Assembly: GCA_029248525.1 (NCBI GenBank)
Contig: JAQWJE010000038.1
Span: 1-64,000, forward strand
Length of the DNA: 64,000 nt
Direction: 5' to 3'
DNA from: Candidatus Binatia bacterium
Lineage (GTDB): Bacteria > Desulfobacterota > Binatia > UBA12015
Shown: in pieces, positions 1 to 64,000 of the stretch
Layout: the number at the start of each line of letters is the position of its first letter
How positions within the stretch are numbered: the first letter of the stretch is position 1
Program-made: the position numbers and the translations under genes
The notes under the pieces: generated by a model
Database searches by the model: none
What the model saw: the letters and a program-made list of their open reading frames with translations, nothing else
What the model was told of the DNA's origin: nothing

Positions 1-91
1 CGATAATGAAACCGATCAGGGCGATTCCGGTGACTCCGGTCAGGAGTTTCTTGCCGACGGAAGACCAGATTTTGAAGCGCGGATTACTCAT
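1..91 (-). CDS. sdhC: Succinate dehydrogenase cytochrome b subunit (type B), N-terminal fragment
   Basis: Only the first 30 codons are inside the window; the gene runs off the left edge. The reverse strand reads from an ATG at 91 and gives a short basic start followed by SSVGKKLLTGVTGIALIGF, which matches the opening of the first membrane helix in the five-helix cytochrome b subunit of type-B succinate dehydrogenase/fumarate reductase (as in deltaproteobacteria and Bacteroidetes). The subunit anchors the flavoprotein and iron-sulfur subunits in the inner membrane and passes electrons to quinone. The heme-ligand histidines lie beyond the edge, so the call rests on this start alone. The frame is open throughout and no other frame gives a recognisable product here. 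Confidence 0.72.
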   Translation of the reverse strand, partial: MSNPRFKIWSSVGKKLLTGVTGIALIGFII

Positions 92-185
92 GAGTTCTTT
101 TAATTTTAGCGCCTCGAGACATCATTGCAACTTCTCGGAGACGGTCTTTTCTATCAGCCCTGCTCATGCCTGCGATGAATTTTCT

Positions 186-350
186 TTAGTTCAGCGGCTG
201 GTAGGGGACCAGCAGCCGCTTGGCGGCCCGAATATCCCCCGGGAGGCCCGGTACCATACGGTTGATCACCTGAGGCAACGCCACAACGATGATCAGGCTC
301 CGAAATCTCGGGAGAACCACCGATGTGCGGCAGCCTCGTGGCTGGAGGCG
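186..350 (-). pseudogene. Decayed C-terminus of a beta-lactamase-family serine hydrolase
   Basis: The reverse strand ends in VINRMVPGLPGDIRAAKRL, a close copy of the C-terminus of the intact hydrolase at 1106-2257 (YVMNRMAPGLSGDVRAAELV), and the stop codons align. Upstream, the expected glycine-rich stretch and the DPE-like segment appear as HIGGS and EPDHRCGVA, but in a different frame, so at least one frameshift separates the two halves. Nothing resembling the catalytic SxxK part is found further upstream. This is a remnant of a relative of the downstream gene, perhaps from a duplication that later lost its 5' part. The long open frame covering 186-833 is spurious apart from this tail. Confidence 0.7.
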
Positions 351-494
351 CCGCGCCCGGTCGCGCGCTGGGTACGAATTATCGCGTAAATACTTTTTTG
401 ATTTCGCGGTCAAGAATCTGAAATGATCTGCCGAATACAGTGTTCGCGCCGAAGATTTCGGGAAACGGCTCGGGGGATGAGGAGAGGATCTGTA

Positions 495-1064
495 ATGAAT
501 TCGAACAAGCGATCGCGAATCGGGATTGTGCTGCTGGCCATGGGCGCTGCCCTGACAACCATTTCCTGTGCGGCGATGCAGGCACAATATGTAGCTGAGG
601 TTTGTGCGCCGAGCGCCGCTTATGCTGCCGGTATCAATGATGCCAAGAACCGCCAGGACATGAAGGGAAACTACGCGGCGGGCTTGTCCTGTCCACAGTT
701 TCAGGCCTCTCTGAATCAGTCGTATGCGGAAGGCTTTCGCTTCGCGCTCGACAAGACCACCGCTGGGCCGGATGGCCGGTATCCCGGCTACGAATGCAGG
801 TCTTCTTTTGGCGCCAAGGTTTGCGGATATCATTGCGTCCAGTCGATGGGGACGGTCTTGTGCGCCGCGCGGCCTGACCAGATGTGTCTGCAGACCGATT
901 TCGGCAAGATGGCCTGTGGCTACGGCTGCGCGATCTCGCAGAATACGATCAAGTGTGCCCAGCGCAAGAATGAGAGCTGCGTGGCGGATAATTTCGGCAC
1001 CGTAAAGTGTGGTCGGAATTGTCGCGCGACCCCGTTCGGACTGCGTTGCGACAAAAGAAAGTAG
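495..1064 (+). CDS. Lipoprotein with three cysteine-rich repeats
   Basis: Encodes 189 residues. ATG 495 is chosen because GGAGAGG lies 8 bases upstream and because it gives a normal lipoprotein signal (basic NKRSR, hydrophobic core, LTTISC with Cys25 as the lipidated residue). Residues 26-100 hold spaced Gly/Ala/Tyr positions around two cysteines. Residues 101-189 hold three repeats of about 30 residues with the pattern C-x4-FG-x3-CG-x2-C-x7-8-C, four cysteines each, well suited to disulfide pairing after export. I cannot assign a function; repeats of this kind occur in hypothetical proteins of myxobacteria-like lineages (recollection). It faces the decayed hydrolase fragment and has no obvious operon partner. 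Confidence 0.72.
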   Translation: MNSNKRSRIGIVLLAMGAALTTISCAAMQAQYVAEVCAPSAAYAAGINDAKNRQDMKGNYAAGLSCPQFQASLNQSYAEGFRFALDKTTAGPDGRYPGYECRSSFGAKVCGYHCVQSMGTVLCAARPDQMCLQTDFGKMACGYGCAISQNTIKCAQRKNESCVADNFGTVKCGRNCRATPFGLRCDKRK

Positions 1065-1105
1065 GACCCTGATGCGGTCTTGCGGATGCGGCCGTTGGAT
1101 CCGGA

Positions 1106-2257
1106 TCAGTTCAGGGCGGCATAGGCCGCGCGAACCAGTTCGGCGGCCCGAACGTCACCGCTGAGGCCCGGCGCCATACGGTTCATTACGTAGCCCATGG
1201 CCAGTCCTGTCTCGGGATCCGCCAGCCCGAGGGAACCGCCCGCTCCGGGGTGCCCGAATGCGCCGGGTCCTGAGGTCATTACAAGCGCGGGCGGTCTCAT
1301 GAAGCCCCGGCCAAAGACGGTGGGAACCCCGAGGATCGCGTCCGGGCCATCAACCTGCGGCTCGGTGGCGCGGGCCAGAGTTTCGGGTTGGAGAATGCGG
1401 TGGTCGGCACGTTCGTCGATCGTGCCGGCATAGAGACGAGCCAGTCCGCGTGCGGTGCCAATCCCGTTGGACGAAGGCATCTCGGCTGCGTGCAGGGCTC
1501 GGGTATTCCACATCTCGTCGTAGTGAAAGAGCTGCGAGGGCCCATGCAGGGCACGTCCCAGCGGCGTGTCGGGGCCGACGAATTTCTCCATCGCCTCGCG
1601 CAGCGCCGGGTCTTCAGGCTCCGGCGGCCCGATCATCCGGCACACGCGTGCTTCCTGATCTTCCGGCAGGCCGAGATGGAAATCGGCATCCAGAGGCCCG
1701 GCCACTTCGGTGGCCAGAAAAGTCCCCGGGCTCACGCCGGTTACACGCCGGATCAATTCGCCCAGAATCCATCCATAGGTGCGGACATGGTAGCCGTGTT
1801 TTTCTCCCGGCTCCCAGAACGGCTTCTGGCTGGCGATAGCCTCGATGACAGGATCCCAGGCAAGACATTCGTCCAGAGTCAGCGGCGCATCGATGATCGG
1901 GATGCCGGCCCGGTGGGTGAGGATCATGTTGACCGGGATCGCGGCCTTGCCGGAAGCGGCAAACTCCGGCCAATAATGCGCGATCGGCAGGTCGGGATCG
2001 AGCAGGCCGCGTTCGATCAACAGGTTGGCCAGAATGGCGGTGACACCCTTGGTGGAGGAAAAGACCACCGCGAGCGTATCTTCCTGCCACCGAAGGCCCC
2101 GGTTCGCATCGGCCATGCCCGCCCAGAGGTCCACGACCACCTCGCCGCGGTGGTAGACGCAGCACGCGGCCCCGACCTCGCGGCGCTCTTCCATGTTCCT
2201 GCAGAAGGCGTCGCGGACCGGGGCGAAGCGCGCGTCGGTGAATCCATGAATTTCCAT
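1106..2257 (-). CDS. Serine hydrolase, beta-lactamase/EstB family
   Basis: Encodes 383 residues. The family (Pfam Beta-lactamase, PF00144) includes class C beta-lactamases, DD-peptidases and EstB-type carboxylesterases. The SxxK nucleophile motif is SSTK inside VFSSTKGVTA. The second motif is the Tyr in YHVRTYGWILGE, as in EstB esterases. A glycine-rich segment near the C-terminus (GHPGAGGSLGLADPE) replaces the KTG box, which again fits esterases rather than lactamases. No signal peptide is seen, so a cytoplasmic esterase is likely. ATG 2257 starts right before the conserved N-terminus (MEIHGFTDARF); the longer open frame upstream overlaps the neighbouring gene and is not used. No strong ribosome site is visible. 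Confidence 0.88.
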   Translation of the reverse strand: MEIHGFTDARFAPVRDAFCRNMEERREVGAACCVYHRGEVVVDLWAGMADANRGLRWQEDTLAVVFSSTKGVTAILANLLIERGLLDPDLPIAHYWPEFAASGKAAIPVNMILTHRAGIPIIDAPLTLDECLAWDPVIEAIASQKPFWEPGEKHGYHVRTYGWILGELIRRVTGVSPGTFLATEVAGPLDADFHLGLPEDQEARVCRMIGPPEPEDPALREAMEKFVGPDTPLGRALHGPSQLFHYDEMWNTRALHAAEMPSSNGIGTARGLARLYAGTIDERADHRILQPETLARATEPQVDGPDAILGVPTVFGRGFMRPPALVMTSGPGAFGHPGAGGSLGLADPETGLAMGYVMNRMAPGLSGDVRAAELVRAAYAALN

Positions 2258-2318
2258 GATTTGAATGAGCCGCACTCTTATCAGCGTCGGAGATCGGAGG
2301 CACCTTCGTATGGCGTTT

Positions 2319-3899
2319 TTAGGGAGTAAGCAGCCCGCCGCCGCAGTCATCACCCTGCATGATGAATATTGTCGCGGGGCCTAAGCACACGTTGTAGGCC
2401 GTATCATAGACTCCCTGACAATTGGGACTCAGCGCGTGGCCCATGGTGGCGCCGAAGATGCCGACGGCACCCGCTAACGGGGTAGAGAAGATCACTGTGA
2501 CCGCGGCGGCGGTGTCGACGATCGTGTTGGACCAGAAGTCCAGACCTTCACAGAGTTCGCGCGCCCCCTGGGCCTCATTTCCGCAGCACTCCGCCGCAGC
2601 GGCCTCCTGCGTCTCGCAGTCGTCGCTGATCATCATCGCCTGCTCACCGCAGCTTTGAGGGCGCCCTGTGGCATAGAGCGGGTCGATGTCGGACAGGTCC
2701 AGAGGTGTCCAAAGCGACGCCAGGAGGTCTCCGTCCAGCGCCGCGAAGGTCACGCCCTCATGGGCGCCCTCCGGATCCGTCGGATCGAAGCCGAGCGCGA
2801 GGGGCGCGGGCTGCTCGCCGATGGCGTCGGCGTCTTCAGGGGAGACAGCCAGCGATAGGTGCTCGCCGAAGGAGGCGCCGTCCCACTCCTGCACGATCGA
2901 CCAGCCGTCGGCGCGGAGTTGGCTGAAGACAGCGCCCTCGTGTCCCCAGGCATACAGGTCCGTCGTAGCGCCGTCGGTGATCGCCAGGATCCGCATCTCG
3001 GAGAGCTTCTCCAGCGACGCCTCGCCCTCGGGGGGTAGGTTCAGGGACTCACCAGAGGCCTCCTTCGCGAATGCCATCAGGCTTCGAAAATCGACCTCGG
3101 CGACCACCAACTCGTCGCCAGCGGTCCGCAGCGCACCCTCGACCTCGAAGAGCTGTGTCACCCGCGCCTCCGCGCAGTCGCAGGTGTCGTCCGCCAACAC
3201 GTGATATTCTTGATCCATGACGTCATCGAATTCATCGTTGATTATCGGCTGGTCTTCATCGCCGTGAATGGACATGTTACCCAAACCTGGATCTTCGCTG
3301 TCCGTGTCCATCGGAATACAACCTCGAAAGAGTCCCGCAGAAGCACTCGGATCTTTGTCTGCGCTCGATCGCCGGCGCCGACATTGCCCATTCGTGAGCT
3401 CCGGTTCATCGCAAGATGTGAAGGTCGCGTTGGGTACTTCTTCAATCAGACTTCGAATCGTGGAATTGGCTGCGAGGTCTCTGTTACGGACTCCGAACTC
3501 TTCCAGGTTGCGCTCGAACGCAGCCAGCACGGAGGCCTGCGACGCTCTGGATTCTGCGTCCGTCATTCGCCCGGCACAGTTGTCACCAAGCTCGGCGTCC
3601 TTGCTCTGCGCTTTGACCCGGGTCTTCTCCCAGCCTGCCAGAAACTTCAGATGACATTTTTTGTCAGCTTTTCGCGTGTCCGCTGATCGACCCTTCGAGA
3701 CGTTTGCGTCCGCCTTGCTGAGGCACAGGCTGAGATCTCCTTTCAGGAGGTCTGCCTTCATTGCGCACTTTGCACCCTCCGACATTGCCTGTGCAGGTGT
3801 ATTGGCCGCGCAGATCGCGACGATTGAGAGCATCCCGATCAGACCCTTGATGGAGTGGTTTCGATAAAATTTCCGGATCGCATTTTCGTTCGTGTTCAT
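2319..3899 (-). CDS. Exported protein of unknown function, cysteine-containing
   Basis: Encodes 526 residues. A Sec signal peptide is clear: basic start, hydrophobic GLIGMLSIVAICA, and an AxA cleavage site at TPAQA. The mature protein has an acidic middle part (residues about 190-240, many Asp/Glu), scattered cysteines with CDCAEA and AECCGN clusters, and a hydrophobic glycine-rich segment near residues 460-495 (IVDTAAAVTVIFSTPLAGAV) that might insert in a membrane. No family is recognised. AAGGAGAG lies just upstream of ATG 3899, and a near-consensus promoter sits about 50 bases further up. The gene diverges from a TetR regulator, which may control it. Confidence 0.75.
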   Translation of the reverse strand: MNTNENAIRKFYRNHSIKGLIGMLSIVAICAANTPAQAMSEGAKCAMKADLLKGDLSLCLSKADANVSKGRSADTRKADKKCHLKFLAGWEKTRVKAQSKDAELGDNCAGRMTDAESRASQASVLAAFERNLEEFGVRNRDLAANSTIRSLIEEVPNATFTSCDEPELTNGQCRRRRSSADKDPSASAGLFRGCIPMDTDSEDPGLGNMSIHGDEDQPIINDEFDDVMDQEYHVLADDTCDCAEARVTQLFEVEGALRTAGDELVVAEVDFRSLMAFAKEASGESLNLPPEGEASLEKLSEMRILAITDGATTDLYAWGHEGAVFSQLRADGWSIVQEWDGASFGEHLSLAVSPEDADAIGEQPAPLALGFDPTDPEGAHEGVTFAALDGDLLASLWTPLDLSDIDPLYATGRPQSCGEQAMMISDDCETQEAAAAECCGNEAQGARELCEGLDFWSNTIVDTAAAVTVIFSTPLAGAVGIFGATMGHALSPNCQGVYDTAYNVCLGPATIFIMQGDDCGGGLLTP

Positions 3900-3950
3900 T
3901 TTTCTCTCTCCTTGGTTGGCTTCGTTAGAAGATCTTTACAATGGAAAGTA

Positions 3951-3979
3951 TTGATAGGAAAGAAACTAAACACTGTCAA
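3951..3979 (-). promoter_or_regulatory. Near-consensus sigma70-type promoter for the exported protein at 2319-3899
   Basis: On the minus strand TTGACA (3979-3974) is followed after exactly 17 bases by TATCAA (3956-3951), with the start codon about 50 bases downstream. A direct repeat of CACTGT (3971-3976 and 3985-3990 as read on the plus strand) overlaps the -35 box and could be a regulator site. The surrounding 3900-4118 region is clearly more AT-rich than the rest of the window. Confidence 0.6.
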
Positions 3980-4066
3980 CTAAGCACTGTAAAGAAAATG
4001 CAAATGCTATGTAATACGGGAACTTTTTCTTTTATTTTTTCGCCGCCATGGGTTTCTTCCGTAAAG

Positions 4067-4083
4067 TTACTTTCTAATAGTAA
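4067..4083. promoter_or_regulatory. Inverted repeat, candidate TetR operator
   Basis: TTACT and AGTAA form a 5-base inverted repeat separated by 7 bases, 36 bases upstream of the TetR start codon at 4119. TetR genes often bind such sites in front of themselves. The arms are short, so chance is possible in this AT-rich stretch. Confidence 0.3.
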
Positions 4084-4118
4084 GTTCAAATGGTACGTCT
4101 GAAGCCGGGGAGAACTCG

Positions 4119-4751
4119 ATGGCAAATGAAGAAAAAAACCCGGATTCCGAGGCGCAGGCCTACCACCACGGGCGCCTCAAGGAGGCTCTCAAGACCGTCG
4201 CGCTAGAGATCGTGCAGGAGAGCGGCGAGAAAGGCCTGACCTTTCGGGAACTCGCCCGGCGCACCGGGGTCACGCACACCGCCCCGTATGCTCACTACAA
4301 GAACAAGGACGCGCTGCTTGCGGCTGTTGCCGCCGACGGTTTCCGCAAACTGGCCGACCGGATGGACCAGGCGGCCGCCGATCTCGATCCGGACCCTCTG
4401 GTCCAGTTGGCCGCGGTCGCGCAGGGCTATCTGCAGTTTGCCGTGGAGGATGCGGCTTACCACGAAATCGTCTTCGGGGCGGAAATCAGCGTCGACCGTG
4501 ACGATCCGGAGCTGCGGGCCGCCGATGATGAAGCCTTTAATTTCGTGCGGCGGCTTTTTGTGTCGGCCCAGGAGGCAGGCGCGATCCGTGATCTGCCCCC
4601 CGACAAGCTCACGATGATTCTGTGGGCCTCGATCCTCGGCTGCGCCGAGGCCTTGCGGATGGGTGTTGCGCAGAAACGCGGCATCGAAGATCGCGAGGAA
4701 TTGATCCATCTTCTGCTCGACGTCATGCTCGGCGGACTCGCACCGCGCTGA
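4119..4751 (+). CDS. TetR/AcrR-family transcriptional regulator
   Basis: Encodes 210 residues, a normal size for the family. The N-terminal DNA-binding domain (about residues 17-65) has the expected helix-turn-helix: GLTFRELARRTGVTHTAPYA followed by HYKNKDALLAAVA. The rest is the ligand-binding helical domain, resembling the WHG-type TetR C-terminal family. GGGGAGAA precedes ATG 4119. It is followed 124 bases later by an acyl-CoA ligase on the same strand and diverges from the exported protein at 2319-3899. Likely targets are therefore itself, the ligase and perhaps the divergent gene; an acyl-CoA or fatty-acid-like ligand is a guess from context. Confidence 0.9.
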   Translation: MANEEKNPDSEAQAYHHGRLKEALKTVALEIVQESGEKGLTFRELARRTGVTHTAPYAHYKNKDALLAAVAADGFRKLADRMDQAAADLDPDPLVQLAAVAQGYLQFAVEDAAYHEIVFGAEISVDRDDPELRAADDEAFNFVRRLFVSAQEAGAIRDLPPDKLTMILWASILGCAEALRMGVAQKRGIEDREELIHLLLDVMLGGLAPR

Positions 4752-4875
4752 GGACGCGCGATCGATGTCCGCGGCCTCCTTAACGCTGGCGCAGGGGCCG
4801 ACCGCCGCTTTGAGGACACGCGTGCGGGCCGCTAAGGTTCGGAGCCTGACGGCAACCCGGGATGGGAGAACGGAA

Positions 4876-6582
4876 ATGTACAAGGAACTTCACGAAATCA
4901 CAGCGCAGCTCACCGGCGAAGGCGGACCCTTCGAGATCGCTGAAGTTGAGCTCGACGGGGTCGCCCTGCGCACCTACAAGAACGCGCCGGCGGATATGCG
5001 CCAGGTCTGGTTGGGGACCGCCGGCCACGGGGATGCCGATTATCTGGTGTATGAGGACGAACGGCTCACCTATGCCGAGTCCCACAAGCTGGTCGCGGCG
5101 GCCGCGCGCAATTTGGTCGACCGCTTCGGGGTGAAGCCCGGTGATCGCATTGCGGTTGCCATGCGCAACTATCCGGAATGGGTGCTCTCCTATTGGGCGG
5201 CGATCTCGGTGGGGGCGAGTGTGGTCGGTATGAATGCCTGGTGGACAGGACCCGAAATGGTCTATGCCCTGAATGACGCGAAACCGACATTGCTGATTGC
5301 CGACAAGGAGCGACTCGAGCGGCTGGAGCCGGTCCGCGATCAAGTCGGCGACTTTCAAATCATTACCGTGCGCGTGAGCGAGGGTGCGCCTGCCGGATCG
5401 CAGCCCTGGTCGGAACTGGTGGCGGGCGAGGGGACCATGCCCGAGGTGGAGATCGACCCGGATTCGGACGCCTGCATTTTTTATACGTCCGGAACCACGG
5501 GTGTGCCCAAGGGCGCACAACTCACCCACCGCGGTTGCACCAACAATATCATGAGCATGGCGTTCTGGAATGCCGCCTCGCCCGCCGCATTGGCCGCCGC
5601 GGGCAAGACCCGGGCGCCGGTTGCCGGCGAGGTCTCCTACCCGCCAGCTTTTCTCGTCGTGACGCCGCTGTTTCACGTCACCGCCTGCAATTGTGTGATG
5701 CACGGCGCCTCGCTCACCGGAGCCAAGCTCATCCTGGTCTATAAATGGGACGCGGGTCGGGCATTGGAACTGATCGAGCAGGAGCGCGTGACGACGATCT
5801 CGGGTGTGCCCGTGATGTCGCGTGAATTGATCGCCCATGAGGATTTTGCGAAATCGGACACCTCCTCGCTGAAGTCGCTCGGCGGCGGCGGGGCGGCGAT
5901 TCAGCCCGATCTGGTCGAGAAGATCGAGTCACGGGTATCCAGTGCCCGTCCAGGGACCGGCTATGGCATGACCGAGGCCTGTGGTGTGATCACCATGAAC
6001 TCGGCGGATTATTTCGTCGACAAGCCCGAGACCGTGGGACCTATTTTGCCGGTTTTTGAAACCATGATCGAGGGACCGGATGGCAAGCCGGTCACCGACG
6101 GCGGGGTCGGCGAGCTCTGCGTCCGCGGTGGTCAGGTGATCCGCGGCTATCTGAACCGTCCCGAGGCGACGGCCGAGAGCATCACCAACGGATGGTTGCA
6201 TACCGGTGATATCGCGCGCATCGACGAAGATGGTTTTGTGGCGATTGTGGATCGGGCCAAGGATATGCTTCTACGCGGCGGCGAGAACGTTTACTGCGCC
6301 GAGGTCGAGGCGGCGATCTTCGAGCATGACGCGGTGGCTGAATGCGCCGTGATCGGCGTGCCTGATGATCGGCTTGGCGAAGAGGTTGGTGCGGCAGTCG
6401 TGCTGGCCGACGGTGTGTCAGTGGATGCGGATGCGCTGCGCGCTTTTGTGAAAGAGCGGATCGCCGCCTTCAAGGCGCCACGCTATATCTGGTTCATGGA
6501 TTCGGCGTTGCCGCGCAATGCGAGCGGTAAATTCATGAAACCGGAGCTGCGCGATTCGCTCGATGTGCAAGACGCACAGTGA
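4876..6582 (+). CDS. Acyl-CoA synthetase (AMP-forming), class I adenylate-forming family
   Basis: Encodes 568 residues. It would activate a carboxylic acid to an acyl-adenylate and then a CoA thioester in the cytoplasm. The ATP-binding P-loop is YTSGTTGVPKGA (about residues 203-214). The adenine-binding GYGMTE motif, the hinge-region HTGD...DRAKD, and the catalytic lysine in ASGKFMKPEL are all present, so the enzyme should be active. ATG 4876 is preferred because GGGAG lies 10 bases upstream and the encoded N-terminus matches the family; an in-frame ATG at 4765 would add 37 unrelated residues. It probably belongs with the TetR gene just upstream. The substrate (fatty, branched or aromatic acid) cannot be read from sequence. 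Confidence 0.9.
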   Translation: MYKELHEITAQLTGEGGPFEIAEVELDGVALRTYKNAPADMRQVWLGTAGHGDADYLVYEDERLTYAESHKLVAAAARNLVDRFGVKPGDRIAVAMRNYPEWVLSYWAAISVGASVVGMNAWWTGPEMVYALNDAKPTLLIADKERLERLEPVRDQVGDFQIITVRVSEGAPAGSQPWSELVAGEGTMPEVEIDPDSDACIFYTSGTTGVPKGAQLTHRGCTNNIMSMAFWNAASPAALAAAGKTRAPVAGEVSYPPAFLVVTPLFHVTACNCVMHGASLTGAKLILVYKWDAGRALELIEQERVTTISGVPVMSRELIAHEDFAKSDTSSLKSLGGGGAAIQPDLVEKIESRVSSARPGTGYGMTEACGVITMNSADYFVDKPETVGPILPVFETMIEGPDGKPVTDGGVGELCVRGGQVIRGYLNRPEATAESITNGWLHTGDIARIDEDGFVAIVDRAKDMLLRGGENVYCAEVEAAIFEHDAVAECAVIGVPDDRLGEEVGAAVVLADGVSVDADALRAFVKERIAAFKAPRYIWFMDSALPRNASGKFMKPELRDSLDVQDAQ

Positions 6583-6692
6583 GGAGCGGGGCGACTTCGG
6601 CTGCGGGCTGGGTTTCTCGGTGCGAAATCGTGGCCGTTGGATGGCCATGGCCGAAGGCCGGCTGTTGAACAACGCCTCGAGGTGGTCTTTCT

Positions 6693-7565
6693 CTATTTCA
6701 GTCTGATGCCGAAATTGTCTTCGTAGAGGCTGTTGTATTCTTCGTCGGACAGGTCGCCTCCCATGGCCACCCATTGCTCATCCGACATGCGACCGCGCCC
6801 GGCGCGGATGCCGTGCGCGTCTTCACCGACCGGCCAGCGCAGACGATAGTCATCGGTCTCGATGGCCTCGCGGATGGTCTCGGCGACGGTTTCGGGTTGC
6901 ACCGCAGAGACAAAGCCCGCCACGAACATCTTGCCGTTGCGTCGCATGAGGTCGACGTAGGGAGAGGTCTTGTCGTAGCGAGTGGCCGGCGCGGAATTCT
7001 CGAAGATCTTGGTCATGATCACACCAGGTTCGACATTGACGACGCGTACGCCAAACCTCGATACCTCATGCGCCAGTGCTTCGCCGGCACATTCCAGCGC
7101 CCATTTGGACGCCGAGTACGCCACCTGATTCGGCATGGCGACCAGACCCTCCATGGAGGTGATGTTGACGATGCAGCCCGAGCGTCGCTCGCGCATCGCG
7201 GGGAGGACAGCCTGAATGCAGCGAATGGCGCCGAAGTAGTTGGTTTGGAACATCGCTTCGTGCTCTGCCATGGGCGTGATTTCCAGAGGCGTCGCGCCGC
7301 CCATCCCCGCATTGTTGACGAGGACATCGATTGCCTGCGGGCCGCCGGCGGCCTCGATGGCGCCCGCGACCGAGGCGTCTTCGGTGACGTCCATTTGCAC
7401 GACGGTCACAGGCAATCCTTCGGCTGCTTCGCGCAAGGCCTCGGATTTGCCGGGATTGCGCATGCCGGCGAACACCGAGTAACCGTTTCGGGCGAGGTCT
7501 ATGGCTGTCGCCAGACCGATACCGGTACTGGTTCCTGTGACCAATGCGACTTTTTCGGTGCTCAT
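6693..7565 (-). CDS. Short-chain dehydrogenase/reductase (SDR)
   Basis: Encodes 290 residues. Classical SDR motifs are present: NAD(P)-binding TGTSTGIG near the N-terminus, NNAG, the catalytic Ser in NITSMEG and YSASK. It would oxidise or reduce an alcohol/ketone with NAD(P)H. The extended C-terminal 40 residues (acidic, ending NFGIRLK) are longer than in minimal SDRs. ATG 7565 is chosen because GGAGATATCC stands right before it; the alternative ATG at 7577 overlaps that site. The gene converges on the acyl-CoA ligase, with a short gap holding no clear terminator. Substrate unknown; the neighbourhood suggests lipid or sterol-like molecules. Confidence 0.88.
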   Translation of the reverse strand: MSTEKVALVTGTSTGIGLATAIDLARNGYSVFAGMRNPGKSEALREAAEGLPVTVVQMDVTEDASVAGAIEAAGGPQAIDVLVNNAGMGGATPLEITPMAEHEAMFQTNYFGAIRCIQAVLPAMRERRSGCIVNITSMEGLVAMPNQVAYSASKWALECAGEALAHEVSRFGVRVVNVEPGVIMTKIFENSAPATRYDKTSPYVDLMRRNGKMFVAGFVSAVQPETVAETIREAIETDDYRLRWPVGEDAHGIRAGRGRMSDEQWVAMGGDLSDEEYNSLYEDNFGIRLK

Positions 7566-7850
7566 GGATATCTCCAATCCTGTCTTTGAGGCTGTTGGAA
7601 TCGGGGGAATTTGTGATGGTTGCCAGCGCTGCCGGGGGCCATCGACTGCCCGCCTTCGCGGGCTTGTTCGGGGTTGGCGCGGACCTCGCGGTCGGCAGCC
7701 TTGGCATCCCTACCGACCGCAATACGCAATCGATCCGGGCGCACGCCGTTCGGGATTATGGGCGCGGCCTTCTCGACGCAGACCGAGGGCCGATGTTGGC
7801 GCCCGTCGGGGACTCCGTGTGCGGTTTCTGACTTCAGGGCGACGTCGCAC
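7566..7850. other. Intergenic gap of about 285 bases without a supported gene
   Basis: Open frames cross this stretch on both strands, but none has a convincing ribosome site, conserved motif or signal peptide. The GC-rich palindromic look of parts of it (for example cgcccgccttcgcgggc) suggests folded RNA or spacer DNA. It includes the leader of the SDR gene on the minus strand and whatever terminates yhbY. I see nothing else in it. Confidence 0.5.
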
Positions 7851-8144
7851 TCAAGCGAGCTCAATGCCGGGGTTGTCCGGGTGGGCGCGATAGAGAAGTA
7901 ACGTATGGCCGAGTTTCTGGGCGATCTCGCAGCCGAGGTCGGCTTCGATGGCGGCCGCGATGGCATTTTTATCCAGAGGACAGTCGCTCGAGCGCCGCAC
8001 CTTGATCAACTCATGAGCGAGCAGTTGCTCATCGATGGCGTTTTTCACCGATTCGCTGAGTCCGGACTTGCCGATCTGGACCACCGGAGGCAGTCCGTGT
8101 CCGAGTCCACGCAGTTGGCGTCGCTGTTTTCCGGTAAGCGGCAT
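7851..8144 (-). CDS. yhbY: YhbY-family RNA-binding protein (CRM domain)
   Basis: Encodes 97 residues, the standard length for YhbY. One CRM domain fills the protein: LTGKQRRQLRGLGHGLPPVV at the start, then the GxxG-type loop in QIGKSGLSESV, and ELIKVRR. Family members bind pre-50S ribosomal particles and act in ribosome assembly in the cytoplasm. The gene stands alone between an SDR and a membrane hydroxylase on the same strand. The start ATG fits the conserved beginning (MPLTGKQRR). Confidence 0.93.
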   Translation of the reverse strand: MPLTGKQRRQLRGLGHGLPPVVQIGKSGLSESVKNAIDEQLLAHELIKVRRSSDCPLDKNAIAAAIEADLGCEIAQKLGHTLLLYRAHPDNPGIELA

Positions 8145-8202
8145 GCAAGCAAGGTAGCAGAGACCTGGTGGACACGCAGGTCAACTCGAAGGTCAACTTG
8201 AT

Positions 8203-8274
8203 GGCAGGCTCTCAGGCAGGCTCTCAGGCAGGCTCGGAGGCTGGCTCGGAGGCCGTGCCGGAGGCGGGTTCAGG
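8203..8274. repeat. 12-bp tandem repeat, six units, at the 3' end of the hydroxylase gene
   Basis: Six consecutive 12-base units start at 8203 (GGCAGGCTCTCA twice, then GGCAGGCTCGGA and three more diverged copies). Read on the minus strand each unit encodes Glu-Pro-Ala-Ser or a variant, forming the tail of the hydroxylase. In the last two units the Ser codon has become TGA, so repeat variation itself makes the stop codon at 8224-8226. Confidence 0.85.
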
Positions 8275-9159
8275 CAGAACTTGCTCCCGACGCCACTGCG
8301 CCTTGATGTCGGCTGTGGTCTGCCGCGAGCCGTCCGGGCTCCAGCCTGGGGATCCGAACAGGTACCTCGCGATTTCCTCGGGCTTTCTTGTACTGGTGAC
8401 GTCACGGGCGATAGCCGCCCATTCGTGAAAGGCGATCCGAAACGGATTGAATGTCTTCAGGTTCTTGACGATGCCGTAGGCGGGAGGGTCCGTCTGTTGC
8501 TCCGCGACAAAGGTTCCCATTATTCGATCCCAGACGATCAGAACGCCCGCGTAGTTCGCGTCGAGGTAACGCGGGTTGGTGGCATGGTGGACTCGGTGGT
8601 GGCTGGGCGTGTTGGCGATGGCCTCAAACCATCGCGGCATTTTCCCGATCGCTTCGGTGTGGATCCAATATTGGTAGACCAGACTGAGGCCCTGAAAAAA
8701 CAGCACCATGGTCGGTGGAAAGCCGAGGAGAAGCAGCGGCAGGTGGAAGATGAAATTCATTGTGATGGTGCTGGTCCATGTCTGGCGCAGCGCGGTGGAG
8801 AGATTGTATTTTTGCGAGCTGTGGTGAATCACGTGGCTGGCCCAGAACCAACGGGACTCATGCCCGATCCGATGAAACCAGTAGTAGGCGAAATCTTCCG
8901 CGAAAAAACACAGGGGGAAGACCCACCATGCGAATCCAGGATCGAAAAAGCGGAACTCGTATACGAAGACGTAGGCATAATAGACGAGCATGCCGACGGT
9001 GGAACCGACGAGAACGTTGCCGACGCCCATCGTGATACTGGCGAGCGTATCCTTGAGTTCGTAGTCGATATCGGACCGAAAGCGCGACAGGAATGCCTCG
9101 ATGAGCAGGGTGATCCCGAAGAAGGGGATCGCGAGTTCCACCATATTGGGAAATTGCAT
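8224..9159 (-). CDS. Fatty acid hydroxylase/sterol desaturase superfamily membrane enzyme
   Basis: Encodes 311 residues. The superfamily uses a di-iron centre held by histidine boxes to hydroxylate or desaturate lipids in the membrane. All boxes are present: HRIGH (HX3H), HVIHH (HX2HH) and HHRVHH (HX2HH). Hydrophobic segments near the N-terminus (VELAIPFFGITLLIEAF, ITMGVGNVLVGSTVG) and mid-protein (LLLLGFPPTMVLFF) fit four membrane helices. ATG 9159 is used; the codon before it in frame is TTG. The C-terminal tail is a run of Glu-Pro-Ala-Ser repeats encoded by a 12-bp tandem repeat. The gene follows an acyl-CoA ligase on the same strand, which fits lipid modification. Confidence 0.88.
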   Translation of the reverse strand: MQFPNMVELAIPFFGITLLIEAFLSRFRSDIDYELKDTLASITMGVGNVLVGSTVGMLVYYAYVFVYEFRFFDPGFAWWVFPLCFFAEDFAYYWFHRIGHESRWFWASHVIHHSSQKYNLSTALRQTWTSTITMNFIFHLPLLLLGFPPTMVLFFQGLSLVYQYWIHTEAIGKMPRWFEAIANTPSHHRVHHATNPRYLDANYAGVLIVWDRIMGTFVAEQQTDPPAYGIVKNLKTFNPFRIAFHEWAAIARDVTSTRKPEEIARYLFGSPGWSPDGSRQTTADIKAQWRREQVLPEPASGTASEPASEPA

Positions 9160-9248
9160 CAAGGAGTCACCTGCGTCGTCATGGCCCCGATTCTACGCCA
9201 TTTCTGTCGCTCGTGCACGGAGACTTTCTCGGCCCGCACGCCGCGCCT

Positions 9249-10886
9249 CTAGACCCGACAGCTGCCTTCCAAAGCAATCTCTTGCGCACGTGGGTAGTCT
9301 GGTTTGCCGCTGGGTGCCCGCGGGACTTCGTCCACGATATGGAGTTCTCGGGGGACTTTGTACCCCGAGATATGGTTGCGGGCGGATTCCTGCAGTTCTG
9401 CGAGTGTCAGGCTTCCGTCGCCGCGCAGGGCGACGACCGCGGTCACCTTGCTGCCCCATCGCTCGTCCGGGGTGGCGACAACGAGCGCATCAAAGACATG
9501 GGGGTGGACCTTGAGGGCTTGCTCCACCTCTTCGGGGAAGATTTTCTCGCCGCCGGAGTTGATGCAATTCGAACCGCGACCGAAGACGGTGATCGAATCG
9601 TCGGTTTCCAGACGGGCTTCGTCACCGGTGAGCAGCCATGTCTTGCCATCGACGGGGACAAACGTCCTGGCCGTTTTTTCGGGGTCGCCATAGTATCCCC
9701 GCGGGATGTAGCCCGACCGGGCGAAGATGCCGTCTTCTCCGGGTTTTGCGTGCCGATGAACGGCGCCCTCGGGGCCTTCTTCCTCTGTGATGACATCCAT
9801 GAAGTCGGATTTCACCACGTTGCCGAGACCGCCGGCTTCGCGCTTGTTGCCTGAGTCAAAGCCCATATTGCCCGACTCGGAGGATCCGAACGAGTTCGAG
9901 ATAAAGACGTTGGGGAAATGATCTCGAAACGCTTGCTGGCTTGCGGGTGAAAAGACCGCGCCACCGGAGCCGATGTTGAACATCGAGGTCAGGTCCCAGC
10001 GATCGGGATTTTCGGCGAGGGCATCGATCAGCGGGATGGCCATGGCATCGCCCACGATCGCCAGCGAATTCACTCGCTCGCGCTCGCAAATGTCCCAGAT
10101 ACCGCTGCCGTCGAAGTTGCGGTTGGGGTTCAGCACGACCGTCGACCCGGCCAGCATCTGAATCAGTGCGTACCACCAGCACGCGCCGTGCATGAGCGGC
10201 GCGAGCGCCATGCCGATCATCGGGTTCTCCAGGATCCGTTGGTCGATATCTGCCGGCTTGTCGCAAGGACCGTTGCCGGTGAGATAACCCCCTCCGCCAA
10301 GAGCGGCCATGAATAGATTCTTGTGGGGCCACATCACGCCCTTGGGCATGCCGGTTGTGCCGCCGGTGTAGAGAATAAAAAGATCATCCTCCTCGCGATC
10401 TTCGAAGTCGCGGTCCTCGCGCTGTGCACGTCGGGCGGCTTCAAATTCAACCGAGCCGATGCTGGCGGGATCATGTCCGGAGCCGTCCGCAACCGAGAGC
10501 AGCGCCTGAAGTCTGGGTGCGGCACTACGCACCTTTTCGATGTGCGGCACGAACTCCTGTGCGTGAACGCAGGCCACCATATCGGCGTTGTTGAAGAGAT
10601 AGAGCAGCTCATCATCGACGTAGCGGTAGTTGACGTTGACCGGGACGGCGCGAATTTTGAAGCAGGCCCACATAGCCTCGATAAATTCGTTGCCGTTGTA
10701 GAGGTAGAGGCCGACCTGATCGCCCGGGCCGACGCCGTTTGCGAGGAGATGGTGGGCGATCTGGTTGGCACGCGCCTCGAGGGCACCGAAGGTCGTTCTG
10801 GTTTCGCCGCAGATCAGAGCGGTTCGTTCGGGAACCTGATCGGCAACGCGTTCAAAGAGGTCAGCAAGATTGAATGTCGTGGGCAT
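9249..10886 (-). CDS. Acyl-CoA synthetase (AMP-forming), FadD3/FadD19-like
   Basis: Encodes 545 residues. P-loop LYTGGTTGMPKGVMWPH, the NSFGSSESG adenine-binding motif, the LLTGDEARLE hinge region with GRGSNCINSGGEKIFPEEVE, and the catalytic lysine in APSGKPDYPRA are all present. The GGTTGMPKGVMWPH and GKxDY patterns are typical of the CoA-ligase branch that includes mycobacterial FadD19/FadD3, which act on steroid side chains and long acids (family recollection). ATG 10886 matches the family start (MPTTFNLADLFE); an upstream in-frame start adds 12 residues without support. It sits 89 bases upstream of the membrane hydroxylase on the same strand. Confidence 0.9.
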   Translation of the reverse strand: MPTTFNLADLFERVADQVPERTALICGETRTTFGALEARANQIAHHLLANGVGPGDQVGLYLYNGNEFIEAMWACFKIRAVPVNVNYRYVDDELLYLFNNADMVACVHAQEFVPHIEKVRSAAPRLQALLSVADGSGHDPASIGSVEFEAARRAQREDRDFEDREEDDLFILYTGGTTGMPKGVMWPHKNLFMAALGGGGYLTGNGPCDKPADIDQRILENPMIGMALAPLMHGACWWYALIQMLAGSTVVLNPNRNFDGSGIWDICERERVNSLAIVGDAMAIPLIDALAENPDRWDLTSMFNIGSGGAVFSPASQQAFRDHFPNVFISNSFGSSESGNMGFDSGNKREAGGLGNVVKSDFMDVITEEEGPEGAVHRHAKPGEDGIFARSGYIPRGYYGDPEKTARTFVPVDGKTWLLTGDEARLETDDSITVFGRGSNCINSGGEKIFPEEVEQALKVHPHVFDALVVATPDERWGSKVTAVVALRGDGSLTLAELQESARNHISGYKVPRELHIVDEVPRAPSGKPDYPRAQEIALEGSCRV

Positions 10887-10956
10887 ATCCAGAGGTGTAT
10901 GTCTCACATGACATGTGTGCAATCAGATCCGCGCGCTCCCGTCGGCCGCCGGAAAC

Positions 10957-12021
10957 TTATTCCAGCAACCGATCGCGGAGCGCCTCGATCTGGTCGAGGC
11001 TGACCTCGAGGCCGTCGGTGAGAAAGGCCTTATCGGATCCCCATTCCCGGTCGATCGCGGCAAAGGCGGCCTGGATATATTCCGGACGAGTTTCGAACAA
11101 GGGACTGAGCACCGAGACATCGACTTCGGGGGGCACTTGCTGGCGGATCATCTTCATTTTCCGAGCGGAATCCTCCCGACGAAAGTAGCCGGAGAGGAGA
11201 TAGTCGTGCTGCACGGTGGCGCGGGGAACCCCGAGTGCCATCAAGAGCACCGCGGAGGCAAAACCGGCCCGATCCTTCCCGGCCGTACAATTGACCAGCA
11301 GGGGATAGTTTTCTGCGCTGCAGGCCACATGGATCATGTTCTTGAAGGGCGAGCGATGGCTGGTCGCAAACGCATCATTGCCGTCGACGAGAAGGGTGCC
11401 GATCTCGAGGTCATCGAAGTTTCCGGCAGACATGCGCTCGCGCATATCATCGGGCTGGAGCGCCCCGGCTAGCTGCTCGCGGCTGACCGCGATCTGTTCG
11501 GGTGGTTGGTGGTCGCTGAATTCATGCGGCTCGCGTTCGCGCTCGAGGGGCGTACGGAAATCGCAGACGACCCGAATTCCGAGATCGTCCAGCGTCCCCC
11601 GGTCTGCTTCGCTGAGCTCGCTCAGAGCACCGGAGCGAAAGAGCTGGCCCCAGCGAATGTTTCGCCCGTCCGCGGCCGCGTATCCGCCGAGGTCACGCAG
11701 GTTCGGTTGTCCGTCGAGTCCCAAACGGCGCTCCGCGACCCAGCGGGGCGCCGTTCCATCGGTGGGGCGAAGCTGAAAGTACCGACGCTGGTGGCGGGGA
11801 TACCCGCGGAGGCGCTTGCCGCCGGAGGTCAGAAGGCCAGCCGAGACCCCGTCACTGGCTGCGGTGGAGGTAGGGTGCGTGGCGACCAGGATCTCGCTTT
11901 CCGGCCCCTCATCCCAACGAATTTCGATTTCATCCGCTCCCCTGCGGTCGACGCGCGGCATCCCGGCGAAAGAAGGTGCGTGTTCGGGATTGGGTTGCTC
12001 TTGGGTCGTGGAGTCTCTCAC
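10957..12021 (-). CDS. Tyrosine-phosphatase-family protein (Y_phosphatase3-like)
   Basis: Encodes 354 residues. The active-site loop is NCTAGKDRAGF, a CX5R motif with Cys as nucleophile and Arg binding phosphate. The N-terminal signature PNLRDLGGY and the RSGALSELS segment match bacterial protein/lipid tyrosine phosphatases of the Y_phosphatase3 group, which can act on phosphotyrosine or phosphoinositides. About 100 residues precede the catalytic domain; they form a beta-rich, fibronectin-like region (EIEIRWDEGPESEILVAT), as often seen in this group. No signal peptide is seen. The gene ends 71 bases before the acyl-CoA ligase start on the same strand, so they may be co-transcribed. Substrate unknown. 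Confidence 0.85.
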   Translation of the reverse strand: MRDSTTQEQPNPEHAPSFAGMPRVDRRGADEIEIRWDEGPESEILVATHPTSTAASDGVSAGLLTSGGKRLRGYPRHQRRYFQLRPTDGTAPRWVAERRLGLDGQPNLRDLGGYAAADGRNIRWGQLFRSGALSELSEADRGTLDDLGIRVVCDFRTPLEREREPHEFSDHQPPEQIAVSREQLAGALQPDDMRERMSAGNFDDLEIGTLLVDGNDAFATSHRSPFKNMIHVACSAENYPLLVNCTAGKDRAGFASAVLLMALGVPRATVQHDYLLSGYFRREDSARKMKMIRQQVPPEVDVSVLSPLFETRPEYIQAAFAAIDREWGSDKAFLTDGLEVSLDQIEALRDRLLE

Positions 12022-12236
12022 AGCCCGATAACAAGCAGATTCTCAGGATTTTCGCATACCCAGCCGATAAAAATCGGCAGGTTTAAAACAATGTTCGATG
12101 GGGGTATTGCGAGTTTCCCTCTCGTTATCTAACAAATCGGATACGAAATGGTCGGGGGGGATGAGCTGCGTTCTGCGGCTCGACAATGGGGCCTCGATCC
12201 ATCTTTTAAAGGTTTTTTTGGGGATCGGTTTCACAT
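12022..12236. other. Divergent promoter region with a small perfect hairpin
   Basis: This 215-base gap separates the phosphatase (minus) from the glycosyltransferase (plus). It contains GCCGAT-AAAA-ATCGGC at 12063-12078, a perfect 6-base inverted repeat with a four-base loop, and nearby AT-rich tracts (gtttaaaaca) unlike the flanking genes. The repeat could be an operator serving both directions. No gene is supported here. Confidence 0.4.
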
Positions 12237-13508
12237 TTGGACGCACCGCTACGCATTGGGATGCTCACGTATCGTGGGAATCCACGTTCAGGAGGGCAGG
12301 GGATTTATATCCGATTGCTCTCCCGTGCCCTCGTGGAGCTGGGCCATCACGTCGACGTGTGGAGTGGTCAGCCTTATCCGGAGCTCCTCGACGGTGTTGC
12401 GCTGCACGAGATTCCGTCCCTCGATCTCTGGAACGATCCCGACAAGCCCCGACATGAGGCGCTTCGTCAGGTGCGGGACTCCATCGACTTCGCCGAGTGG
12501 GCGAGCACGGTCACGGGCGGTTTCAAGGAACCGATTACCTTCTGCCGTCGGGCCGCTCGTCGCCTGACGTCCTTGGAGGGAGGGTTCCCTTACGATATTC
12601 TCCATGACAATCAGTCGCTGGGAGCGGCTCTGCTGCCCCTGCAGGCCCACGCACCGTTGGTCGCGACGATTCATCATCCCGTGACCCGGGATCGTCGGCT
12701 CGCGCTCGAAGCCAGCCGTGGCTTGAAACAGTGGTGGGGGCATTTCCGCTTCTATAATTTCCTCCCCGAGCAGATCCGCGTGGCGCGCCAGATGGAGCGG
12801 GTCATGACGGTTTCGGATTGCTCGCGGCAGGATATCGCCGCTGAATATCGGATTCCTGAAAATCGGATGCGGGTCGTTGGCAATGGCATCCATGTGGATG
12901 TCTTCCAGCCGATCGCAGGCGCGGTGCGCGTTCCCAACCGTCTGATCACCACGCTTTCTGCCGATCAGCCCCTGAAAGGCTTCCGATTTCTCGCAGAGGC
13001 TCTGGCGCTGATTCGGGAAACTCATCCGGATATGGAACTGACGGTGATCGGCGAACCCGGACAGCGAACCGGGACCGCAGATCGTATCCGCGAGCTGGGG
13101 CTCGACGGTGCGATCGAGTTCACCGGTCGTGTGGAAGACCATGAAATTGCAGAGCGCTACTCCCGGGCGACTCTGGCCGTTGTGCCTTCTCTCTACGAAG
13201 GCTTCGGTTTCCCGGCCGGTGAAGCCATGGCCTGCGAAGTCCCCCTGGTTTCCACCCGAGGTGGCGCGCTGCCTGAGGTTGTCGGCGAAGATGGTCAATG
13301 CGGTGTTCTCGCGGAACCCGGTGATGCCGCCGATCTGGCGCGCGCGATTCGCGAAGTGCTCAGCATGACCGAGGAGAGGCGCGCAACGATGGGCGCGGCC
13401 GGCCGCCGCCGTGTTCTGGAGAACTTCACCTGGCGCCGGGCCGCCGAACGAACCGTGGATGTCTATCGCGAAGCGATGGCTTTGCGAGAGGAGCGAGCCG
13501 CATGTTGA
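12237..13508 (+). CDS. Glycosyltransferase family 4 (GT-B fold)
   Basis: Encodes 423 residues. GT4 enzymes transfer a sugar from a nucleotide donor with retention of configuration. The N-terminal acceptor domain opens with RIGMLTYRGNPRSGGQGIYI, including the glycine-rich loop. The C-terminal donor domain has the conserved EX7E motif within SLYEGFGFPAGEAMACE, followed by PLVSTRGGALPEVV. The start is taken as TTG 12237, since the first ATG would cut into the conserved first strand; no strong ribosome site is visible. Its stop overlaps the next start (ATGTTGA), so it is translationally coupled to the methyltransferase downstream. First gene of a three-gene operon of unknown glycan product. Confidence 0.88.
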   Translation: MDAPLRIGMLTYRGNPRSGGQGIYIRLLSRALVELGHHVDVWSGQPYPELLDGVALHEIPSLDLWNDPDKPRHEALRQVRDSIDFAEWASTVTGGFKEPITFCRRAARRLTSLEGGFPYDILHDNQSLGAALLPLQAHAPLVATIHHPVTRDRRLALEASRGLKQWWGHFRFYNFLPEQIRVARQMERVMTVSDCSRQDIAAEYRIPENRMRVVGNGIHVDVFQPIAGAVRVPNRLITTLSADQPLKGFRFLAEALALIRETHPDMELTVIGEPGQRTGTADRIRELGLDGAIEFTGRVEDHEIAERYSRATLAVVPSLYEGFGFPAGEAMACEVPLVSTRGGALPEVVGEDGQCGVLAEPGDAADLARAIREVLSMTEERRATMGAAGRRRVLENFTWRRAAERTVDVYREAMALREERAAC

Positions 13509-14236
13509 CCATCGAGCTCGACCGGCTGGCGTTGAAGCCGGGTGCGAAGATATTGGATGTGGGCTGTGGCGAGGGACGCCATGTCCAACATACGCTTCGG
13601 TATCCGGGAGTGACGGCTGTCGGTCTCGATCTGGGAGAGCAGGAAGTCCGTGTCACCAGCCAGCGGTTGGATGAGATGCGATCGATCGATTTCGAGATGG
13701 GCGGCGCCGTCGAGGATCCGGGCCCCGCGGCCTCGATTCGCGGCAGCAGCTACGACCTGCCCTTTGCCGATGGCGAATTCGATTGCGTGATTATCTCGGA
13801 GGTAATGGAGCACCTCGAGGAAGACGAACTTGCGCTCGCCGAGGTCTCCCGGGTTCTTCGTCCCGGTGGAACGCTGGCGGTATCCGTCCCCCGCGAGGGG
13901 CCGGAAGCGGTTTGCTGGGCGCTTTCGGACGAATACCCGGCCCCCAAGAGTGTGGGAGGCCATGTTCGGATTTATCGCGATCAGGAACTTCCCCAGATGC
14001 TGGAACGAAATGGCTACCACATCGAGGCAACGCATTATGCGCATGCACTCCATGCGCCCTACTGGTGGTTGAAGTGCTTCTTCGGTTTGGAGAACGAGGC
14101 CGCTTGGCCGGTCCGAGTTTACCATCGCTTGTTGGTCTGGGACATGATGGAAAAACCGTGGTTGACGCAATTTACAGAGAAACTTTTGAACCCGCTGATC
14201 GGCAAGAGCGTGGTTTTTTACGCAATTAAGGGATGA
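13502..14236 (+). CDS. Class I SAM-dependent methyltransferase (Methyltransf_11 type)
   Basis: Encodes 244 residues. The SAM-binding motif I is KILDVGCGEGRH; motif II-like acidic residue in TAVGLDLGE; a DCVIISEVMEHL segment and LRPGGTLAVSVP complete the Rossmann core. The C-terminal part carries basic and aromatic residues (YHAHALHAPYWWLK-type region) that could hold the acceptor. The start overlaps the glycosyltransferase stop by 7 bases, and its own stop overlaps the next start as ATGA. It most likely methylates a sugar or lipid intermediate made by its neighbours; the acceptor cannot be read from sequence. Confidence 0.85.
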   Translation: MLTIELDRLALKPGAKILDVGCGEGRHVQHTLRYPGVTAVGLDLGEQEVRVTSQRLDEMRSIDFEMGGAVEDPGPAASIRGSSYDLPFADGEFDCVIISEVMEHLEEDELALAEVSRVLRPGGTLAVSVPREGPEAVCWALSDEYPAPKSVGGHVRIYRDQELPQMLERNGYHIEATHYAHALHAPYWWLKCFFGLENEAAWPVRVYHRLLVWDMMEKPWLTQFTEKLLNPLIGKSVVFYAIKG

Positions 14237-15381
14237 ATCGAATGACGGGAAGTGGCGGGCGGAATCCCATTGGGGAAGAGCATTTCAAGGTAACGGCGGC
14301 ATGGATTGCCTCCATGCAGGAACCCGACGGGATGATCCCCTGGGCCGCAGGCGGCAAGATGGATCCCTGGGATCATATCCATGCAGCCATGGGGCTGGCA
14401 CTGGCCGGTTATACGGAGCAAGCGAGGCACGCCTTGCGATTCTCGGCCCAAACGCAGGAATCAGATGGCGCCTGGCCCGCAGAGTTGCGCGGCCGGGAGG
14501 TCGTGGACCCGACGCGACAAACGAACCATGCAGCCTACATCGCCGCCGGGGTCTGGTACCTGCATCTGGCGGCACCCGACCGCGAGTTTCTCGAGGAAAT
14601 GTGGCCGTGTGTCGAGCGCGCCATCGATTTTGTCGCCAAGCACCAACTCCCGTGTGGGGGTTTCTCCTGGGCGGTGACAGCCGAGGGGAAGTTCTGGGAT
14701 GCCCCCTTGCTCACCGGTTCGTCCTCGATTCATGGAAGTCTCGTTTGCGCGATGCGAATCGCGAAAGCCCTCGGTTACGACAAGTCGGATTGGCAGAGCG
14801 CTCTGGAGCGACTGGCCTTTGTCCTGCGCCATAACGTCGAGCGTTTTGAAGATACGGATTTGCCCGAGGAGGTCGGTCGTTTTTCCATGGATTGGTATTA
14901 CCCTGTGCTCGGCGGTGCCCTGCGGGGTTCCGAGGGCCGTGACCGATTGCTCGAAGTCGATACCACGGAAGGCTTCGTCGAAGAGGGCGTCGGAATCCGC
15001 TGCGTTGTGGATCGCCCCTGGTACACCGTTGCCGAGACCTGCGAATTGGTGCTGGCGTTGGACGCGGTTGGCTTGACGAGTCGCGCGCGGCAGATGTTGT
15101 CGTGGGTGCACCCGCTTCGCACGGCGGATGGTGGCTATTGGACTGGAGTCACTCATCCGGAACGAGAACTTTATCCTGACGGGGAAGAGACACCCTGGAC
15201 CGCAGCAACCGTCTTGATGGCCGCGGATGCGATTGAAGGTGTATCCGCAACTGCGGGGTTCTTCCGGAGTCTGGCTGGCGAGGAGTTTGAGGTTGCCGAG
15301 AAGCGCGAGGTCGCGGTGGCCGCCTCGGCTTCGTCGTCGAAGCATCAGGACAAGGAATTGGCGGCGACGGCCGCTGATTGA
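14233..15381 (+). CDS. Alpha/alpha-toroid protein annotated elsewhere as prenyltransferase-like
   Basis: Encodes 382 residues (379 from an alternative ATG at 14242, which has better spacing from AAGGG). Repeating helical hairpins with GxW/QxxDG-like turns, such as SMQEPDGMIPWAAGG, TQESDGAWPAELRG and RTADGGYWTGVT, indicate an (alpha/alpha)6 toroid, the fold shared by squalene cyclases, prenyltransferases and some glycoside hydrolases. The DxDD acid motif of squalene-hopene cyclase is absent, and conserved WDHIHAAMG and ETPWTAATVLMAADA suggest a sugar-acting or binding role instead. The last 35 residues are Ala/Ser/Lys rich. Overlap with the methyltransferase stop makes this the third member of the glycan operon. 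Function unproven. Confidence 0.65.
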   Translation: MNRMTGSGGRNPIGEEHFKVTAAWIASMQEPDGMIPWAAGGKMDPWDHIHAAMGLALAGYTEQARHALRFSAQTQESDGAWPAELRGREVVDPTRQTNHAAYIAAGVWYLHLAAPDREFLEEMWPCVERAIDFVAKHQLPCGGFSWAVTAEGKFWDAPLLTGSSSIHGSLVCAMRIAKALGYDKSDWQSALERLAFVLRHNVERFEDTDLPEEVGRFSMDWYYPVLGGALRGSEGRDRLLEVDTTEGFVEEGVGIRCVVDRPWYTVAETCELVLALDAVGLTSRARQMLSWVHPLRTADGGYWTGVTHPERELYPDGEETPWTAATVLMAADAIEGVSATAGFFRSLAGEEFEVAEKREVAVAASASSSKHQDKELAATAAD

Positions 15382-15418
15382 AATCGGGGGTCGGGGCGCC
15401 TGCGGAACCGGGAAAGGT

Positions 15419-16054
15419 TCAGCGGCGTCGCAATGCGCCGAGGGTGCCGGTGGTTTCCAGCGGCTCGAAAAGTTCCGAGGCGGCGGCTTGCCGATAGATC
15501 GTGATGGGAGCCTGGCCTCCGGTCTCGGGGTCCGGGAAAAGATCGTGGATGGCGAGAATTCCACCCGGGGCGACCTTGCCGGCCCAGGTGCAGTAGTCCG
15601 CCTGAGCCGCTTCCATGCTGTGGCCGCCATCGATGAAGACCATGCCCAGCGGAGCGCTTACGAGTTTTGCGGCCGCGAGGCTGCCGGCAACGGCGATGAC
15701 GGTGGCGTCTTCGAGGCCTGCTGCATGCAGGTTATGCCGCAGGTGGGGTAGGCTGTCGACCTTGCCGATCGCCCCGTCGAGCAAGTCGGGGTCGTGGTAT
15801 CCCTCGCCCGGTTGGTGCTCCTCCGAGCCACGGTGGTGGTCGACACAGACCAGCAGTCCGTCGGCGGCCTTCACGCCGGAACCGAGGTAGATCGAGGATT
15901 TGCCGCAGTAGCTCCCGATCTCGACGACCGGTCCGAGGTGGGCGTGGTCGCGTGCGAGCGAGAAGAGGCGAAGACCCTCGGCAGGGTCGAGGAATCCTTT
16001 TGCTTGTTCGGCAATGGCGCAGGCTTCCTTGGGCATTTGGGCGTTCATGGTCAT
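15419..16054 (-). CDS. Class I SAM-dependent methyltransferase (Methyltransf_24 type)
   Basis: Encodes 211 residues. The SAM site is VVEIGSYCGKSSIYLG, followed by VCVDHHRGSEEHQPG and VFIDGGHSMEAAQADY, where Asp/His residues resemble the metal site of cephalosporin hydroxylase/rhamnosyl O-methyltransferase relatives. GAGGAATCTGCC precedes ATG 16054. It begins 10 bases after the acyltransferase stop, as the last gene of the minus-strand operon, and converges on the alpha/alpha-toroid gene. The DHHRGSEE motif group is, as I recall, often found beside GT4/methyltransferase/prenyltransferase-like genes in actinobacteria. A sugar O-methyltransferase is the best guess. Confidence 0.8.
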   Translation of the reverse strand: MTMNAQMPKEACAIAEQAKGFLDPAEGLRLFSLARDHAHLGPVVEIGSYCGKSSIYLGSGVKAADGLLVCVDHHRGSEEHQPGEGYHDPDLLDGAIGKVDSLPHLRHNLHAAGLEDATVIAVAGSLAAAKLVSAPLGMVFIDGGHSMEAAQADYCTWAGKVAPGGILAIHDLFPDPETGGQAPITIYRQAAASELFEPLETTGTLGALRRR

Positions 16055-16064
16055 GGCAGATTCC

Positions 16065-16781
16065 TCAATCGCGCGGCGAGGGCGAGATCAGCGAGCGTAT
16101 CCAATCCAGCCATCGGTTGGGCCCGAGAAAGCGCCGTTCCATATCTTCCTCCAGCTCTTCGTAGGGTTTTTTCGACTGGAACATGTCGCGTCGAGTCGAG
16201 TAGCGAGCTTTGGGGTCCAACTGCCGGATCGGTTTCGCGGGAACGCCGCCGACAATCGTGTCGGGCGGCACGTCCGAGGTGACCACGGCACCAGCGGCCA
16301 CAATGCTGTTATCACCGATCCGCACGCCTTTGAGAACGGTGGCTCGATCGCTGATCCAGACATTATTGCCAATCTCGACCGGCGCCATCTCGCCTGGCGG
16401 ATAGATTCGCTCGTAGATGCCATGCCAGTCGGCATCCGTGATGTAGACATTTTCCGCGATCACGCAGGAGTCGCCGATTTTGACAGAGGTCGCACTTTTG
16501 ATGCGCACGCCCGGGGAGAGCGCGACATAACTGCCGATTTCAATGCGCCCCTCGGTCTCGGGCCAGGTGACCAGTCGGATCCGGCCGTCCTTGGTCGCCA
16601 TGGCGTGAAAGTGATCGCCAACAGAAACCCGCGGCCCGACGATCTCGAAGCAGGTGGGTTTTCGAAAGTCCGCACCGGGACCGATGGACTCAAATTGTGG
16701 GTGGAGGAATCGCTTCGCGTACCAATCGCTGTAGGCACCCAGAAGGCGCACCAGAGTATATGGGCGGTTATCTTGACGCAT
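16065..16781 (-). CDS. Hexapeptide-repeat acyltransferase (left-handed beta-helix)
   Basis: Encodes 238 residues. Hexapeptide repeats run through the middle (IEIGSYVALSPGVRI, VKIGDSCVIAENVYI, VEIGNNVWISDRATV, IGDNSIVAAGAVVT) and end with the classic VVTSDVPPDTIVGGVPAKPI of xenobiotic/sugar O-acetyltransferases. The catalytic histidine candidate is in ITDADWHGIYERI. Such enzymes work as trimers using acetyl-CoA. ATG 16781 is preferred; it overlaps the stop of the upstream TPR gene by 14 bases. A longer open frame upstream is only overlap with that gene. It lies between the TPR gene and the second methyltransferase, so a glycan-modifying step is likely. Confidence 0.87.
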   Translation of the reverse strand: MRQDNRPYTLVRLLGAYSDWYAKRFLHPQFESIGPGADFRKPTCFEIVGPRVSVGDHFHAMATKDGRIRLVTWPETEGRIEIGSYVALSPGVRIKSATSVKIGDSCVIAENVYITDADWHGIYERIYPPGEMAPVEIGNNVWISDRATVLKGVRIGDNSIVAAGAVVTSDVPPDTIVGGVPAKPIRQLDPKARYSTRRDMFQSKKPYEELEEDMERRFLGPNRWLDWIRSLISPSPRD

Positions 16782-18327
16782 CGGATTCGTTCGGGGCAGG
16801 AGACCCCCCGGATAGAGTAGCGAGTCGGTCGGCGAGTGCCACATGGCCGGCGGCGCGCGCTTGTTTCTCCAGCCGCAGAAGGCGAAGCCACCCCGCGCCC
16901 CAACCATCGAGGCCGGGCCGACCGGCGATTTCAGTCGCGCGTTCCTCGATCGCGCGATGTGAGTCCGTGGGGGTCGATGTTCGCAGGGCGATCCGATCGG
17001 CTAGCATCTGAATCGAGCCCTCGGCCACCCAGCCCATCGGCGATCCCATCGGGTGCTGCCGAGCTTCGCGACTCTGGTAGAGCGCGAGCCGGTTCCGGGC
17101 TGCAACCAGTGCTTCGTTCGCACGTTTCATATCGGCTGCGTTCAACGCGGCTTCGCCCTCAAGCGCCAGACCGACGATCTGGCTGATCGAATTCGGGTTG
17201 CTGGAGAGTTTGCGCGCAGCGGCCAGAGCCTCATCATTCCGCCCGGCATAGAGCAGGTACTCCGGCCAGATGGTGTGCCAGGTCACCGTTTGCGGGTCCG
17301 GAACCGGCGTCCGGAACGCTTCGCGGAGGGCGGCGGCAGCTTCGCGGTTGCGACCGACGCGCAAGTAGGCCAGCCCCAGAAGCGAGAGGTTGTGGACACG
17401 ATGCCAGTCGGCATCGGCAGGAATGCCCTCTTCGCGAAAATACTCTCTTTCCAGCGCGTCGGCTGCTTCCAATTCCTCGACGGCAACGTCCCACTTTCCG
17501 ATCCGCGGCAGCGTATGGGCATACATATGGCGGGCATGGGGCACTCGCGGAGCCAGGCGAGCAAACCGTGCGGCTTCGCTCGCGGCCTCAAAATAGCGCC
17601 CGGTATTTTCGTAAGAATGGGCCAGATAGTGCCGGGCACCGGGGTGCTCCGGGGCGATGCGAATGGCGGATTCGTAATACGGAATGGAGGCTTCCCTTCC
17701 GCTCATGCCCTTGCCCCAGGCAACGGCTTCGGAAGCGTTTCCGCGCAGCAGGAGGACTTCGACGTCCTCCGGGTAGACCTTGAGAATCCCGTCCAGTGCG
17801 CGCCGGTAGGCGAGGTGAGCGGCTTGTCCGTTCGGACCCGTCTGGTGGCCTTGCCGCCGGAGGGCCATTGCCTCGATCAGCAGCGCCTCGCGGGAGCCGG
17901 CCTCGGCTTCGAGGGCGCGTGCTCTCTCCAGGTGAAGGTCAGCTCTGACAGGGTCTTTCATCGCCTCGTAGGCCCGGACCAGACCGAGCTCGGCCAATAC
18001 GAGAGTCGGGTCGAGCCGCAAAGACGTGTGGAAGGCCCGTGCGGCTTCGATCCATCGATAGCCGTGTAGCTGCGCGAGGCCTTGCACATAGAGCGCCAAA
18101 GCCTCTGGATTTGCCTCAGATTCGGGGATCGCGATGAATTCCCGACCAACCCCGCGCGCGAGGGCTGCGGGGCGTGTCGTGAGATGGGTCGGCGCCTGCG
18201 CATCCAGCGAATGTGCCGCCGCAAATTCGGCGTCTGCGGGCACAAAACCCATCAGCAGGGCGCCGATCCAGCAAAAGATACCGATTCGGCTCGGATTTTT
18301 GCGGTCTTTTCGCATGGATTTGATCAT
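16768..18327 (-). CDS. Exported tetratricopeptide-repeat protein
   Basis: Encodes 519 residues. A basic start (MRKDRKNPSR) and hydrophobic IGIFCWIGALLMGFVPADA indicate Sec export. TPR-like helix pairs follow: YRWIEAARAFHTSLRLDPTL, AYEAMKDPVRADLHLERARA, YYESAIRIAPEHPGARHYLA, SLLGLAYLRVGRNREAAAAL and YLLYAGRNDEALAAARKL. A conserved-looking HARHMYAHTLPRIGKW segment fits the family of exported TPR proteins of unknown role. ATG 18327 follows GCAGGTTG; an ATG at 18315 is also possible. Its 3' end overlaps the acyltransferase start, so the pair is co-translated. It may organise or sense the glycan made by this cassette; that is inference. Confidence 0.78.
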   Translation of the reverse strand: MIKSMRKDRKNPSRIGIFCWIGALLMGFVPADAEFAAAHSLDAQAPTHLTTRPAALARGVGREFIAIPESEANPEALALYVQGLAQLHGYRWIEAARAFHTSLRLDPTLVLAELGLVRAYEAMKDPVRADLHLERARALEAEAGSREALLIEAMALRRQGHQTGPNGQAAHLAYRRALDGILKVYPEDVEVLLLRGNASEAVAWGKGMSGREASIPYYESAIRIAPEHPGARHYLAHSYENTGRYFEAASEAARFARLAPRVPHARHMYAHTLPRIGKWDVAVEELEAADALEREYFREEGIPADADWHRVHNLSLLGLAYLRVGRNREAAAALREAFRTPVPDPQTVTWHTIWPEYLLYAGRNDEALAAARKLSSNPNSISQIVGLALEGEAALNAADMKRANEALVAARNRLALYQSREARQHPMGSPMGWVAEGSIQMLADRIALRTSTPTDSHRAIEERATEIAGRPGLDGWGAGWLRLLRLEKQARAAGHVALADRLATLSGGSPAPNESDASR

Positions 18328-18481
18328 CAACCTGCAGCTGAAAATACCGGAGAAATTCCGGAAGATTTTTCAGAAAAGCATAGAAGAGCCGAGGATTCAT
18401 CCGGGTTTTTCGGGCGGCCAAGATTTCGGCTCGAGAGCTGCGATGGGGCTAGTAATCCAGCCGAAGCTCATGCTATGCTGC

Positions 18482-18519
18482 AGGGCAGAGACCGTAGCAA
18501 AGCTCACAGAGCTGCCCCC
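18482..18519 (+). promoter_or_regulatory. Structured leader upstream of the exported protein gene
   Basis: GGGCAG (18482-) pairs with CTGCCC about 30 bases later, and inside it AGCTC-ACA-GAGCT forms a second perfect hairpin, ending close to the start codon at 18543. A GCAAAGC run lies between the arms and recalls part of the GEMM riboswitch core, but the rest of that consensus is missing. It may be a translational control hairpin or simply a folded leader. Confidence 0.35.
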
Positions 18520-18542
18520 CCTCAATAATAAGGATAACCCGA

Positions 18543-19286
18543 ATGCTCAATTTGCCAGGAAGTTTTATCCGATTTCTTCTTTTGTCTGTCGTTCTCGTCG
18601 CGGCCTGGATGCCCGCAACCGAGGTGGAAGCCTGTGAACCGGCGGCGGCCATCACCCGCTACGAGCGCGGCATCTGCGAGGACACCACACCCTTCACCCT
18701 CTGCCACGCAGGGCCCTGCAAGAGCAAGCTCGGGGCATTGGACGCGATGGGCCGCTTTCATGTCTTCAAGAACACTGCGAGCTCCAAGATCTCCTGGTTG
18801 GCCTGGGATACGGAAAACCTCACGCGGACCTTGGATGAAGTGGTTGCCGTCAGAGACACAAGCATCGCAGCCTGTGGCGGCGAGCCTGTGGGGAGCGTCG
18901 CTGGTTGCGTCGAGCGCTACCGAATTCCCAACGTCAAGGCGTGTCCTCTCGGACAGGGTCCGAATTGCCCCGGCAATAAAGTCACAGCGACTCTGACCAG
19001 CCTCGAACAGGTCAACGAGGCAACCACTCCCGGCGGGATCGTGACTCTCGTCGATGGTCAGACGATCGAGGGCAAGGGGCGCCAACGTTACTGGCTGCAT
19101 TATGAGGTCTGCTGTCCCGATCAGGGCCAGTTCGGCACCCCTGGTGATCTGCTCAGCACGTCCATCAAATACGCCGTATATGATTCGGTGGGTGGTGGCA
19201 TCATCGGTTGCTCCACCAAGGATACTCGGCGCTCCGATCCACGACGGATCCCGGACAAGACATTTCCGTGCGGCGATCGAAACTGA
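18543..19286 (+). CDS. Exported cysteine-containing protein of unknown function
   Basis: Encodes 247 residues. The signal peptide is clear: MLNLPGSFIRFLLLSVVLVA followed by AWMPATEVEA and a cysteine right after the likely cleavage site. The mature part has about 14 cysteines (for example ERGICEDTTPFTLCHAGPCK, CPLGQGPNCPG, YEVCCPDQG), probably disulfide bonded. Residues 60-75 (GRFHVFKNTASSKISWLAW) look like a beta strand pair. I do not recognise the family. The gene is preceded by a foldable leader and an AAGGATAACC ribosome site and is followed by a strong terminator, so it is a single-gene unit. Confidence 0.72.
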   Translation: MLNLPGSFIRFLLLSVVLVAAWMPATEVEACEPAAAITRYERGICEDTTPFTLCHAGPCKSKLGALDAMGRFHVFKNTASSKISWLAWDTENLTRTLDEVVAVRDTSIAACGGEPVGSVAGCVERYRIPNVKACPLGQGPNCPGNKVTATLTSLEQVNEATTPGGIVTLVDGQTIEGKGRQRYWLHYEVCCPDQGQFGTPGDLLSTSIKYAVYDSVGGGIIGCSTKDTRRSDPRRIPDKTFPCGDRN

Positions 19287-19306
19287 AAAAGATCTCCGTC
19301 GGATGG

Positions 19307-19340
19307 AAAAGGGAGGCAGCTTTGCTGCCTCCCTTTTTTT
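19307..19340 (+). terminator. Rho-independent terminator
   Basis: GGGAGGCAGC (19311-19320), loop TTT, then GCTGCCTCCC (19324-19333) and a run of seven T. Flanking A and T tracts extend the pairing, so it could stop transcription in both directions. It closes the exported-protein unit and isolates cstA downstream. Confidence 0.93.
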
Positions 19341-19387
19341 GTCAGCTTTTGCACCGGGTGGTGCCGGGAAGCTAGGGTAGGGACGTT

Positions 19388-21043
19388 GTGAACGCCGCTA
19401 CTCTCGCTGCTATCGTCTTTGTCGCCTTTGCCCTTGGCTACCGCTTCTATTCCCGGTTTCTGGCGGAGAAAATCTTCGCCCTCCGGGAAGATGAACTGGT
19501 TCCTTCGCGCGAGTTCGAAGACGGTGTGGATTTCGTGCCGACAGAGCGCCGGATTCTGCTCGGCCATCACTATAGCTCCATTGCGGGAGCCGCCCCGATT
19601 GTGGGTCCTGCTCTGGCGGTGATCTGGGGTTGGTTGCCGGCCTTGATCTGGGTGTGCGTCGGTACGGTGTTCATGGGGGCGGTGCATGATTTCGGCGCAC
19701 TGGTTTTGAGCTTGCGCCATCAGGGCCGATCAATCGGCGATCTGGCAGGCGACGTTCTCAACCCTCGCCTCCGGGCGCTCGCTCTTCTCGTGATCACGTT
19801 TCTGACCTGGATTGTTCTGGCTGTTTTCGCCTTTATCATCGCGACCTTGTTTCGCACCTATCCTGGCTCTATTTTCCCGATCAACGTACAGATTCTTTTC
19901 GCTCTCGGCCTCGGTTGGCTGGTGCACCGCCGCGGGATTCCGATCCTCTGGCCATCTCTGATCTGCTTTCTTCTTTTGCTTGGTGCGGTATTCGCAGGAG
20001 ATGCTGTCGCCGCGCAGGCCCCGTGGTTGGCCCAGGTGTCCATTGTGCAATGGGTCTGGATTCTACTGACGTATTGTTTTGTCGCTTCGGTCCTGCCGGT
20101 TTGGGTCCTCTTGCAGCCACGCGATCTGCTCAATGCCCATCAGTTGGTGACAGCCCTGGTGCTGCTTTCGTTGGGGCTTCTGATTGTGCGGCCGGAGATC
20201 CACGCGCCCGCGCTCAATTTGTCGCCCGAAGGGGCCCCCTCCTGGTTTCCCTTTCTGTTTATCACGATCGCATGTGGCGCTATTTCCGGGTTCCATGCGC
20301 TGGTCGCATCGGGGACGACGTCGAAACAGGTCATGAAGATGACTGATGCCCGCTCGATCGGCTACGGAGGAATGCTCGGGGAAGGGGCGCTCGGTTTGCT
20401 CGCTGTGCTGGCGACAACCGCGGGCTTTTCCTCGCGCTCGGCGTGGGAACATCATTATGCCAGCTGGGGGGCGGCGCAGGGGTTGCAAGCCAAGCTCGAG
20501 GCGTTCGTGGACGGTGGCGCCGTGTTCCTCGGCGGCGTCGGTATTCCGCAGGGGCCGGCGTCGACTTTTATGGCGGTCATCGTGATTGCCTTTGCGGCGA
20601 CTTCGCTGGACACCGGCGCGCGGATTCAGCGGTTGGTGATCGCTGAACTCGGAGGGATCTACGGCGTCCGCCCTCTGCAGAACCGTTTCGTTGCTTCGGC
20701 GACTGGAATCGGTCTCGCCTTGTTGCTGGCCGTGACGCAGGGCAGCGGGCAGGGGGGCTTGATTCTCTGGCCCCTTTTCGGCACCTCCAATCAGCTTCTC
20801 GCCGGCGTGACTTTGCTCATCCTGTCGGTGTGGTTGAAGCGTCAGGGAAAGTCTATCCGCTACACCCTGATTCCGCTGCTTTTCCTGAGCAGCGTGACGC
20901 TGTTGGCCATGGCTGAAGAAATGAGTCGCTATTGGGAAAGCGGACGCTTTCTTTTGTTGGGAATCGGTGGTGCGATTCTGATCTGCGATGTCTGGATTCT
21001 CGGCGAAGGCTTTCTGGTCCTTCGCCGAGCACGTTCGTCATGA
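19388..21043 (+). CDS. cstA: Carbon starvation protein CstA family transporter
   Basis: Encodes 551 residues, the shorter type of this family. CstA/BtsT proteins are inner-membrane carriers for pyruvate or peptides. About fifteen hydrophobic segments cover the protein. Conserved signatures are present: HHYSSIAGAAPIVGPALAV, GAVHDFGALVLSLRHQGRSI, GFHALVASGTTSKQ and LWPLFGTSNQLLAG. The start is GTG 19388, preceded by AGGGTAGGG. The stop overlaps the next gene's ATG by 4 bases. The terminator upstream suggests its own promoter in the short gap. Confidence 0.92.
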   Translation: MNAATLAAIVFVAFALGYRFYSRFLAEKIFALREDELVPSREFEDGVDFVPTERRILLGHHYSSIAGAAPIVGPALAVIWGWLPALIWVCVGTVFMGAVHDFGALVLSLRHQGRSIGDLAGDVLNPRLRALALLVITFLTWIVLAVFAFIIATLFRTYPGSIFPINVQILFALGLGWLVHRRGIPILWPSLICFLLLLGAVFAGDAVAAQAPWLAQVSIVQWVWILLTYCFVASVLPVWVLLQPRDLLNAHQLVTALVLLSLGLLIVRPEIHAPALNLSPEGAPSWFPFLFITIACGAISGFHALVASGTTSKQVMKMTDARSIGYGGMLGEGALGLLAVLATTAGFSSRSAWEHHYASWGAAQGLQAKLEAFVDGGAVFLGGVGIPQGPASTFMAVIVIAFAATSLDTGARIQRLVIAELGGIYGVRPLQNRFVASATGIGLALLLAVTQGSGQGGLILWPLFGTSNQLLAGVTLLILSVWLKRQGKSIRYTLIPLLFLSSVTLLAMAEEMSRYWESGRFLLLGIGGAILICDVWILGEGFLVLRRARSS

Positions 21044-22554
21044 GGCTGCGGGGGCGGACTCTTTTCGTCGGAATCCTTTTGCTGCTGACGCTCCCGGTTC
21101 CAACATTTTCTATGCCGGCGGTCTCGCCGCGGATTGATGGATTGTTCCCGGAGTGGACGGAAAAAATCCAAGCCCGTGCGGACGGTGAATATATCTATCT
21201 GAAGTTTACCTTGCCGACCAAGGTCACGCTGCAAGGCGCGCCGCATCCGATCCGACTCTTTCTCGATCTGGATGACAACCCGGAGACAAGCAACGCGGGA
21301 CTGGGAAAAACGTTCGGTCTGGGACCGGATCTGGTCGTGACCTTCTCGCCAACCCGGAGGGCCGGTGCGCGTGGTTCCGGGGTCGGCGTTGTCGGCACGG
21401 GGATTTCGGTGGATGGCGAGGCTGTGAGTCCCGGGCGATTGGGGCTGATCTTTGCGCCGATCACCGAAGCACGCTCTTTTGAGTTACGTCTCGCTCGGCC
21501 GGTGATGTCGACGGGCTCGGAGTCGAAGAGTTTGTCGTTGGTGCTCGCGGTTGCATCCGAGGAGGCATCGGACGCGTGGCGCTCGAAGGTTCTGCAGATT
21601 CGTTTGCCGCCGCGAACGGCATCGGAACGGGGTCTGCGGGCGATTCCGGATGGAGGCGACGGACGCATTCGACTGGTTTCCTGGAATGTTTTTTTTGCGC
21701 GACCGCTTGCGGACCCGGAACCATTTGCGCGGATCTTCCGAGCACTGAATCCGGATATGATCATGCTCCAGGAGTGGGAGAAGGTGGATGGCCGGTCGCT
21801 CGCCGCCTGGTTTGATACGCATGTTCCCCGGGAAACTCCGTGGCATGCCCTGACCTCGACTGGCTGGGGTGTTGCGTTGGTGTCCCGGACGCCGCTTGCG
21901 CGGCTGGGTTTGGCGAAGGTCAACCGTCCCGAAGGTGCTCCGGCGGACGACTTTCGTCCAGACGAGTCCTTGCGGGTCGTCGCGGCGCGGACGGATACGG
22001 CGCTCGGCCCGGTGGAATTCGCTTCAATTCATTTGCGCTGCTGCGGCTTTGCCGGGAGTTGGCAGGACCGGGCACGGGTGGCCGAAGTCAAAGCGATTCA
22101 TCGGATGCTCTCTTCGGTATTTGATGCAAGGGAATCGATCCGCGTCGTCGGCGGTGATTTTAATCTGGTCGGCTCGCGCAAGCCGTTGGAGGTTCTGTCG
22201 GCTGGACTGGGGCAGGGTGGCGGCGACCTGCAGCCGGCGCAAGCGCCTCTGGTCGGGGATGAGGTTCACCACACGTGGCGGGACCCGCGTTCGCGGTTCA
22301 CGCCGGGGCGTCTGGACTGGATTCTCTACGATGGCGCAGCGGCAGTCGAGGCTGAGTCCTTTGTATTTGATACGCGGGGGCTGCTACCCGAGGCTCTCGC
22401 AGACGCGGATCTGGCGCTGACGGACTCCGATGTCAGCGACCATTTTGCGGTGGTGTTGGATCTGCTGGCGCCGGCTCGCGAAATCAGACGATCCGACGAC
22501 CGACGACGCCAGCAAGGCGTCGCACGATCGAGCGCGGAATCACATCCGAAATAG
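21040..22554 (+). CDS. Exported endonuclease/exonuclease/phosphatase-family protein with N-terminal beta domain
   Basis: Encodes 504 residues. A signal peptide (MRLRGRTLFVGILLLLTLPV) is followed by about 190 residues of beta-rich, DOMON/CBM9-like sequence (IDGLFPEWTEKIQARADGEY, LDLDDNPETSN). The C-terminal half is an EEP domain: VSWNVFFARP with the first Asn, LQEWEK with the metal-binding Glu, HLRCCG, VGGDFNLVGS and SDVSDHFAVVL with the catalytic SDH. Substrate could be nucleic acid, a phospholipid or a phosphate ester outside the cytoplasm. Coupled to cstA by a 4-base overlap. Its 3' end overlaps a convergent SDR by 71 bases, which is unusual. Confidence 0.83.
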   Translation: MRLRGRTLFVGILLLLTLPVPTFSMPAVSPRIDGLFPEWTEKIQARADGEYIYLKFTLPTKVTLQGAPHPIRLFLDLDDNPETSNAGLGKTFGLGPDLVVTFSPTRRAGARGSGVGVVGTGISVDGEAVSPGRLGLIFAPITEARSFELRLARPVMSTGSESKSLSLVLAVASEEASDAWRSKVLQIRLPPRTASERGLRAIPDGGDGRIRLVSWNVFFARPLADPEPFARIFRALNPDMIMLQEWEKVDGRSLAAWFDTHVPRETPWHALTSTGWGVALVSRTPLARLGLAKVNRPEGAPADDFRPDESLRVVAARTDTALGPVEFASIHLRCCGFAGSWQDRARVAEVKAIHRMLSSVFDARESIRVVGGDFNLVGSRKPLEVLSAGLGQGGGDLQPAQAPLVGDEVHHTWRDPRSRFTPGRLDWILYDGAAAVEAESFVFDTRGLLPEALADADLALTDSDVSDHFAVVLDLLAPAREIRRSDDRRRQQGVARSSAESHPK

Positions 22555-23287
22555 ATGCCGTGAGTCGGTTTCCCAGGCCGGGAACGCGTACGACCTCACC
22601 GGCCATGCAGGCGGCGAACCCCTCCTGTGCAATCGCGGCCGCATCCCCGAGGATTGCGTCAGGGATCATGCGTCCCGCACGCGGCGAGTTTTGTTGTGCG
22701 CCGCGCCATAATTGTGTCTGCACGGGGCCGGGAGCGAGGGTGGTGACCGTGACTCCCGTATCGATCAATTCTTCTGCGAGCCCCTCGCCCAAGGCGAGCA
22801 GGTAGGCCTTCGAGGCGGCATAGGTGCTCATGCCGGGCATTGCCTGAAATCCCGCTGTCGAGGCGATATTGAGCACCCGGCCCCGGCCGCGCGCAACCAT
22901 GCCCGGAATAAATTGGCGACAGAGGGCGGTGGGTGCGACTGCATTCAGGTTGACCTGGCCCAGAACCGAAGAATCATCCTGTTCGTGAAAGCGCCCCACC
23001 TCCATCACGCCGGCATTGTTGACCAGGACGTCGACATCGAAGCTCATCTCCTCCAACTGCGCGGCGATGGCCACCGGGGCATGCGGGTCGAGAAGGTCGT
23101 GCGGCAAGGCGTGGACTCGAGGGCCGCCCGCCGAGCGGAGTTCGTCCGCCAAACTCTCGAGGCGATCCCGACTCCGTGCGACGACAGCGACATGAAAGCC
23201 GGCATCGGAGAACGCACGAGCGAGTTCGCGCCCGATTCCCTCGGAGGCTCCCGTGATCAGAGCAATGTCCCGTCGTGTCTCGGCCAT
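22484..23287 (-). CDS. Short-chain dehydrogenase/reductase (SDR)
   Basis: Encodes 267 residues. Classical motifs: TGASEGIG cofactor loop, NNAG, the catalytic Ser in NIASTAG and YAASK, and PGPVQT after the fold core. It matches the DltE/YqjQ-like group of SDRs active on acyl or steroid-like substrates. The ATG at 23287 fits the family start (MAETRRDIALITGASEG). It converges on the EEP gene with a 71-base 3' overlap and diverges from xylulokinase with a 96-base gap. Substrate not predictable. Confidence 0.88.
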   Translation of the reverse strand: MAETRRDIALITGASEGIGRELARAFSDAGFHVAVVARSRDRLESLADELRSAGGPRVHALPHDLLDPHAPVAIAAQLEEMSFDVDVLVNNAGVMEVGRFHEQDDSSVLGQVNLNAVAPTALCRQFIPGMVARGRGRVLNIASTAGFQAMPGMSTYAASKAYLLALGEGLAEELIDTGVTVTTLAPGPVQTQLWRGAQQNSPRAGRMIPDAILGDAAAIAQEGFAACMAGEVVRVPGLGNRLTASISDVIPRSIVRRLAGVVGRRIV

Positions 23288-23383
23288 GGATGCAGTTTAG
23301 CGCCTCGCGCGGAGGGAATCACCCCGCAAGGTAAATCCGCCGAGGTCTGGCATCCGAGGGGCACAGGGCATAGGAATCTGCAT

Positions 23384-24856
23384 ATGTTCTTGGGGATTGA
23401 TGTCGGAACCTCGGCGGTGAAGTTATTGCTGGTCGATGCAGGTGAGAAAGTGCTGGCTGAGGCTTCGGTCTCCCTGGCGGTGTCTCGACCCGAACCGCTC
23501 TTCTCCGAGCAGGATCCCGAGGATTGGTGGCGCGCTACCGAAGAAGGCATCGCCCGACTGCGGGCGGCGGCACCGCAGGCACTCGCGGCGACGGAGGCCA
23601 TCGGCCTCTCCGGGCAAATGCACGGGGCCACGCTTCTGGACGATGCCGATCATGTGCTCCGACCAGCGATCCTCTGGAACGATGGTCGAAGTGCTGCCCA
23701 ATGTGAGGAATTGTTGCGTCGGGAGCCGCGTCTCCCCGAGATTACCGGGAACCTGGCGTTCCCCGGTTTCACTGCGCCGAAGATTTTGTGGGTGCAGGAA
23801 CATGAACCCGAAATCGCGCGTCGCCTGACGAAGGTTCTGCTGCCCAAGGACTACCTGCGATTGCGGATGACCGGCGAGTCGGTGTCGGATATGGCGGATT
23901 CCGCCGGAACTCTCTGGTTGGATGTGGGCGGCCGCCGCTGGTCGAGCGAAATGCTCGCTGCTACCGGTTTGTGCGAAACGAATATGCCGCGCTTGGTGGA
24001 AGGGAATGCCGCGGCAGGCGAGCTGCGCTCGACGGTGGCCAATGCCTGGGGGCTCTCGACGGGAGTGGTCGTGGCAGGCGGTGCGGGCGATAATGCAGCG
24101 GGTGCGATCGGCGCCGGCGTCGTACGTCCCGGCCAGGGGCTCCTCTCCTTGGGAACATCGGGTGTCTTCCTGCTCGCCGGAGACCGTTTCGCGCCCAGCC
24201 CGAGCACAGCATCGCATGCCTTTTGTCATGCCTTGCCGGGGGCATGGGTGCAGACGGCGGTGCTTCTATCCGCAGCCAGTTGTCTCTCCTGGGTCGCACG
24301 GGCAACCGGTGGGGAGACGGAAGCGCTGCTTCTGGCCGAGCTCGAGGAGAGGGCATCGTCCTCTCGAGTTCTTTTCTTGCCATATCTGTCGGGTGAGCGA
24401 ACTCCGTGGAATGATCCCGAGTTGCGCGGCGCCTTTGTGGGCCTTTCTCATGATACGACGCGCAGCGATCTGGTGCAGGCGGTCCTCGAAGGCGTGGCAT
24501 TCGCTTTTGCCGACGGACAAGAAGCGCTTCTCGCAGCCGGGGGCGTTGTGGATTCGATTCTGGTTTCGGGCGGCGGCGCACGCAGCCTCTATTGGGGCCG
24601 AATTCTCGCGAGCGCGCTTGGTCAGCCCCTGCAGTACCCCGAGGGGGCCGAGATGGGACCGAGTCTCGGAGCGGCTCGTTTGGCGCGGATGTCCGTGAGC
24701 GGCGAGGCGGCTGTCGATGTATGTCCGCTCCCGCCCATTGCCAGCGAAGTCCGACCGGACCCTGATCTCGCCTCGCTCTACGAGAGTCGACGACGCCTGC
24801 ACCGGGATGCACTTGCCGGCCTCCGAGAGCCCATGCACGAGCTTTTGGAGCGATAA
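23384..24856 (+). CDS. xylB: Xylulokinase
   Basis: Encodes 490 residues, the standard length. FGGY-family sugar kinase that phosphorylates D-xylulose to xylulose 5-phosphate for the pentose phosphate pathway. The first domain starts with LGIDVGTSAVKLL and has GLSGQMHGATLLD and ILWNDGR; the ADP-binding part has VVAGGAGDNAAGAIG and LSLGTSGV; the FGGY-like signature region contains FLPYLSGERTPWNDPELRG. The catalytic Asp lies in GAGDNAAG. AGGAATCTGC precedes ATG 23384; the open frame upstream of it overlaps the divergent SDR and is not coding. The stop shares an A with the next ATG (TAATG). Confidence 0.94.
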   Translation: MFLGIDVGTSAVKLLLVDAGEKVLAEASVSLAVSRPEPLFSEQDPEDWWRATEEGIARLRAAAPQALAATEAIGLSGQMHGATLLDDADHVLRPAILWNDGRSAAQCEELLRREPRLPEITGNLAFPGFTAPKILWVQEHEPEIARRLTKVLLPKDYLRLRMTGESVSDMADSAGTLWLDVGGRRWSSEMLAATGLCETNMPRLVEGNAAAGELRSTVANAWGLSTGVVVAGGAGDNAAGAIGAGVVRPGQGLLSLGTSGVFLLAGDRFAPSPSTASHAFCHALPGAWVQTAVLLSAASCLSWVARATGGETEALLLAELEERASSSRVLFLPYLSGERTPWNDPELRGAFVGLSHDTTRSDLVQAVLEGVAFAFADGQEALLAAGGVVDSILVSGGGARSLYWGRILASALGQPLQYPEGAEMGPSLGAARLARMSVSGEAAVDVCPLPPIASEVRPDPDLASLYESRRRLHRDALAGLREPMHELLER

Positions 24857-25602
24857 TGGAACTGGATTTTTTACTGTTGGCTCTCGTGGGTATTTTCGCC
24901 GGCTTCATGAATACGCTTGCCGGCGGGGGGTCCTTGCTGACGCTCCCGGCCTTGATGCTGTTTGGTTTGCCCGCGGATTTTGCGAACGGCACCAATCGGG
25001 TTGCCGTTCTGGCGCAGGCATTGGCGAGCGTGACGTTTTTCGATCGCGAAGGAAAATTCGACCGGCGAGGTCTGGGCCCCCTCCTGGTGCCTGCCTTGTT
25101 GGGGGCCTCGGTGGGGGCCGCGTCAGCCTCCCAGATTCCGGCTTCGTACTTGAAGCCGATTCTGCTTCTGGTCATGACGACGATCGCTCTGACCATGCTC
25201 TTTGCTCCGAAGCTGATCGCCCCCGAACCGACCGATGAGGCACCCCGAGCGCCCGACAAGAAGAGTTTCATCACTTTCTTTGCGATCGGCCTCTACGGCG
25301 GGTTTGCGCAGGCGGGCGTCGGTATTTTTCTGCTCGCGGGGCTTGGCGGTCTGCTCCGATACGATCTGGTGCACGCGAATGGGATGAAGAGCGCGATCGC
25401 TGCCGCTTTCACGGCGCTCTCGCTGCTGATTTTTCTCGCCGCGGGGCAGGTCGAGTGGTTGCCGGGACTCGCACTGGCAGCGGGTATGGTCCTCGGTGCC
25501 AGAGTCGCGGTTTTTCTCGCGATCAAGAGTGGCAACGTCTTGTTGCACCGGATCGTACTGGTCCTGGTTTTGATCAGCTGCGGGGCGGCTTGGTTGAATT
25601 GA
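24856..25602 (+). CDS. TauE/SafE-family permease
   Basis: Encodes 248 residues. The family moves sulfite, sulfoacetate or other small organic anions across the inner membrane. Seven to eight hydrophobic segments, the N-terminal GIFAGFMNTLAGGGSLLTLP signature, and its second-half copy GLYGGFAQAGVGIFLLAGL are present. The start overlaps the xylulokinase stop (TAATG), so the two are translated together; a link with sugar or sugar-acid use is possible but the substrate is unknown. Confidence 0.9.
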   Translation: MELDFLLLALVGIFAGFMNTLAGGGSLLTLPALMLFGLPADFANGTNRVAVLAQALASVTFFDREGKFDRRGLGPLLVPALLGASVGAASASQIPASYLKPILLLVMTTIALTMLFAPKLIAPEPTDEAPRAPDKKSFITFFAIGLYGGFAQAGVGIFLLAGLGGLLRYDLVHANGMKSAIAAAFTALSLLIFLAAGQVEWLPGLALAAGMVLGARVAVFLAIKSGNVLLHRIVLVLVLISCGAAWLN

Positions 25603-25631
25603 CCCGCGGGGACCCCGGCTCCTGACCGGGT

Positions 25632-25970
25632 TCAGTCGAAAATTTGGCTGCTTTCGCCGATCGAGGGGTTGTCGCCGACATCATCAAGTCCTTCGCCCGC
25701 CGGAATACCAACCGAGCCGATCGACGGAGCGTCCCCCGCATCGGGAATATTCTCACCAGCGGGAATTCCGACGGAACCGATCGAGGGCGCATCGCCGGCA
25801 TCGGGCTCGGCAATCACACCTGGGGCCGCGAGGGTCCCGTCGCGACCCATATCGCCGTCGAAGGTTCCGAATTCACCATCTTGTGCCCCAGCGAGCGGTG
25901 CCGTCAAAAAGCTTCCGGCGAACAGAACTGCTGCCAAAAGAGGAATCCAGCCAAGAAATCGAGTCTTCAT
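25632..25970 (-). CDS. Small exported protein with 20-residue repeats
   Basis: Encodes 112 residues. A signal peptide (MKTRFLGWIPLLAAVLFAG then TAPLAGA) precedes a short acidic part and two full plus one partial repeat of about 20 residues, each containing DAGDAPSIGSVGIPAGE. The two full repeats are identical over 17 residues although 13 of the 17 codons differ in their third base, so the peptide is held by selection, not by recent duplication. No known family. It converges on the TauE-type gene. Weak ribosome site (GGATAG). Confidence 0.72.
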   Translation of the reverse strand: MKTRFLGWIPLLAAVLFAGSFLTAPLAGAQDGEFGTFDGDMGRDGTLAAPGVIAEPDAGDAPSIGSVGIPAGENIPDAGDAPSIGSVGIPAGEGLDDVGDNPSIGESSQIFD

Positions 25971-26147
25971 CTATCCGGCATCTCACGCGCACCCGTCAGG
26001 AGCAAGCGTTGCCGACCACGCTCCCCACAAGGGTCCACCAGCTTTGTCGAAGATCGGCGTTGCTGTTAGAAATTATTGGTGCCTGTTGCTCAAAGTTGCC
26101 TGAAGCCTCTCCTGTTTTCGCGTCCCGTCGCTCTCGACCCCGGTCCT

Positions 26148-26903
26148 ATGCTCCGGGCTCGGGATTTGCTGGGGAAGATTGCGCTTTCATCTTGTGCGCT
26201 ATGCCTGAGCGGCCTTCTTCTCGCTCTGCCCGCCGGGGCGGAGGACTCGATCGCGGCGGATGTTGCCAGTCCTGCAACTGCTCCTGCCGTTCAACCTGCC
26301 GCTCAACCTGCCGCCAAACCTGCGGCTGGTTCCGCGGGAGATATGGCGGTTGCACCGCCTGCCGGCTCGCGGGTTGTTGTCGTCGAGGCGTTCAATACCG
26401 ACCTCCTCGACCTTCTGCGAAATTCCGATTCGCTGGACCAGAAGGGGCGCAGCGCAGCGCTGCAACCTTCGCTGCAGGAAAACTTTGATCTCGGGTTCAT
26501 GGCACAGAAAGTTCTGGGTCGTGGTTGGAAGCAGCTCACCCCCGAGCAACAGGCGATTTGGCGGGAGAGCTTTGCCGGGCTGATGACCGAGAACTACGCC
26601 GGGAGATTTGTCGGTTGGTCCGAGCAATCCTTTACCACCGTCGAGGAGTCCGAGGCGGGGCATGGAACTTTTCTGGTCCGAACCATATTGCACGTCCCCG
26701 GAGATGATGATGTCGCTCTGGACTATCGGCTTCGCGAAACTCCCGAGGGCTGGCGCGTGATCGACGTCTTCCTCAACGGCACTGTCAGTGAGCTGGCTTT
26801 GCGACGTGCGGAGTACTCCGGAGTTCTTAAAAGAGATGGTTTTGATGCGTTGATCGCGGCGGTTGACGGCAAACGCGATGAACTCGCGGCCTCCGCTCCC
26901 TAG
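26148..26903 (+). CDS. mlaC: MlaC/Ttg2D-family periplasmic lipid-binding protein (HpnM-like)
   Basis: Encodes 251 residues. MlaC proteins shuttle phospholipid between the outer-membrane MlaA complex and an inner-membrane MCE transporter; HpnM is the version near hopanoid genes. A signal peptide (IALSSCALCLSGLLLALPAGA) and an Ala/Pro-rich spacer precede the fold. Family marks include NFDLGFMAQKVLGRGWKQLT, FAGLMTENYAGRFVGW and GWRVIDVFLNGTVSELAL-type segments. ATG 26148 gives a proper signal peptide; no strong ribosome site is seen. The 3' end overlaps the convergent mlaA gene by 4 bases. The nearby HpnN-like transporter supports a lipid-trafficking role. Confidence 0.86.
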   Translation: MLRARDLLGKIALSSCALCLSGLLLALPAGAEDSIAADVASPATAPAVQPAAQPAAKPAAGSAGDMAVAPPAGSRVVVVEAFNTDLLDLLRNSDSLDQKGRSAALQPSLQENFDLGFMAQKVLGRGWKQLTPEQQAIWRESFAGLMTENYAGRFVGWSEQSFTTVEESEAGHGTFLVRTILHVPGDDDVALDYRLRETPEGWRVIDVFLNGTVSELALRRAEYSGVLKRDGFDALIAAVDGKRDELAASAP

Positions 26904-27742
26904 CGGTGGTCTTCGCGGCGTGACCAGATAGCCGACTCACGATCCTGGCCGTAGGCGTTGCGCAGCGACGTGTAGTAATCGATCGAAGATTCCTCCAGAG
27001 CGCTCATGTTTCGTGCGTGACGTTCGCGCAAGGCGATGCCGTGCCCGGTGCCCTGAAAAGTCGTGTAGACGATATACTCGGTGGGGCCGAGGAGCCAGAA
27101 GGTTGGCCGCAGAAACAGATCAACGATCAGGCCGGTCGAATCCCGCAGGTTGTTCGGCCCCATCAGGGGGAGAACGACATATGGGCCCGATGGTACCCCG
27201 GCGAGAGCCATGGTCTGTCCGAAGTCCGAGTTATGACCGTCCATGTCGAAAATGACGCGCGCGGGATCGAAAAGTCCGGCGACTCCGATGGTTGTATTGA
27301 CCAGGAATCGGGAGAATGTGATCGCAGCATCGTCCCATTCGCGTTGGAGAAGATCGTTGACAAAGGTTGCCGGCTCGCCGAGATTTTCGAAAAAATTCAT
27401 CACGGACAGCTTCGCCTGCTTCGGGAGGCTCTGCCCGTAGACGTTCGTTACCGGTCGCAGAAACCAGGTGTCCATGCCCTTGTTGAGTTGATGCGTTCGG
27501 CGATTCACGGATTCCCATGGATCAGGGACGTCCTGGCTGCTGGTCGCATCTTCGGGCCAGTCCTCATCGAAGAGCGGGTCGTATTCCGTATCCGGTGCGG
27601 TGGCCGCGCCCGCGGGAGCCGCCGATGGAACAGTGGACGGTTCACACGCTGCACGTTTCGGAGCACTGAACGTACCGGCGACGATGATCATCGTGAGCAG
27701 TATCAGTCGCCCGAATGGAGTTTTTCTCGCGATCACTCCCAA
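26900..27742 (-). CDS. mlaA: MlaA/VacJ-family outer-membrane lipoprotein
   Basis: Encodes 280 residues. MlaA is a ring-like outer-membrane protein that removes phospholipid from the outer leaflet and hands it to MlaC. Family motifs are strong: DPWESVNRRTHQLNKGMDTW, RPVTNVYGQSLPKQAK, NFFENLGEPATFVNDLLQ, TTIGVAGLFDPA, DFGQTMALAGVPSGPYVVLP. An N-terminal hydrophobic segment (LILLTMIIVAGTFSA) ends in KRAAC, a possible lipobox with weak fit. The start is uncertain (TTG 27742 or GTG 27736). It converges on mlaC and diverges from hpnN. Confidence 0.9.
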   Translation of the reverse strand: MGVIARKTPFGRLILLTMIIVAGTFSAPKRAACEPSTVPSAAPAGAATAPDTEYDPLFDEDWPEDATSSQDVPDPWESVNRRTHQLNKGMDTWFLRPVTNVYGQSLPKQAKLSVMNFFENLGEPATFVNDLLQREWDDAAITFSRFLVNTTIGVAGLFDPARVIFDMDGHNSDFGQTMALAGVPSGPYVVLPLMGPNNLRDSTGLIVDLFLRPTFWLLGPTEYIVYTTFQGTGHGIALRERHARNMSALEESSIDYYTSLRNAYGQDRESAIWSRREDHR

Positions 27743-27819
27743 AGCTTAGGGGTTGTTCGGGAGTGAATCCATAGGCAGCAGAACCGGCCAAGCTGTCGGC
27801 GGCATGCTAGGGTTCGACC

Positions 27820-30486
27820 GTGCAAGCGGAACAGGGCAGATTTCAAAGGGGTCTTTTGGCGTGGGCTGACGGGGTCACGCGTCACGCGCGGAGCATCGTT
27901 TGGGGCAATCTGGCTTTGAGCCTGATTCTTGCGGCCTATGCGGCCATGAACCTGGGGGTGAATGCGGACAATATGCGCCTGCTGGATCCGGATTTACCCT
28001 TCCAGCAAGCCGCAGCCGGTTTTCAGGAGAATTTCAGTTCCCTCGATGATTCTCTCCTGATCGTGATCGACGCTCGCTCGGGCACGCAGGCGCAGGAGAG
28101 CGCCGATCTCCTAGCGGCCGCACTCGCCGAGCAGACGGACCTCTTCACGGGCGTCTTCGAACCGGGTTCCGGAGGTTTTTTCGAGCGCCACGGGCTGCTC
28201 TATCGATCACCCGACGACCTCGAGGCTTTCGCGGACCAGATGGCCGCCTACCAGCCAATACTTGCAGAACTCTCGCGTGATCCCAGCCTGATGAATCTGA
28301 CCTCCATGCTCGAGCGCGGGTTTGCGGAGGGCGTCGGGGGGGACGAATCAGCGACCGAATTCTCGGGGATCTTCGATCGTATCGGGGATGCTTCGGTCGA
28401 GGTCTTTGCGGAGTACCCGGTCGCCGTTTCCTGGCAGGATCTGATGATGGAAGGCTCGGCGATCGACCCGGGCTCCCGGCGGGTGGTCATCGCCGAGCCG
28501 ATTCTTGATTTTGAGGCAGTTCTCGCGGCCTCCCCCGCGATGGAGTCCATCCGTAGCACCGCGCAGGATCTGGGACTTGTGGCCGACCGTGGGATCGAGT
28601 TGCGGATTACGGGCAACCCCGCGCTGAGTGTCGAGGAAATGATCGGTCTTTTCTGGGACGTGGGTGTCTCGGGAATTCTCTCGTTCATGATCGTTCTCGT
28701 GGCGATCTTTTTTGCTTTTGGCTCGGCCCGCCTTTCGCTGGCTGCCGGGGCTACTCTGGTGGTCGGGTTGGTGTGGACCGCGGCCTTCGCTGCGGCGACG
28801 GTTGGTGCGCTCAATCTTATTTCGATCGCATTTGCGGTCTTGTTCATCGGTCTGGGCGTCGACTTTTCAATTCATCTGGGAATGCATTTTGTCGCGGGGC
28901 TTCGCGCGGGGTTGCGGCCGGGAGAGGCTTTGCAGGGCGCTGGTCGGGAGGTCGGGAGTTCATTGATCCTGTGTACCTTCACCACCGCGATCGGGTTCTA
29001 TTCCTTCGTGCCGACCGATTATTTGGGCGTGGCCGAATTGGGCCTGATCTCGGGCACGGGGATGTTTGTGATTCTGATCCAGACCGTGACGTTCTTTCCC
29101 GCGCTCTCCACACTTCTTGTGGGTAGTCGTGGCAAGGAATTGTTCGCCAAGACTTCGCGATTCCAATTCCGAGTGCCTGCGGCTGTGACCAATCGACCGG
29201 AGGTGGTGGTCTCGTTGGCACTTCTTCTGGGAATTGTCGGAGTCTTCCTCGCGCCCGGGGCCCGGTTCGATTCGGATGTTGTGGAGATGCGCGATCCGCG
29301 CACGGAATCAGTGGAGGCCTTCAAGGATTTGCTTGAAGACCCCCGGACCTCCCCGTGGTATATCGATGCCGTCGCCGATAACCTCGAGGAAGCCGAAGTC
29401 CTCGCAGCGCGTTTTGAAGAGCTCCCGGAAGTCTCCGAAGCGATTACCGTGCGCGCCTATGTACCCGAAGATCAAACCGAGAAGCTCGAAATTCTGGCGG
29501 ACACCTCGATGCTCTTCGACGTGCCGCGCTCGGACCGGATTGCCTCGCAGGGCCCGACGGTAGAAGAACAGATTGCCGCAATCCGCGATCTGCAGCGACT
29601 GTTGACCGAAAGCACGGTCGTGCAGGGTGACTCGACGCTCGCACTTTCGGGCGCCAAGCTGAATGCCATGCTCGGCGAATTTCTCGCAAAGGTGGGCAAC
29701 TCGCCAGATCCGACAGAGGCGGTCAACCGATTCGAAGAGCTTCTTCTCGGAAGCTTCCCGGATCAATTTCGCCGCCTGCAACTGGCACTCGATCCCGACG
29801 AGGTCCGTCTGGAAACGCTCCCCGCAAATTTGCGTGAGCGCATGCTCGCGCCCAACGGCAAGGCAAGGGTGCAGGTCTTTCCGAGCGGCAATTTGGGGGA
29901 AGGCGATGCGCGTGAGATTTTCGTGGATGCGATCCGGCAAGTCCAGCCCGACGCGACGGGCGTGGCTGTCAATCTCATCGAGTTTGGTAGAGCTACGGCG
30001 CGTTCGTTGGTGGAAGCGCTTTCCCTGGCCCTGATTCTGATTACCGTCCTTCTCCTGCTGATCTGGCGTAAACCGCTCGACGCGGCTCTGGTGCTCTTGC
30101 CCCTGATTCTGGCGGGTGTGATGACGGGTGCGGCGATGGTCGTCCTCGACCGAGCGTTCAACTTTGCCAATGTGATTGTTCTGCCGCTGTTGCTCGGGAT
30201 CGGGGTTGATAGTGGCGTGCATCTCGTGCACCGGGCGCGCGAAGCGGGGCGCGGCAAGCCGCTCCTGGAGTCGGTCACGGCGCAGGCTGTTTTCTGGAGT
30301 GCTCTGACGACGATTGTCAGTTTTGGCAGCCTGGCTCTCTCCGCACACCGTGGGATCGCGAGTCTTGGCTTGCTTCTGGTGGTCGGTTTGACGATCACGG
30401 TGCTGGCAAATCTGATTCTACTGCCGGCATTGGTGGTGCTGGTACAACGGCGAGGGTACCTTCTCCCTCCAGCGCAACGAAGCTGA
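27820..30486 (+). CDS. hpnN: HpnN-like MMPL/RND-superfamily transporter
   Basis: Encodes 888 residues. HpnN-type RND proteins move hopanoids to the outer membrane. Two sets of about six hydrophobic segments flank large periplasmic loops (residues about 45-270 and 490-710). The conserved NADNMRLLDPDLPFQ after the first helix and the paired GLGVDFSIHL (residues about 345) and GIGVDSGVHL (about 800) signatures fit MMPL/HpnN. Start is GTG 27820 after AGGG. Neighbouring MlaC and MlaA-type genes agree with lipid export. Other hopanoid genes are not in the window. Confidence 0.85.
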   Translation: MQAEQGRFQRGLLAWADGVTRHARSIVWGNLALSLILAAYAAMNLGVNADNMRLLDPDLPFQQAAAGFQENFSSLDDSLLIVIDARSGTQAQESADLLAAALAEQTDLFTGVFEPGSGGFFERHGLLYRSPDDLEAFADQMAAYQPILAELSRDPSLMNLTSMLERGFAEGVGGDESATEFSGIFDRIGDASVEVFAEYPVAVSWQDLMMEGSAIDPGSRRVVIAEPILDFEAVLAASPAMESIRSTAQDLGLVADRGIELRITGNPALSVEEMIGLFWDVGVSGILSFMIVLVAIFFAFGSARLSLAAGATLVVGLVWTAAFAAATVGALNLISIAFAVLFIGLGVDFSIHLGMHFVAGLRAGLRPGEALQGAGREVGSSLILCTFTTAIGFYSFVPTDYLGVAELGLISGTGMFVILIQTVTFFPALSTLLVGSRGKELFAKTSRFQFRVPAAVTNRPEVVVSLALLLGIVGVFLAPGARFDSDVVEMRDPRTESVEAFKDLLEDPRTSPWYIDAVADNLEEAEVLAARFEELPEVSEAITVRAYVPEDQTEKLEILADTSMLFDVPRSDRIASQGPTVEEQIAAIRDLQRLLTESTVVQGDSTLALSGAKLNAMLGEFLAKVGNSPDPTEAVNRFEELLLGSFPDQFRRLQLALDPDEVRLETLPANLRERMLAPNGKARVQVFPSGNLGEGDAREIFVDAIRQVQPDATGVAVNLIEFGRATARSLVEALSLALILITVLLLLIWRKPLDAALVLLPLILAGVMTGAAMVVLDRAFNFANVIVLPLLLGIGVDSGVHLVHRAREAGRGKPLLESVTAQAVFWSALTTIVSFGSLALSAHRGIASLGLLLVVGLTITVLANLILLPALVVLVQRRGYLLPPAQRS

Positions 30487-30494
30487 GTGATTTT

Positions 30495-31370
30495 ATGGTG
30501 AAACAAAAAAAACAGAAACCGAGCAACACGGACGGGAAGTCGAAGGGTAAGGCCAAACGGAAAACGATGGCCTCACAGGTCGACTTGCTGGAACTGTACG
30601 AGAATTCGGTCATGGCACCGGACGAGGATTGCGCCTTTTTCGACGAGCTTTATCTGAAGTTGCGGGGTGCAAAGCCGGAAGTCTTGCGAGAGGATTTCTG
30701 CGGCACGGCAAAAATTGCCACCGCCTGGTGCGAGGCGGATGAGACTCGCCGAGCCATTGGTGTGGACCTCGACCAGCCAACTTTGGAATGGGGTCGCGAG
30801 CGCAATGTGGTGCCCTCGACGGCCGCCGACCGAATCGAGTTGGTCCATGGGAATGTTCTGGATCCGCTGACGACGAAAGCGGATATCACCTGCGCCAATA
30901 ACTTCAGTTATTGCATCTTCAAGAAGCGGGCAGAGCTCAAGGCTTATCTGGCGGCCGCTTTCGAGGGCTTGCGCTCCGACGGGCTGATCTTTCTGGAGAT
31001 CTACGGCGGACTCGATGCCATGAAGGAGTGCGAGGAGGAGCGCGATCTGGACGATATGGTCTATATCTGGGATCAGCACTCGTTCGATCCGCTGACCCAT
31101 GAGACCCTCTGCTACATCCACTACCAGTTTCCGGACGGCTCAAAGCGAAAAAAAGCGTTCACCTACGACTGGCGCTTATGGACCATTCCCGAACTACGAG
31201 ATCTCCTCGAAGAGGTCGGCTTTGCGGAAGTGCGGCTGTATTGGGAGGGGCTTGAGGAAGAGGCCGACGACGATGGCCTCTATTATGGTAACGGGGAGTA
31301 TGAAGACGTCACAACGGTCGCTGTCGAGCAGCAAGAGACCTACCTCGTTTACGTGGTCGGACTTAAATAG
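30495..31370 (+). CDS. Class I SAM-dependent methyltransferase
   Basis: Encodes 291 residues. An unusual lysine-rich N-terminus (about 25 residues, KQKKQKPSNTDGKSKGK) precedes the domain. SAM site: VLREDFCGTAKIATAWCE with AIGVDLDQPTLEWGRER, later NNFSYCIFKKR and FLEIYGG. The REDFCGT motif is typical of a group of methyltransferases of unknown substrate found in proteobacteria and plants. It begins 8 bases after hpnN, so is probably co-transcribed, and may modify a lipid or sugar. C-terminus acidic with EEADDDGLYYGNGEYED. Confidence 0.85.
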   Translation: MVKQKKQKPSNTDGKSKGKAKRKTMASQVDLLELYENSVMAPDEDCAFFDELYLKLRGAKPEVLREDFCGTAKIATAWCEADETRRAIGVDLDQPTLEWGRERNVVPSTAADRIELVHGNVLDPLTTKADITCANNFSYCIFKKRAELKAYLAAAFEGLRSDGLIFLEIYGGLDAMKECEEERDLDDMVYIWDQHSFDPLTHETLCYIHYQFPDGSKRKKAFTYDWRLWTIPELRDLLEEVGFAEVRLYWEGLEEEADDDGLYYGNGEYEDVTTVAVEQQETYLVYVVGLK

Positions 31371-31375
31371 TCTGT

Positions 31376-32170
31376 TCAGTCGCGGGCCGTGATTCGCTTG
31401 AGAAAGGTTCTCACCTCATCAGGATTCCGGAGCCGGAACCCTGCGCTGGTTTCACGATCTTCGACTGTGTCCTCGCCAACGTAGATCCCGATACCGCGTT
31501 CGGCGAGCGCCTGAAAAACGCTTTCATCGGTCAGATCGTCCCCGATATGAATGGGGTGTCGGCGCTCCCAGCCCAACTTTTCCAGCAAATAGAGTACCGC
31601 TTTCCCCTTGTCCCAGTCGACGTCGGGGCGAAGCTCGATGACCATTTTCCCGTGGCAGACGCACAACCCGTCGGTTTCCTCGCCCAAGGTGGCAACGGTT
31701 GCGCAGACATCGGGAACATCAGCGGGAGCGGCCAACCGGTAATGAACCGCGAGCCCGAAGCGTTTACGTTCCACGATCACGCCCTCCAGATCCTGAAAAC
31801 GTTCCTGCAGAGTTTTTTCCGCAATATCCAGAAGTGGCAAGGACTCCGTAGCAACTTCGTGACGGAGGGCGCTCCCCGCCGGGCCCCGGAGATCGAAGCC
31901 GTGGCTGCCCACGGTTCCGAGATCTTCCAAACCGACCAATCGGGCGACCTCGCTGCGCTCCCGACCGCTGACGAGCGTGACGGGCGTTCGCTGGGCCAGA
32001 TTGCGAACAGTCTCGCGCATTTCGTCGGACAGGCGAGCATCCTCGGGACGATCCACGATTGGCGTAAGGGTTCCATCATAGTCGAGGAAAAGCGCCAGAT
32101 CAGCTTCCGGAGGCGCGATCTTGTCGAAGGCGGCGAGTGCCGAGGGGAGTTGAGAAATTCGCACTTCCAT
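31376..32170 (-). CDS. otsB: Trehalose-6-phosphate phosphatase
   Basis: Encodes 264 residues. HAD-superfamily enzyme that removes phosphate from trehalose 6-phosphate. Motif I is FLDYDGTLTP with the nucleophile Asp, motif II in LVSGRERSEV, the cap domain holds RKRFGLAVHYR and ELRPDVDWDKGKAV, and motif IV is HIGDDLTDESVF. ATG 32170 after GGGGACTG fits the family start. The long open frame upstream of it overlaps the divergent exonuclease and is spurious. No otsA is in view. Confidence 0.92.
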   Translation of the reverse strand: MEVRISQLPSALAAFDKIAPPEADLALFLDYDGTLTPIVDRPEDARLSDEMRETVRNLAQRTPVTLVSGRERSEVARLVGLEDLGTVGSHGFDLRGPAGSALRHEVATESLPLLDIAEKTLQERFQDLEGVIVERKRFGLAVHYRLAAPADVPDVCATVATLGEETDGLCVCHGKMVIELRPDVDWDKGKAVLYLLEKLGWERRHPIHIGDDLTDESVFQALAERGIGIYVGEDTVEDRETSAGFRLRNPDEVRTFLKRITARD

Positions 32171-32216
32171 AGGATGCAGTCCCCAGCGCCCAATTACCAG
32201 TGCTTCCTGCCGTGAA

Positions 32217-33131
32217 ATGAAGTTTGCCTGCGAAGCAAAAGCAGGCTTACCTCGGACAGGGGGTGTCGACGTGTTCAAGCAAGTAATGGATCGTGTTTGG
32301 GTTTTTGACTGCGAATGGGTGCCGGACCCCTTGGCCGGTCGTTTGTTGTTTCCGGAGGTCGCTGCAGAATCAGACGACCGACGTGTGATGGAGGCGATGT
32401 GGCTGCATGGCGGTGCCACAGAGCAGGAGCCGCGCCCCTTTCTCAAAATGGCCACTTGCCGCATTGTGTCGATCGCCGCCGTGCTGCGCGAGAAAGACCC
32501 GGGAGGCGGGGTGAAGCTGTCGCTTCTCGCACTGCCTCGCGATCCGCAAGACCAGGCCGCGATCGCCGAGCGGTCGATCATCGGAAAATTTCTGCAGGCC
32601 GTCGGGCGTGACCGCCCGCAGTTGGTTGGTTTCAATTCGATCGGCGCTGATCTCAAAATTCTTGTGCAGCGTGCGATGATTCTTGGCGAGCCGGCCCCGG
32701 CTTTTTGTCGACGCCCCGACAAGCCTTGGGAGGGGGTCGATTATTTTGCTCGAGGGAGCGATCATAATGTCGATATCAAGGATGCGGTATCCGGGTTTGG
32801 CCGGGGGACGCCGTCCTTGCACGAGCTTGCCGTGCAGTCCGGCATCCCCGGCAAGCTCGATGTGGCCGGAGACGGTGTGGCCGATCTGTGGCTGGAAGAC
32901 GATTTGGCTAAGATTGTCGCCTATAATGAGACCGATGCGTTGACGACCTACCTCGTATGGCTCCGCCTGGCCTATTTCGGAGGGCATTTTTCCGCCGTCG
33001 CCTACGAGGCCGAGCAGCTCCGTGTCCGTGAGTTGATTCAATCGGAAATGGAGAAACCGGAACGGGCCCATTTAGGGCGCTTTCTCGAAGAATGGGATCG
33101 TCTGCAGACGATCATTCAGATTCGAGATTGA
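32217..33131 (+). CDS. Predicted 3'-5' exonuclease, PolB-like (DNA_pol_B_exo2)
   Basis: Encodes 304 residues. DnaQ/RNase-H-fold exonuclease matching Pfam PF10108. Exo I: VWVFDCEWVPD with the Asp and Glu metal ligands; Exo II: LVGFNSIGADLKIL; Exo III: YNETDALTTYLVWL with the Tyr/Asp pair. It may act in DNA repair, but members are not well characterised. The true start is unclear: ATG 32217 or ATG 32286 (MDRVWVFD) both fit, the second placing the active site at the very N-terminus. Followed by hspQ on the same strand. Confidence 0.83.
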   Translation: MKFACEAKAGLPRTGGVDVFKQVMDRVWVFDCEWVPDPLAGRLLFPEVAAESDDRRVMEAMWLHGGATEQEPRPFLKMATCRIVSIAAVLREKDPGGGVKLSLLALPRDPQDQAAIAERSIIGKFLQAVGRDRPQLVGFNSIGADLKILVQRAMILGEPAPAFCRRPDKPWEGVDYFARGSDHNVDIKDAVSGFGRGTPSLHELAVQSGIPGKLDVAGDGVADLWLEDDLAKIVAYNETDALTTYLVWLRLAYFGGHFSAVAYEAEQLRVRELIQSEMEKPERAHLGRFLEEWDRLQTIIQIRD

Positions 33132-33162
33132 CGAACTCCGAATGATCTGAGATTCCGATTAT

Positions 33163-33480
33163 GTGCCAGAAAGTGCTGCCATATTCGGAGTCGGGGAAAT
33201 CGTACACCACAATCGATTCGACTACCGAGGGGTGATCGTGGACGTTGACCCCGAGTTTGATATGGATGAGGAATGGTACGAAAAGATGGCCAAAGGTCGT
33301 CCTCCAAAGGATCGACCATGGTATCATGTGCTGGTCCATGATGCAGTCCATATGACCTACGTCGCGGAGCGAAATCTGCGGCATGTTGAGGACCCTGAAC
33401 CGATTCGCCATCCGATGATCGAAGAATATTTCGAAAGTTTTTCTGCAGGCCGGTACCGACCCATGGTAGCGTTGAACTGA
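33163..33480 (+). CDS. hspQ: HspQ-family protein (YccV-like)
   Basis: Encodes 105 residues. HspQ is a small heat-shock-linked protein that binds hemimethylated DNA and promotes Lon protease activity in Escherichia coli. Family marks are HHNRFDYRGVIVDVDPEFD, EEWYEKMAKGRPPKDRPWYH and TYVAERNL. Start GTG 33163; no strong ribosome site. It lies 31 bases after the exonuclease and 15 before the lipoprotein gene. The C-terminus is longer than in E. coli by a short extension. Confidence 0.9.
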   Translation: MPESAAIFGVGEIVHHNRFDYRGVIVDVDPEFDMDEEWYEKMAKGRPPKDRPWYHVLVHDAVHMTYVAERNLRHVEDPEPIRHPMIEEYFESFSAGRYRPMVALN

Positions 33481-33495
33481 GCAAGGACGAAAACA

Positions 33496-33972
33496 ATGAG
33501 AACGATACAAATTCTTGGACTGATGATGGCCTCCTTATGGGTGGCTGGTTGTTCAATTTCGGTAAGCGTGGGCGCTTCGCTCGAAGGAAGCTCGGCTTCG
33601 ATTTCGAGTCCTTTTGAATCGAGTTCGGCCTCCTCGACTCCGGCCAAACCGGAAGACAAGACTGCAGAGCAGCAGGCGTATTTGCGAGATATTCGCGACT
33701 TCACCGCAGCACAGCTGAAACGATCGGACGATCTCGACGAGTTTCGCAAGCAGCTGAGCAAGGTTGCCAAAAAGCATGGTGTGACCGATTGGGAAGCGCG
33801 TGCCTCGACTTGGGTGGGGATTGGTGAAGGAATCGAAACTGCGGGCATGCCGACCACGCAGGCGCAGGCGACGATTGATATGCTGGCGAACGGCCATGCG
33901 GATTGGGCTTCGGCGATGCGTCGAGGCTATTCCAGCGCGCAGGTCGCCGCAGGTGCCAAGGTCAGCAGTTGA
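33496..33972 (+). CDS. Lipoprotein of unknown function
   Basis: Encodes 158 residues. Signal peptide II: MRTIQILGLMMASLWVAGC with Cys19 lipidated, followed by a Ser-rich linker (residues 20-55) and a helical domain (KTAEQQAYLRDIRDFTAAQL). AAGGACG precedes ATG 33496. It resembles small putative lipoproteins of gamma- and delta-like bacteria but I cannot name a family. The 3' end overlaps the start of the next gene, which is exported and sits upstream of an ABC exporter, so this could be an envelope accessory. Confidence 0.75.
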   Translation: MRTIQILGLMMASLWVAGCSISVSVGASLEGSSASISSPFESSSASSTPAKPEDKTAEQQAYLRDIRDFTAAQLKRSDDLDEFRKQLSKVAKKHGVTDWEARASTWVGIGEGIETAGMPTTQAQATIDMLANGHADWASAMRRGYSSAQVAAGAKVSS

Positions 33973-35707
33973 TCGCCTGCACCTGACGACTTCGCGATTC
34001 GCATTTCTGGGTTTGCTGTTCTGGTCGTCCCTGAGCCTGGGGGCGGGACCGGCAGCAGCTGCGTTTCTCGACTACGTTTATGTGGACTCCAATGAAGGTC
34101 AGGCCAGTGGGGGACATGTAGGGCTGGCTTTCGGAGGCCAGATCTTCCATTTTCAGTATCGGGAGGGGGGCTTTTTGCTCCCTGTCCGGCACGCAACCGG
34201 AGCCTTTGAGCGCGCCTACCGGGTCCGCGAGAATCGGAACCTCCGCCAGCATCGAATCGAGGTCGATCAGGAAACCTACGATCTGCTTCGCGACGGCTTC
34301 AATGCCCGGTATTTCGAAAGCGAGGTCTTGCTGGCTGAATTGGAGGATCTGCGAGCAGAGGAAGCCGTTCTGGAAGGGATGGGAGCAGGTTCCCGCGGCG
34401 TACCGATTCCCGGCGCGGGGTATTTTTACCCTGACGGTGATGCGCGCCCGGAGCAGGCTGGACTGGCGGGAGAAATCTTCTCGCCGGACGAATTGGCTGA
34501 CCAACTTTCGCGTGCCACCGAGGGGGGAGGGACTGATCTTCGGGCAGGCTCCTTCTTTCAGGTTGAAGGAGCCCTGGGCACCTTGAGCCCCGGGCAGAAG
34601 AAAGCCCTGCGATCTCTTGAGGGGAGGCTGGGCGAACAGCTCGATTCTCTCGCGGGGTCGTCGCGTGCCGACGTTGGTGAAGTCCGCTTCGTTCTGTTGG
34701 CACGGCGGGCGGTCGTGGCGAAGTCGCTCGCCTCGGGCCAGTTGCATATTCTGGATGCATACCCTCATGACGCGGAAACGATCGAGGTTGCTGAAGTCGA
34801 GAAGCGCGGCGGCCGTCTCGAAGACCTTCTGTCGGTCACGGAAAATGAACTGAAGTTGGGCCTGGCGACCTTGCAGACCGGGCAGGCGCCCTCGGAGTTG
34901 GACCTCTCCCGTCTGGAGGATGCCTCGAACCGTCGTCGCGAGATTCGGCGCGCCATGGATAGCGGACGCCCGCTCCGTATCGTTGGGCCGCGAATGCTTC
35001 CCGGAAAACCGGCCTGGCGGACGGACCTGCGGGTCCGGGCACTTGCAGGCGAGTCGCGTGACAGAGCGATTGCGGCAAACCGAGAAAGCCAGAGCGCAAT
35101 CCTGCGGAAATTGGGAGAACAGAGTTCTTATAATCTGATCACCCGGAATTGTGTCTCCGAGGTTTTCGATTCGATTGACGAAATTTTTGGCGAAACCGAG
35201 GGGGCCGATCCTGTCGCTGTTTCGATGGCCCGGTTGGGGGGGCATGTGGCCGGGGGGCAGGGTTTTGTCTTTGTACCCTTTGTGTCGTCCGACGCGGTGG
35301 CCGGAAACCTGCGAGTCGCTGAAACCATTGAACTTCCGTCTTATCGCAGCAAGCAATTGGCTCGAGTTTACGCCCGGGAGGGTGATGGCGCCCTGGTCTA
35401 TTTGCGGGAATCAAACACCTTGACGTCCACGATCTACCGCTACAACTCGGAAGATTCCATTTTCATCTTTTTTACCGACGATATCGTCTGGGCTCGCCCT
35501 GTTTATGGGATCGTGAATTTGACTGCGGCGCTGGCCGCGACGGTTCTGGGTGTGCCCGCGGCCCCGTTTGACAGGGGGCAATTGCTCGCTGCGGGCGCTC
35601 GCGGGGCCTTCTGGAGTCTCCCGGAATTGGTGTTTTTGAGTTTTCGCAAGGGTTCTTTTTTTACCGTCCCGGGGACTCCCGAGGTTGGACCGCAGGAAGA
35701 TTCCTGA
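33896..35707 (+). CDS. Exported permuted NlpC/P60-like protein (DUF4105-like)
   Basis: Encodes 603 residues from ATG 33896, giving a long basic N-region, then TTSRFAFLGLLFWSSLSLGA and an AAAA cleavage region. The domain has GGHVGLAFGG near the N-terminus (His) and SYNLITRNCVSEVFDSID near residue 420 (Cys), the order His-then-Cys being the permuted papain-like arrangement of DUF4105/Lnb-type proteins. A long charged helical insert lies between. Two hydrophobic stretches near the end (GIVNLTAALAATVLGV, ALPELVFL-like) suggest membrane association. Start uncertain: it overlaps the lipoprotein gene by 77 bases. It is 13 bases upstream of the exporter adaptor gene, so co-transcribed. Enzyme activity is inferred. 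Confidence 0.65.
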   Translation: MRIGLRRCVEAIPARRSPQVPRSAVDRLHLTTSRFAFLGLLFWSSLSLGAGPAAAAFLDYVYVDSNEGQASGGHVGLAFGGQIFHFQYREGGFLLPVRHATGAFERAYRVRENRNLRQHRIEVDQETYDLLRDGFNARYFESEVLLAELEDLRAEEAVLEGMGAGSRGVPIPGAGYFYPDGDARPEQAGLAGEIFSPDELADQLSRATEGGGTDLRAGSFFQVEGALGTLSPGQKKALRSLEGRLGEQLDSLAGSSRADVGEVRFVLLARRAVVAKSLASGQLHILDAYPHDAETIEVAEVEKRGGRLEDLLSVTENELKLGLATLQTGQAPSELDLSRLEDASNRRREIRRAMDSGRPLRIVGPRMLPGKPAWRTDLRVRALAGESRDRAIAANRESQSAILRKLGEQSSYNLITRNCVSEVFDSIDEIFGETEGADPVAVSMARLGGHVAGGQGFVFVPFVSSDAVAGNLRVAETIELPSYRSKQLARVYAREGDGALVYLRESNTLTSTIYRYNSEDSIFIFFTDDIVWARPVYGIVNLTAALAATVLGVPAAPFDRGQLLAAGARGAFWSLPELVFLSFRKGSFFTVPGTPEVGPQEDS

Positions 35708-35720
35708 GTAAGATTCATGA

Positions 35721-36872
35721 GTGAGTAAGCAATCCAAACTTTATCTCGGAATCGTTCTGGTGCTTCTGCTGATTGCCGGAGGATTCGTCTATACGACTGC
35801 CGATCCAATTCCAGTGGAACTCCAGACTGTCGAGTCCGGAGTGGTTGAGTCAACAGTCGCCAATACCCGGGCGGGGACCGTCGAGGCCTGCCGTCGAGCG
35901 CGTATGGCGCCAATCATCGGCGGACAGGTGGCCCGGCTGCCTGTCGATGAAGGGGCTCGAGTCGCCGAGGGCGACGTGATTCTGGAACTTTGGAATCAGG
36001 ACCTGAGAGCGCAGGTACGTTTATCCGAAGGGCAGGCCCGAGCGTCGAATGCGCGTGTGGAAGAGGCTTGTGTGATGGCGCGAGTGGCAGCCAAGGAAGC
36101 CGACCGTCTCGCCAGTCTCGAGGGGCAGGGGATTGTTTCCGAAGAACAGACGGAGCGCGGCGTAGGGCAGGCGGAAGCACAGCAGGCAGGTTGTCGTGCG
36201 GCAGAGACGCAGGCCGAAGTCGCCCAAGCTCAGGTGGAGGCGGCGAAGGCGGCTTTGGAGCGAACCATCATGCGAGCACCGTTTGCCGGCGTAGTCGCCG
36301 AGATCAATGGCGAATTGGGTGAAGTAGTCACACCGTCCCCCGTAGGGGTCGCGACGCTGCCGACGGTGGACTTGATCGATGCTGGCTGCCTCTACGTGCA
36401 TGCGCCGATCGATGAGGTAGATGCCGGGCAGGTACGCGAGGGGATGCCGGTGCGGCTTACGTTGGACGCTTTTCCCGACGCACCGCTCGAAGGCCGGGTC
36501 CGACGGGTCGCGCCCTATGTTCTTGATCTGGAGAAACAGGCTCGGACGGTGGCTGTCGAAGTCGATTTCGTCGACCCCGAGGCGATCGATGCTCTCTTGC
36601 CGGGCTATAGTGCGGATGTCGAGATCGTGATCGCCCGTGAGGCGAACAGACTTCGTATCCCGACCGAAGCGATCCTCGAGGGGAAACGGGTCCTCAAGTA
36701 TACCCCGGAGGGTCTGGTGGAAGAACTCGAGATCCAGACCGGGATTTCGAATTGGAGGTTCAGCGAGGTCCGCGAGGGCCTCAGCTCCGGCGATCAGGTG
36801 ATCTTGTCGATCGACCGCGAGGGTGTCGAGGGCGGAGCATCGGTCACGCCGGAAACTGAAGAAGCCTCGTGA
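35721..36872 (+). CDS. Membrane fusion protein of an ABC exporter (HlyD/MacA type)
   Basis: Encodes 383 residues. A single N-terminal membrane helix (LYLGIVLVLLLIAGGFV) is followed by the biotinyl-lipoyl-like domain, a coiled-coil hairpin rich in Ala/Glu (residues about 100-190), TIMRAPFAGVVAEINGELGE and beta-barrel parts. Such adaptors link an inner-membrane pump to the outer membrane. Start GTG 35721. The stop overlaps the ATPase start (GTGA). Homologous to MacA, but without a named substrate. Confidence 0.9.
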   Translation: MSKQSKLYLGIVLVLLLIAGGFVYTTADPIPVELQTVESGVVESTVANTRAGTVEACRRARMAPIIGGQVARLPVDEGARVAEGDVILELWNQDLRAQVRLSEGQARASNARVEEACVMARVAAKEADRLASLEGQGIVSEEQTERGVGQAEAQQAGCRAAETQAEVAQAQVEAAKAALERTIMRAPFAGVVAEINGELGEVVTPSPVGVATLPTVDLIDAGCLYVHAPIDEVDAGQVREGMPVRLTLDAFPDAPLEGRVRRVAPYVLDLEKQARTVAVEVDFVDPEAIDALLPGYSADVEIVIAREANRLRIPTEAILEGKRVLKYTPEGLVEELEIQTGISNWRFSEVREGLSSGDQVILSIDREGVEGGASVTPETEEAS

Positions 36873-37549
36873 TCGAAGTTCGCGACATCAAGCGTTTCTA
36901 CCAAGTGGGCGACCAGGAGGTGCGCGCGCTGGATGGGGTCAGCTTCAGGATCGAAAAGGGAGAATATGTATCCCTGATGGGGCCCTCCGGATCGGGTAAA
37001 TCGACTCTATTGCACTGCCTTGGGTTGTTGGACCGTCCCACGGAAGGTCATTACCTGATCGACGAGCGTGACACGGTCACTCTCGATGAAGAAGAGCAGG
37101 CGCGGACCCGTCGGGAACGAATCGGTTTTGTGTTCCAGTTCTTTCACCTCGTCTCTTATCTTACGGCTTTCGAGAACGTGGAATTACCTCTGACTCTGAG
37201 CGGTGTGCCTGCAGCGATGCGTCGCGAAAGAGTCGAGGCGGCGTTGTCGCGGATCGGCCTCGAGGAACGGATGGATCATATTCCCGATCAACTGTCGGGA
37301 GGCCAGCGGCAAAGAGTCGCCATTGCCCGAGCGATCGTGACGGATCCGACCGTTCTTTTGGCCGATGAGCCAACCGGGAATCTGGATCGGCGCTCGGGTG
37401 ACGAAGTCATCGGGCTCCTCGAGGAGTTGAACGCGAGCGGAATCACCCTGGTTGTGGTGACGCACGACGCCGACCTTGGTGGGCGCGCGCGCCGACGGCT
37501 GCGTCTCGCAGACGGGCTGGTGGTCTCGGACGAGAAAGAGGGTTTGTGA
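36869..37549 (+). CDS. ABC transporter ATPase (MacB/LolD type)
   Basis: Encodes 226 residues. Walker [11 protein letters not shown]-loop in [12 protein letters not shown] signature LSGGQRQR, Walker [13 protein letters not shown] and H-loop VVVTHD are complete. Size and sequence fit the MacB/LolD/FtsE group that drives mechanotransmission rather than simple transport. GTG start overlaps the adaptor stop; its own stop overlaps the next start. It would pair with the two separate permeases downstream. Confidence 0.95.
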
Positions 37550-38754
37550 GAACGGCAGACTCCATCGGCTGGGTTGTGAGGGTGTTGCTCCGGCACCGCC
37601 TGCGAACCCTGCTTCTGTTGTTGGCGGTTTCGGTGGGGGTAGGCGCCGTGATTGTCCTGACCTCATTGGGCGACTCTGCCCGGCGTTACGTTACGGACGA
37701 GTTTCGCTCTCTTGGAACCGAGCTGCTGATCATTACGCCGGGTAAAAGTGAAACATCCGGCAGCGGTCGGCCCTCGTTTCTTGGTGCGACCGCTCGCGAT
37801 CTGACTTTGGAGGACGCGAATGCTCTGCGCCGTAGTTCGGCAATTGCAGCGGTTGTTCCGATGGTCGTCGGCGAGGCGAGCATGTCGCACGCTGGACGGA
37901 TTCGTCAGGCACCAGCTGTGGGCGCGACATCTGGTCTTCTGGAGCTGCGGCATTGGAAGCTGAAACAAGGCAAGTTTTTGCCCAAGGGCGATCCCGAGCG
38001 CGCGCCCGCGGTGATTGTGATCGGCGAGAAGATCCGCAAGGACCTCTTCGGTACCGAGACTGCGGTGGGGAATTTTCTGCGCGTCGGTGACCGTCGATTC
38101 CGCGTGATCGGTATCCTTGCCACAGAGGGGCGCTCGCTTGGCATGGATGTCGACGAACTTGTGATTCTTCCGGTCGCTCGCGCGATGGAGCTCTTCGATA
38201 TTTCCGGGCTCTACCGGATCATGGTCGAAGCACGCTCGCGCGATTCTCTTGATCGAGCGGCCGCGGAGTCGACCGCGATTCTGCGGGACCGTCATCAAGG
38301 CGAAGAAGACGTGACGGTAATTCGGCAAGATGCAGTCGTGGCGACTTTTGATCGCGTGTTGAGCGCTCTGACGTATACCGTAGGCGGGATTGCCTCCATC
38401 AGCCTTGTCGTTGCGGGGGTTCTCCTGATGAATGTCATGTTGGTTTCTGTGTCGCAGAGAACCGCCGAAATTGGCTTGCTCAAGGCAATCGGCTCTTCGC
38501 GACGATTAATTCTGACGCTCTTTTTGCTCGAGTCCGGGGGGCTGGCTTTCCTGGGCGCGGTGCTCGGCGTTTTTCTCGGGTTGGCGATGAACGAAGTTCT
38601 TGGCACCTACGTTCCGGATGTCACATTATCGCCTCCCTTATGGTCCATGATTGCGGCCCCCACCTTTGCCTTCCTTTCGGGAATCATTTTTGGATTAATG
38701 CCGGCGCGACGGGCCGCAGATCTCGATCCAGTAGACGCATTGGCAGGGAGGTAG
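37546..38754 (+). CDS. FtsX/MacB-type ABC permease
   Basis: Encodes 402 residues. One membrane helix near the N-terminus ([20 protein letters not shown]), a periplasmic domain of about 220 residues (residues 40-275), and three helices in the C-terminal third with [13 protein letters not shown] and [18 protein letters not shown]. This is the MacB/FtsX-like architecture. Start GTG 37546, overlapping the ATPase stop. It is followed four bases later by a paralogue; together they likely form a heterodimeric permease. Confidence 0.92.
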
Positions 38755-38758
38755 GCTC

Positions 38759-39958
38759 ATGGCGACGCGTGATTTTCTTCGACTGGTCCTGCGCTCTCTG
38801 CTCTCGCACCGCTTGCGAGGTGGTTTGACCGCGCTGGGGATCGGCATCGGGATTGCTGCCGTGGTCATGCTGACTTCGCTGGGCTCCGGCGTTCAGAAAT
38901 TCATGGTCGAGGAGTTCTCGCAATTCGGAACCACCATCATTGCGATCAACCCGGGTCGGACGCATACATCGGGGGGGCCGGCCGGTCTCTTTGGGTCAAC
39001 GCGGCCCTTGACGCTCGAGGACGCCGAAGCACTAAAGCGCGTGCCTCATGTGATCGGGGTTGTGCCGTTTGTGATGGGCAATGCGGAGGTTGAGGCCGGC
39101 ACGCGGCAGCGTCGGACCGCAGTTCACGGCGTGGGTTCGGATTTCCATACCGTGTTCTCCATGAACATCCAGATCGGACAACCTTTACCTGACGATAGTG
39201 GGTCGGGAGCCCGACCAGTGGCGGTTCTCGGGTCGACATTGCGCAAGGAATTGTTTCCCGAAGGTCCGGTGCTGGGCCAGAGAGTGCGGGTCGCCAGCGA
39301 AGCGTATAGGGTCGTCGGGGTGATGGAGTCCAAGGGCCAGATGTTGGGGTTTGATTTCGATGACGGAATCTACATCCCGACCGCTCGTGCGCTCAGTCTC
39401 TTCGACAAGCGGGGCTTGATGGAGATTGATTTATTCTACGAAGAGGGAGCTTCCGCCAAAGAGGTTGCGGATGCGGCCGAACGAATCCTGGTGGCCCGAC
39501 ATGGCCAGGCTGATTTCACCGTGACGAGCCAGGAAGATATGCTGAAGGTTCTGGACGGAATCATGGGCGTTCTGACCTCGGCGGTCGCGGCATTGGGCGG
39601 CATTTCACTATTCGTCGGCGCGGTCGGCATCCTGACAATCATGACGATTGCCGTTCGCGAACGACAGGGCGAGGTTGGGTTGTTGCGAGCCCTTGGGGCG
39701 AGCACTCAACAGGTCCTGCTGCTCTTTCTTGCGGAGGCTGTCGTGCTCTCCTCGTTGGGAGGCTTCGCCGGGCTGCTGGTCGGGATCGGAGGCGCATGGT
39801 TGGTCCATTGGGTCTTTCCGATCGTTCCGGTCAACACACCATGGGCCTACGTATTTGCTGCCGAGTTCTTGTCGGCGGTAATCGGCCTTGCCTGCGGGGT
39901 GCTCCCGGCACTCCGCGCCGCCGCGCTCGACCCTGTCGTTGCGCTGCGGGCGGAGTAG
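38759..39958 (+). CDS. FtsX/MacB-type ABC permease
   Basis: Encodes 399 residues and is a paralogue of the gene just upstream. N-terminal helix (LTALGIGIGIAAVVMLTSLG), periplasmic domain with a long insert, and C-terminal helices with QGEVGLLRALGASTQQVLLL and LPALRAAALDPVVALRAE. The operon holds one ATPase and two permeases, so the pump is probably a heterodimer, unlike homodimeric MacB. It ends 9 bases before the convergent aldehyde dehydrogenase. Confidence 0.92.
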   Translation: MATRDFLRLVLRSLLSHRLRGGLTALGIGIGIAAVVMLTSLGSGVQKFMVEEFSQFGTTIIAINPGRTHTSGGPAGLFGSTRPLTLEDAEALKRVPHVIGVVPFVMGNAEVEAGTRQRRTAVHGVGSDFHTVFSMNIQIGQPLPDDSGSGARPVAVLGSTLRKELFPEGPVLGQRVRVASEAYRVVGVMESKGQMLGFDFDDGIYIPTARALSLFDKRGLMEIDLFYEEGASAKEVADAAERILVARHGQADFTVTSQEDMLKVLDGIMGVLTSAVAALGGISLFVGAVGILTIMTIAVRERQGEVGLLRALGASTQQVLLLFLAEAVVLSSLGGFAGLLVGIGGAWLVHWVFPIVPVNTPWAYVFAAEFLSAVIGLACGVLPALRAAALDPVVALRAE

Positions 39959-39966
39959 GGACACTC

Positions 39967-41382
39967 TTAAACGATTTTGGTTACCACGGTCTCTTTGAAG
40001 CGTGTATAGGGCGGGTAGGCGATCTTCGGATCGATCCGTGTCGTTTTGTCGACGACGGCCTTTCGATGACTGAAAGTCTCAAAAGTACCACGGCCATGGT
40101 AGGCCCCCATGCCGCTCGCACCGACGCCGCCAAAGGGCAGGTGGGGGTTGGCCACATGCCAGATCGCAGTGTTCACGCAGGCGCCGCCGGAACTCGTTTC
40201 CATCAACACCCGATCGGCGATCCCGCTGTCCTGCGTGAAGACATATAGGGCGAGCGGCTTTTCGCGCTCGTTGACGAATTCGATCGCTTCCTCGAGGTTT
40301 TCGACGGGCAGGATAGGAAGGATCGGGCCGAAGATCTCCTCTTTCATCACTCTGGACTCGGGATCCGGGCGGCGGACCAGCGTTGGTGCCAGGTAGCGCT
40401 CGTCTTCGACGCCATTGCCGCCGGTCACGACATCCTGTCCCTCGAGCAGGGACGTCAGGCGTTGGTGATGTCGGGTGCTTGCGAGTCTGGCGAAGTCGGC
40501 GGATTGATGGGGGTCCTTGCCGTAGAACTCGTCGATCACGGCCTGCAGCTTTTCGATGAGAGCCGCCTCGTGGGTGGCATCCACCAGAACATAATCGGGT
40601 GCGACGCAGGTCTGGCCGGCGTTCAGGAATTTACCCCAGGCGATTCGGTAAGCGGCTACCCCGATGTCCGCATCCTTGGCGACGATCACCGGGCTTTTCC
40701 CGCCCAGTTCCAAAGTCACTGGCGTGAGGTGCTTGGCCGCGGCCTCCATGACCACGCGAGCGACGGTTCCGTTGCCGGTGTAGAAAATATGATCAAAGCG
40801 TTCATTCAGAAGCGCCGTTGTTTCAGGAATCGCGCCTTCGACCAAGGCTACGGCCTTCGGATCAAGGTATTTGCGGACGAGTTTCGCAAGCAGCGTCGAG
40901 GTGTGGACGGTGATTTCAGAGGGTTTGAGGACGGCGCAATTACCGGCAGCAATGGCCCCGACCAGAGGGCTGAGCAGAAGTTGGACCGGGTAGTTCCACG
41001 GGGCAATGATCAGGACCACACCAAGCGGTTCACGGATGATTTTCGATTGCGCCGGCTGTTGCGCCATCGGAGTGGTGACTTTTTCCGGCCGAGTCCAGCT
41101 GGAAAGATTTTTCAGCACGAGATCGATTTCGGTGACGACGATGGCAACATCGCTCACGTATGACTCGACGTTGGGCTTTCCGAGGTCCTTGACGAGGGCC
41201 TCCTGAATTTCGGGAGTGTTCTCCGTGAATAGATCGCGAAGTTTTCCCAACTCGCGTCGCCGCCATTCGAGGGTCTTGGTGTGCCCATCCCGAAAATTCG
41301 AACGAAGGTCGTTCACGACTCCGGGAATGGTCGAAACATCGGTGTGTGGGCCGATGGGATTCTGTGCTGTGCCTGTGCTCAT
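39967..41382 (-). CDS. Aldehyde dehydrogenase, class 3/coniferyl-aldehyde type
   Basis: Encodes 471 residues. NAD(P)-dependent oxidation of an aldehyde to an acid. The catalytic Glu is in ELGGKSPVIV and the catalytic Cys in NAGQTCVAPDYVLV; both are intact. The short N-terminus and the C-terminal hydrophobic tail (DPKIAYPPYTRFKETVVTK) resemble class 3 and coniferyl-aldehyde dehydrogenases. GAGGAGAAACC precedes ATG 41382. A 123-base gap lies upstream, containing direct repeats. Converges on the second FtsX gene. Confidence 0.92.
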   Translation of the reverse strand: MSTGTAQNPIGPHTDVSTIPGVVNDLRSNFRDGHTKTLEWRRRELGKLRDLFTENTPEIQEALVKDLGKPNVESYVSDVAIVVTEIDLVLKNLSSWTRPEKVTTPMAQQPAQSKIIREPLGVVLIIAPWNYPVQLLLSPLVGAIAAGNCAVLKPSEITVHTSTLLAKLVRKYLDPKAVALVEGAIPETTALLNERFDHIFYTGNGTVARVVMEAAAKHLTPVTLELGGKSPVIVAKDADIGVAAYRIAWGKFLNAGQTCVAPDYVLVDATHEAALIEKLQAVIDEFYGKDPHQSADFARLASTRHHQRLTSLLEGQDVVTGGNGVEDERYLAPTLVRRPDPESRVMKEEIFGPILPILPVENLEEAIEFVNEREKPLALYVFTQDSGIADRVLMETSSGGACVNTAIWHVANPHLPFGGVGASGMGAYHGRGTFETFSHRKAVVDKTTRIDPKIAYPPYTRFKETVVTKIV

Positions 41383-41470
41383 GATGGTTTCTCCTCGCCT
41401 GCGGTAGGCCTCACGGATTCACTACTCTGGCACACTGCTTAACCCCGCGGACACGCCCCGTCGACCTCGT

Positions 41471-41496
41471 CGAAACGTTGGCCCGGGCCGAAACGT
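41471..41496. promoter_or_regulatory. Direct repeat CGAAACGT, possible operator
   Basis: CGAAACGT occurs at 41471-41478 and again at 41489-41496, 18 bases apart, on either side of the palindrome GGCCCGGGCC. It lies between the end of the sulfatase-like gene and the start of the aldehyde dehydrogenase, about 90-115 bases upstream of the latter. It could bind a regulator of that gene. Confidence 0.25.
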
Positions 41497-41505
41497 AGAA
41501 CAACG

Positions 41506-43398
41506 TTATTTTCCGCTGCCCTCATCGACAACATACCCCAATGCCTCGAGTTGGCGGCGGGTGCGTTCATCGATGGCCAGCGGCGGTGTCGGAATATCTG
41601 CGGGAGCGGTTCCACCGGCGAGGCGCGTCTGCAGCGCGCTCAGTTGCTGTCGCATTTCGTCGAGTTTCCCGGTTTCGACAGAGGCGAGGTCCGTCTGCTC
41701 GCCGGGGTCCTTGTCGAGGCGATACAGGGTGTAGCTGGCATTCTCTTCCCTCCACCCGTCCGGTGCGCGGTTGATATGTCGGATAATCTTCCAGGGGCCC
41801 TGACGGAGAGACTGCATTCGAAAATCTGGCTTGATTTCTTCGGCAAAGATCGGGGAACCGGGCGTTGCAGGTTTCTCGCTCGCCCGGGGCGCTGCATTAC
41901 GTCCTTCGCCCTTCTTCGGAGCGGCCAGCCCGGCTTGCGCCAGAATCGTGGGCATCACATCGACTAGAGAGGTCGGCTTGTCGATCGTATGAGTGTCGAT
42001 GCCCGGTCCATGGACGATAAACGGAACGTGTAGCTGATGTTCGTAAAGTCGCATCCCATGTTCCCACCCGCCGTGTTCCAGAAATTCGTCGCCGTGGTCG
42101 GAGACGACGACGATCAGCGTGTTTTGCAGCAAGTCCCTGTCCCGCATAGCCTTGAGCAGTCTGCCGAAACTTGCGTCCTGGTACCGGATGTCTTCGTCGT
42201 AAAGACCGACGACAAAGTTGAAATCCTCGGGCGACAAGGATGTTTTTTTGAGATTACGTGCCACCGTCTTTTTCGGGTCAATGGAGCCCTGATAATCAGC
42301 GTCTGTATAGCGATGGCGGGACTCCTCTGGCGGATCATAGGGGGAATGCGGGTCCACCGCATGGACGTAGAGGAAGAAGCGCTCGCCCTTCAGGCGGTCG
42401 AGGTTGGGGAAAATCTTCTCGTGGATTTCGATTGTATGAGCATGGTTGTCGAGCTTCTTTCCGCGGATCGTCACAAATTGATCGAAGCCCTGATCAAACC
42501 GGAAAGCAGGCTCAAATACATTGCCATTGGCGACGTAGGCGTATGTCGCCCAGCCGCCCCGTCGGAGAATCTCGGCTAGAGTTTCCACCTCGAGATCCAA
42601 TCCTCTATTAAGGACAGCCTGATTTTGAGTGGGGTAGAGCGACGTCAAAATGCTCGCCGTTGACGCGCGCGTGCGTGGGGCGGTGCTCGTGGCCCTTGTG
42701 AAGTTCCAGCCGGTCTTGGCCAGGGCGGCGAGGTTTGGCGTGGTGTCTCTGTGGTACCCCAAAGCGGAGGTATGATCCGCTCTGAGTGTATCCATGAGGT
42801 AGAGCAGAATATTCGGTGGCTGGGGCTCGGCGGTTTTCGAATGCAGGATCAGGCGGGGTGCGGCGATCGCAAGAGCATCGACGTCGAGGCTCCCGGGCTG
42901 CTGCTTCACGCGAAACGTCAGAACCTGTTTGCCTGAGTGGCGGATCGGAACGGTGATCTCGGTCCATGGTTTTGTCGGTGGTGGCGTCTTGAATGTTTGC
43001 GCGAACGTGCCTTCGGGGTGCTCGACACGGACCTCGAGTTGCAGTCGATTGGAGCGGCTGAGGGGCCGATCGAGGGCGAAGCGGATTTCATCACCGGAGT
43101 TCGCTTCGATGGAGATGCGGGATTCGTCGCCGGGAGCCATGATGAAGGATTGGCGACGGTTGGAGCGCTTCGCGATGATACGGCAGTTTTTGCCCAGTTC
43201 GGGGGTGCAGTCGAAATGAGATTTCACGGCGGCCGGTTTCGGTTCGGGTATTGAAATTGTTGCCAATATCGGCAGAAGGTCCCGGGACATGCTCTGCCTC
43301 GCGGCGCCCACGCCGCCCGCGCTGAGGAGCAGCAAAAGACCACTCATCGCAACCATGGACGTTGTTCGGAGGCTGTGCCGGTGCGGGGAAAGCTTCAT
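41506..43398 (-). CDS. Sulfatase-superfamily hydrolase with Thr at the nucleophile position
   Basis: Encodes 630 residues. A signal peptide (VAMSGLLLLLSAGGVGA) precedes about 150 residues of beta-rich sequence, then the alkaline-phosphatase-fold domain beginning PNILLYLMDTLRADHT with the metal-binding Asp. The nucleophile region reads TAPRTRASTASILTS; aligned with the sulfatase CxPxR motif, Cys is replaced by Thr243, as in phosphodiesterase/phosphotransferase relatives such as LtaS. VVVSDHGDEFLEHGGWEHGM supplies more metal ligands. ATG 43398 with AAGGATG is the start. It may act on a phosphate or sulfate ester of an envelope glycan or lipid. It sits 32 bases from the RibD_C gene on the same strand. 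Confidence 0.82.
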   Translation of the reverse strand: MKLSPHRHSLRTTSMVAMSGLLLLLSAGGVGAARQSMSRDLLPILATISIPEPKPAAVKSHFDCTPELGKNCRIIAKRSNRRQSFIMAPGDESRISIEANSGDEIRFALDRPLSRSNRLQLEVRVEHPEGTFAQTFKTPPPTKPWTEITVPIRHSGKQVLTFRVKQQPGSLDVDALAIAAPRLILHSKTAEPQPPNILLYLMDTLRADHTSALGYHRDTTPNLAALAKTGWNFTRATSTAPRTRASTASILTSLYPTQNQAVLNRGLDLEVETLAEILRRGGWATYAYVANGNVFEPAFRFDQGFDQFVTIRGKKLDNHAHTIEIHEKIFPNLDRLKGERFFLYVHAVDPHSPYDPPEESRHRYTDADYQGSIDPKKTVARNLKKTSLSPEDFNFVVGLYDEDIRYQDASFGRLLKAMRDRDLLQNTLIVVVSDHGDEFLEHGGWEHGMRLYEHQLHVPFIVHGPGIDTHTIDKPTSLVDVMPTILAQAGLAAPKKGEGRNAAPRASEKPATPGSPIFAEEIKPDFRMQSLRQGPWKIIRHINRAPDGWREENASYTLYRLDKDPGEQTDLASVETGKLDEMRQQLSALQTRLAGGTAPADIPTPPLAIDERTRRQLEALGYVVDEGSGK

Positions 43399-43430
43399 GC
43401 CGTCATCCTTGCGGTAAAATGTGGTTGGCT

Positions 43431-44201
43431 TCAAGCGCCGAATTCTCCGGGAGCCACCCAACGACTGAAGCTCCAGCGGTGGCCAAAATCATCAGCGGCG
43501 TATTCGCTTCGTGGCGATCCGAAGTGGCGGCGCAGACCGGCGGGGGATTCCACCGTACCTGCATTCAACGAGTCGGGAAGCTCGAAACCATGGCACCACG
43601 AGAGCATCAACTCGTCTACGCGGATGCTGTCCTGATAGAACTCCGCTGCAGTCGATGGCCCGCACTCCAGTGTGATGGTCCGCATTTTTGCGGAGAACAG
43701 TTGGTCGACGAGTGCCTTGGGAGAGTCTCCGGGTAGCTTGCGGTGCCGGATTCCGAGTCTGTGGACCTCGCGCATGAATTGGGGGGTTGTGGCCGACCCG
43801 GTTGCCAGGGTTGCCCCCGGTTGCTGCAGCGCGGGATGGTCGAAGGGTATTGCTTGGCCTCGACTGATAAAAATGATCTCCGGCGGATCTGTTTTGCCCA
43901 GAACTTCCTGGCGCCAGACCGTCGCGGGTGGAGAGATCCCATGCTGGAGATCTGGTTCGCTGCGCAAGATAGCCCCACTTGTCAGGATGATATCCGCCCG
44001 AGCACGCGCGATCTCCAGACTGAATTGATCCGTCCCGCTGGTTGGCGTTTGCGGCGTGATTCGCATCGCGCCGAGGCTTCCATCGATGCGACTGGCGACA
44101 GCCATGACATGGAGGAGGCCGGCCGGTTTTTCGAGAGGGTCGCGCCAGATGTGCCGGATCCGTTCGGAGACAGGACAACCGATTTCCGAAGTTGGCGCCA
44201 C
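43431..44201 (-). CDS. RibD C-terminal-domain (deaminase/reductase-fold) protein
   Basis: Encodes 256 residues. The fold resembles dihydrofolate reductase and the reductase half of RibD (PF01872). Family marks: MAVASRIDGSLG near the N-terminus, ARADIILTSGAILRSEP and ITLECGPSTAAEFYQDS followed by VDELMLSW. It has no deaminase half. It starts at GTG 44201, directly after the stop of the upstream LLM gene (TGAGTG), so the two are translated together. A pyrimidine or F420-linked reduction is possible but unproven. Confidence 0.78.
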   Translation of the reverse strand: MAPTSEIGCPVSERIRHIWRDPLEKPAGLLHVMAVASRIDGSLGAMRITPQTPTSGTDQFSLEIARARADIILTSGAILRSEPDLQHGISPPATVWRQEVLGKTDPPEIIFISRGQAIPFDHPALQQPGATLATGSATTPQFMREVHRLGIRHRKLPGDSPKALVDQLFSAKMRTITLECGPSTAAEFYQDSIRVDELMLSWCHGFELPDSLNAGTVESPAGLRRHFGSPRSEYAADDFGHRWSFSRWVAPGEFGA

Positions 44202-45071
44202 TCAGACCAGCTTGTCGATAACCTGGTCGCGAAACCGATTCATGCTGTCTATTTTTCCCTGCAGGTCGGTTTCCTCGATGCCTTCGAGCATCCACGGTTT
44301 TGTTTGCACGTGAGTTACGCCGACGTCTTCGAGACGTCGATAGGCATCGACGTCGAAAGCATCAACGGCTGCGGCGAAGACGTACAGAGGATCATTCGCT
44401 CTGGATGTGTCCGCACGCAGTTCGCGAATTCGAGCAATGATGGCACGCAGTTCTTCGGTCGTATGAATATCGGAGATCCAGCCATCGGAGTGCCGTGCCG
44501 TGCGCCGCAAGGCCGCCTCCGAGAGACCGCCGACGAGAACAGGAACTCGGCCGGGCGCCGGTGTCAGCTCGACGCGGGGGAAGTCATAGAATTTCCCGTG
44601 ATGTTCGACCCACCCACCAGCCCAGAGTTTCTGGAGGACTTCGAGCATTTCATCGGTCCGCTTGCCGCGGGTATGAAAATCTTCATCCATTAATTGGAAC
44701 TCTTCCTTCATCCATCCCACACCGATCCCGAGTGTGAGTCGACCATTGGAAAGAGCGGCCGCCGTTCCCACTGATTTGGCGACGGAGAAAAGCCGACGTG
44801 CGGGTAGAATATAGATCCCCGTGACAAAGCGGATCGTTTCAGTTGCAGCGGCCATGGCACCAACGGCGACCATCGGATCAGGCCAGTTGGTGAACGGCTC
44901 CCAGCGCAGGCCCCCATCGGGTGTGTAGGGGTATGGGGATTCGATTTTCTCGGGGTGCGCGATATGGTCAGAGACCGCCATATACCGGAATCCGGCCGCC
45001 TCGGCGGCTTTGGCGACTGGAACGTAATGCTCGATCGGCTGGAAGGCGCCGGACACACAAAAATGCAACAT
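44202..45071 (-). CDS. LLM-class (luciferase-like) F420/flavin-dependent oxidoreductase
   Basis: Encodes 289 residues. TIM-barrel luciferase-like family. Marks: VAKAAEAAGFRYMAVSDHIA, TGIYILPARRLFSVAKSVGT, LSNGRLTLGIGVGWMKEEFQ and PVLVGGLSEAALRRTARHSD. The pattern resembles the TIGR03619 F420-dependent group. ATG 45071 fits the family start, with AGGAGAATT just upstream. Followed without gap by the RibD_C reductase and diverging from a second LLM gene; the pair may modify a shared substrate. Confidence 0.88.
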   Translation of the reverse strand: MLHFCVSGAFQPIEHYVPVAKAAEAAGFRYMAVSDHIAHPEKIESPYPYTPDGGLRWEPFTNWPDPMVAVGAMAAATETIRFVTGIYILPARRLFSVAKSVGTAAALSNGRLTLGIGVGWMKEEFQLMDEDFHTRGKRTDEMLEVLQKLWAGGWVEHHGKFYDFPRVELTPAPGRVPVLVGGLSEAALRRTARHSDGWISDIHTTEELRAIIARIRELRADTSRANDPLYVFAAAVDAFDVDAYRRLEDVGVTHVQTKPWMLEGIEETDLQGKIDSMNRFRDQVIDKLV

Positions 45072-45177
45072 CGAAATTCTCCTGAGGCTCTTTGCGAGCC
45101 TTTTCGTAACGAAGTTTTCTTTTCACAAAGATCGCCGGGTTGACCTCGGCCTACCAAAAGACTTACCACCTCCGCAG

Positions 45178-46143
45178 ATGAGCGCAGCCCACAAAGACGA
45201 AAAGACGGTCGATTCCAAGTCGGCAAAAATGGCCTACGGCATCCATATGCCGATAGCACAGCAGAGCCCCACCTTTGTTCAACCCTGGGAGGCGTCCTGT
45301 GGTCCGGAAGAGATGCGGCAGATCGCAATGCGATGCGATGCGCGAGGTTTTCTCTATCTCGCTGTCTCCGACCATGTCGGCGTTCCGCGAGATCTGGTCC
45401 CCCATATGTCGGCCACATGGTACGATCCGGTGGCGACGCTGGCCTGGTTAGGCTCGGCGACATGCAGGGTCCGCTTGATGGCCTACGTCTCTGTTTTGCC
45501 CTATCGGCATCCACTGCAGACAGCCAAATCCTACGCGACCCTGGATTGCCTGACCGGCGGTCGGGTCATTCTCGGGGTCGGGGCCGGGCACGCACAAAAG
45601 GAATTCGAAGCCCTGGGGCTCGACTTCTCGAAGCGTGGCAAGATGCTCGAAGAGGCGATCGGTTGCGTTGAGCAGGCTTTTCGTGAGGACTACCCGGAGC
45701 ACGACGGCGAGTTCTGGTCGTACAAGGATCTGGGCCAGCAACCGCGGCCGGTTCAGGTGGACGGACCGCCGATCTGGGTTGGCGGTTCGAGCCGCGCCGC
45801 CATGCGACGTGCAGCCGAACTCGCCGATGGATGGCTCCCCCAAGGGCCACCTGCCGTGGGGATGGCGAATGCCATTGAATTTCTTCATGAACGCCGTGCG
45901 AATTCCAACAGGACCAAGCCACTGGAAATTGGTGGGATGGCTCTGGATGCCTACGTCGGGGAACCCTCGCACGCGGTCGCGGATAAAGTTCTCACGGGTC
46001 GCCCGGAGCGAATGGCTGAATTCATGCACGAAAACGCGCGGGCGGGATGCACGCATATGGGCATTCGCCTGCATGTTCGTGATGCTGACGAAATGCTCGA
46101 TCAAATCGATGCTTTTTCCGAAGAGGTGGCCGTTCTGCTCTGA
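45178..46143 (+). CDS. LLM-class (luciferase-like) oxidoreductase
   Basis: Encodes 321 residues. Luciferase-like TIM barrel: CDARGFLYLAVSDHVGVPRD, LMAYVSVLPYRHPLQTAKSY, LTGGRVILGVGAGHAQKEF and PIWVGGSSRAAMRRAAELAD. A different branch from the divergent LLM gene, from which it is separated by 106 bases. The first 18 residues (MSAAHKDEKTVDSKSAKM) are charged and not conserved; start could be downstream. It converges on the sulfotransferase gene with a 6-base gap. Confidence 0.87.
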   Translation: MSAAHKDEKTVDSKSAKMAYGIHMPIAQQSPTFVQPWEASCGPEEMRQIAMRCDARGFLYLAVSDHVGVPRDLVPHMSATWYDPVATLAWLGSATCRVRLMAYVSVLPYRHPLQTAKSYATLDCLTGGRVILGVGAGHAQKEFEALGLDFSKRGKMLEEAIGCVEQAFREDYPEHDGEFWSYKDLGQQPRPVQVDGPPIWVGGSSRAAMRRAAELADGWLPQGPPAVGMANAIEFLHERRANSNRTKPLEIGGMALDAYVGEPSHAVADKVLTGRPERMAEFMHENARAGCTHMGIRLHVRDADEMLDQIDAFSEEVAVLL

Positions 46144-46149
46144 GGCTAT

Positions 46150-47139
46150 TCAGGCCCGCCCGAGCAGCTGGTTTCCGGCATGGCATGCTTCGATGAGGCG
46201 TGCCTGCTCTTCCTCCGGAAGCGTGGGGAGGCGCGGCGGCGGCAGCTGGCGCACCAGTGCTGCGGACTTTGCGATCCACTCGCGGTCGGGCAGCTCGAAA
46301 AACGCCGACAACTTCTTCAAAGTGGTCGTGGGCTCGGTGATCAGATCCTCGAAGCGAATTTCCATATATTGATTCGCGTCGAGGAATTGCAGCTGACGAA
46401 ATCCGCGCGTCAACTGGTCACTCCAGAACCGACCAAAATAGGCAGCATCCGGAGAACTCTCCAGAATTTTACGGACCGGGTCTTCTGCATTTTTCGGTGG
46501 CGTTCGATGGGCGATTGCTGTGGCAATATCGACATCGGGATGAAGCCCGTGGACAAGGGAGATGGCGAGCCGAAAGGCATGGTGCTCCCGCATCGAGAGG
46601 GCCGCTTCCTCTCCGGATCGGTGAATATGGAGAAAGCGTGCACCGGGGAATGTCTGCGCGAGATCGGCAATATAATCGATTGAAGATCCCGAACGTTCAT
46701 TCCAGATCGTCTTCCCGCAAACCTCGGCGAGCCACGCAAAGAGCTTCCGGTAATGCTCTCCCAGAGTTTGGCCGGGCTGTTTTCGCGCAAACGCTTCGGT
46801 CCGGTCGAGAAGTGTATCGGGATCGTTGTCGAGTCGACCGAGAGTCGTCACCAAAAGCCAGGGGATATCATCGGTTCGTTGGAAGCGATCGTTTGCGCGA
46901 AAAGGGTAGGTGATTTCTTCGACCGGATAGCCTCGACTGGTGATCATGGTGATAAAGGGATGGGGTTGAGAGATGATCTCCCAGAACTCCGCTCCCGAGA
47001 CGGCTGAGCGGGAAAACCGCCGAGCGCCGTCGAGTCCATTGAAGAATTCGAAAATACTCAGCAGATCGGGATGTTCGGCGAGCATCCGTGAGAGCAAGGT
47101 TGAGCCGCAACGACCCGTTCCGACCACAAATCGATCCAT
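46150..47139 (-). CDS. Sulfotransferase-family protein
   Basis: Encodes 329 residues. The 5'-phosphosulfate loop is GTGRCGSTLLSRML right at the N-terminus, and the 3'-phosphate region is HIHRSGEEAALSMREH. PAPS-dependent sulfate transfer to an unknown acceptor is expected. ATG 47139 is preferred since AGGGACTC lies upstream and the P-loop then follows at the normal place; the longer open frame upstream overlaps other signals. It lies just downstream of the kinase gene on the same strand, separated by 61 bases. Confidence 0.85.
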   Translation of the reverse strand: MDRFVVGTGRCGSTLLSRMLAEHPDLLSIFEFFNGLDGARRFSRSAVSGAEFWEIISQPHPFITMITSRGYPVEEITYPFRANDRFQRTDDIPWLLVTTLGRLDNDPDTLLDRTEAFARKQPGQTLGEHYRKLFAWLAEVCGKTIWNERSGSSIDYIADLAQTFPGARFLHIHRSGEEAALSMREHHAFRLAISLVHGLHPDVDIATAIAHRTPPKNAEDPVRKILESSPDAAYFGRFWSDQLTRGFRQLQFLDANQYMEIRFEDLITEPTTTLKKLSAFFELPDREWIAKSAALVRQLPPPRLPTLPEEEQARLIEACHAGNQLLGRA

Positions 47140-47200
47140 AGGAGAGTCCCTATCAGATTTACAAAAATTGGAAATCTCGGGGCTGTGGAGCCGATTGGAA

Positions 47201-49168
47201 TCAGAGTTGGGCGACGCGGCGGTCGAGGCGTCGCCAGGCAAGCCAGGTTCCGAGAGCGCCGACCAGCACCGAAATGATCAGAGCGCTTGCCAGCGGCGTG
47301 AGGAAGTCGAGGAGACTTTCGTGGACGGCGCTCCAGGGGAGCGATGTCCGCACGATAGCGACGGGCTTTCCTGCATCATCGAGCATTGGCCGCGCGTAGT
47401 AGACGACGCGAGATTTCTGGACCGTGCTGTCCCGAACGGCAGAGCCCTCACCGGTCTGCAGGGCTTCGCGGATTTCGCGCCGGTTGCCGTGATTTTCCAT
47501 TTTCCCGGGGTCGCCGTGGGAATCTCCGAGCACGCGTCCATCGGTATCGAGAACGGTCAGCCGCATATCCTTTCCGGCAGCGATCTCGTCCAGAATCGGG
47601 TCCACTATTTCGGGTTCCAGAGAGCCGGCTTCGCGCAGGGCGGCCATCGCGAGCGGGTTGACGTCGCGCAGCCGCAGGGCGGTCTCTTCGTGGTAGAATT
47701 CGTCGAGTTCGCCCCAGGCAAAAACGCCCAAAATCAGCGCAATCACGATCTGGAGCACGATCAGGCCTGCACCCGTGCGTCGCGCGGCATGGCGCGCTTT
47801 TTCGCGGGCTCCGCGGGCGGAGCTCAGCCTGGCCTGAAGCACGCCCTGGCATGCCGTGGGGAGTGCATTGATTGCGGAGGCCGCCATGACCAGATCCCCG
47901 GATTCGAGAGCGGTTTCCGCGAGGTGGAACCGTGCATCGTCTTCCCCCTGCAGGGCTTCGGGGTTCTCGGGCCAGAGCAGGCGAGCCTGCTCGAAGCCGG
48001 CAATGATGCGAGACATTTGGGAGTAAAGATCCGCGCGATGTTCCGGCTCCGGGGCGCCGACACCCGAGTCGGAGGTCTGTGTCGCGGCCAGAAGAGCTGC
48101 TGCGTTGGAAGAAATCGCGAGACTCTCCCTATGGGATAAATATTCCTCGACTGCTTGCCGAAATTCCCGGGCATTCGATGGCCGTTGGGCGGGATCGTGT
48201 GCCATCGCTCGCCGGCAGAGGTCCGCGAGCTCGCCGGGCGTATCCTCGGAAAATTTCGGCGGCCGGCTGCTGGTGGCCAATGCCAGCGCTTCAAATAGCG
48301 TTCCCGCAGCCTGTGGTGCCTTCCCTTCGAGAAGTTCGAAAAGGAGGGCCCCGAGCAAATAGACGTCCGTTTGTTGGCTGATATTGCGTCCCCCGGGCGA
48401 GACCATTTCCGGGGCCATATAGGCTGGCGTGCCGGCAAGGCGGACGCGCGGACCGGGTGCCCGGCTCCCGGAATCCTCAATGCCGGTTTCCAGGGCGATC
48501 CCCCAATCCATCAGCACCACTTCACCAAAAGCCCCCACCATGACGTTCTCCGGCTTGATATCGCGGTGGATCACACCCCGGCTATGGGCAAAGGAGACTG
48601 CGTTGCTGACAGTGATCAGGAGGCGAAGATGCTCCGTGAGATCGAAGCCGCGCGCAGCTTCGATCCCCGCTGGTGTTTGCGGGTGCAGCAGTTCGGCCCA
48701 GGTTTGGCCCTCGATCAGTTTCATGGCGAGGGCGATATCGCCCTTCTCGTTCACGGAGATTCCATGCACCGGCAGAATATTCGGATGCTCCAATGCGCCA
48801 GTCACGCGAGCTTCCCGCAAGAAATCCCGCTGCGCCGAACCCAGCCGTTCTTTCTCGGGACGGATTTTCTTGATGCCCACCTCGCGCTGCAAATCTCGCT
48901 GCAGGGCACGGTAAACAACGTTCATCCCCCCGCGCCCAAGGAGGTCGCGAATCTCGAACCCCTGAGCCGGCGGCGGTGGCCGTTCGTTCTCCTTCTCGGT
49001 GTCAGGCGAGGGCGACCGGGTGCCGGGGACGAGAATCGTCGGCGTATTACTGTCGAGGGGTTCCTCGGGCCGAATCGTCTCGTGGAGGTCCATTTCGGGA
49101 TCTCGAAAGTCGAGCGCCGGGTTGGCCCGCAGGATGTCCTGCATTTCTTCTGGTGCGCGATCCTTCAT
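47201..49168 (-). CDS. Ser/Thr protein kinase with C-terminal PhoR-like extracytoplasmic sensor
   Basis: Encodes 655 residues. Kinase domain about residues 70-350: Gly loop LLGRGGMNVVY, Lys in VGIKKIRPE, catalytic loop VIHRDIKPENVM, LMDWGIA in place of DFG (common in bacteria), GTPAYMAPEM. After a linker, TM1 (about 466-485), an outside domain of about 140 residues (LTVLDTDGRVLGDSHGDP, NRREIREALQ, VVYYARPMLDDAG), and TM2 (626-645). That outside domain matches the sensor of PhoR/WalK-type histidine kinases. The protein stops right after TM2 where a HAMP would start. Preceded by a hairpin gap and followed by the sulfotransferase. Confidence 0.88.
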   Translation of the reverse strand: MKDRAPEEMQDILRANPALDFRDPEMDLHETIRPEEPLDSNTPTILVPGTRSPSPDTEKENERPPPPAQGFEIRDLLGRGGMNVVYRALQRDLQREVGIKKIRPEKERLGSAQRDFLREARVTGALEHPNILPVHGISVNEKGDIALAMKLIEGQTWAELLHPQTPAGIEAARGFDLTEHLRLLITVSNAVSFAHSRGVIHRDIKPENVMVGAFGEVVLMDWGIALETGIEDSGSRAPGPRVRLAGTPAYMAPEMVSPGGRNISQQTDVYLLGALLFELLEGKAPQAAGTLFEALALATSSRPPKFSEDTPGELADLCRRAMAHDPAQRPSNAREFRQAVEEYLSHRESLAISSNAAALLAATQTSDSGVGAPEPEHRADLYSQMSRIIAGFEQARLLWPENPEALQGEDDARFHLAETALESGDLVMAASAINALPTACQGVLQARLSSARGAREKARHAARRTGAGLIVLQIVIALILGVFAWGELDEFYHEETALRLRDVNPLAMAALREAGSLEPEIVDPILDEIAAGKDMRLTVLDTDGRVLGDSHGDPGKMENHGNRREIREALQTGEGSAVRDSTVQKSRVVYYARPMLDDAGKPVAIVRTSLPWSAVHESLLDFLTPLASALIISVLVGALGTWLAWRRLDRRVAQL

Positions 49169-49328
49169 CTGCCCGTTGCACGCTAGGTGCTGGAAGATGC
49201 CCGGTCAAAGGGTCTCTCGGAGTCCCCATGCCGGGGTACCGGAGATTTGGACTGCAGGCGAAAGGCCGTCCCGGACTCCGTTATGAAATCCGGTACGGAA
49301 TCTCTCGTGGAATCGAGCGCCGAATGCG

Positions 49329-49364
49329 GAGGGGCGGGGCACGAACAAGTGCCCGCACCCCTCC
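49329..49364 (-). terminator. Long GC-rich hairpin after the CocE-type gene
   Basis: GGAGGGGCGGGGCAC pairs, with one bulge, with GTGCCCGCACCCCTCC across a six-base loop. It ends 7 bases past the stop codon of the CocE-type hydrolase (minus strand) and lies upstream of the kinase. There is no long T-run, so it may be a weak or Rho-assisted terminator. Confidence 0.45.
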
Positions 49365-49370
49365 GTACTC

Positions 49371-51716
49371 TTATTGCGCCTGTCGCGTCGGCATCCCGCG
49401 CAGGCCAGGGCAGGCCGGCAGGGTTTCCGGTGGCATGGTCATCGATGTCACGGAAATAACCTCCGGAAGAGTGAGATGAGAAGTTCCATCGACGGCGATT
49501 TTGACGACAACTTCGTCCTCATACTCCAGCGCATCCCATTGCCACTCGGGGCGGGTGCGTCCTGGTGCCGATATCTCCATCCGAATGCTGGAACCGGCGC
49601 GCAGGTAATGTGCAAAAGGAAAGATTTCCAACTGAACCAGCGTAAACTCATCGGCCGGAAGGTCGGCGGCGTCTTCCTCGAAATGGGTCGATACCGGTCG
49701 GGTGGTTGTCGATTGTTCGGCGTCCAGCTTGCGCCGACTCGTGCGCAGCCATCCGTTCTGGATGTAGACCTCGCATCCATCCGAGCGCACCTCACTCAGG
49801 GTGACCTGCAGGTCGACATCGGCCACCGAAGCATGCACGTAGAGATTCGCCGCCGCGGATCCGGCGAGGAGTAGAGGTTCCTCCAGCGGTGCGGTGGTGA
49901 ATTTAAGGTTTGTGCCCTGCGTGGCCTCCTGCCAATTCCAGCCGGGAAGTGCATCCCAGGGACCGCCATCGGCCCCATCGAGAGTCTGCACTTTGGAGAA
50001 ACTCGTGTCGTAGAGAAACTCCTCCGATGCGGGAGCTGATGGACCCGTTTCCGGCAAAGCCAGACTTGTGGGCAGATCCTCGGGGGTCATACCGCCTTCG
50101 AGAGTCGCGCCGGCATCGCCCGAAGGGTCGGCGCTTTCCAGATACAGGGTCAGGTTCTCGTGGGGGGTGGGCCAGGTTTCCAATTCAATTTGGAAAGTGG
50201 AGTAGGGGTATCCCGGGTATTCCGGGTAGCCGCCGTTTTCCATCAGCACCAGAACATCAGGCGTTTCCCGCCAAAAGGCGAGCGCTTCTTCGTAAGGCAT
50301 GTCCGGGTCGAAACGACTCTCGGGGATTTCCAGACTGTCGACTTTGAAAATACTTCCGGCGACAAAGTCGAGAATTAGAGGGACGCCCACTCCGCGCTGG
50401 GGCGTTCTCTTTGCGACGAATAGCTCGAGACATTCCAGCCACCGAGCGAAGCTCTCCGGTCCGATCGAGTCGGTATGTCCTCCGTTTGTGATGGTGAATT
50501 TTTTATCCTCGGTGCCGGTGAATTTCGCGATCATATTAAGCCAGTAGCCACCGGTTTGCTCGTCATTCGTGGTCCCGGCGAGGCAGACAGGAACCGTGAT
50601 TTTGTCGACAAAGGTATCCGGGGCGAGAGGATCGGCGACCTCGGGTCGGTAGAAAGCATTATCCTCGATCACGCCAAAGATATCGATGGTCTGATCTCGC
50701 AACTTCATATTATCGATACATGTCTGGTCGCCGGCTTCGAGGCGTTCGCGCGACCATCTCTGACCGCCGCGCTTGGAGTCGGCGTCGCGGCCACCGGCCC
50801 AACTGACGGCGAAGCCGGAGTTCAGGATTCCTCCCGGGCGCAGCGTTCCCTTGCCGGTATCGGAAATGACCGAGTTCGGGAAGATTCCCGCGAGGCTTGG
50901 GGGTTGCGTCTGGGCCGTGAAGAGCGACCCGATCGCGGGGTAGGAGAGTCCGACCATGCCGACGTGTGCCGACCAGGCCTGCGCAGCGACAGCCTCGATC
51001 GCATCGTAGCCATCGGTATTCTGCAGATCCTCGAAGAACTCGAAGGCCCCGCCCGAACATCCGGTGCCGCGCATATTGACGCCCACCGAGGCGTACCCGA
51101 GGACGCCGGTGATCAACATCGACGGTTGCGGGTTATTCGGATCGGCGGGGGAATATCCTGAATATTCAACGACAGTCGGGTAGGGACCGTCCTCGATCGG
51201 ACCGGGCAAGATGACGTTCACGGCAAGCAGTGTGCCGTCACGGGTCTCGAGGTATTGGTAGCCCTCGCGAAGTTGGATATCCGCATAAAAATCAGCACCC
51301 GGATGTTGGTCGGGGTTTCTCACCGTAAAGGCGGGGGAGGCGACACCAGCCGGCGCCCCTTCCGGGCTTGTCACACGATACCCATCGCCTGCCCGGATCT
51401 CGCGGAAGATAATGCTACCGAGATCATCGGCTTCGCCGATCCGGATTTCTTCGCCGGACGCATTTTTCAGCTGCAGTGTTTGTCCGGGTTCGGCATCGAT
51501 CACCCAGACCTGATTGACGCTTCCATTAGCCTCGAAACTGGCGGGCTCCATCCCGGGCGGGGTTGGCTGGGGCGAGCTTGTCGGTTCCGGTGCGGGCGTG
51601 CTCGTTGGCTCTGGTGTCGGGTTGTAGCCCGATTTCGAGTCGCCGCATCCTGCAGCGAAAAAAACAGTGAAAGCGGCGAGCGCGAGCAGGGCTTGGGGCG
51701 GGGTGGCAAATCTCAT
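49371..51716 (-). CDS. CocE/NonD-family alpha/beta hydrolase, lipoprotein
   Basis: Encodes 781 residues. Signal peptide II: LLALAAFTVFFAAGC with Cys lipidated, then a Thr/Pro-rich linker (TPEPTSTPAPEPT). The X-Pro dipeptidyl-peptidase/CocE-type catalytic domain has the nucleophile in VGLSYPAIGS, Asp in TTNDEQTG and His in GGHTDSIG, with NMRGTGCSGG near the oxyanion region. The C-terminal beta-jellyroll domain includes LAGSAAANLYVHASVADVDL and FPFAHYLRAGSSIRMEISAP. AAAGGAGACAG precedes ATG 51716. Likely an outer-membrane esterase or peptidase; substrate unknown. Confidence 0.9.
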   Translation of the reverse strand: MRFATPPQALLALAAFTVFFAAGCGDSKSGYNPTPEPTSTPAPEPTSSPQPTPPGMEPASFEANGSVNQVWVIDAEPGQTLQLKNASGEEIRIGEADDLGSIIFREIRAGDGYRVTSPEGAPAGVASPAFTVRNPDQHPGADFYADIQLREGYQYLETRDGTLLAVNVILPGPIEDGPYPTVVEYSGYSPADPNNPQPSMLITGVLGYASVGVNMRGTGCSGGAFEFFEDLQNTDGYDAIEAVAAQAWSAHVGMVGLSYPAIGSLFTAQTQPPSLAGIFPNSVISDTGKGTLRPGGILNSGFAVSWAGGRDADSKRGGQRWSRERLEAGDQTCIDNMKLRDQTIDIFGVIEDNAFYRPEVADPLAPDTFVDKITVPVCLAGTTNDEQTGGYWLNMIAKFTGTEDKKFTITNGGHTDSIGPESFARWLECLELFVAKRTPQRGVGVPLILDFVAGSIFKVDSLEIPESRFDPDMPYEEALAFWRETPDVLVLMENGGYPEYPGYPYSTFQIELETWPTPHENLTLYLESADPSGDAGATLEGGMTPEDLPTSLALPETGPSAPASEEFLYDTSFSKVQTLDGADGGPWDALPGWNWQEATQGTNLKFTTAPLEEPLLLAGSAAANLYVHASVADVDLQVTLSEVRSDGCEVYIQNGWLRTSRRKLDAEQSTTTRPVSTHFEEDAADLPADEFTLVQLEIFPFAHYLRAGSSIRMEISAPGRTRPEWQWDALEYEDEVVVKIAVDGTSHLTLPEVISVTSMTMPPETLPACPGLRGMPTRQAQ

Positions 51717-51897
51717 TCTGTCTCCTTTGGTCTTGCGATATCGGGCCGGTTGGACAATTGATCTTCGCTTCAAGCTATGGTCGTCCCGGCCGGGCGTCAA
51801 CCTCGAGGGCTGGCCATGCGAGGGCCATCTCGGCGAGAGCCGGGATTTTCGTCTCCTCGGCTTGAGAGATCAGGGGGGCAAGGGGTAGGCTCTCTCC

Positions 51898-52521
51898 ATG
51901 AATCCCCCTGTGGAACCAGCCTCCGGGCTGATTGCCTGCCCGGATTGCGACTTGCTCAACCGGGAGCACGCGATTCCCGAAGGGGACCGCGGGTGCTGTG
52001 TCAGGTGCGGGGCCGTGCTCTTTTCCAATGATCCTCGGGCGCTCGACCGCGCACTCTCGCTGACGATCGCGACAGTTTTTTTGTTATTCGTCGCCAATGT
52101 CTTTCCCATCATGATCTTCAGCTACGCCGGTCAGAGCGAGTCGAATACTTTGCTCGATGGAGTTTTTTGGCTCGCTGACGGCGGGCTGCAGCTGGTCGCC
52201 CTGCTCGTCTTTCTCACCAGCATCATCTTTCCGATTCTGCGCACGGGTGGGCTGCTCTATGTGCTATTACCCCTGCGAGCGGGGGTGTCCCTGCCGGGTG
52301 CAAGAACGGTATTCCGATCGGTCTCGTCGATTGAAAAGTGGGGGATGCTCGATGTCTACGCATTGGCGATTCTGGTGACGGTGGTGAAGTTGGCCGATCT
52401 GGCCAATGCGACAATTTCGACCGGCTGCTTCGCGCTTGTCGCCGCAGCCGTCCTGATGATCGCCACGAGCAGCGCGATTGACCGCCGCGATATCTGGCGT
52501 CGTCTGGTCGTGCTTCGATGA
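51898..52521 (+). CDS. pqiA: Paraquat-inducible protein A family
   Basis: Encodes 207 residues. PqiA/YebS-type inner-membrane protein that supports the MCE lipid tunnel PqiB. A zinc-finger-like CPDCDLLN...CCVRCG pair opens the protein, followed by four membrane helices (SLTIATVFLLFVANVFPIMI, LVALLVFLTSIIFPIL, and two more near the end). In E. coli PqiA is a fused double-domain protein; here the two halves are separate genes. Stop overlaps the next start (ATGA). Confidence 0.88.
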   Translation: MNPPVEPASGLIACPDCDLLNREHAIPEGDRGCCVRCGAVLFSNDPRALDRALSLTIATVFLLFVANVFPIMIFSYAGQSESNTLLDGVFWLADGGLQLVALLVFLTSIIFPILRTGGLLYVLLPLRAGVSLPGARTVFRSVSSIEKWGMLDVYALAILVTVVKLADLANATISTGCFALVAAAVLMIATSSAIDRRDIWRRLVVLR

Positions 52522-53162
52522 GCACGGGCCAGACAGCGCGTCGGGCGGGCTATTGTTCCTGCGAAGTATGCGAACTTCTGGTGGCTGTTCCCGAGCCGGA
52601 TCTTCCGCGGATGGAGTGCCCGCGCTGTCGCTCCACGCTCCACCTTCGGCGACCGAACGCGTTTTCTCGGACGGTCGCGCTGGTGATTGCCGGCTTTATT
52701 TTATACGTTCCCGCGAATCTTTACCCGGTGATGACGATCGAACTCGTGGGTCGGCCCGACCCAAATACGATTTTCACCGGCGTGAAGGAACTCTTTCAGA
52801 GCGGAATGTGGGAGATCGGATTGCTGGTGTTCAGTGCGAGCATTCTGGTCCCTCTGCTGAAGTTGGTCGGATTGTCCTATCTTCTGATCAGCGTGTACCG
52901 GGCGCGCCGCGGTGCTCGCCCCGGGCGCAAGCTGCGGCGCGATCGAACGCGCTTGTTCCGCGCGATCGAATTTGTGGGCCGATGGTCCATGCTGGACATG
53001 TTTCTTCTTTCGATGTTGGTGGCACTGGTTCGTTTCGGTGCGATCGCCTCGATCGAGCCTGGAATTGGCGCTACCAGTTTTGCTCTGGTGGTCGTAATCA
53101 CCATGTTTGCCGCAGCGAGTTTTGATCCGCGGTTGATCTGGGATGATTTGGAGGAAGTTTGA
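52518..53162 (+). CDS. pqiA: Paraquat-inducible protein A family
   Basis: Encodes 214 residues and is the second half-size PqiA unit: zinc-finger-like CEVCELLV...CPRCRSTLHLRR, then TVALVIAGFILYVPANLYPV with the conserved NxxPV motif, GMWEIGLLVFSASILVPLLK, and WSMLDMFLLSMLVALVRFG. Overlaps the upstream pqiA start by 4 bases and ends at the PqiB start. Together the two half proteins would equal one E. coli PqiA. Confidence 0.88.
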   Translation: MSTGQTARRAGYCSCEVCELLVAVPEPDLPRMECPRCRSTLHLRRPNAFSRTVALVIAGFILYVPANLYPVMTIELVGRPDPNTIFTGVKELFQSGMWEIGLLVFSASILVPLLKLVGLSYLLISVYRARRGARPGRKLRRDRTRLFRAIEFVGRWSMLDMFLLSMLVALVRFGAIASIEPGIGATSFALVVVITMFAAASFDPRLIWDDLEEV

Positions 53163-54625
53163 TGAGCGAAAACGAAACTGCAGAAACTCCGCCGGCCCCC
53201 AAAGCAGAGGTGCGCAAACGACGCGGGATCTCGATTGTCTGGATGGTTCCGATCATTGCTGCCGTGGTCGCGGGGGGGCTCTGGTTGCAAGCCTTGCAGT
53301 CTCGCGGGCCCATGGTGACGGTTCTCTTTGATGACGGCAGCAGTCTGGAGGCGGGGAAGACCAAAGTCCTTTTCGAAGGGGTTGAGGTTGGACGGGTTCA
53401 GTCAGTCGAACTGTCCGAGGATCTGAAGTCGGTCCGAACCGAGATTCGCCTTGACGAATCAGCGACACAAATGGCCCTCGACGGTGCTGAATACTGGGTG
53501 GTGCGGCCCTCGATCGGAATCGGCGGGATCAGCGGACTCGAGACACTGGTCTCGGGTTCCTATATCGGTGTGGTTCCGGGGCAAGGCAGCAAGAAAAAGG
53601 AATTTGTTGCGGTGGGACAGCCGCCGATGGCGACGACCCGGATCCCGGGATTGCAGTTGAAGTTCCGGTCGACGGGTTTGGCGTCGCTCGAGGTTGGATC
53701 GCCAATAGCCTTCCGCCAAATTCAGGTCGGTGAAATTACCGGCTATGAACTGCGAGAGGATCGCAGCGGGGTGGATTTGACCGCCGTTGTCTACAAGCGA
53801 CATGCCTATCTGGTGCGCGAGCATTCGAAGTTCTGGAACGCCAGCGGTATCAATATGACCCTTGGCGCCGCCGGGTTGGAATTCAAGACGCAATCGCTGG
53901 CAGCGGTGCTGCTCGGTGGGATTTCCTTTCTGACCCCAAGCGGCGAGCGCGCGGGTGGCTCGGTGGCCGATGGAGTCGAGTTTGAACTCTTCGAGGATCT
54001 GGACGCGGTTCACCGCGAGAGGCGCATCAAGAACGGACTGGTGGTCATTCTTGAGTCGGGATCTGCAGGCTCGGTCAAGAAAGGGGATCCCGTTTCTTAT
54101 CGCGAAGTCAAAGTCGGGCAGGTTTTGCGCCAGAAGTTAGGCTCCGAATCGAGCAAGGTACTCGTCTACGTCAATATCTGGCCGAAGTACGCCCCCCTGG
54201 TTCGCGATAACTCGGTGTTTTGGAACGCCAGCGGCGTGAAGGCGCATTTCGGATTGTTCAGCGGTTTGGATGTGTCGCTCGAATCGCTCGAATCCTTGAT
54301 CGCGGGTGGTATCGCCTTTGCGACTCCCGATGACCCCGGGGCACCTGTGCCGAATAATAGTTATTTCAAGATTGCCGAGAAGCCCGAGGACCGCTGGTTG
54401 GATTGGGCACCGCGAATCACTACGGCGGCCTCCACGGTCTTCAAGGCGCCGGTAAGAGTCTTGAGGTCAGGCGTCGACGAGTTGAAAGGTTCGAATACGA
54501 CGGCGACGGCGACGGAGACGGAGACCGCGCAGGTTGAACAGGAAGAAAATGAAAATCGAGAAGAACGTCGCGAAAAGTCGGCGCGGCATATTGGGGGTCA
54601 TCGGCCCGGACATCGCGGGTTCTAG
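53162..54625 (+). CDS. pqiB: PqiB/MlaD-family MCE protein
   Basis: Encodes 487 residues. One N-terminal membrane helix (ISIVWMVPIIAAVVAGGLWL) is followed by three MCE domains (about residues 45-150, 160-270, 285-400), each with the GxxVxFRGVxVGxV-like core such as VLFEGVEVGRVQSVEL and IAFRQIQVGEITGYEL. MCE proteins assemble hexameric rings or tunnels that carry lipids between membranes. Start ATG 53162 after GGAGGAAG; it overlaps the pqiA stop by one base. C-terminus Thr/Glu-rich. The gene completes a PqiA-PqiA-PqiB operon. Confidence 0.92.
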   Translation: MSENETAETPPAPKAEVRKRRGISIVWMVPIIAAVVAGGLWLQALQSRGPMVTVLFDDGSSLEAGKTKVLFEGVEVGRVQSVELSEDLKSVRTEIRLDESATQMALDGAEYWVVRPSIGIGGISGLETLVSGSYIGVVPGQGSKKKEFVAVGQPPMATTRIPGLQLKFRSTGLASLEVGSPIAFRQIQVGEITGYELREDRSGVDLTAVVYKRHAYLVREHSKFWNASGINMTLGAAGLEFKTQSLAAVLLGGISFLTPSGERAGGSVADGVEFELFEDLDAVHRERRIKNGLVVILESGSAGSVKKGDPVSYREVKVGQVLRQKLGSESSKVLVYVNIWPKYAPLVRDNSVFWNASGVKAHFGLFSGLDVSLESLESLIAGGIAFATPDDPGAPVPNNSYFKIAEKPEDRWLDWAPRITTAASTVFKAPVRVLRSGVDELKGSNTTATATETETAQVEQEENENREERREKSARHIGGHRPGHRGF

Positions 54626-54632
54626 ATCGGGC

Positions 54633-54651
54633 GGGAGGCTTTGTGCCTCTC
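54633..54651. terminator. Small hairpin between convergent genes
   Basis: GGGAGGC (54633-54639), loop TTTGT, GCCTCTC (54645-54651), with one G-T pair, in the 44-base gap between pqiB and the amidohydrolase. No long T-run, so its terminator role is weakly supported. Confidence 0.35.
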
Positions 54652-54669
54652 GGGGCTGAATTTTACAGC

Positions 54670-55992
54670 TCAGGATCCACCGGTCTGGTTCTGCTGCTCG
54701 TAGACGCTTGAGAGCTGGGCGACGACATCTCCGGAGGTTACCGGGCGGTCGGCCTCTGCAGACGGCGGTGTTCCTTCCCGAACGCTTTTTGCGCGGGTGT
54801 CCACATCCGGCGACTCTGCGCGCAAAGCGGCTGTGGTCGAAGCTTCACGCTCTCTGTGGGCAAACGGGTCGAATTGGAAGAATCGGCCGGTATTTTCGTG
54901 CGTGATCTTGTTGATCTCGTCGTCCGGAATCCCGTCGAGCTGACGGGCGAGCACCTCGGGTGAATTGGGCCAGGTGGTATCGGAGTGGGGGTAATCACAT
55001 TCCCAGGTGATGGTGTCGATGCCGACCTCGTGTCGATTCTTCAAACCGATGGGGTCGTCGATAAAGCAGGAGATCATATGCTCCCGCCAGACATCGCTCG
55101 GCCGTTTTCCACCAAAATCCTGATGCGTCCATTGGTGGTGGTTGGCGTGCACGTAGTCGGCCCTCTCGAGGAAGTAGGGAATCCATCCGATCCCGCCTTC
55201 CGAGAGAGCGACTTTCAGGTCCGGGAAGGCGCGCAGCGTGCGTGACCAGAGAATATCCGCCGCGCAATTCACGATGGTGATGGGGGCTGTCGTGATCATC
55301 ACATCCACAGGTGCTTCCATCGACGTGAAGTGCATGCCCGCGCCCGACCCGATATGAATGCAGACCACCGTTCCTTCCTCGGAGCACGCTTTCCAAAGCG
55401 GATCCCAGGACGGGCTGTGCCAACTGGGAAAGCCCAACTCCTCGAGATTCTGGCTCAGGCTGATGGCGTGACAACCTTTGCGGGCCAGGCGTCGCACTTC
55501 CTCGGCGGCCAGTTCCGCATCCCAGAGGGGGACGTGCCCCAGCGGAATGAACCGCCCCGGGTAGGTGCCGCACCACTCATCAACGTGCCAGTCGTTGTAG
55601 GCTCGCAGCATGACCAGCGCGAGCGCTTTGTCTTCATGGCGCGAGAAGAGGGCGCCGCAAAGGCCGATGAAGGAGGGAAAGCACATCGAGCCGAGAATGC
55701 CGTTGACGTTCATATCCCGGATGCGTTCGTGAATATCGTACGTCCCCGGTCGAATCTGACTGAAGGAGGTCGGCTCCATGCCGTACTCCTCGGGCAGGCG
55801 TCCGACCACCGCATTCAGCGCGAGATTGATGATCGGTTGCCCCTGAAACATCCAGATATCCGTGCCGTCTTTTTGTTGGACGACTCGGGGTGCTTTTTCC
55901 TTCCATTCCGGAGCGAGGTGATGCTCGAACATATCGGGAGGTTCGACGACATGATCGTCAATACTGACCAGAATCAGATCTTCCGTGCGCAT
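54670..55992 (-). CDS. Amidohydrolase family 2 (ACMSD-like) protein
   Basis: Encodes 440 residues. TIM-barrel metal hydrolase/decarboxylase family. Marks: LVSIDDHVVEPPDMF at the start (metal-binding Asp/His pair), CIHIGSGAGMHF, ALSEGGIGWIPYFLERADYV and TITWECDYPHSDTTWP, where the late Asp binds metal. It lacks an exported signal. CAGGAGATTC precedes ATG 55992. Such enzymes in related genomes often lie among CoA-ligase and SDR genes for aromatic or steroid-like acids; the substrate here is unknown. The last 60 residues are low-complexity Ser/Thr/Asp. Confidence 0.88.
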   Translation of the reverse strand: MRTEDLILVSIDDHVVEPPDMFEHHLAPEWKEKAPRVVQQKDGTDIWMFQGQPIINLALNAVVGRLPEEYGMEPTSFSQIRPGTYDIHERIRDMNVNGILGSMCFPSFIGLCGALFSRHEDKALALVMLRAYNDWHVDEWCGTYPGRFIPLGHVPLWDAELAAEEVRRLARKGCHAISLSQNLEELGFPSWHSPSWDPLWKACSEEGTVVCIHIGSGAGMHFTSMEAPVDVMITTAPITIVNCAADILWSRTLRAFPDLKVALSEGGIGWIPYFLERADYVHANHHQWTHQDFGGKRPSDVWREHMISCFIDDPIGLKNRHEVGIDTITWECDYPHSDTTWPNSPEVLARQLDGIPDDEINKITHENTGRFFQFDPFAHREREASTTAALRAESPDVDTRAKSVREGTPPSAEADRPVTSGDVVAQLSSVYEQQNQTGGS

Positions 55993-56119
55993 TTCGAATC
56001 TCCTGAGGTTGGGCAACCGATGCTACGTTCTCCTCTAGGCCATCGGACCTGTTCCGGTCAATCGATTGCCCGAGTCAGCCGGGGTGAATTTTTTCGCAGG
56101 AGGCGCTAGACCGGACGGT

Positions 56120-56479
56120 ATGGGAATCGAGATTGCCGGCAAAATTCACAAAATTGAGGAAACCAAGCAGATCACGGAGCGCTTCCGGAAGCGTGAGTTC
56201 GTTCTGATTCTGGAGGAAAACTCGGAATACCCTCAGCATGTCCTCTTCCAGATGACGGGCAACCGCTGCGACAAGCTCGCGGATTTCAAGGTGGGCGACG
56301 AGGTCCGGGTGGATTTCAGTCTGCGTGGCCGAGAATGGACCAGTCCCAAGGATGGGGTTGTGAAATACTTCAACAGCCTCGACGTCTGGGACCTCTCCCG
56401 CGCCGGGGATCAGATGCCCGCTGACGATATGCCGTTCGGGGACGCTCCGCCTCCGGACGACGAAATGACGCCGTTCTGA
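56120..56479 (+). CDS. DUF3127 protein with SSB-like acidic tail
   Basis: Encodes 119 residues from ATG 56120 (MGIEIAGKIHKIEETKQITE). The DUF3127 fold is a small OB-like domain: RFRKREFVLILEENSEYPQH, FQMTGNRCDKLADFKVGDEV and FSLRGREW. The C-terminus ends in DDEMTPF, very like the C-terminal tip of SSB proteins that docks many repair enzymes. A role in nucleic acid binding is inferred. Weak ribosome site. The longer upstream in-frame start adds non-conserved residues. Confidence 0.82.
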   Translation: MGIEIAGKIHKIEETKQITERFRKREFVLILEENSEYPQHVLFQMTGNRCDKLADFKVGDEVRVDFSLRGREWTSPKDGVVKYFNSLDVWDLSRAGDQMPADDMPFGDAPPPDDEMTPF

Positions 56480-56543
56480 GGCGTTTTCGCAATTTACCGG
56501 AATTTACCCGCGACCAGCAGGGCGTATGTCGGTCCGAGATCTC

Positions 56544-57029
56544 TCAGATCCCGGAACTGGCACCGGTAGGGTCCGACCACCGTTGCAGCATGGTGAGGCG
56601 TTCGTCGCCCTTGCGCTTGACCATTTCTTCCCACGAGCGTTTGTAACCGGTGTGCAGGATCTTCCAGTTTCCGTCGACCTTGCGGTAGCTGTCGCGGTAC
56701 CAGCCGGTTCCCTGAATGGCGAAGCCATTCTCATCGTCGATGAAGACATCCTCGAGTCTCCAGATGCCGGTGGCGCTGGTTTCGGAGTCGAGTTCGATTT
56801 CCGGATGATGAACCGTGTGGCTGGTGAGGATATGCCCGCCGCTCATGGACTCCCGAAAGAAATCGAGGATGGCCTGTCGCCCCTCGAAGGCGTACTTTCC
56901 GCCGCTGTAGGCCGATGTTGCCTCTTCGAGGAAGCATTCCCCCATCTCGTCCCAGAGCTTGTTGTCCAGACACCGAAGGTATTTGTACTTCAGGCGCTTG
57001 ATCGCTTCGAATTCCTGCAAATCGAACAT
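56544..57029 (-). CDS. SnoaL/NTF2-like protein
   Basis: Encodes 161 residues. Cone-shaped alpha+beta barrel family: AIKRLKYKYLRCLDNKLWDE, GRQAILDFFRES, SHTVHHPEIELDS and GTGWYRDSYRKVDGNWKILH. Family members range from polyketide cyclases and dehydratases to plain ligand-binding proteins; residues specific to any of these are not obvious. ATG 57029 is preceded by AAGGAGAG. Lies 25 bases downstream of the DUF1820 gene on the same strand, so may be co-transcribed. Confidence 0.85.
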   Translation of the reverse strand: MFDLQEFEAIKRLKYKYLRCLDNKLWDEMGECFLEEATSAYSGGKYAFEGRQAILDFFRESMSGGHILTSHTVHHPEIELDSETSATGIWRLEDVFIDDENGFAIQGTGWYRDSYRKVDGNWKILHTGYKRSWEEMVKRKGDERLTMLQRWSDPTGASSGI

Positions 57030-57054
57030 AAACTCTCTCCTTGGCGGGGTTCAG

Positions 57055-57426
57055 TCAGCGCTTGCGCCCGCGTGGTTTTGTATTGGAAGGGTCGATAATG
57101 GGGATATTCGGCCCGCCGAGAAGGTCCGAGGTGGAATTCTCCTCGGTCTTGTCGAGCGGCAGAATTTTCGCCGTCCCGCCTTTTTCGACCTGATCGACTC
57201 GCACCACGGCATGCATGGGAATTTGGGCGCTTTTCACGCCTGCGAACTCGTTGCGCACTTCTTGTTCGGTCGGATCGACGATGATTTCCGACTTGCGCCC
57301 CCATGCGAAGCCGGAAATTTCGATAAAGCCGAATAACTCGCCCTGGGTCACATTCCGGCAATAGACCTCGAGAATCTTGTCCTCGGTGCGAAAACGAATT
57401 CGATAGAGCAGTTTTTTTCCGGCCAC
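57055..57426 (-). CDS. DUF1820 family protein
   Basis: Encodes 123 residues from GTG 57426. The family is small and of unknown function in proteobacteria. Marks: KKLLYRIRFRTEDKILEVYC near the N-terminus, GELFGFIEISGF, VDPTEQEVRNEF and IPMHAVVRVDQVEKGGTAKI. The GTG start is preferred because it sits where family proteins begin; a longer frame to ATG 57537 would add 37 unmatched residues crossing a poly-G run. C-terminal tail basic (PRGRKR). Confidence 0.82.
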   Translation of the reverse strand: MAGKKLLYRIRFRTEDKILEVYCRNVTQGELFGFIEISGFAWGRKSEIIVDPTEQEVRNEFAGVKSAQIPMHAVVRVDQVEKGGTAKILPLDKTEENSTSDLLGGPNIPIIDPSNTKPRGRKR

Positions 57427-57527
57427 CTCGCCACTCTTGCAATCTCGCGCCCTGTCCTCAAGCGCAGCGTTCCGGGGGGGGGGCGGGCAGGCGATTATGA
57501 GCTCGGGATCAAATTTACTTGACGCAT

Positions 57528-57543
57528 AAACAAACATTCGTTT
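57528..57543. promoter_or_regulatory. Near-palindromic AAAC...GTTT site, candidate TetR operator
   Basis: AAACAAACATTCGTTT matches its own reverse complement at 12 of 16 positions. This pattern (AAAC-N8-GTTT) resembles operators of TetR regulators that control acyl-CoA metabolism. It sits between the DUF1820 gene and the large secreted-protein gene, 76 bases before the latter's ATG, and could control one or both. Confidence 0.4.
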
Positions 57544-57618
57544 AGCGTCGGTTCGAGTATGGGGAATCTCAAGAGAAGAGCACCGGAGCCGAGGCGATTT
57601 TCACCTCGGGGGGAGCGG

Positions 57619-60600
57619 ATGATGTTTCTCTTGGCAGGGACGATCTTGAGCCTTGCACTCATGCTGCTGTTCCCTTGGGGTCAGGCGGGCGTCCTTGCGT
57701 GGGCCCGTGCCGAGCCGACGGTCGTGGACCTGACGGAGGGCCGCGTCCTGCGCTTGAAGCTGTCGTCCCGGGCGGCCCGAAATCTGGCGATCGCCAAGTT
57801 CGTCAAGGATCCTGCGCTCAACCCCTTGCAGAACCCGCTTGGCTGTCCGGACGCTGTTCCCTGGGTTCGACTCAAGGCCGCTGGTGGCTACGATAGCGGG
57901 CGGCTGGCGCTGCCCTGCGCGGAATGGAAGGGGAATCTCGCTCGGCTCACCTACAAGGATCGAGAGGGGATTCAGGGCGGCGTACGCTTGGTCAAATATC
58001 AGGTGGGCTCCCTGCAGGTGCAGTGGAAGGGGGATTCCTTCGCCCCCGTCTCTCTGCCGCTACCTGCGGAGCCGTGGGTCGAGGTGCGATTCAGTTGGGG
58101 CGGGGAAGATTCCAGTTGCGGCCGGTTTATGAATTTTCGACGCAACAAATCTACCATCGCCGTTGCTGGCCCGGGCAGTATGCCTTGTCTCCCGGAGGTC
58201 ATACCCACCCCAACGCCGTCGGGGGTCCCCACCCCGACGAGTCAGCCAGCGACACCTTCGCCGTCGCCCGAAGGAGAACTATGCCCGCCGGAGTCGGATT
58301 GCCTCGAATTTCGCGTGGTTCCCGGCTCGGGAGATCTGCTCCCTGACGACGACGGGGTCTCGACGTGGTTGCGGGTATTTGATTTCACTGGTGCCGGGAT
58401 TTTCGCAAACGCTACGGGTGGGGATTTCGGCGATGAGGAACTCCGAATCGCGCGGGGTCCGCTGGACGCGAGCGGTCGGGAAACCCTCCGCCTGACAGGC
58501 CCCGTATCGATGGCCGCCGCATTGCCCGATTTGGCGCTAGACCTCGGTCAGGCCGGCACGGTCTGCCTGCAGATCCACCCCGCGCCTTACCAGCAGGGAT
58601 GGCTGGATTGTTCCCCATCGCGTCCGCCTCTGGTCTCTTTGACCGTCGATTCCGCGGGCGCGGGGGTGGCCTCCCCGCCGGTGCTGGAGGTTGGATCGGA
58701 AGATGCGGCCCCGCTTTCAGCCGGTGAGGCCTTTGTGCCCGTCCGACTGCGGCTTGGAATGGCTGCGACCGATGGCGTGGATTGCCGCTCCTTTGATTAC
58801 GGCAGTGCCCCCATGATTTCCTCGGCACTGGTGACCGGAATCGCAACGAGCGCGGTCGAGAACGACTGGATCAACGGCGCGCCCGGCACCCCGGGGCTCA
58901 ATCAGGTCGCTCTTGCGGGTGCTCCGTTTGCCTGCGCGCCCTGGGCCGCAGGAACCTTGGCGGAAGCCAGTCTGGTCGCGCCTCTTTTCGGAATGGACTT
59001 CCCGGTCCCCGTGCTCGATCAGGTTGTCGATCTGGCGCAGGTCGTCCGCCTGCGAATTGTTTCGGCAGCGATCCCGACTCCCACTCCGACTCCCACTCCG
59101 ACTCCCACTCCGACTCCCACTCCGACTCCCACTCCGACTCCCACTCCGACTCCCACTCCGACTCCCACTCCGACTCCGACTCCGACGCCGACTCCGACGC
59201 CGGCGCCTACGCCCGATCCGATTCCGACGACGAGTCCGGCGCAATTGCAGGTGCTCTCGCTCGAGGATGGAACGGCGAATCTTGGGCCGACGTCGACGTC
59301 CTTCGGCAATTGTTACCAGCAAACGGTGACCAACCTGGAAGCGGTTTCCTCGTCAGCTTCAGGATTCTCGCTGGCCTATCGCAGCAACGCGGCTACCGAT
59401 TGTGAGGTGGTTCTTACCGGAGGTGGTAATATTCAGGCACGCGTCCCCGCCTCGCTGGCGGTTGAGTTCGATCTGATTTGTCCGGCCGGAAGTCCCTACG
59501 AGATTGTCGTCGAGCAGCGTCGGCAAGGGGCACTGACTCTCAATCGAGATAATTACGATGGCTGCGACGCTCCGTTTGGCGGTTCGACGGGTCGGGCGAC
59601 CGCTCGATTGTCCGCCATGGTCGGTACGCACCTCGGGGGACAGCTCTCCGGGGGAACGCTGGCTCTGGGGTCCCCGGTAGAACTGGACCAAACCGGTGAC
59701 GGGAATTTGGAGTTCTCCGACTCAGCCGAAGGGCGCATCACGGGAATCGGGACGGGCGCAGCCGAGAGCCACCGGCTGGCGATCGCGTGGGAGTCGATGT
59801 GCAAGAGCCGTGGAGGTTCCTGGGACACCGGAGCCGAATGCTCGGTCCGATTGGGCCGGGACTCGGATATACGCCCCAATGGAATTGCCGGCTGTATGCA
59901 GGCGGATGATTACCCGGGGGTGGGTGACCGTGACCTGGCCACTGACGGCTATTTCCTCACCGTGGAGGCTCGGTGTGAAATTCTTGTCCCGGCGCCGACT
60001 CCGACACCATCTCCGTCTCCGACCCCGACACCAACGCCTCTGCCCACCCCGAGTCCTGACGGGTGGGTTCCGAGTCCGACGCCGACACCGGAAGCGACGC
60101 CTGCGCCAACGCCGCGCGAGCCTCTGGGTCTGGTGGAGGTGAATATCGCGGACGGCTCGGATGCCTATTGTCCGTCGGATAATTCCGGGGGTTCCTTTTT
60201 GAAGACTCAGGGGAATCCAACCGGCGGTATTCCCGGAACGGTCTGCAATGGCACGAACGGAAATTTCGCTGGTGGACCTCTGCTCCTGGAGGCCGGTCCG
60301 GTGGCGATCACCGGACGGGCGGATCTGATCCTCGCCCAACCGGTGGTTATCGGAGCGGGCTTGAACAGCCAGACGCCAGGCTGTGGCGGGTCCTGCGCCG
60401 CTTGCTGGCGTTTCACCGATGATCTTTCTCGACTGGGATTTGTCGATTGCGATGGCGGCTCCAACGCCGACGCGAATCTGACGGTCAACTCCAATAATGC
60501 CGCGGCACCGCCGAACCCCTTCTATGATCCGCAGTGGCTGGATGCAGGCGACGGGGTGAGCGATGGCGGGGCCGGCGCAGCTGTTCTCTACGTGGTCGCG

Positions 60601-60933
60601 CAGCGACTTCGGATCAACGGGTCGTCGGTCTGTCCGGGTGCCGAGGACGCTGCGTGGGCAAGCATCGAGCCCGAGAGTCTCGCTATGGTGACGGGTCGTG
60701 CCAGCAGCAGGATCGAGAATCGTCGCCGCTGCAGTGGCAGCCTTTTTGGCACCAGCTGCTCGTCACAAAATCCCTATCAAGTGGCTTTGACGGGAAGCAA
60801 TTTCTCCTGCGAAGCCTGGGGGAATGCCAGTGGGGTCCGGCTGGTGCTGCCCGTCGCGAATCTGGATGAAACCATCGGGGGAAGTTGGGGCACCGGCGAT
60901 ATCGCGCAAGTGGTGAGGTTCGCCAACGATTGA
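57619..60933 (+). CDS. Large exported multi-module protein with Pro/Thr linkers
   Basis: Encodes 1104 residues. ATG 57619 follows GGGGGGAGCGG and gives a signal peptide ([20 protein letters not shown]). At least four globular modules are separated by Pro/Thr/Ser linkers: one near residues 195-220, a long (Pro-Thr)n block at about 486-535, and another near 790-830. The modules carry paired cysteines ([27 protein letters not shown]) and beta-rich sequence, typical of surface adhesins or enzyme-bearing cell-wall proteins. No catalytic motif is recognised. The (Pro-Thr)n block is encoded by a perfect 12-bp repeat. Confidence 0.75.
59074..59208 (+). repeat. 12-bp tandem repeat encoding (Pro-Thr)n
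   Basis: Eight perfect copies of CCGACTCCCACT (59074-59169) followed by diverged CCGACT/CCGACG copies to about 59208. Each unit encodes Pro-Thr-Pro-Thr. The repeat is prone to slippage and can change linker length in the secreted protein. It is not a CRISPR: no spacers. Confidence 0.9.
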
Positions 60934-60975
60934 AGCCGATGGACCCCTGCGGGTCGGAAGCCGATATTCGCGCGG

Positions 60976-62676
60976 TCAGGGTGTTCGGGGCGTTGCGGGA
61001 TAGATGGTTATCCCTTTTTTGATCGTTTCCGTGACGGCGATCGAGGCCAGCGAGTCTACCGGGGCCGTGAGCGGGTCCTGATCGAGAACGACAAGATCAG
61101 CTAATTTGCCTGGTTCGATGGATCCTCGGGTTGCCTCATCGAAATGTTGACGGGCGGCGTCGATGGTGACCGCTTCGATTGCCTCCATCGGCGTGACGCG
61201 CTCCTGCCATCCCAAGGTCTGGCCGCTGCGGGTTTTTCGATTCACCCCGGTCCAGATCAGTCGCATCATGTCGGGGGGCACCACAGGGCTGTCGTTATGG
61301 AAGGTATAGCGGAGGCCTTTTTTGCCTGCGGTGTTCGCCGGGCTGATCTTTCGGGCGCGTTCGTCGCCCAGAACCGAGTCGCGATGCCAGTCCCCCCAGA
61401 AGAAGGTATGCGCGACGAAGAAGGAGGGAATCATGCCAAGTTCCACCATTTGGTCGAGTTGGTCTTCGCGCACAGTTTGCGCGTGGATCATCACCGTTCG
61501 ATGATCTTTTTCCGGTCGGGTCTCGGCGACCGCGGCGACGGCAGCCAGCAACTGATCTGCAGCCGCATCTCCATTGGCGTGGGCGAGAAGCGGCCAACCC
61601 TTTTCAGCGAAGACAGCCACATACTCGGCGACGTCGTTATCAGGCATGGCGGGGTAGCCCCGATATTCCGGGTCCAATCCGGGAGGAGCGACTTCGTAGG
61701 GTTTTGTCAGAAAGGCAGTTTTCCCCTGAGGTGATCCATCGAGAATCATTTTGACGCCTCCGATCTTCAGGCCGTTTTGATAGGTGCCCACGGGTTGGTC
61801 GCCAATCGAGTCGACAGCGGTTTCCCAAAGGGGGAAAGCGACGACATCGATCTTGAGCATTCCGGCTTTGGCCGCTTGCTGCAGGGTTCGCAGGCCGGCT
61901 GGATCGGTCGCTCCGTCCTGCGCGGTCGTGATTCCATGACGCGCATAGGTTTGCTGGACCGCGATCAACGGCAGGAGTGCCTGCGGGCCATCCGCAGTTG
62001 GTAATTTTTCGAGGAGGAGACGAATGGCTGACTCTTCGAGGACGCCGTCGGGCTCGCGGGAGCCTGGTTTACGTCGAATGATGCCTCCTGCTGGATCTTC
62101 GGTATCCGCTGTGATCCCCGCGAGTTCCAGAGCCTTGCTGTTGGCGGCGGCGAGATGCAGCGAAACATGCAGGGCGACCACGGGCCGTTCCCGGGAAACG
62201 GCGTCGAGTTCCTCGCGCGTTGGATGTCTGTTCTCTGCGAGCAGTGAGTCGTCGTAGCCAAAGCCGATCACCCAACCGGTCGCCTTGGTCATCGGGGACT
62301 CGACCTGCGCGCGCATCTCGCGTTGCAGATCGGGAATATTGCGCACCGCACCGACCGGTGCGGAAGCAATATTGCGCATGAAAGTCATCTGCGCCTGCAT
62401 GCTGAAGTGGCCGTGGGCGTCGATGAAACCGGGCAGGACGGTTTTGCCATCCAGAACCTCTACCACTGTGGTCGGACCGCTCAGCGCGAGAATCTCTTCG
62501 TTGGTGCCGACGGCAAGAATCTTCCCGTCGCGAATTGCGATCGCCTCGGCTCGGGGTTTCTGGGGGTCGACGGTGATCACATTGCCTTGCGAGAGGATTC
62601 GATCGGCGGTCTCTGCCGCCGATGCGGGGCACGCCAGAACAAGAGCGAGAAAGACGAGATGGGCATTGCGCAACAT
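60976..62676 (-). CDS. Exported amidohydrolase (YtcJ-like, family 3)
   Basis: Encodes 566 residues. Signal peptide: MLRNAHLVFLALVLACPASA. Metal-binding marks: PGFIDAHGHFSMQ near the N-terminus, then HAQTVREDQLDQM and a late RYTFHNDSPVVPP. The YtcJ-type family hydrolyses N-acyl or amide bonds; activity here is not proven. CGGAGTCC precedes ATG 62676. It is the last gene of a minus-strand run beginning with the DsbA-like gene, separated from it by a strong terminator. Confidence 0.88.
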   Translation of the reverse strand: MLRNAHLVFLALVLACPASAAETADRILSQGNVITVDPQKPRAEAIAIRDGKILAVGTNEEILALSGPTTVVEVLDGKTVLPGFIDAHGHFSMQAQMTFMRNIASAPVGAVRNIPDLQREMRAQVESPMTKATGWVIGFGYDDSLLAENRHPTREELDAVSRERPVVALHVSLHLAAANSKALELAGITADTEDPAGGIIRRKPGSREPDGVLEESAIRLLLEKLPTADGPQALLPLIAVQQTYARHGITTAQDGATDPAGLRTLQQAAKAGMLKIDVVAFPLWETAVDSIGDQPVGTYQNGLKIGGVKMILDGSPQGKTAFLTKPYEVAPPGLDPEYRGYPAMPDNDVAEYVAVFAEKGWPLLAHANGDAAADQLLAAVAAVAETRPEKDHRTVMIHAQTVREDQLDQMVELGMIPSFFVAHTFFWGDWHRDSVLGDERARKISPANTAGKKGLRYTFHNDSPVVPPDMMRLIWTGVNRKTRSGQTLGWQERVTPMEAIEAVTIDAARQHFDEATRGSIEPGKLADLVVLDQDPLTAPVDSLASIAVTETIKKGITIYPATPRTP

Positions 62677-62730
62677 TTTGGACTCCGTCGAGGTTGGCTT
62701 GCGAACCACGTTGGCAAAGGGAGTGCCCGA

Positions 62731-62767
62731 AAAAGAAAAAGGGCAGCGGAGTGATGCTCCGCTGCCC
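62731..62767 (-). terminator. Rho-independent terminator after the DsbA-like gene
   Basis: Read on the minus strand, GGGCAGCGGAG (62767-62757) and CTCCGCTGCCC (62751-62741) pair perfectly over 11 bases with a five-base loop, followed by TTTTTCTTTT. It stops the transcript of the DsbA-like gene (62803-63561) before the amidohydrolase gene, which thus probably has its own promoter. Confidence 0.92.
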
Positions 62768-62802
62768 CTGTCTTTCTGGATCCTCCGAAGTTGGCGGATC
62801 GC

Positions 62803-63561
62803 TCAGGAGGCCTTCTTGATCTCCGTGTCGATGATGCCTTTGTAGATTTCAAAGGATCGACCCTGAGGCTTTTTGCCATTGATGAAAAAGGTCGGCGTTC
62901 CGCGAACGCCGGCCGCAGATGCTTCCCGCATTTCGGTATTGACCTGATCCTGAGTGGATTTCGCGGCCATATCCGTCTTGAACTGTTCGACATCGATACC
63001 GATGGTTTCGGCGTACTTCGGATACTGGTCATCGGCGAGCGTCTTGTAGTTCTCAAAGATGATATCGTGCATTTCCCAGAACTTGCCCTGCTTGCCCGCT
63101 GCGATCGAAGCGAGTGCCGCCGGCATCGCCTGCTTGTGGAAGCCCAGCGGGAAGTTCTTGTAGACGAGCCGAACGTCGTTCGGGTAGGCCTCGACCAGTT
63201 GGTCCATCAAGCCTGTCGCACGGGCGCAGAAGGGACATTGGAAATCCGAGAACTCGACAATTGTGACCTTCGCGTCCTCCGGACCTTTCGAGTACGAGTT
63301 GCCCACCGGAATCTCGTAAACCTTGTTCGGATCTTCTTTGGGTCGACCCGGCCGGGCGGCGGGTGCTGCGGCTTTGGCAAGGATGTCCTTTTGGCCTTTC
63401 GCAAGAGCTGCGATCGCTACAAGAACTTCCTTCTGCTGCTCGGCGACCTCTTCGACGCGTTCTTCCAACTGTCGAACGTCTTGAGGTGTGGCGCCACACG
63501 CGGCGAGGGTGAAAAGAGATACGACAGCAATGGCTGTCGTGATGCTGAACTTGGCTTGCAT
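62803..63561 (-). CDS. DsbA-family thioredoxin-fold lipoprotein
   Basis: Encodes 252 residues. Signal peptide II with lipobox TLAAC (Cys22), then a coiled-coil stalk (residues about 30-65, DVRQLEERVEEVAEQQKEVL). The thioredoxin-like domain has the CPFC active site (109-112), the cis-Pro in GVRGTPTFFIN and helix-rich DsbA insertion. It would oxidise or isomerise disulfides of exported proteins, fitting the many Cys-rich exported proteins in this window. Ideal ribosome site GGAGG before ATG 63561. Followed by a strong terminator. Confidence 0.92.
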   Translation of the reverse strand: MQAKFSITTAIAVVSLFTLAACGATPQDVRQLEERVEEVAEQQKEVLVAIAALAKGQKDILAKAAAPAARPGRPKEDPNKVYEIPVGNSYSKGPEDAKVTIVEFSDFQCPFCARATGLMDQLVEAYPNDVRLVYKNFPLGFHKQAMPAALASIAAGKQGKFWEMHDIIFENYKTLADDQYPKYAETIGIDVEQFKTDMAAKSTQDQVNTEMREASAAGVRGTPTFFINGKKPQGRSFEIYKGIIDTEIKKAS

Positions 63562-63575
63562 GAATTCCTCCGAAG

Positions 63576-63594
63576 GGCCCTGCTCGCGAGGGCC
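63576..63594 (-). promoter_or_regulatory. Hairpin in the leader of the DsbA-like gene
   Basis: GGCCCT (63576-63581) and AGGGCC (63589-63594) form a perfect 6-base stem with a seven-base loop, about 5 bases upstream of the ribosome-binding site. It may tune translation initiation. No promoter pattern of good quality was found further upstream. Confidence 0.35.
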
Positions 63595-63733
63595 GTAGAA
63601 ATTGGTAGATAAGCCACAACTCTGTGAGGCTCGGCCTTGCTTGTCAAGCGAGTTAACGTCAACAACGACCAACTTGTTTAGCGAATATGAAAAGAAGCTG
63701 CGCCGGACGTGCCTTCGTGGCAGGCTATCGGGG

Positions 63734-64000
63734 ATGCCCTTGCGAGATACGCAAATCGCTCTGTTGGCGGTGCTTTTCAGCCTGATGGGCGGTTTTCGAG
63801 CGGGCGCAGCCGAGACGGGCTACGCAGGTTCGGAAAGCTGTCGCCCGTGTCACCAGGGCTCGTTTGCGGCCTGGCGTGGCTCGGACCACGACCGGGCGAT
63901 GATGCCGGTGACCGAGCCCGGCGCGATTCTGGGTGATTTCTCGAACGTTCGCAGGCGTTTTGGCGAGGTTGAGGCTCGATTCTTCCGCGAAGGTAATGCT
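63734..64000 (+). CDS. Multiheme cytochrome c/TPR-family protein, N-terminal fragment
   Basis: The first 89 codons are inside the window and run off the right edge in frame. ATG 63734 is preceded by AGGCTATCGGGG. A signal peptide (ALLAVLFSLMGGFRAGAA) is followed by GYAGSESCRPCHQGSFAAW with one CxxCH heme-binding motif, then HDRAM. This matches the start of cytochrome c554-like/tetratricopeptide multiheme proteins found in deltaproteobacteria-like lineages. Further heme motifs would lie beyond the edge. It diverges from the DsbA-like gene. Confidence 0.8.
   Translation, partial: MPLRDTQIALLAVLFSLMGGFRAGAAETGYAGSESCRPCHQGSFAAWRGSDHDRAMMPVTEPGAILGDFSNVRRRFGEVEARFFREGNA

Follow-up and report, generated by a model that had tools for sequence, protein, structure and literature searches.

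An open reading frame of low complexity at positions 25632-25970 of the 64,000-nucleotide stretch of Candidatus Binatia DNA analysed here (the window) encodes a small protein with short internal repeats. The question raised by this locus is whether this protein is real and selected and, if so, what part of the repeat is conserved and which function it may serve.

An exported protein encoded on the minus strand

The open reading frame exists and lies on the minus strand, which an earlier note on this DNA left unstated. It starts with ATG at 25970, ends with TGA at 25634-25632 and encodes 112 amino acid residues, and its layout is shared by its homologues. Residues 1-29 (25884-25970, minus strand) read as a signal peptide, MKTRFLGWIPLLAAVLFAGSFLTAPLAGA, with Q as the first residue after the cleavage site. 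This region contains a hydrophobic stretch and a cleavage-type site, A-G-A-Q, of which AQ is invariant in all seven aligned homologues, and residues 5-22 within it form the sole confident helix of the structure model. The mature proteins of the seven homologues are 75-116 residues in length, have a pI of ~4.1, and contain neither Cys nor Lys. The test for a lipoprotein is accordingly negative, with no lipobox Cys at the cleavage site and the seven mature forms being devoid of Cys. The signal-type N-terminus, which is present in the window protein and in its homologues, supports the exported product that the earlier note had proposed.

The plus strand contains an open reading frame of 144 codons (25669-26103), which runs uninterrupted opposite the repeats of the gene. 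That this open and repetitive frame is the true gene is extremely improbable. The third positions of both strands face each other in this arrangement, so that the synonymous changes alter almost nothing in the translation of either strand and the codon argument alone is strand-blind. However, two of the seven homologues (L004 and L005) have stop codons in the antisense frame. The sense frame is open in all seven and starts in each with a signal-type N-terminus, the start codon of one of them (L007) being tentative. An antisense gene is therefore rejected, and the gene lies in the minus-strand frame. The antisense frame is open and repetitive because the third positions of the two strands face each other.

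Purifying selection on the repeat core

The protein contains two full copies of a 17-residue repeat, DAGDAPSIGSVGIPAGE, at residues 57-73 (25752-25802, minus strand) and 77-93 (25692-25742, minus strand), and a third, partial copy, DVGDNPSIGE, at residues 97-106 (25653-25682, minus strand). The spacing of the three copies is exactly 60 nucleotides. As the earlier note had stated, the two full copies are identical in protein and diverged in codons: a single synonymous third-position change is seen in 13 of the 17 codons, such that 38 of the 51 nucleotides are identical.

Only 28% of all possible single-base changes in one copy are synonymous, and the chance that 13 of 13 neutral changes are all synonymous is ~7e-8. 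When 13 neutral changes were simulated in 20,000 trials, the copies differed by 7.8 amino acids on average and by 3 at the minimum, and the number of differences was never zero. Two independent draws from the local codon usage are expected to differ at 10.9 of 17 codons, as compared to the 13 observed (P for at least 13, 0.21). This result indicates that the synonymous difference is at the level of saturation, so that an extra pressure to diversify the codons is unnecessary; diversification past saturation, by which recombination between the repeats would be avoided, was considered and set aside as superfluous. The pS value of the identical copies, 0.84, is comparable to that of the neighbouring methyltransferase gene, which shows pS values of 0.69-0.82 and amino acid identities of 56-60% when this genus is compared with others. 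At the level of identity of the methyltransferase, 17 matches out of 17 have a probability of ~1e-4, a value that applies to a 17-mer chosen after the fact.

The repeats were also compared across relatives, using 25 units from seven proteins (the seven distinct sequences) of three genera, which are designated g1, g5 and g6. The proteins carry two to five copies of the motif each. P6 and G9 are present in all 25 units, S7 is Ser in 24 and Thr in the other one, and I8 is Ile in 22 and Val in the others. G3 is found in 23 units, A2 in 22, and D4 and E10 in 18 each. The core Ser is encoded by TCN in 17 units and by AGC in seven, and these codons are not interconvertible by one synonymous step, which supports selection on the Ser residue. 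After position 10 the sequence tracks the genus, reading SVGIPAGE in g1, EDSVEMGP in g5 and ETSRRFMNDP in much of g6, and the SVGIPAGE half of the 17-mer is confined to the window species. When the nine-residue core is compared within genes, over all seven genes, pS is 0.59 and pN is 0.27, indicating that the copies of the relatives are mostly less alike than copies 1 and 2 of the window gene.

The synonymous-only divergence of the window copies and the invariance of the core in relatives indicate that selection on the peptide is purifying, in agreement with the earlier note. Its claim that the whole 17-mer is functional and selected holds for the AGDxPSIG(E) half, which recurs in relatives, but not for the SVGIPAGE half, which is replaced in g5 and g6. 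As judged from these sequences, the AGDxPSIG(E) core, rather than the full 17-mer, is the conserved functional unit. Thus, the 17-mer of the window represents the conserved core together with a linker that became the same in the two copies in the window lineage and was kept thereafter.

The composition of the units bears on the possibility that the protein is an acidic repeat protein that binds metal or a surface, with D-x-G-D loops that bind Ca2+ or decorate the envelope. The mature protein is strongly acidic, and an acidic residue (D or E) occupies position 4 in 21 of the 25 units, which favours this possibility. However, P-S-I-G is better conserved than the acidic positions, position 1 being Ser in eight units and Asp in 11, and no known calcium-binding repeat family is matched in Pfam. 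Such a binding function is therefore unlikely.

A lineage-restricted family at a shared locus

The window protein and six homologues each combine a signal peptide with two or more downstream AGDxPSIG units at intervals of ~18-22 residues. A whole-genome search of the taxonomic family detects the gene in eight of 14 genomes and three of six genera, the carriers being two g1 genomes of one species, in which the gene is identical, both g5 genomes and all four g6 genomes. The gene is not found by this search in g2, g3 and g4, and an inspection of the sites beside mlaC or the methyltransferase gene in these genera, in which signal peptides were screened by a crude hydrophobicity rule, detects no PSIG-type exported open reading frame. 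Because the gene is not found in half of the genera of the family, it is non-essential to the group. The earlier note had taken freely varying repeats in homologues, or the absence of the gene from close relatives, as evidence against its proposal. The linkers do vary freely and the gene was not found in three of six genera, but the PSIG core does not vary.

When 148 genomes of the class are searched with a profile of the seven proteins, nothing is detected outside the three genera. The best matches from 395 sampled genomes of the phylum are weak (E of 0.004 to 0.1), and none of their loci has a recognisable AGDxPSIG run. A scan of the genomes of 85,000 species for close relatives gives a single contig, DLYX01000176.1, from the metagenome-assembled 'Deltaproteobacteria bacterium' UBA12015, in which the gene is identical in DNA. 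The window protein matches no family in Pfam or NCBIfam, even at E≤1, and no relatives of the repeat protein are found among PDB sequences, plasmids, phages and viral contigs. The earlier statement that the protein belongs to no known family is therefore borne out in Pfam, NCBIfam and PDB sequences; a mobile or phage origin was also considered and is rejected, because viral contigs, phages and plasmids give no match. A literature search for the motif returned nothing relevant. These proteins constitute a genuine, narrowly distributed family of exported repeat proteins, previously uncatalogued in the libraries searched. They resemble orphan secreted proteins of low complexity or with short repeats in that they are small, carry a signal peptide and variable tandem repeats, are biased in composition and are narrow in distribution, the window protein differing from such proteins in that it matches no catalogued family.

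The repeat gene of the window is divergent from an mlaC-type gene (26148-26903, plus strand; Pfam MlaC, E=2.3e-33), the start of which was chosen by eye within the open reading frame 26076-26903. This gene is followed by an mlaA-type gene (26900-27742, minus strand; Pfam MlaA, E=2e-61), a neighbour that is kept in g5. A gene for a large MMPL-family transporter (888 amino acid residues, plus strand) groups with these two genes, and the region 26148-30486 is probably an envelope lipid-transport locus that adjoins the repeat gene. A SAM-methyltransferase-like gene (30495-31370, plus strand), assigned from weak Pfam matches below the cut-off, is the neighbour that is most often common to relatives; it occurs in five of the family's six genera and frequently lies next to the repeat gene.

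The order and orientation of these genes in one g5 genome (G008; locus L024) are as in the window, with the repeat gene pointing left, mlaC right and mlaA left, and the methyltransferase gene farther on, pointing right, except that an additional MMPL-type gene separates mlaA from the methyltransferase gene in the window. In the other g5 genome (L026), mlaA and the methyltransferase gene are present and mlaC is absent. In g6, the methyltransferase gene is adjacent and divergent to the repeat gene in three of four genomes and is located ~6 kb away in the fourth. The shared locus and the signal-peptide architecture make common descent of these proteins much likelier than convergence. In L024 the mlaC reading frame (6764-7999, minus strand) is open through the antisense strand of the repeat gene, and automatic annotation of this site could yield an MlaC with an N-terminal extension (412 amino acid residues) and overlook the repeat gene.

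The neighbourhood in g6 also bears on the possibility that the repeats are glycosylation acceptors, in which a membrane glycosyltransferase would modify the invariant Ser/Thr of P-[ST]-[IV]-G. Thr is the only replacement seen at the core Ser, and a gene for a PMT_2/Alg9-like glycosyltransferase is located downstream of the repeat gene on the same strand in all four g6 genomes (L025, 2717-4336; L027, 2648-4030; L028, 5471-6862; L029, 4105-5493), directly downstream in two of them and behind an intervening amidohydrolase gene in L027 and L029. However, close relatives of this glycosyltransferase are absent from g1 and g5, both of which carry the repeat protein, and PMT_2 genes are so numerous in all these genomes that a chance neighbourhood is plausible. 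Given this restriction of its close relatives to g6, the glycosyltransferase is rejected as a partner conserved with the repeat protein, and a role of the repeats as glycosylation acceptors is very unlikely.

Proposed role of the repeat units

The reading preferred here, which is given a little less than an even chance, is that the protein is a Sec-exported, acidic, flexible and mostly unstructured string, in which short linear motifs are separated by spacers and recognised by a partner. The protein would be exported via Sec and remain mostly unstructured, each [D/S]AGDxPSIG[E] copy would act as a functional unit, and a periplasmic or cell-surface partner would probably recognise these copies. 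The linkers between the cores, of roughly 8-12 residues, would serve as spacers and change from genus to genus. The AlphaFold2 model, which was calculated from a single sequence, contains no sizeable element past the signal helix (mean pLDDT 59, pTM 0.21). A single-sequence model of such low confidence fits disorder in solution and does not prove it.

The identical copies and the signal peptide in one protein may alternatively suggest a multi-copy precursor, which is exported and cut into several short signal peptides. Multi-copy peptide pheromone precursors, such as that of yeast alpha-factor, likewise contain a repeated peptide in an exported precursor. However, the PSIG-repeat protein differs from them in that processing sites are not found between the copies and the copies are unlike in most relatives. 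No protease site recurs between the units in the window species and no basic residues are present there; Lys is absent from the mature proteins, which contain at most one Arg in g1, g5 and one g6 member; and recognised genes for processing or import are absent from the adjacent positions. A precursor of released peptides is less likely because a recurring cleavage site is missing between the window units, and this possibility is regarded as decidedly unlikely. The earlier note had suggested either a secreted binding scaffold or a signal. The scaffold reading fits better, because cleavage sites between the window units do not recur, on sequence evidence that could accommodate either.

A more specific version of the motif-carrier reading, also decidedly unlikely, is that the PSIG units represent a new recognition or modification motif of the periplasm or cell surface, repeated along an exported carrier that is disordered, and possibly either O-glycosylated at the invariant Ser/Thr or read by an envelope partner that is dedicated to them and linked to the Mla lipid-transport neighbourhood.

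These results indicate that the repeats of a single genome, together with a few relatives, suffice to identify a low-complexity open reading frame without a known family as a real protein under selection. The conserved core of the repeat protein is now defined and hence testable. The biology of this protein would matter if the motif is a site of modification or recognition; otherwise, it would be one further lineage-restricted exported protein of an uncultivated group.
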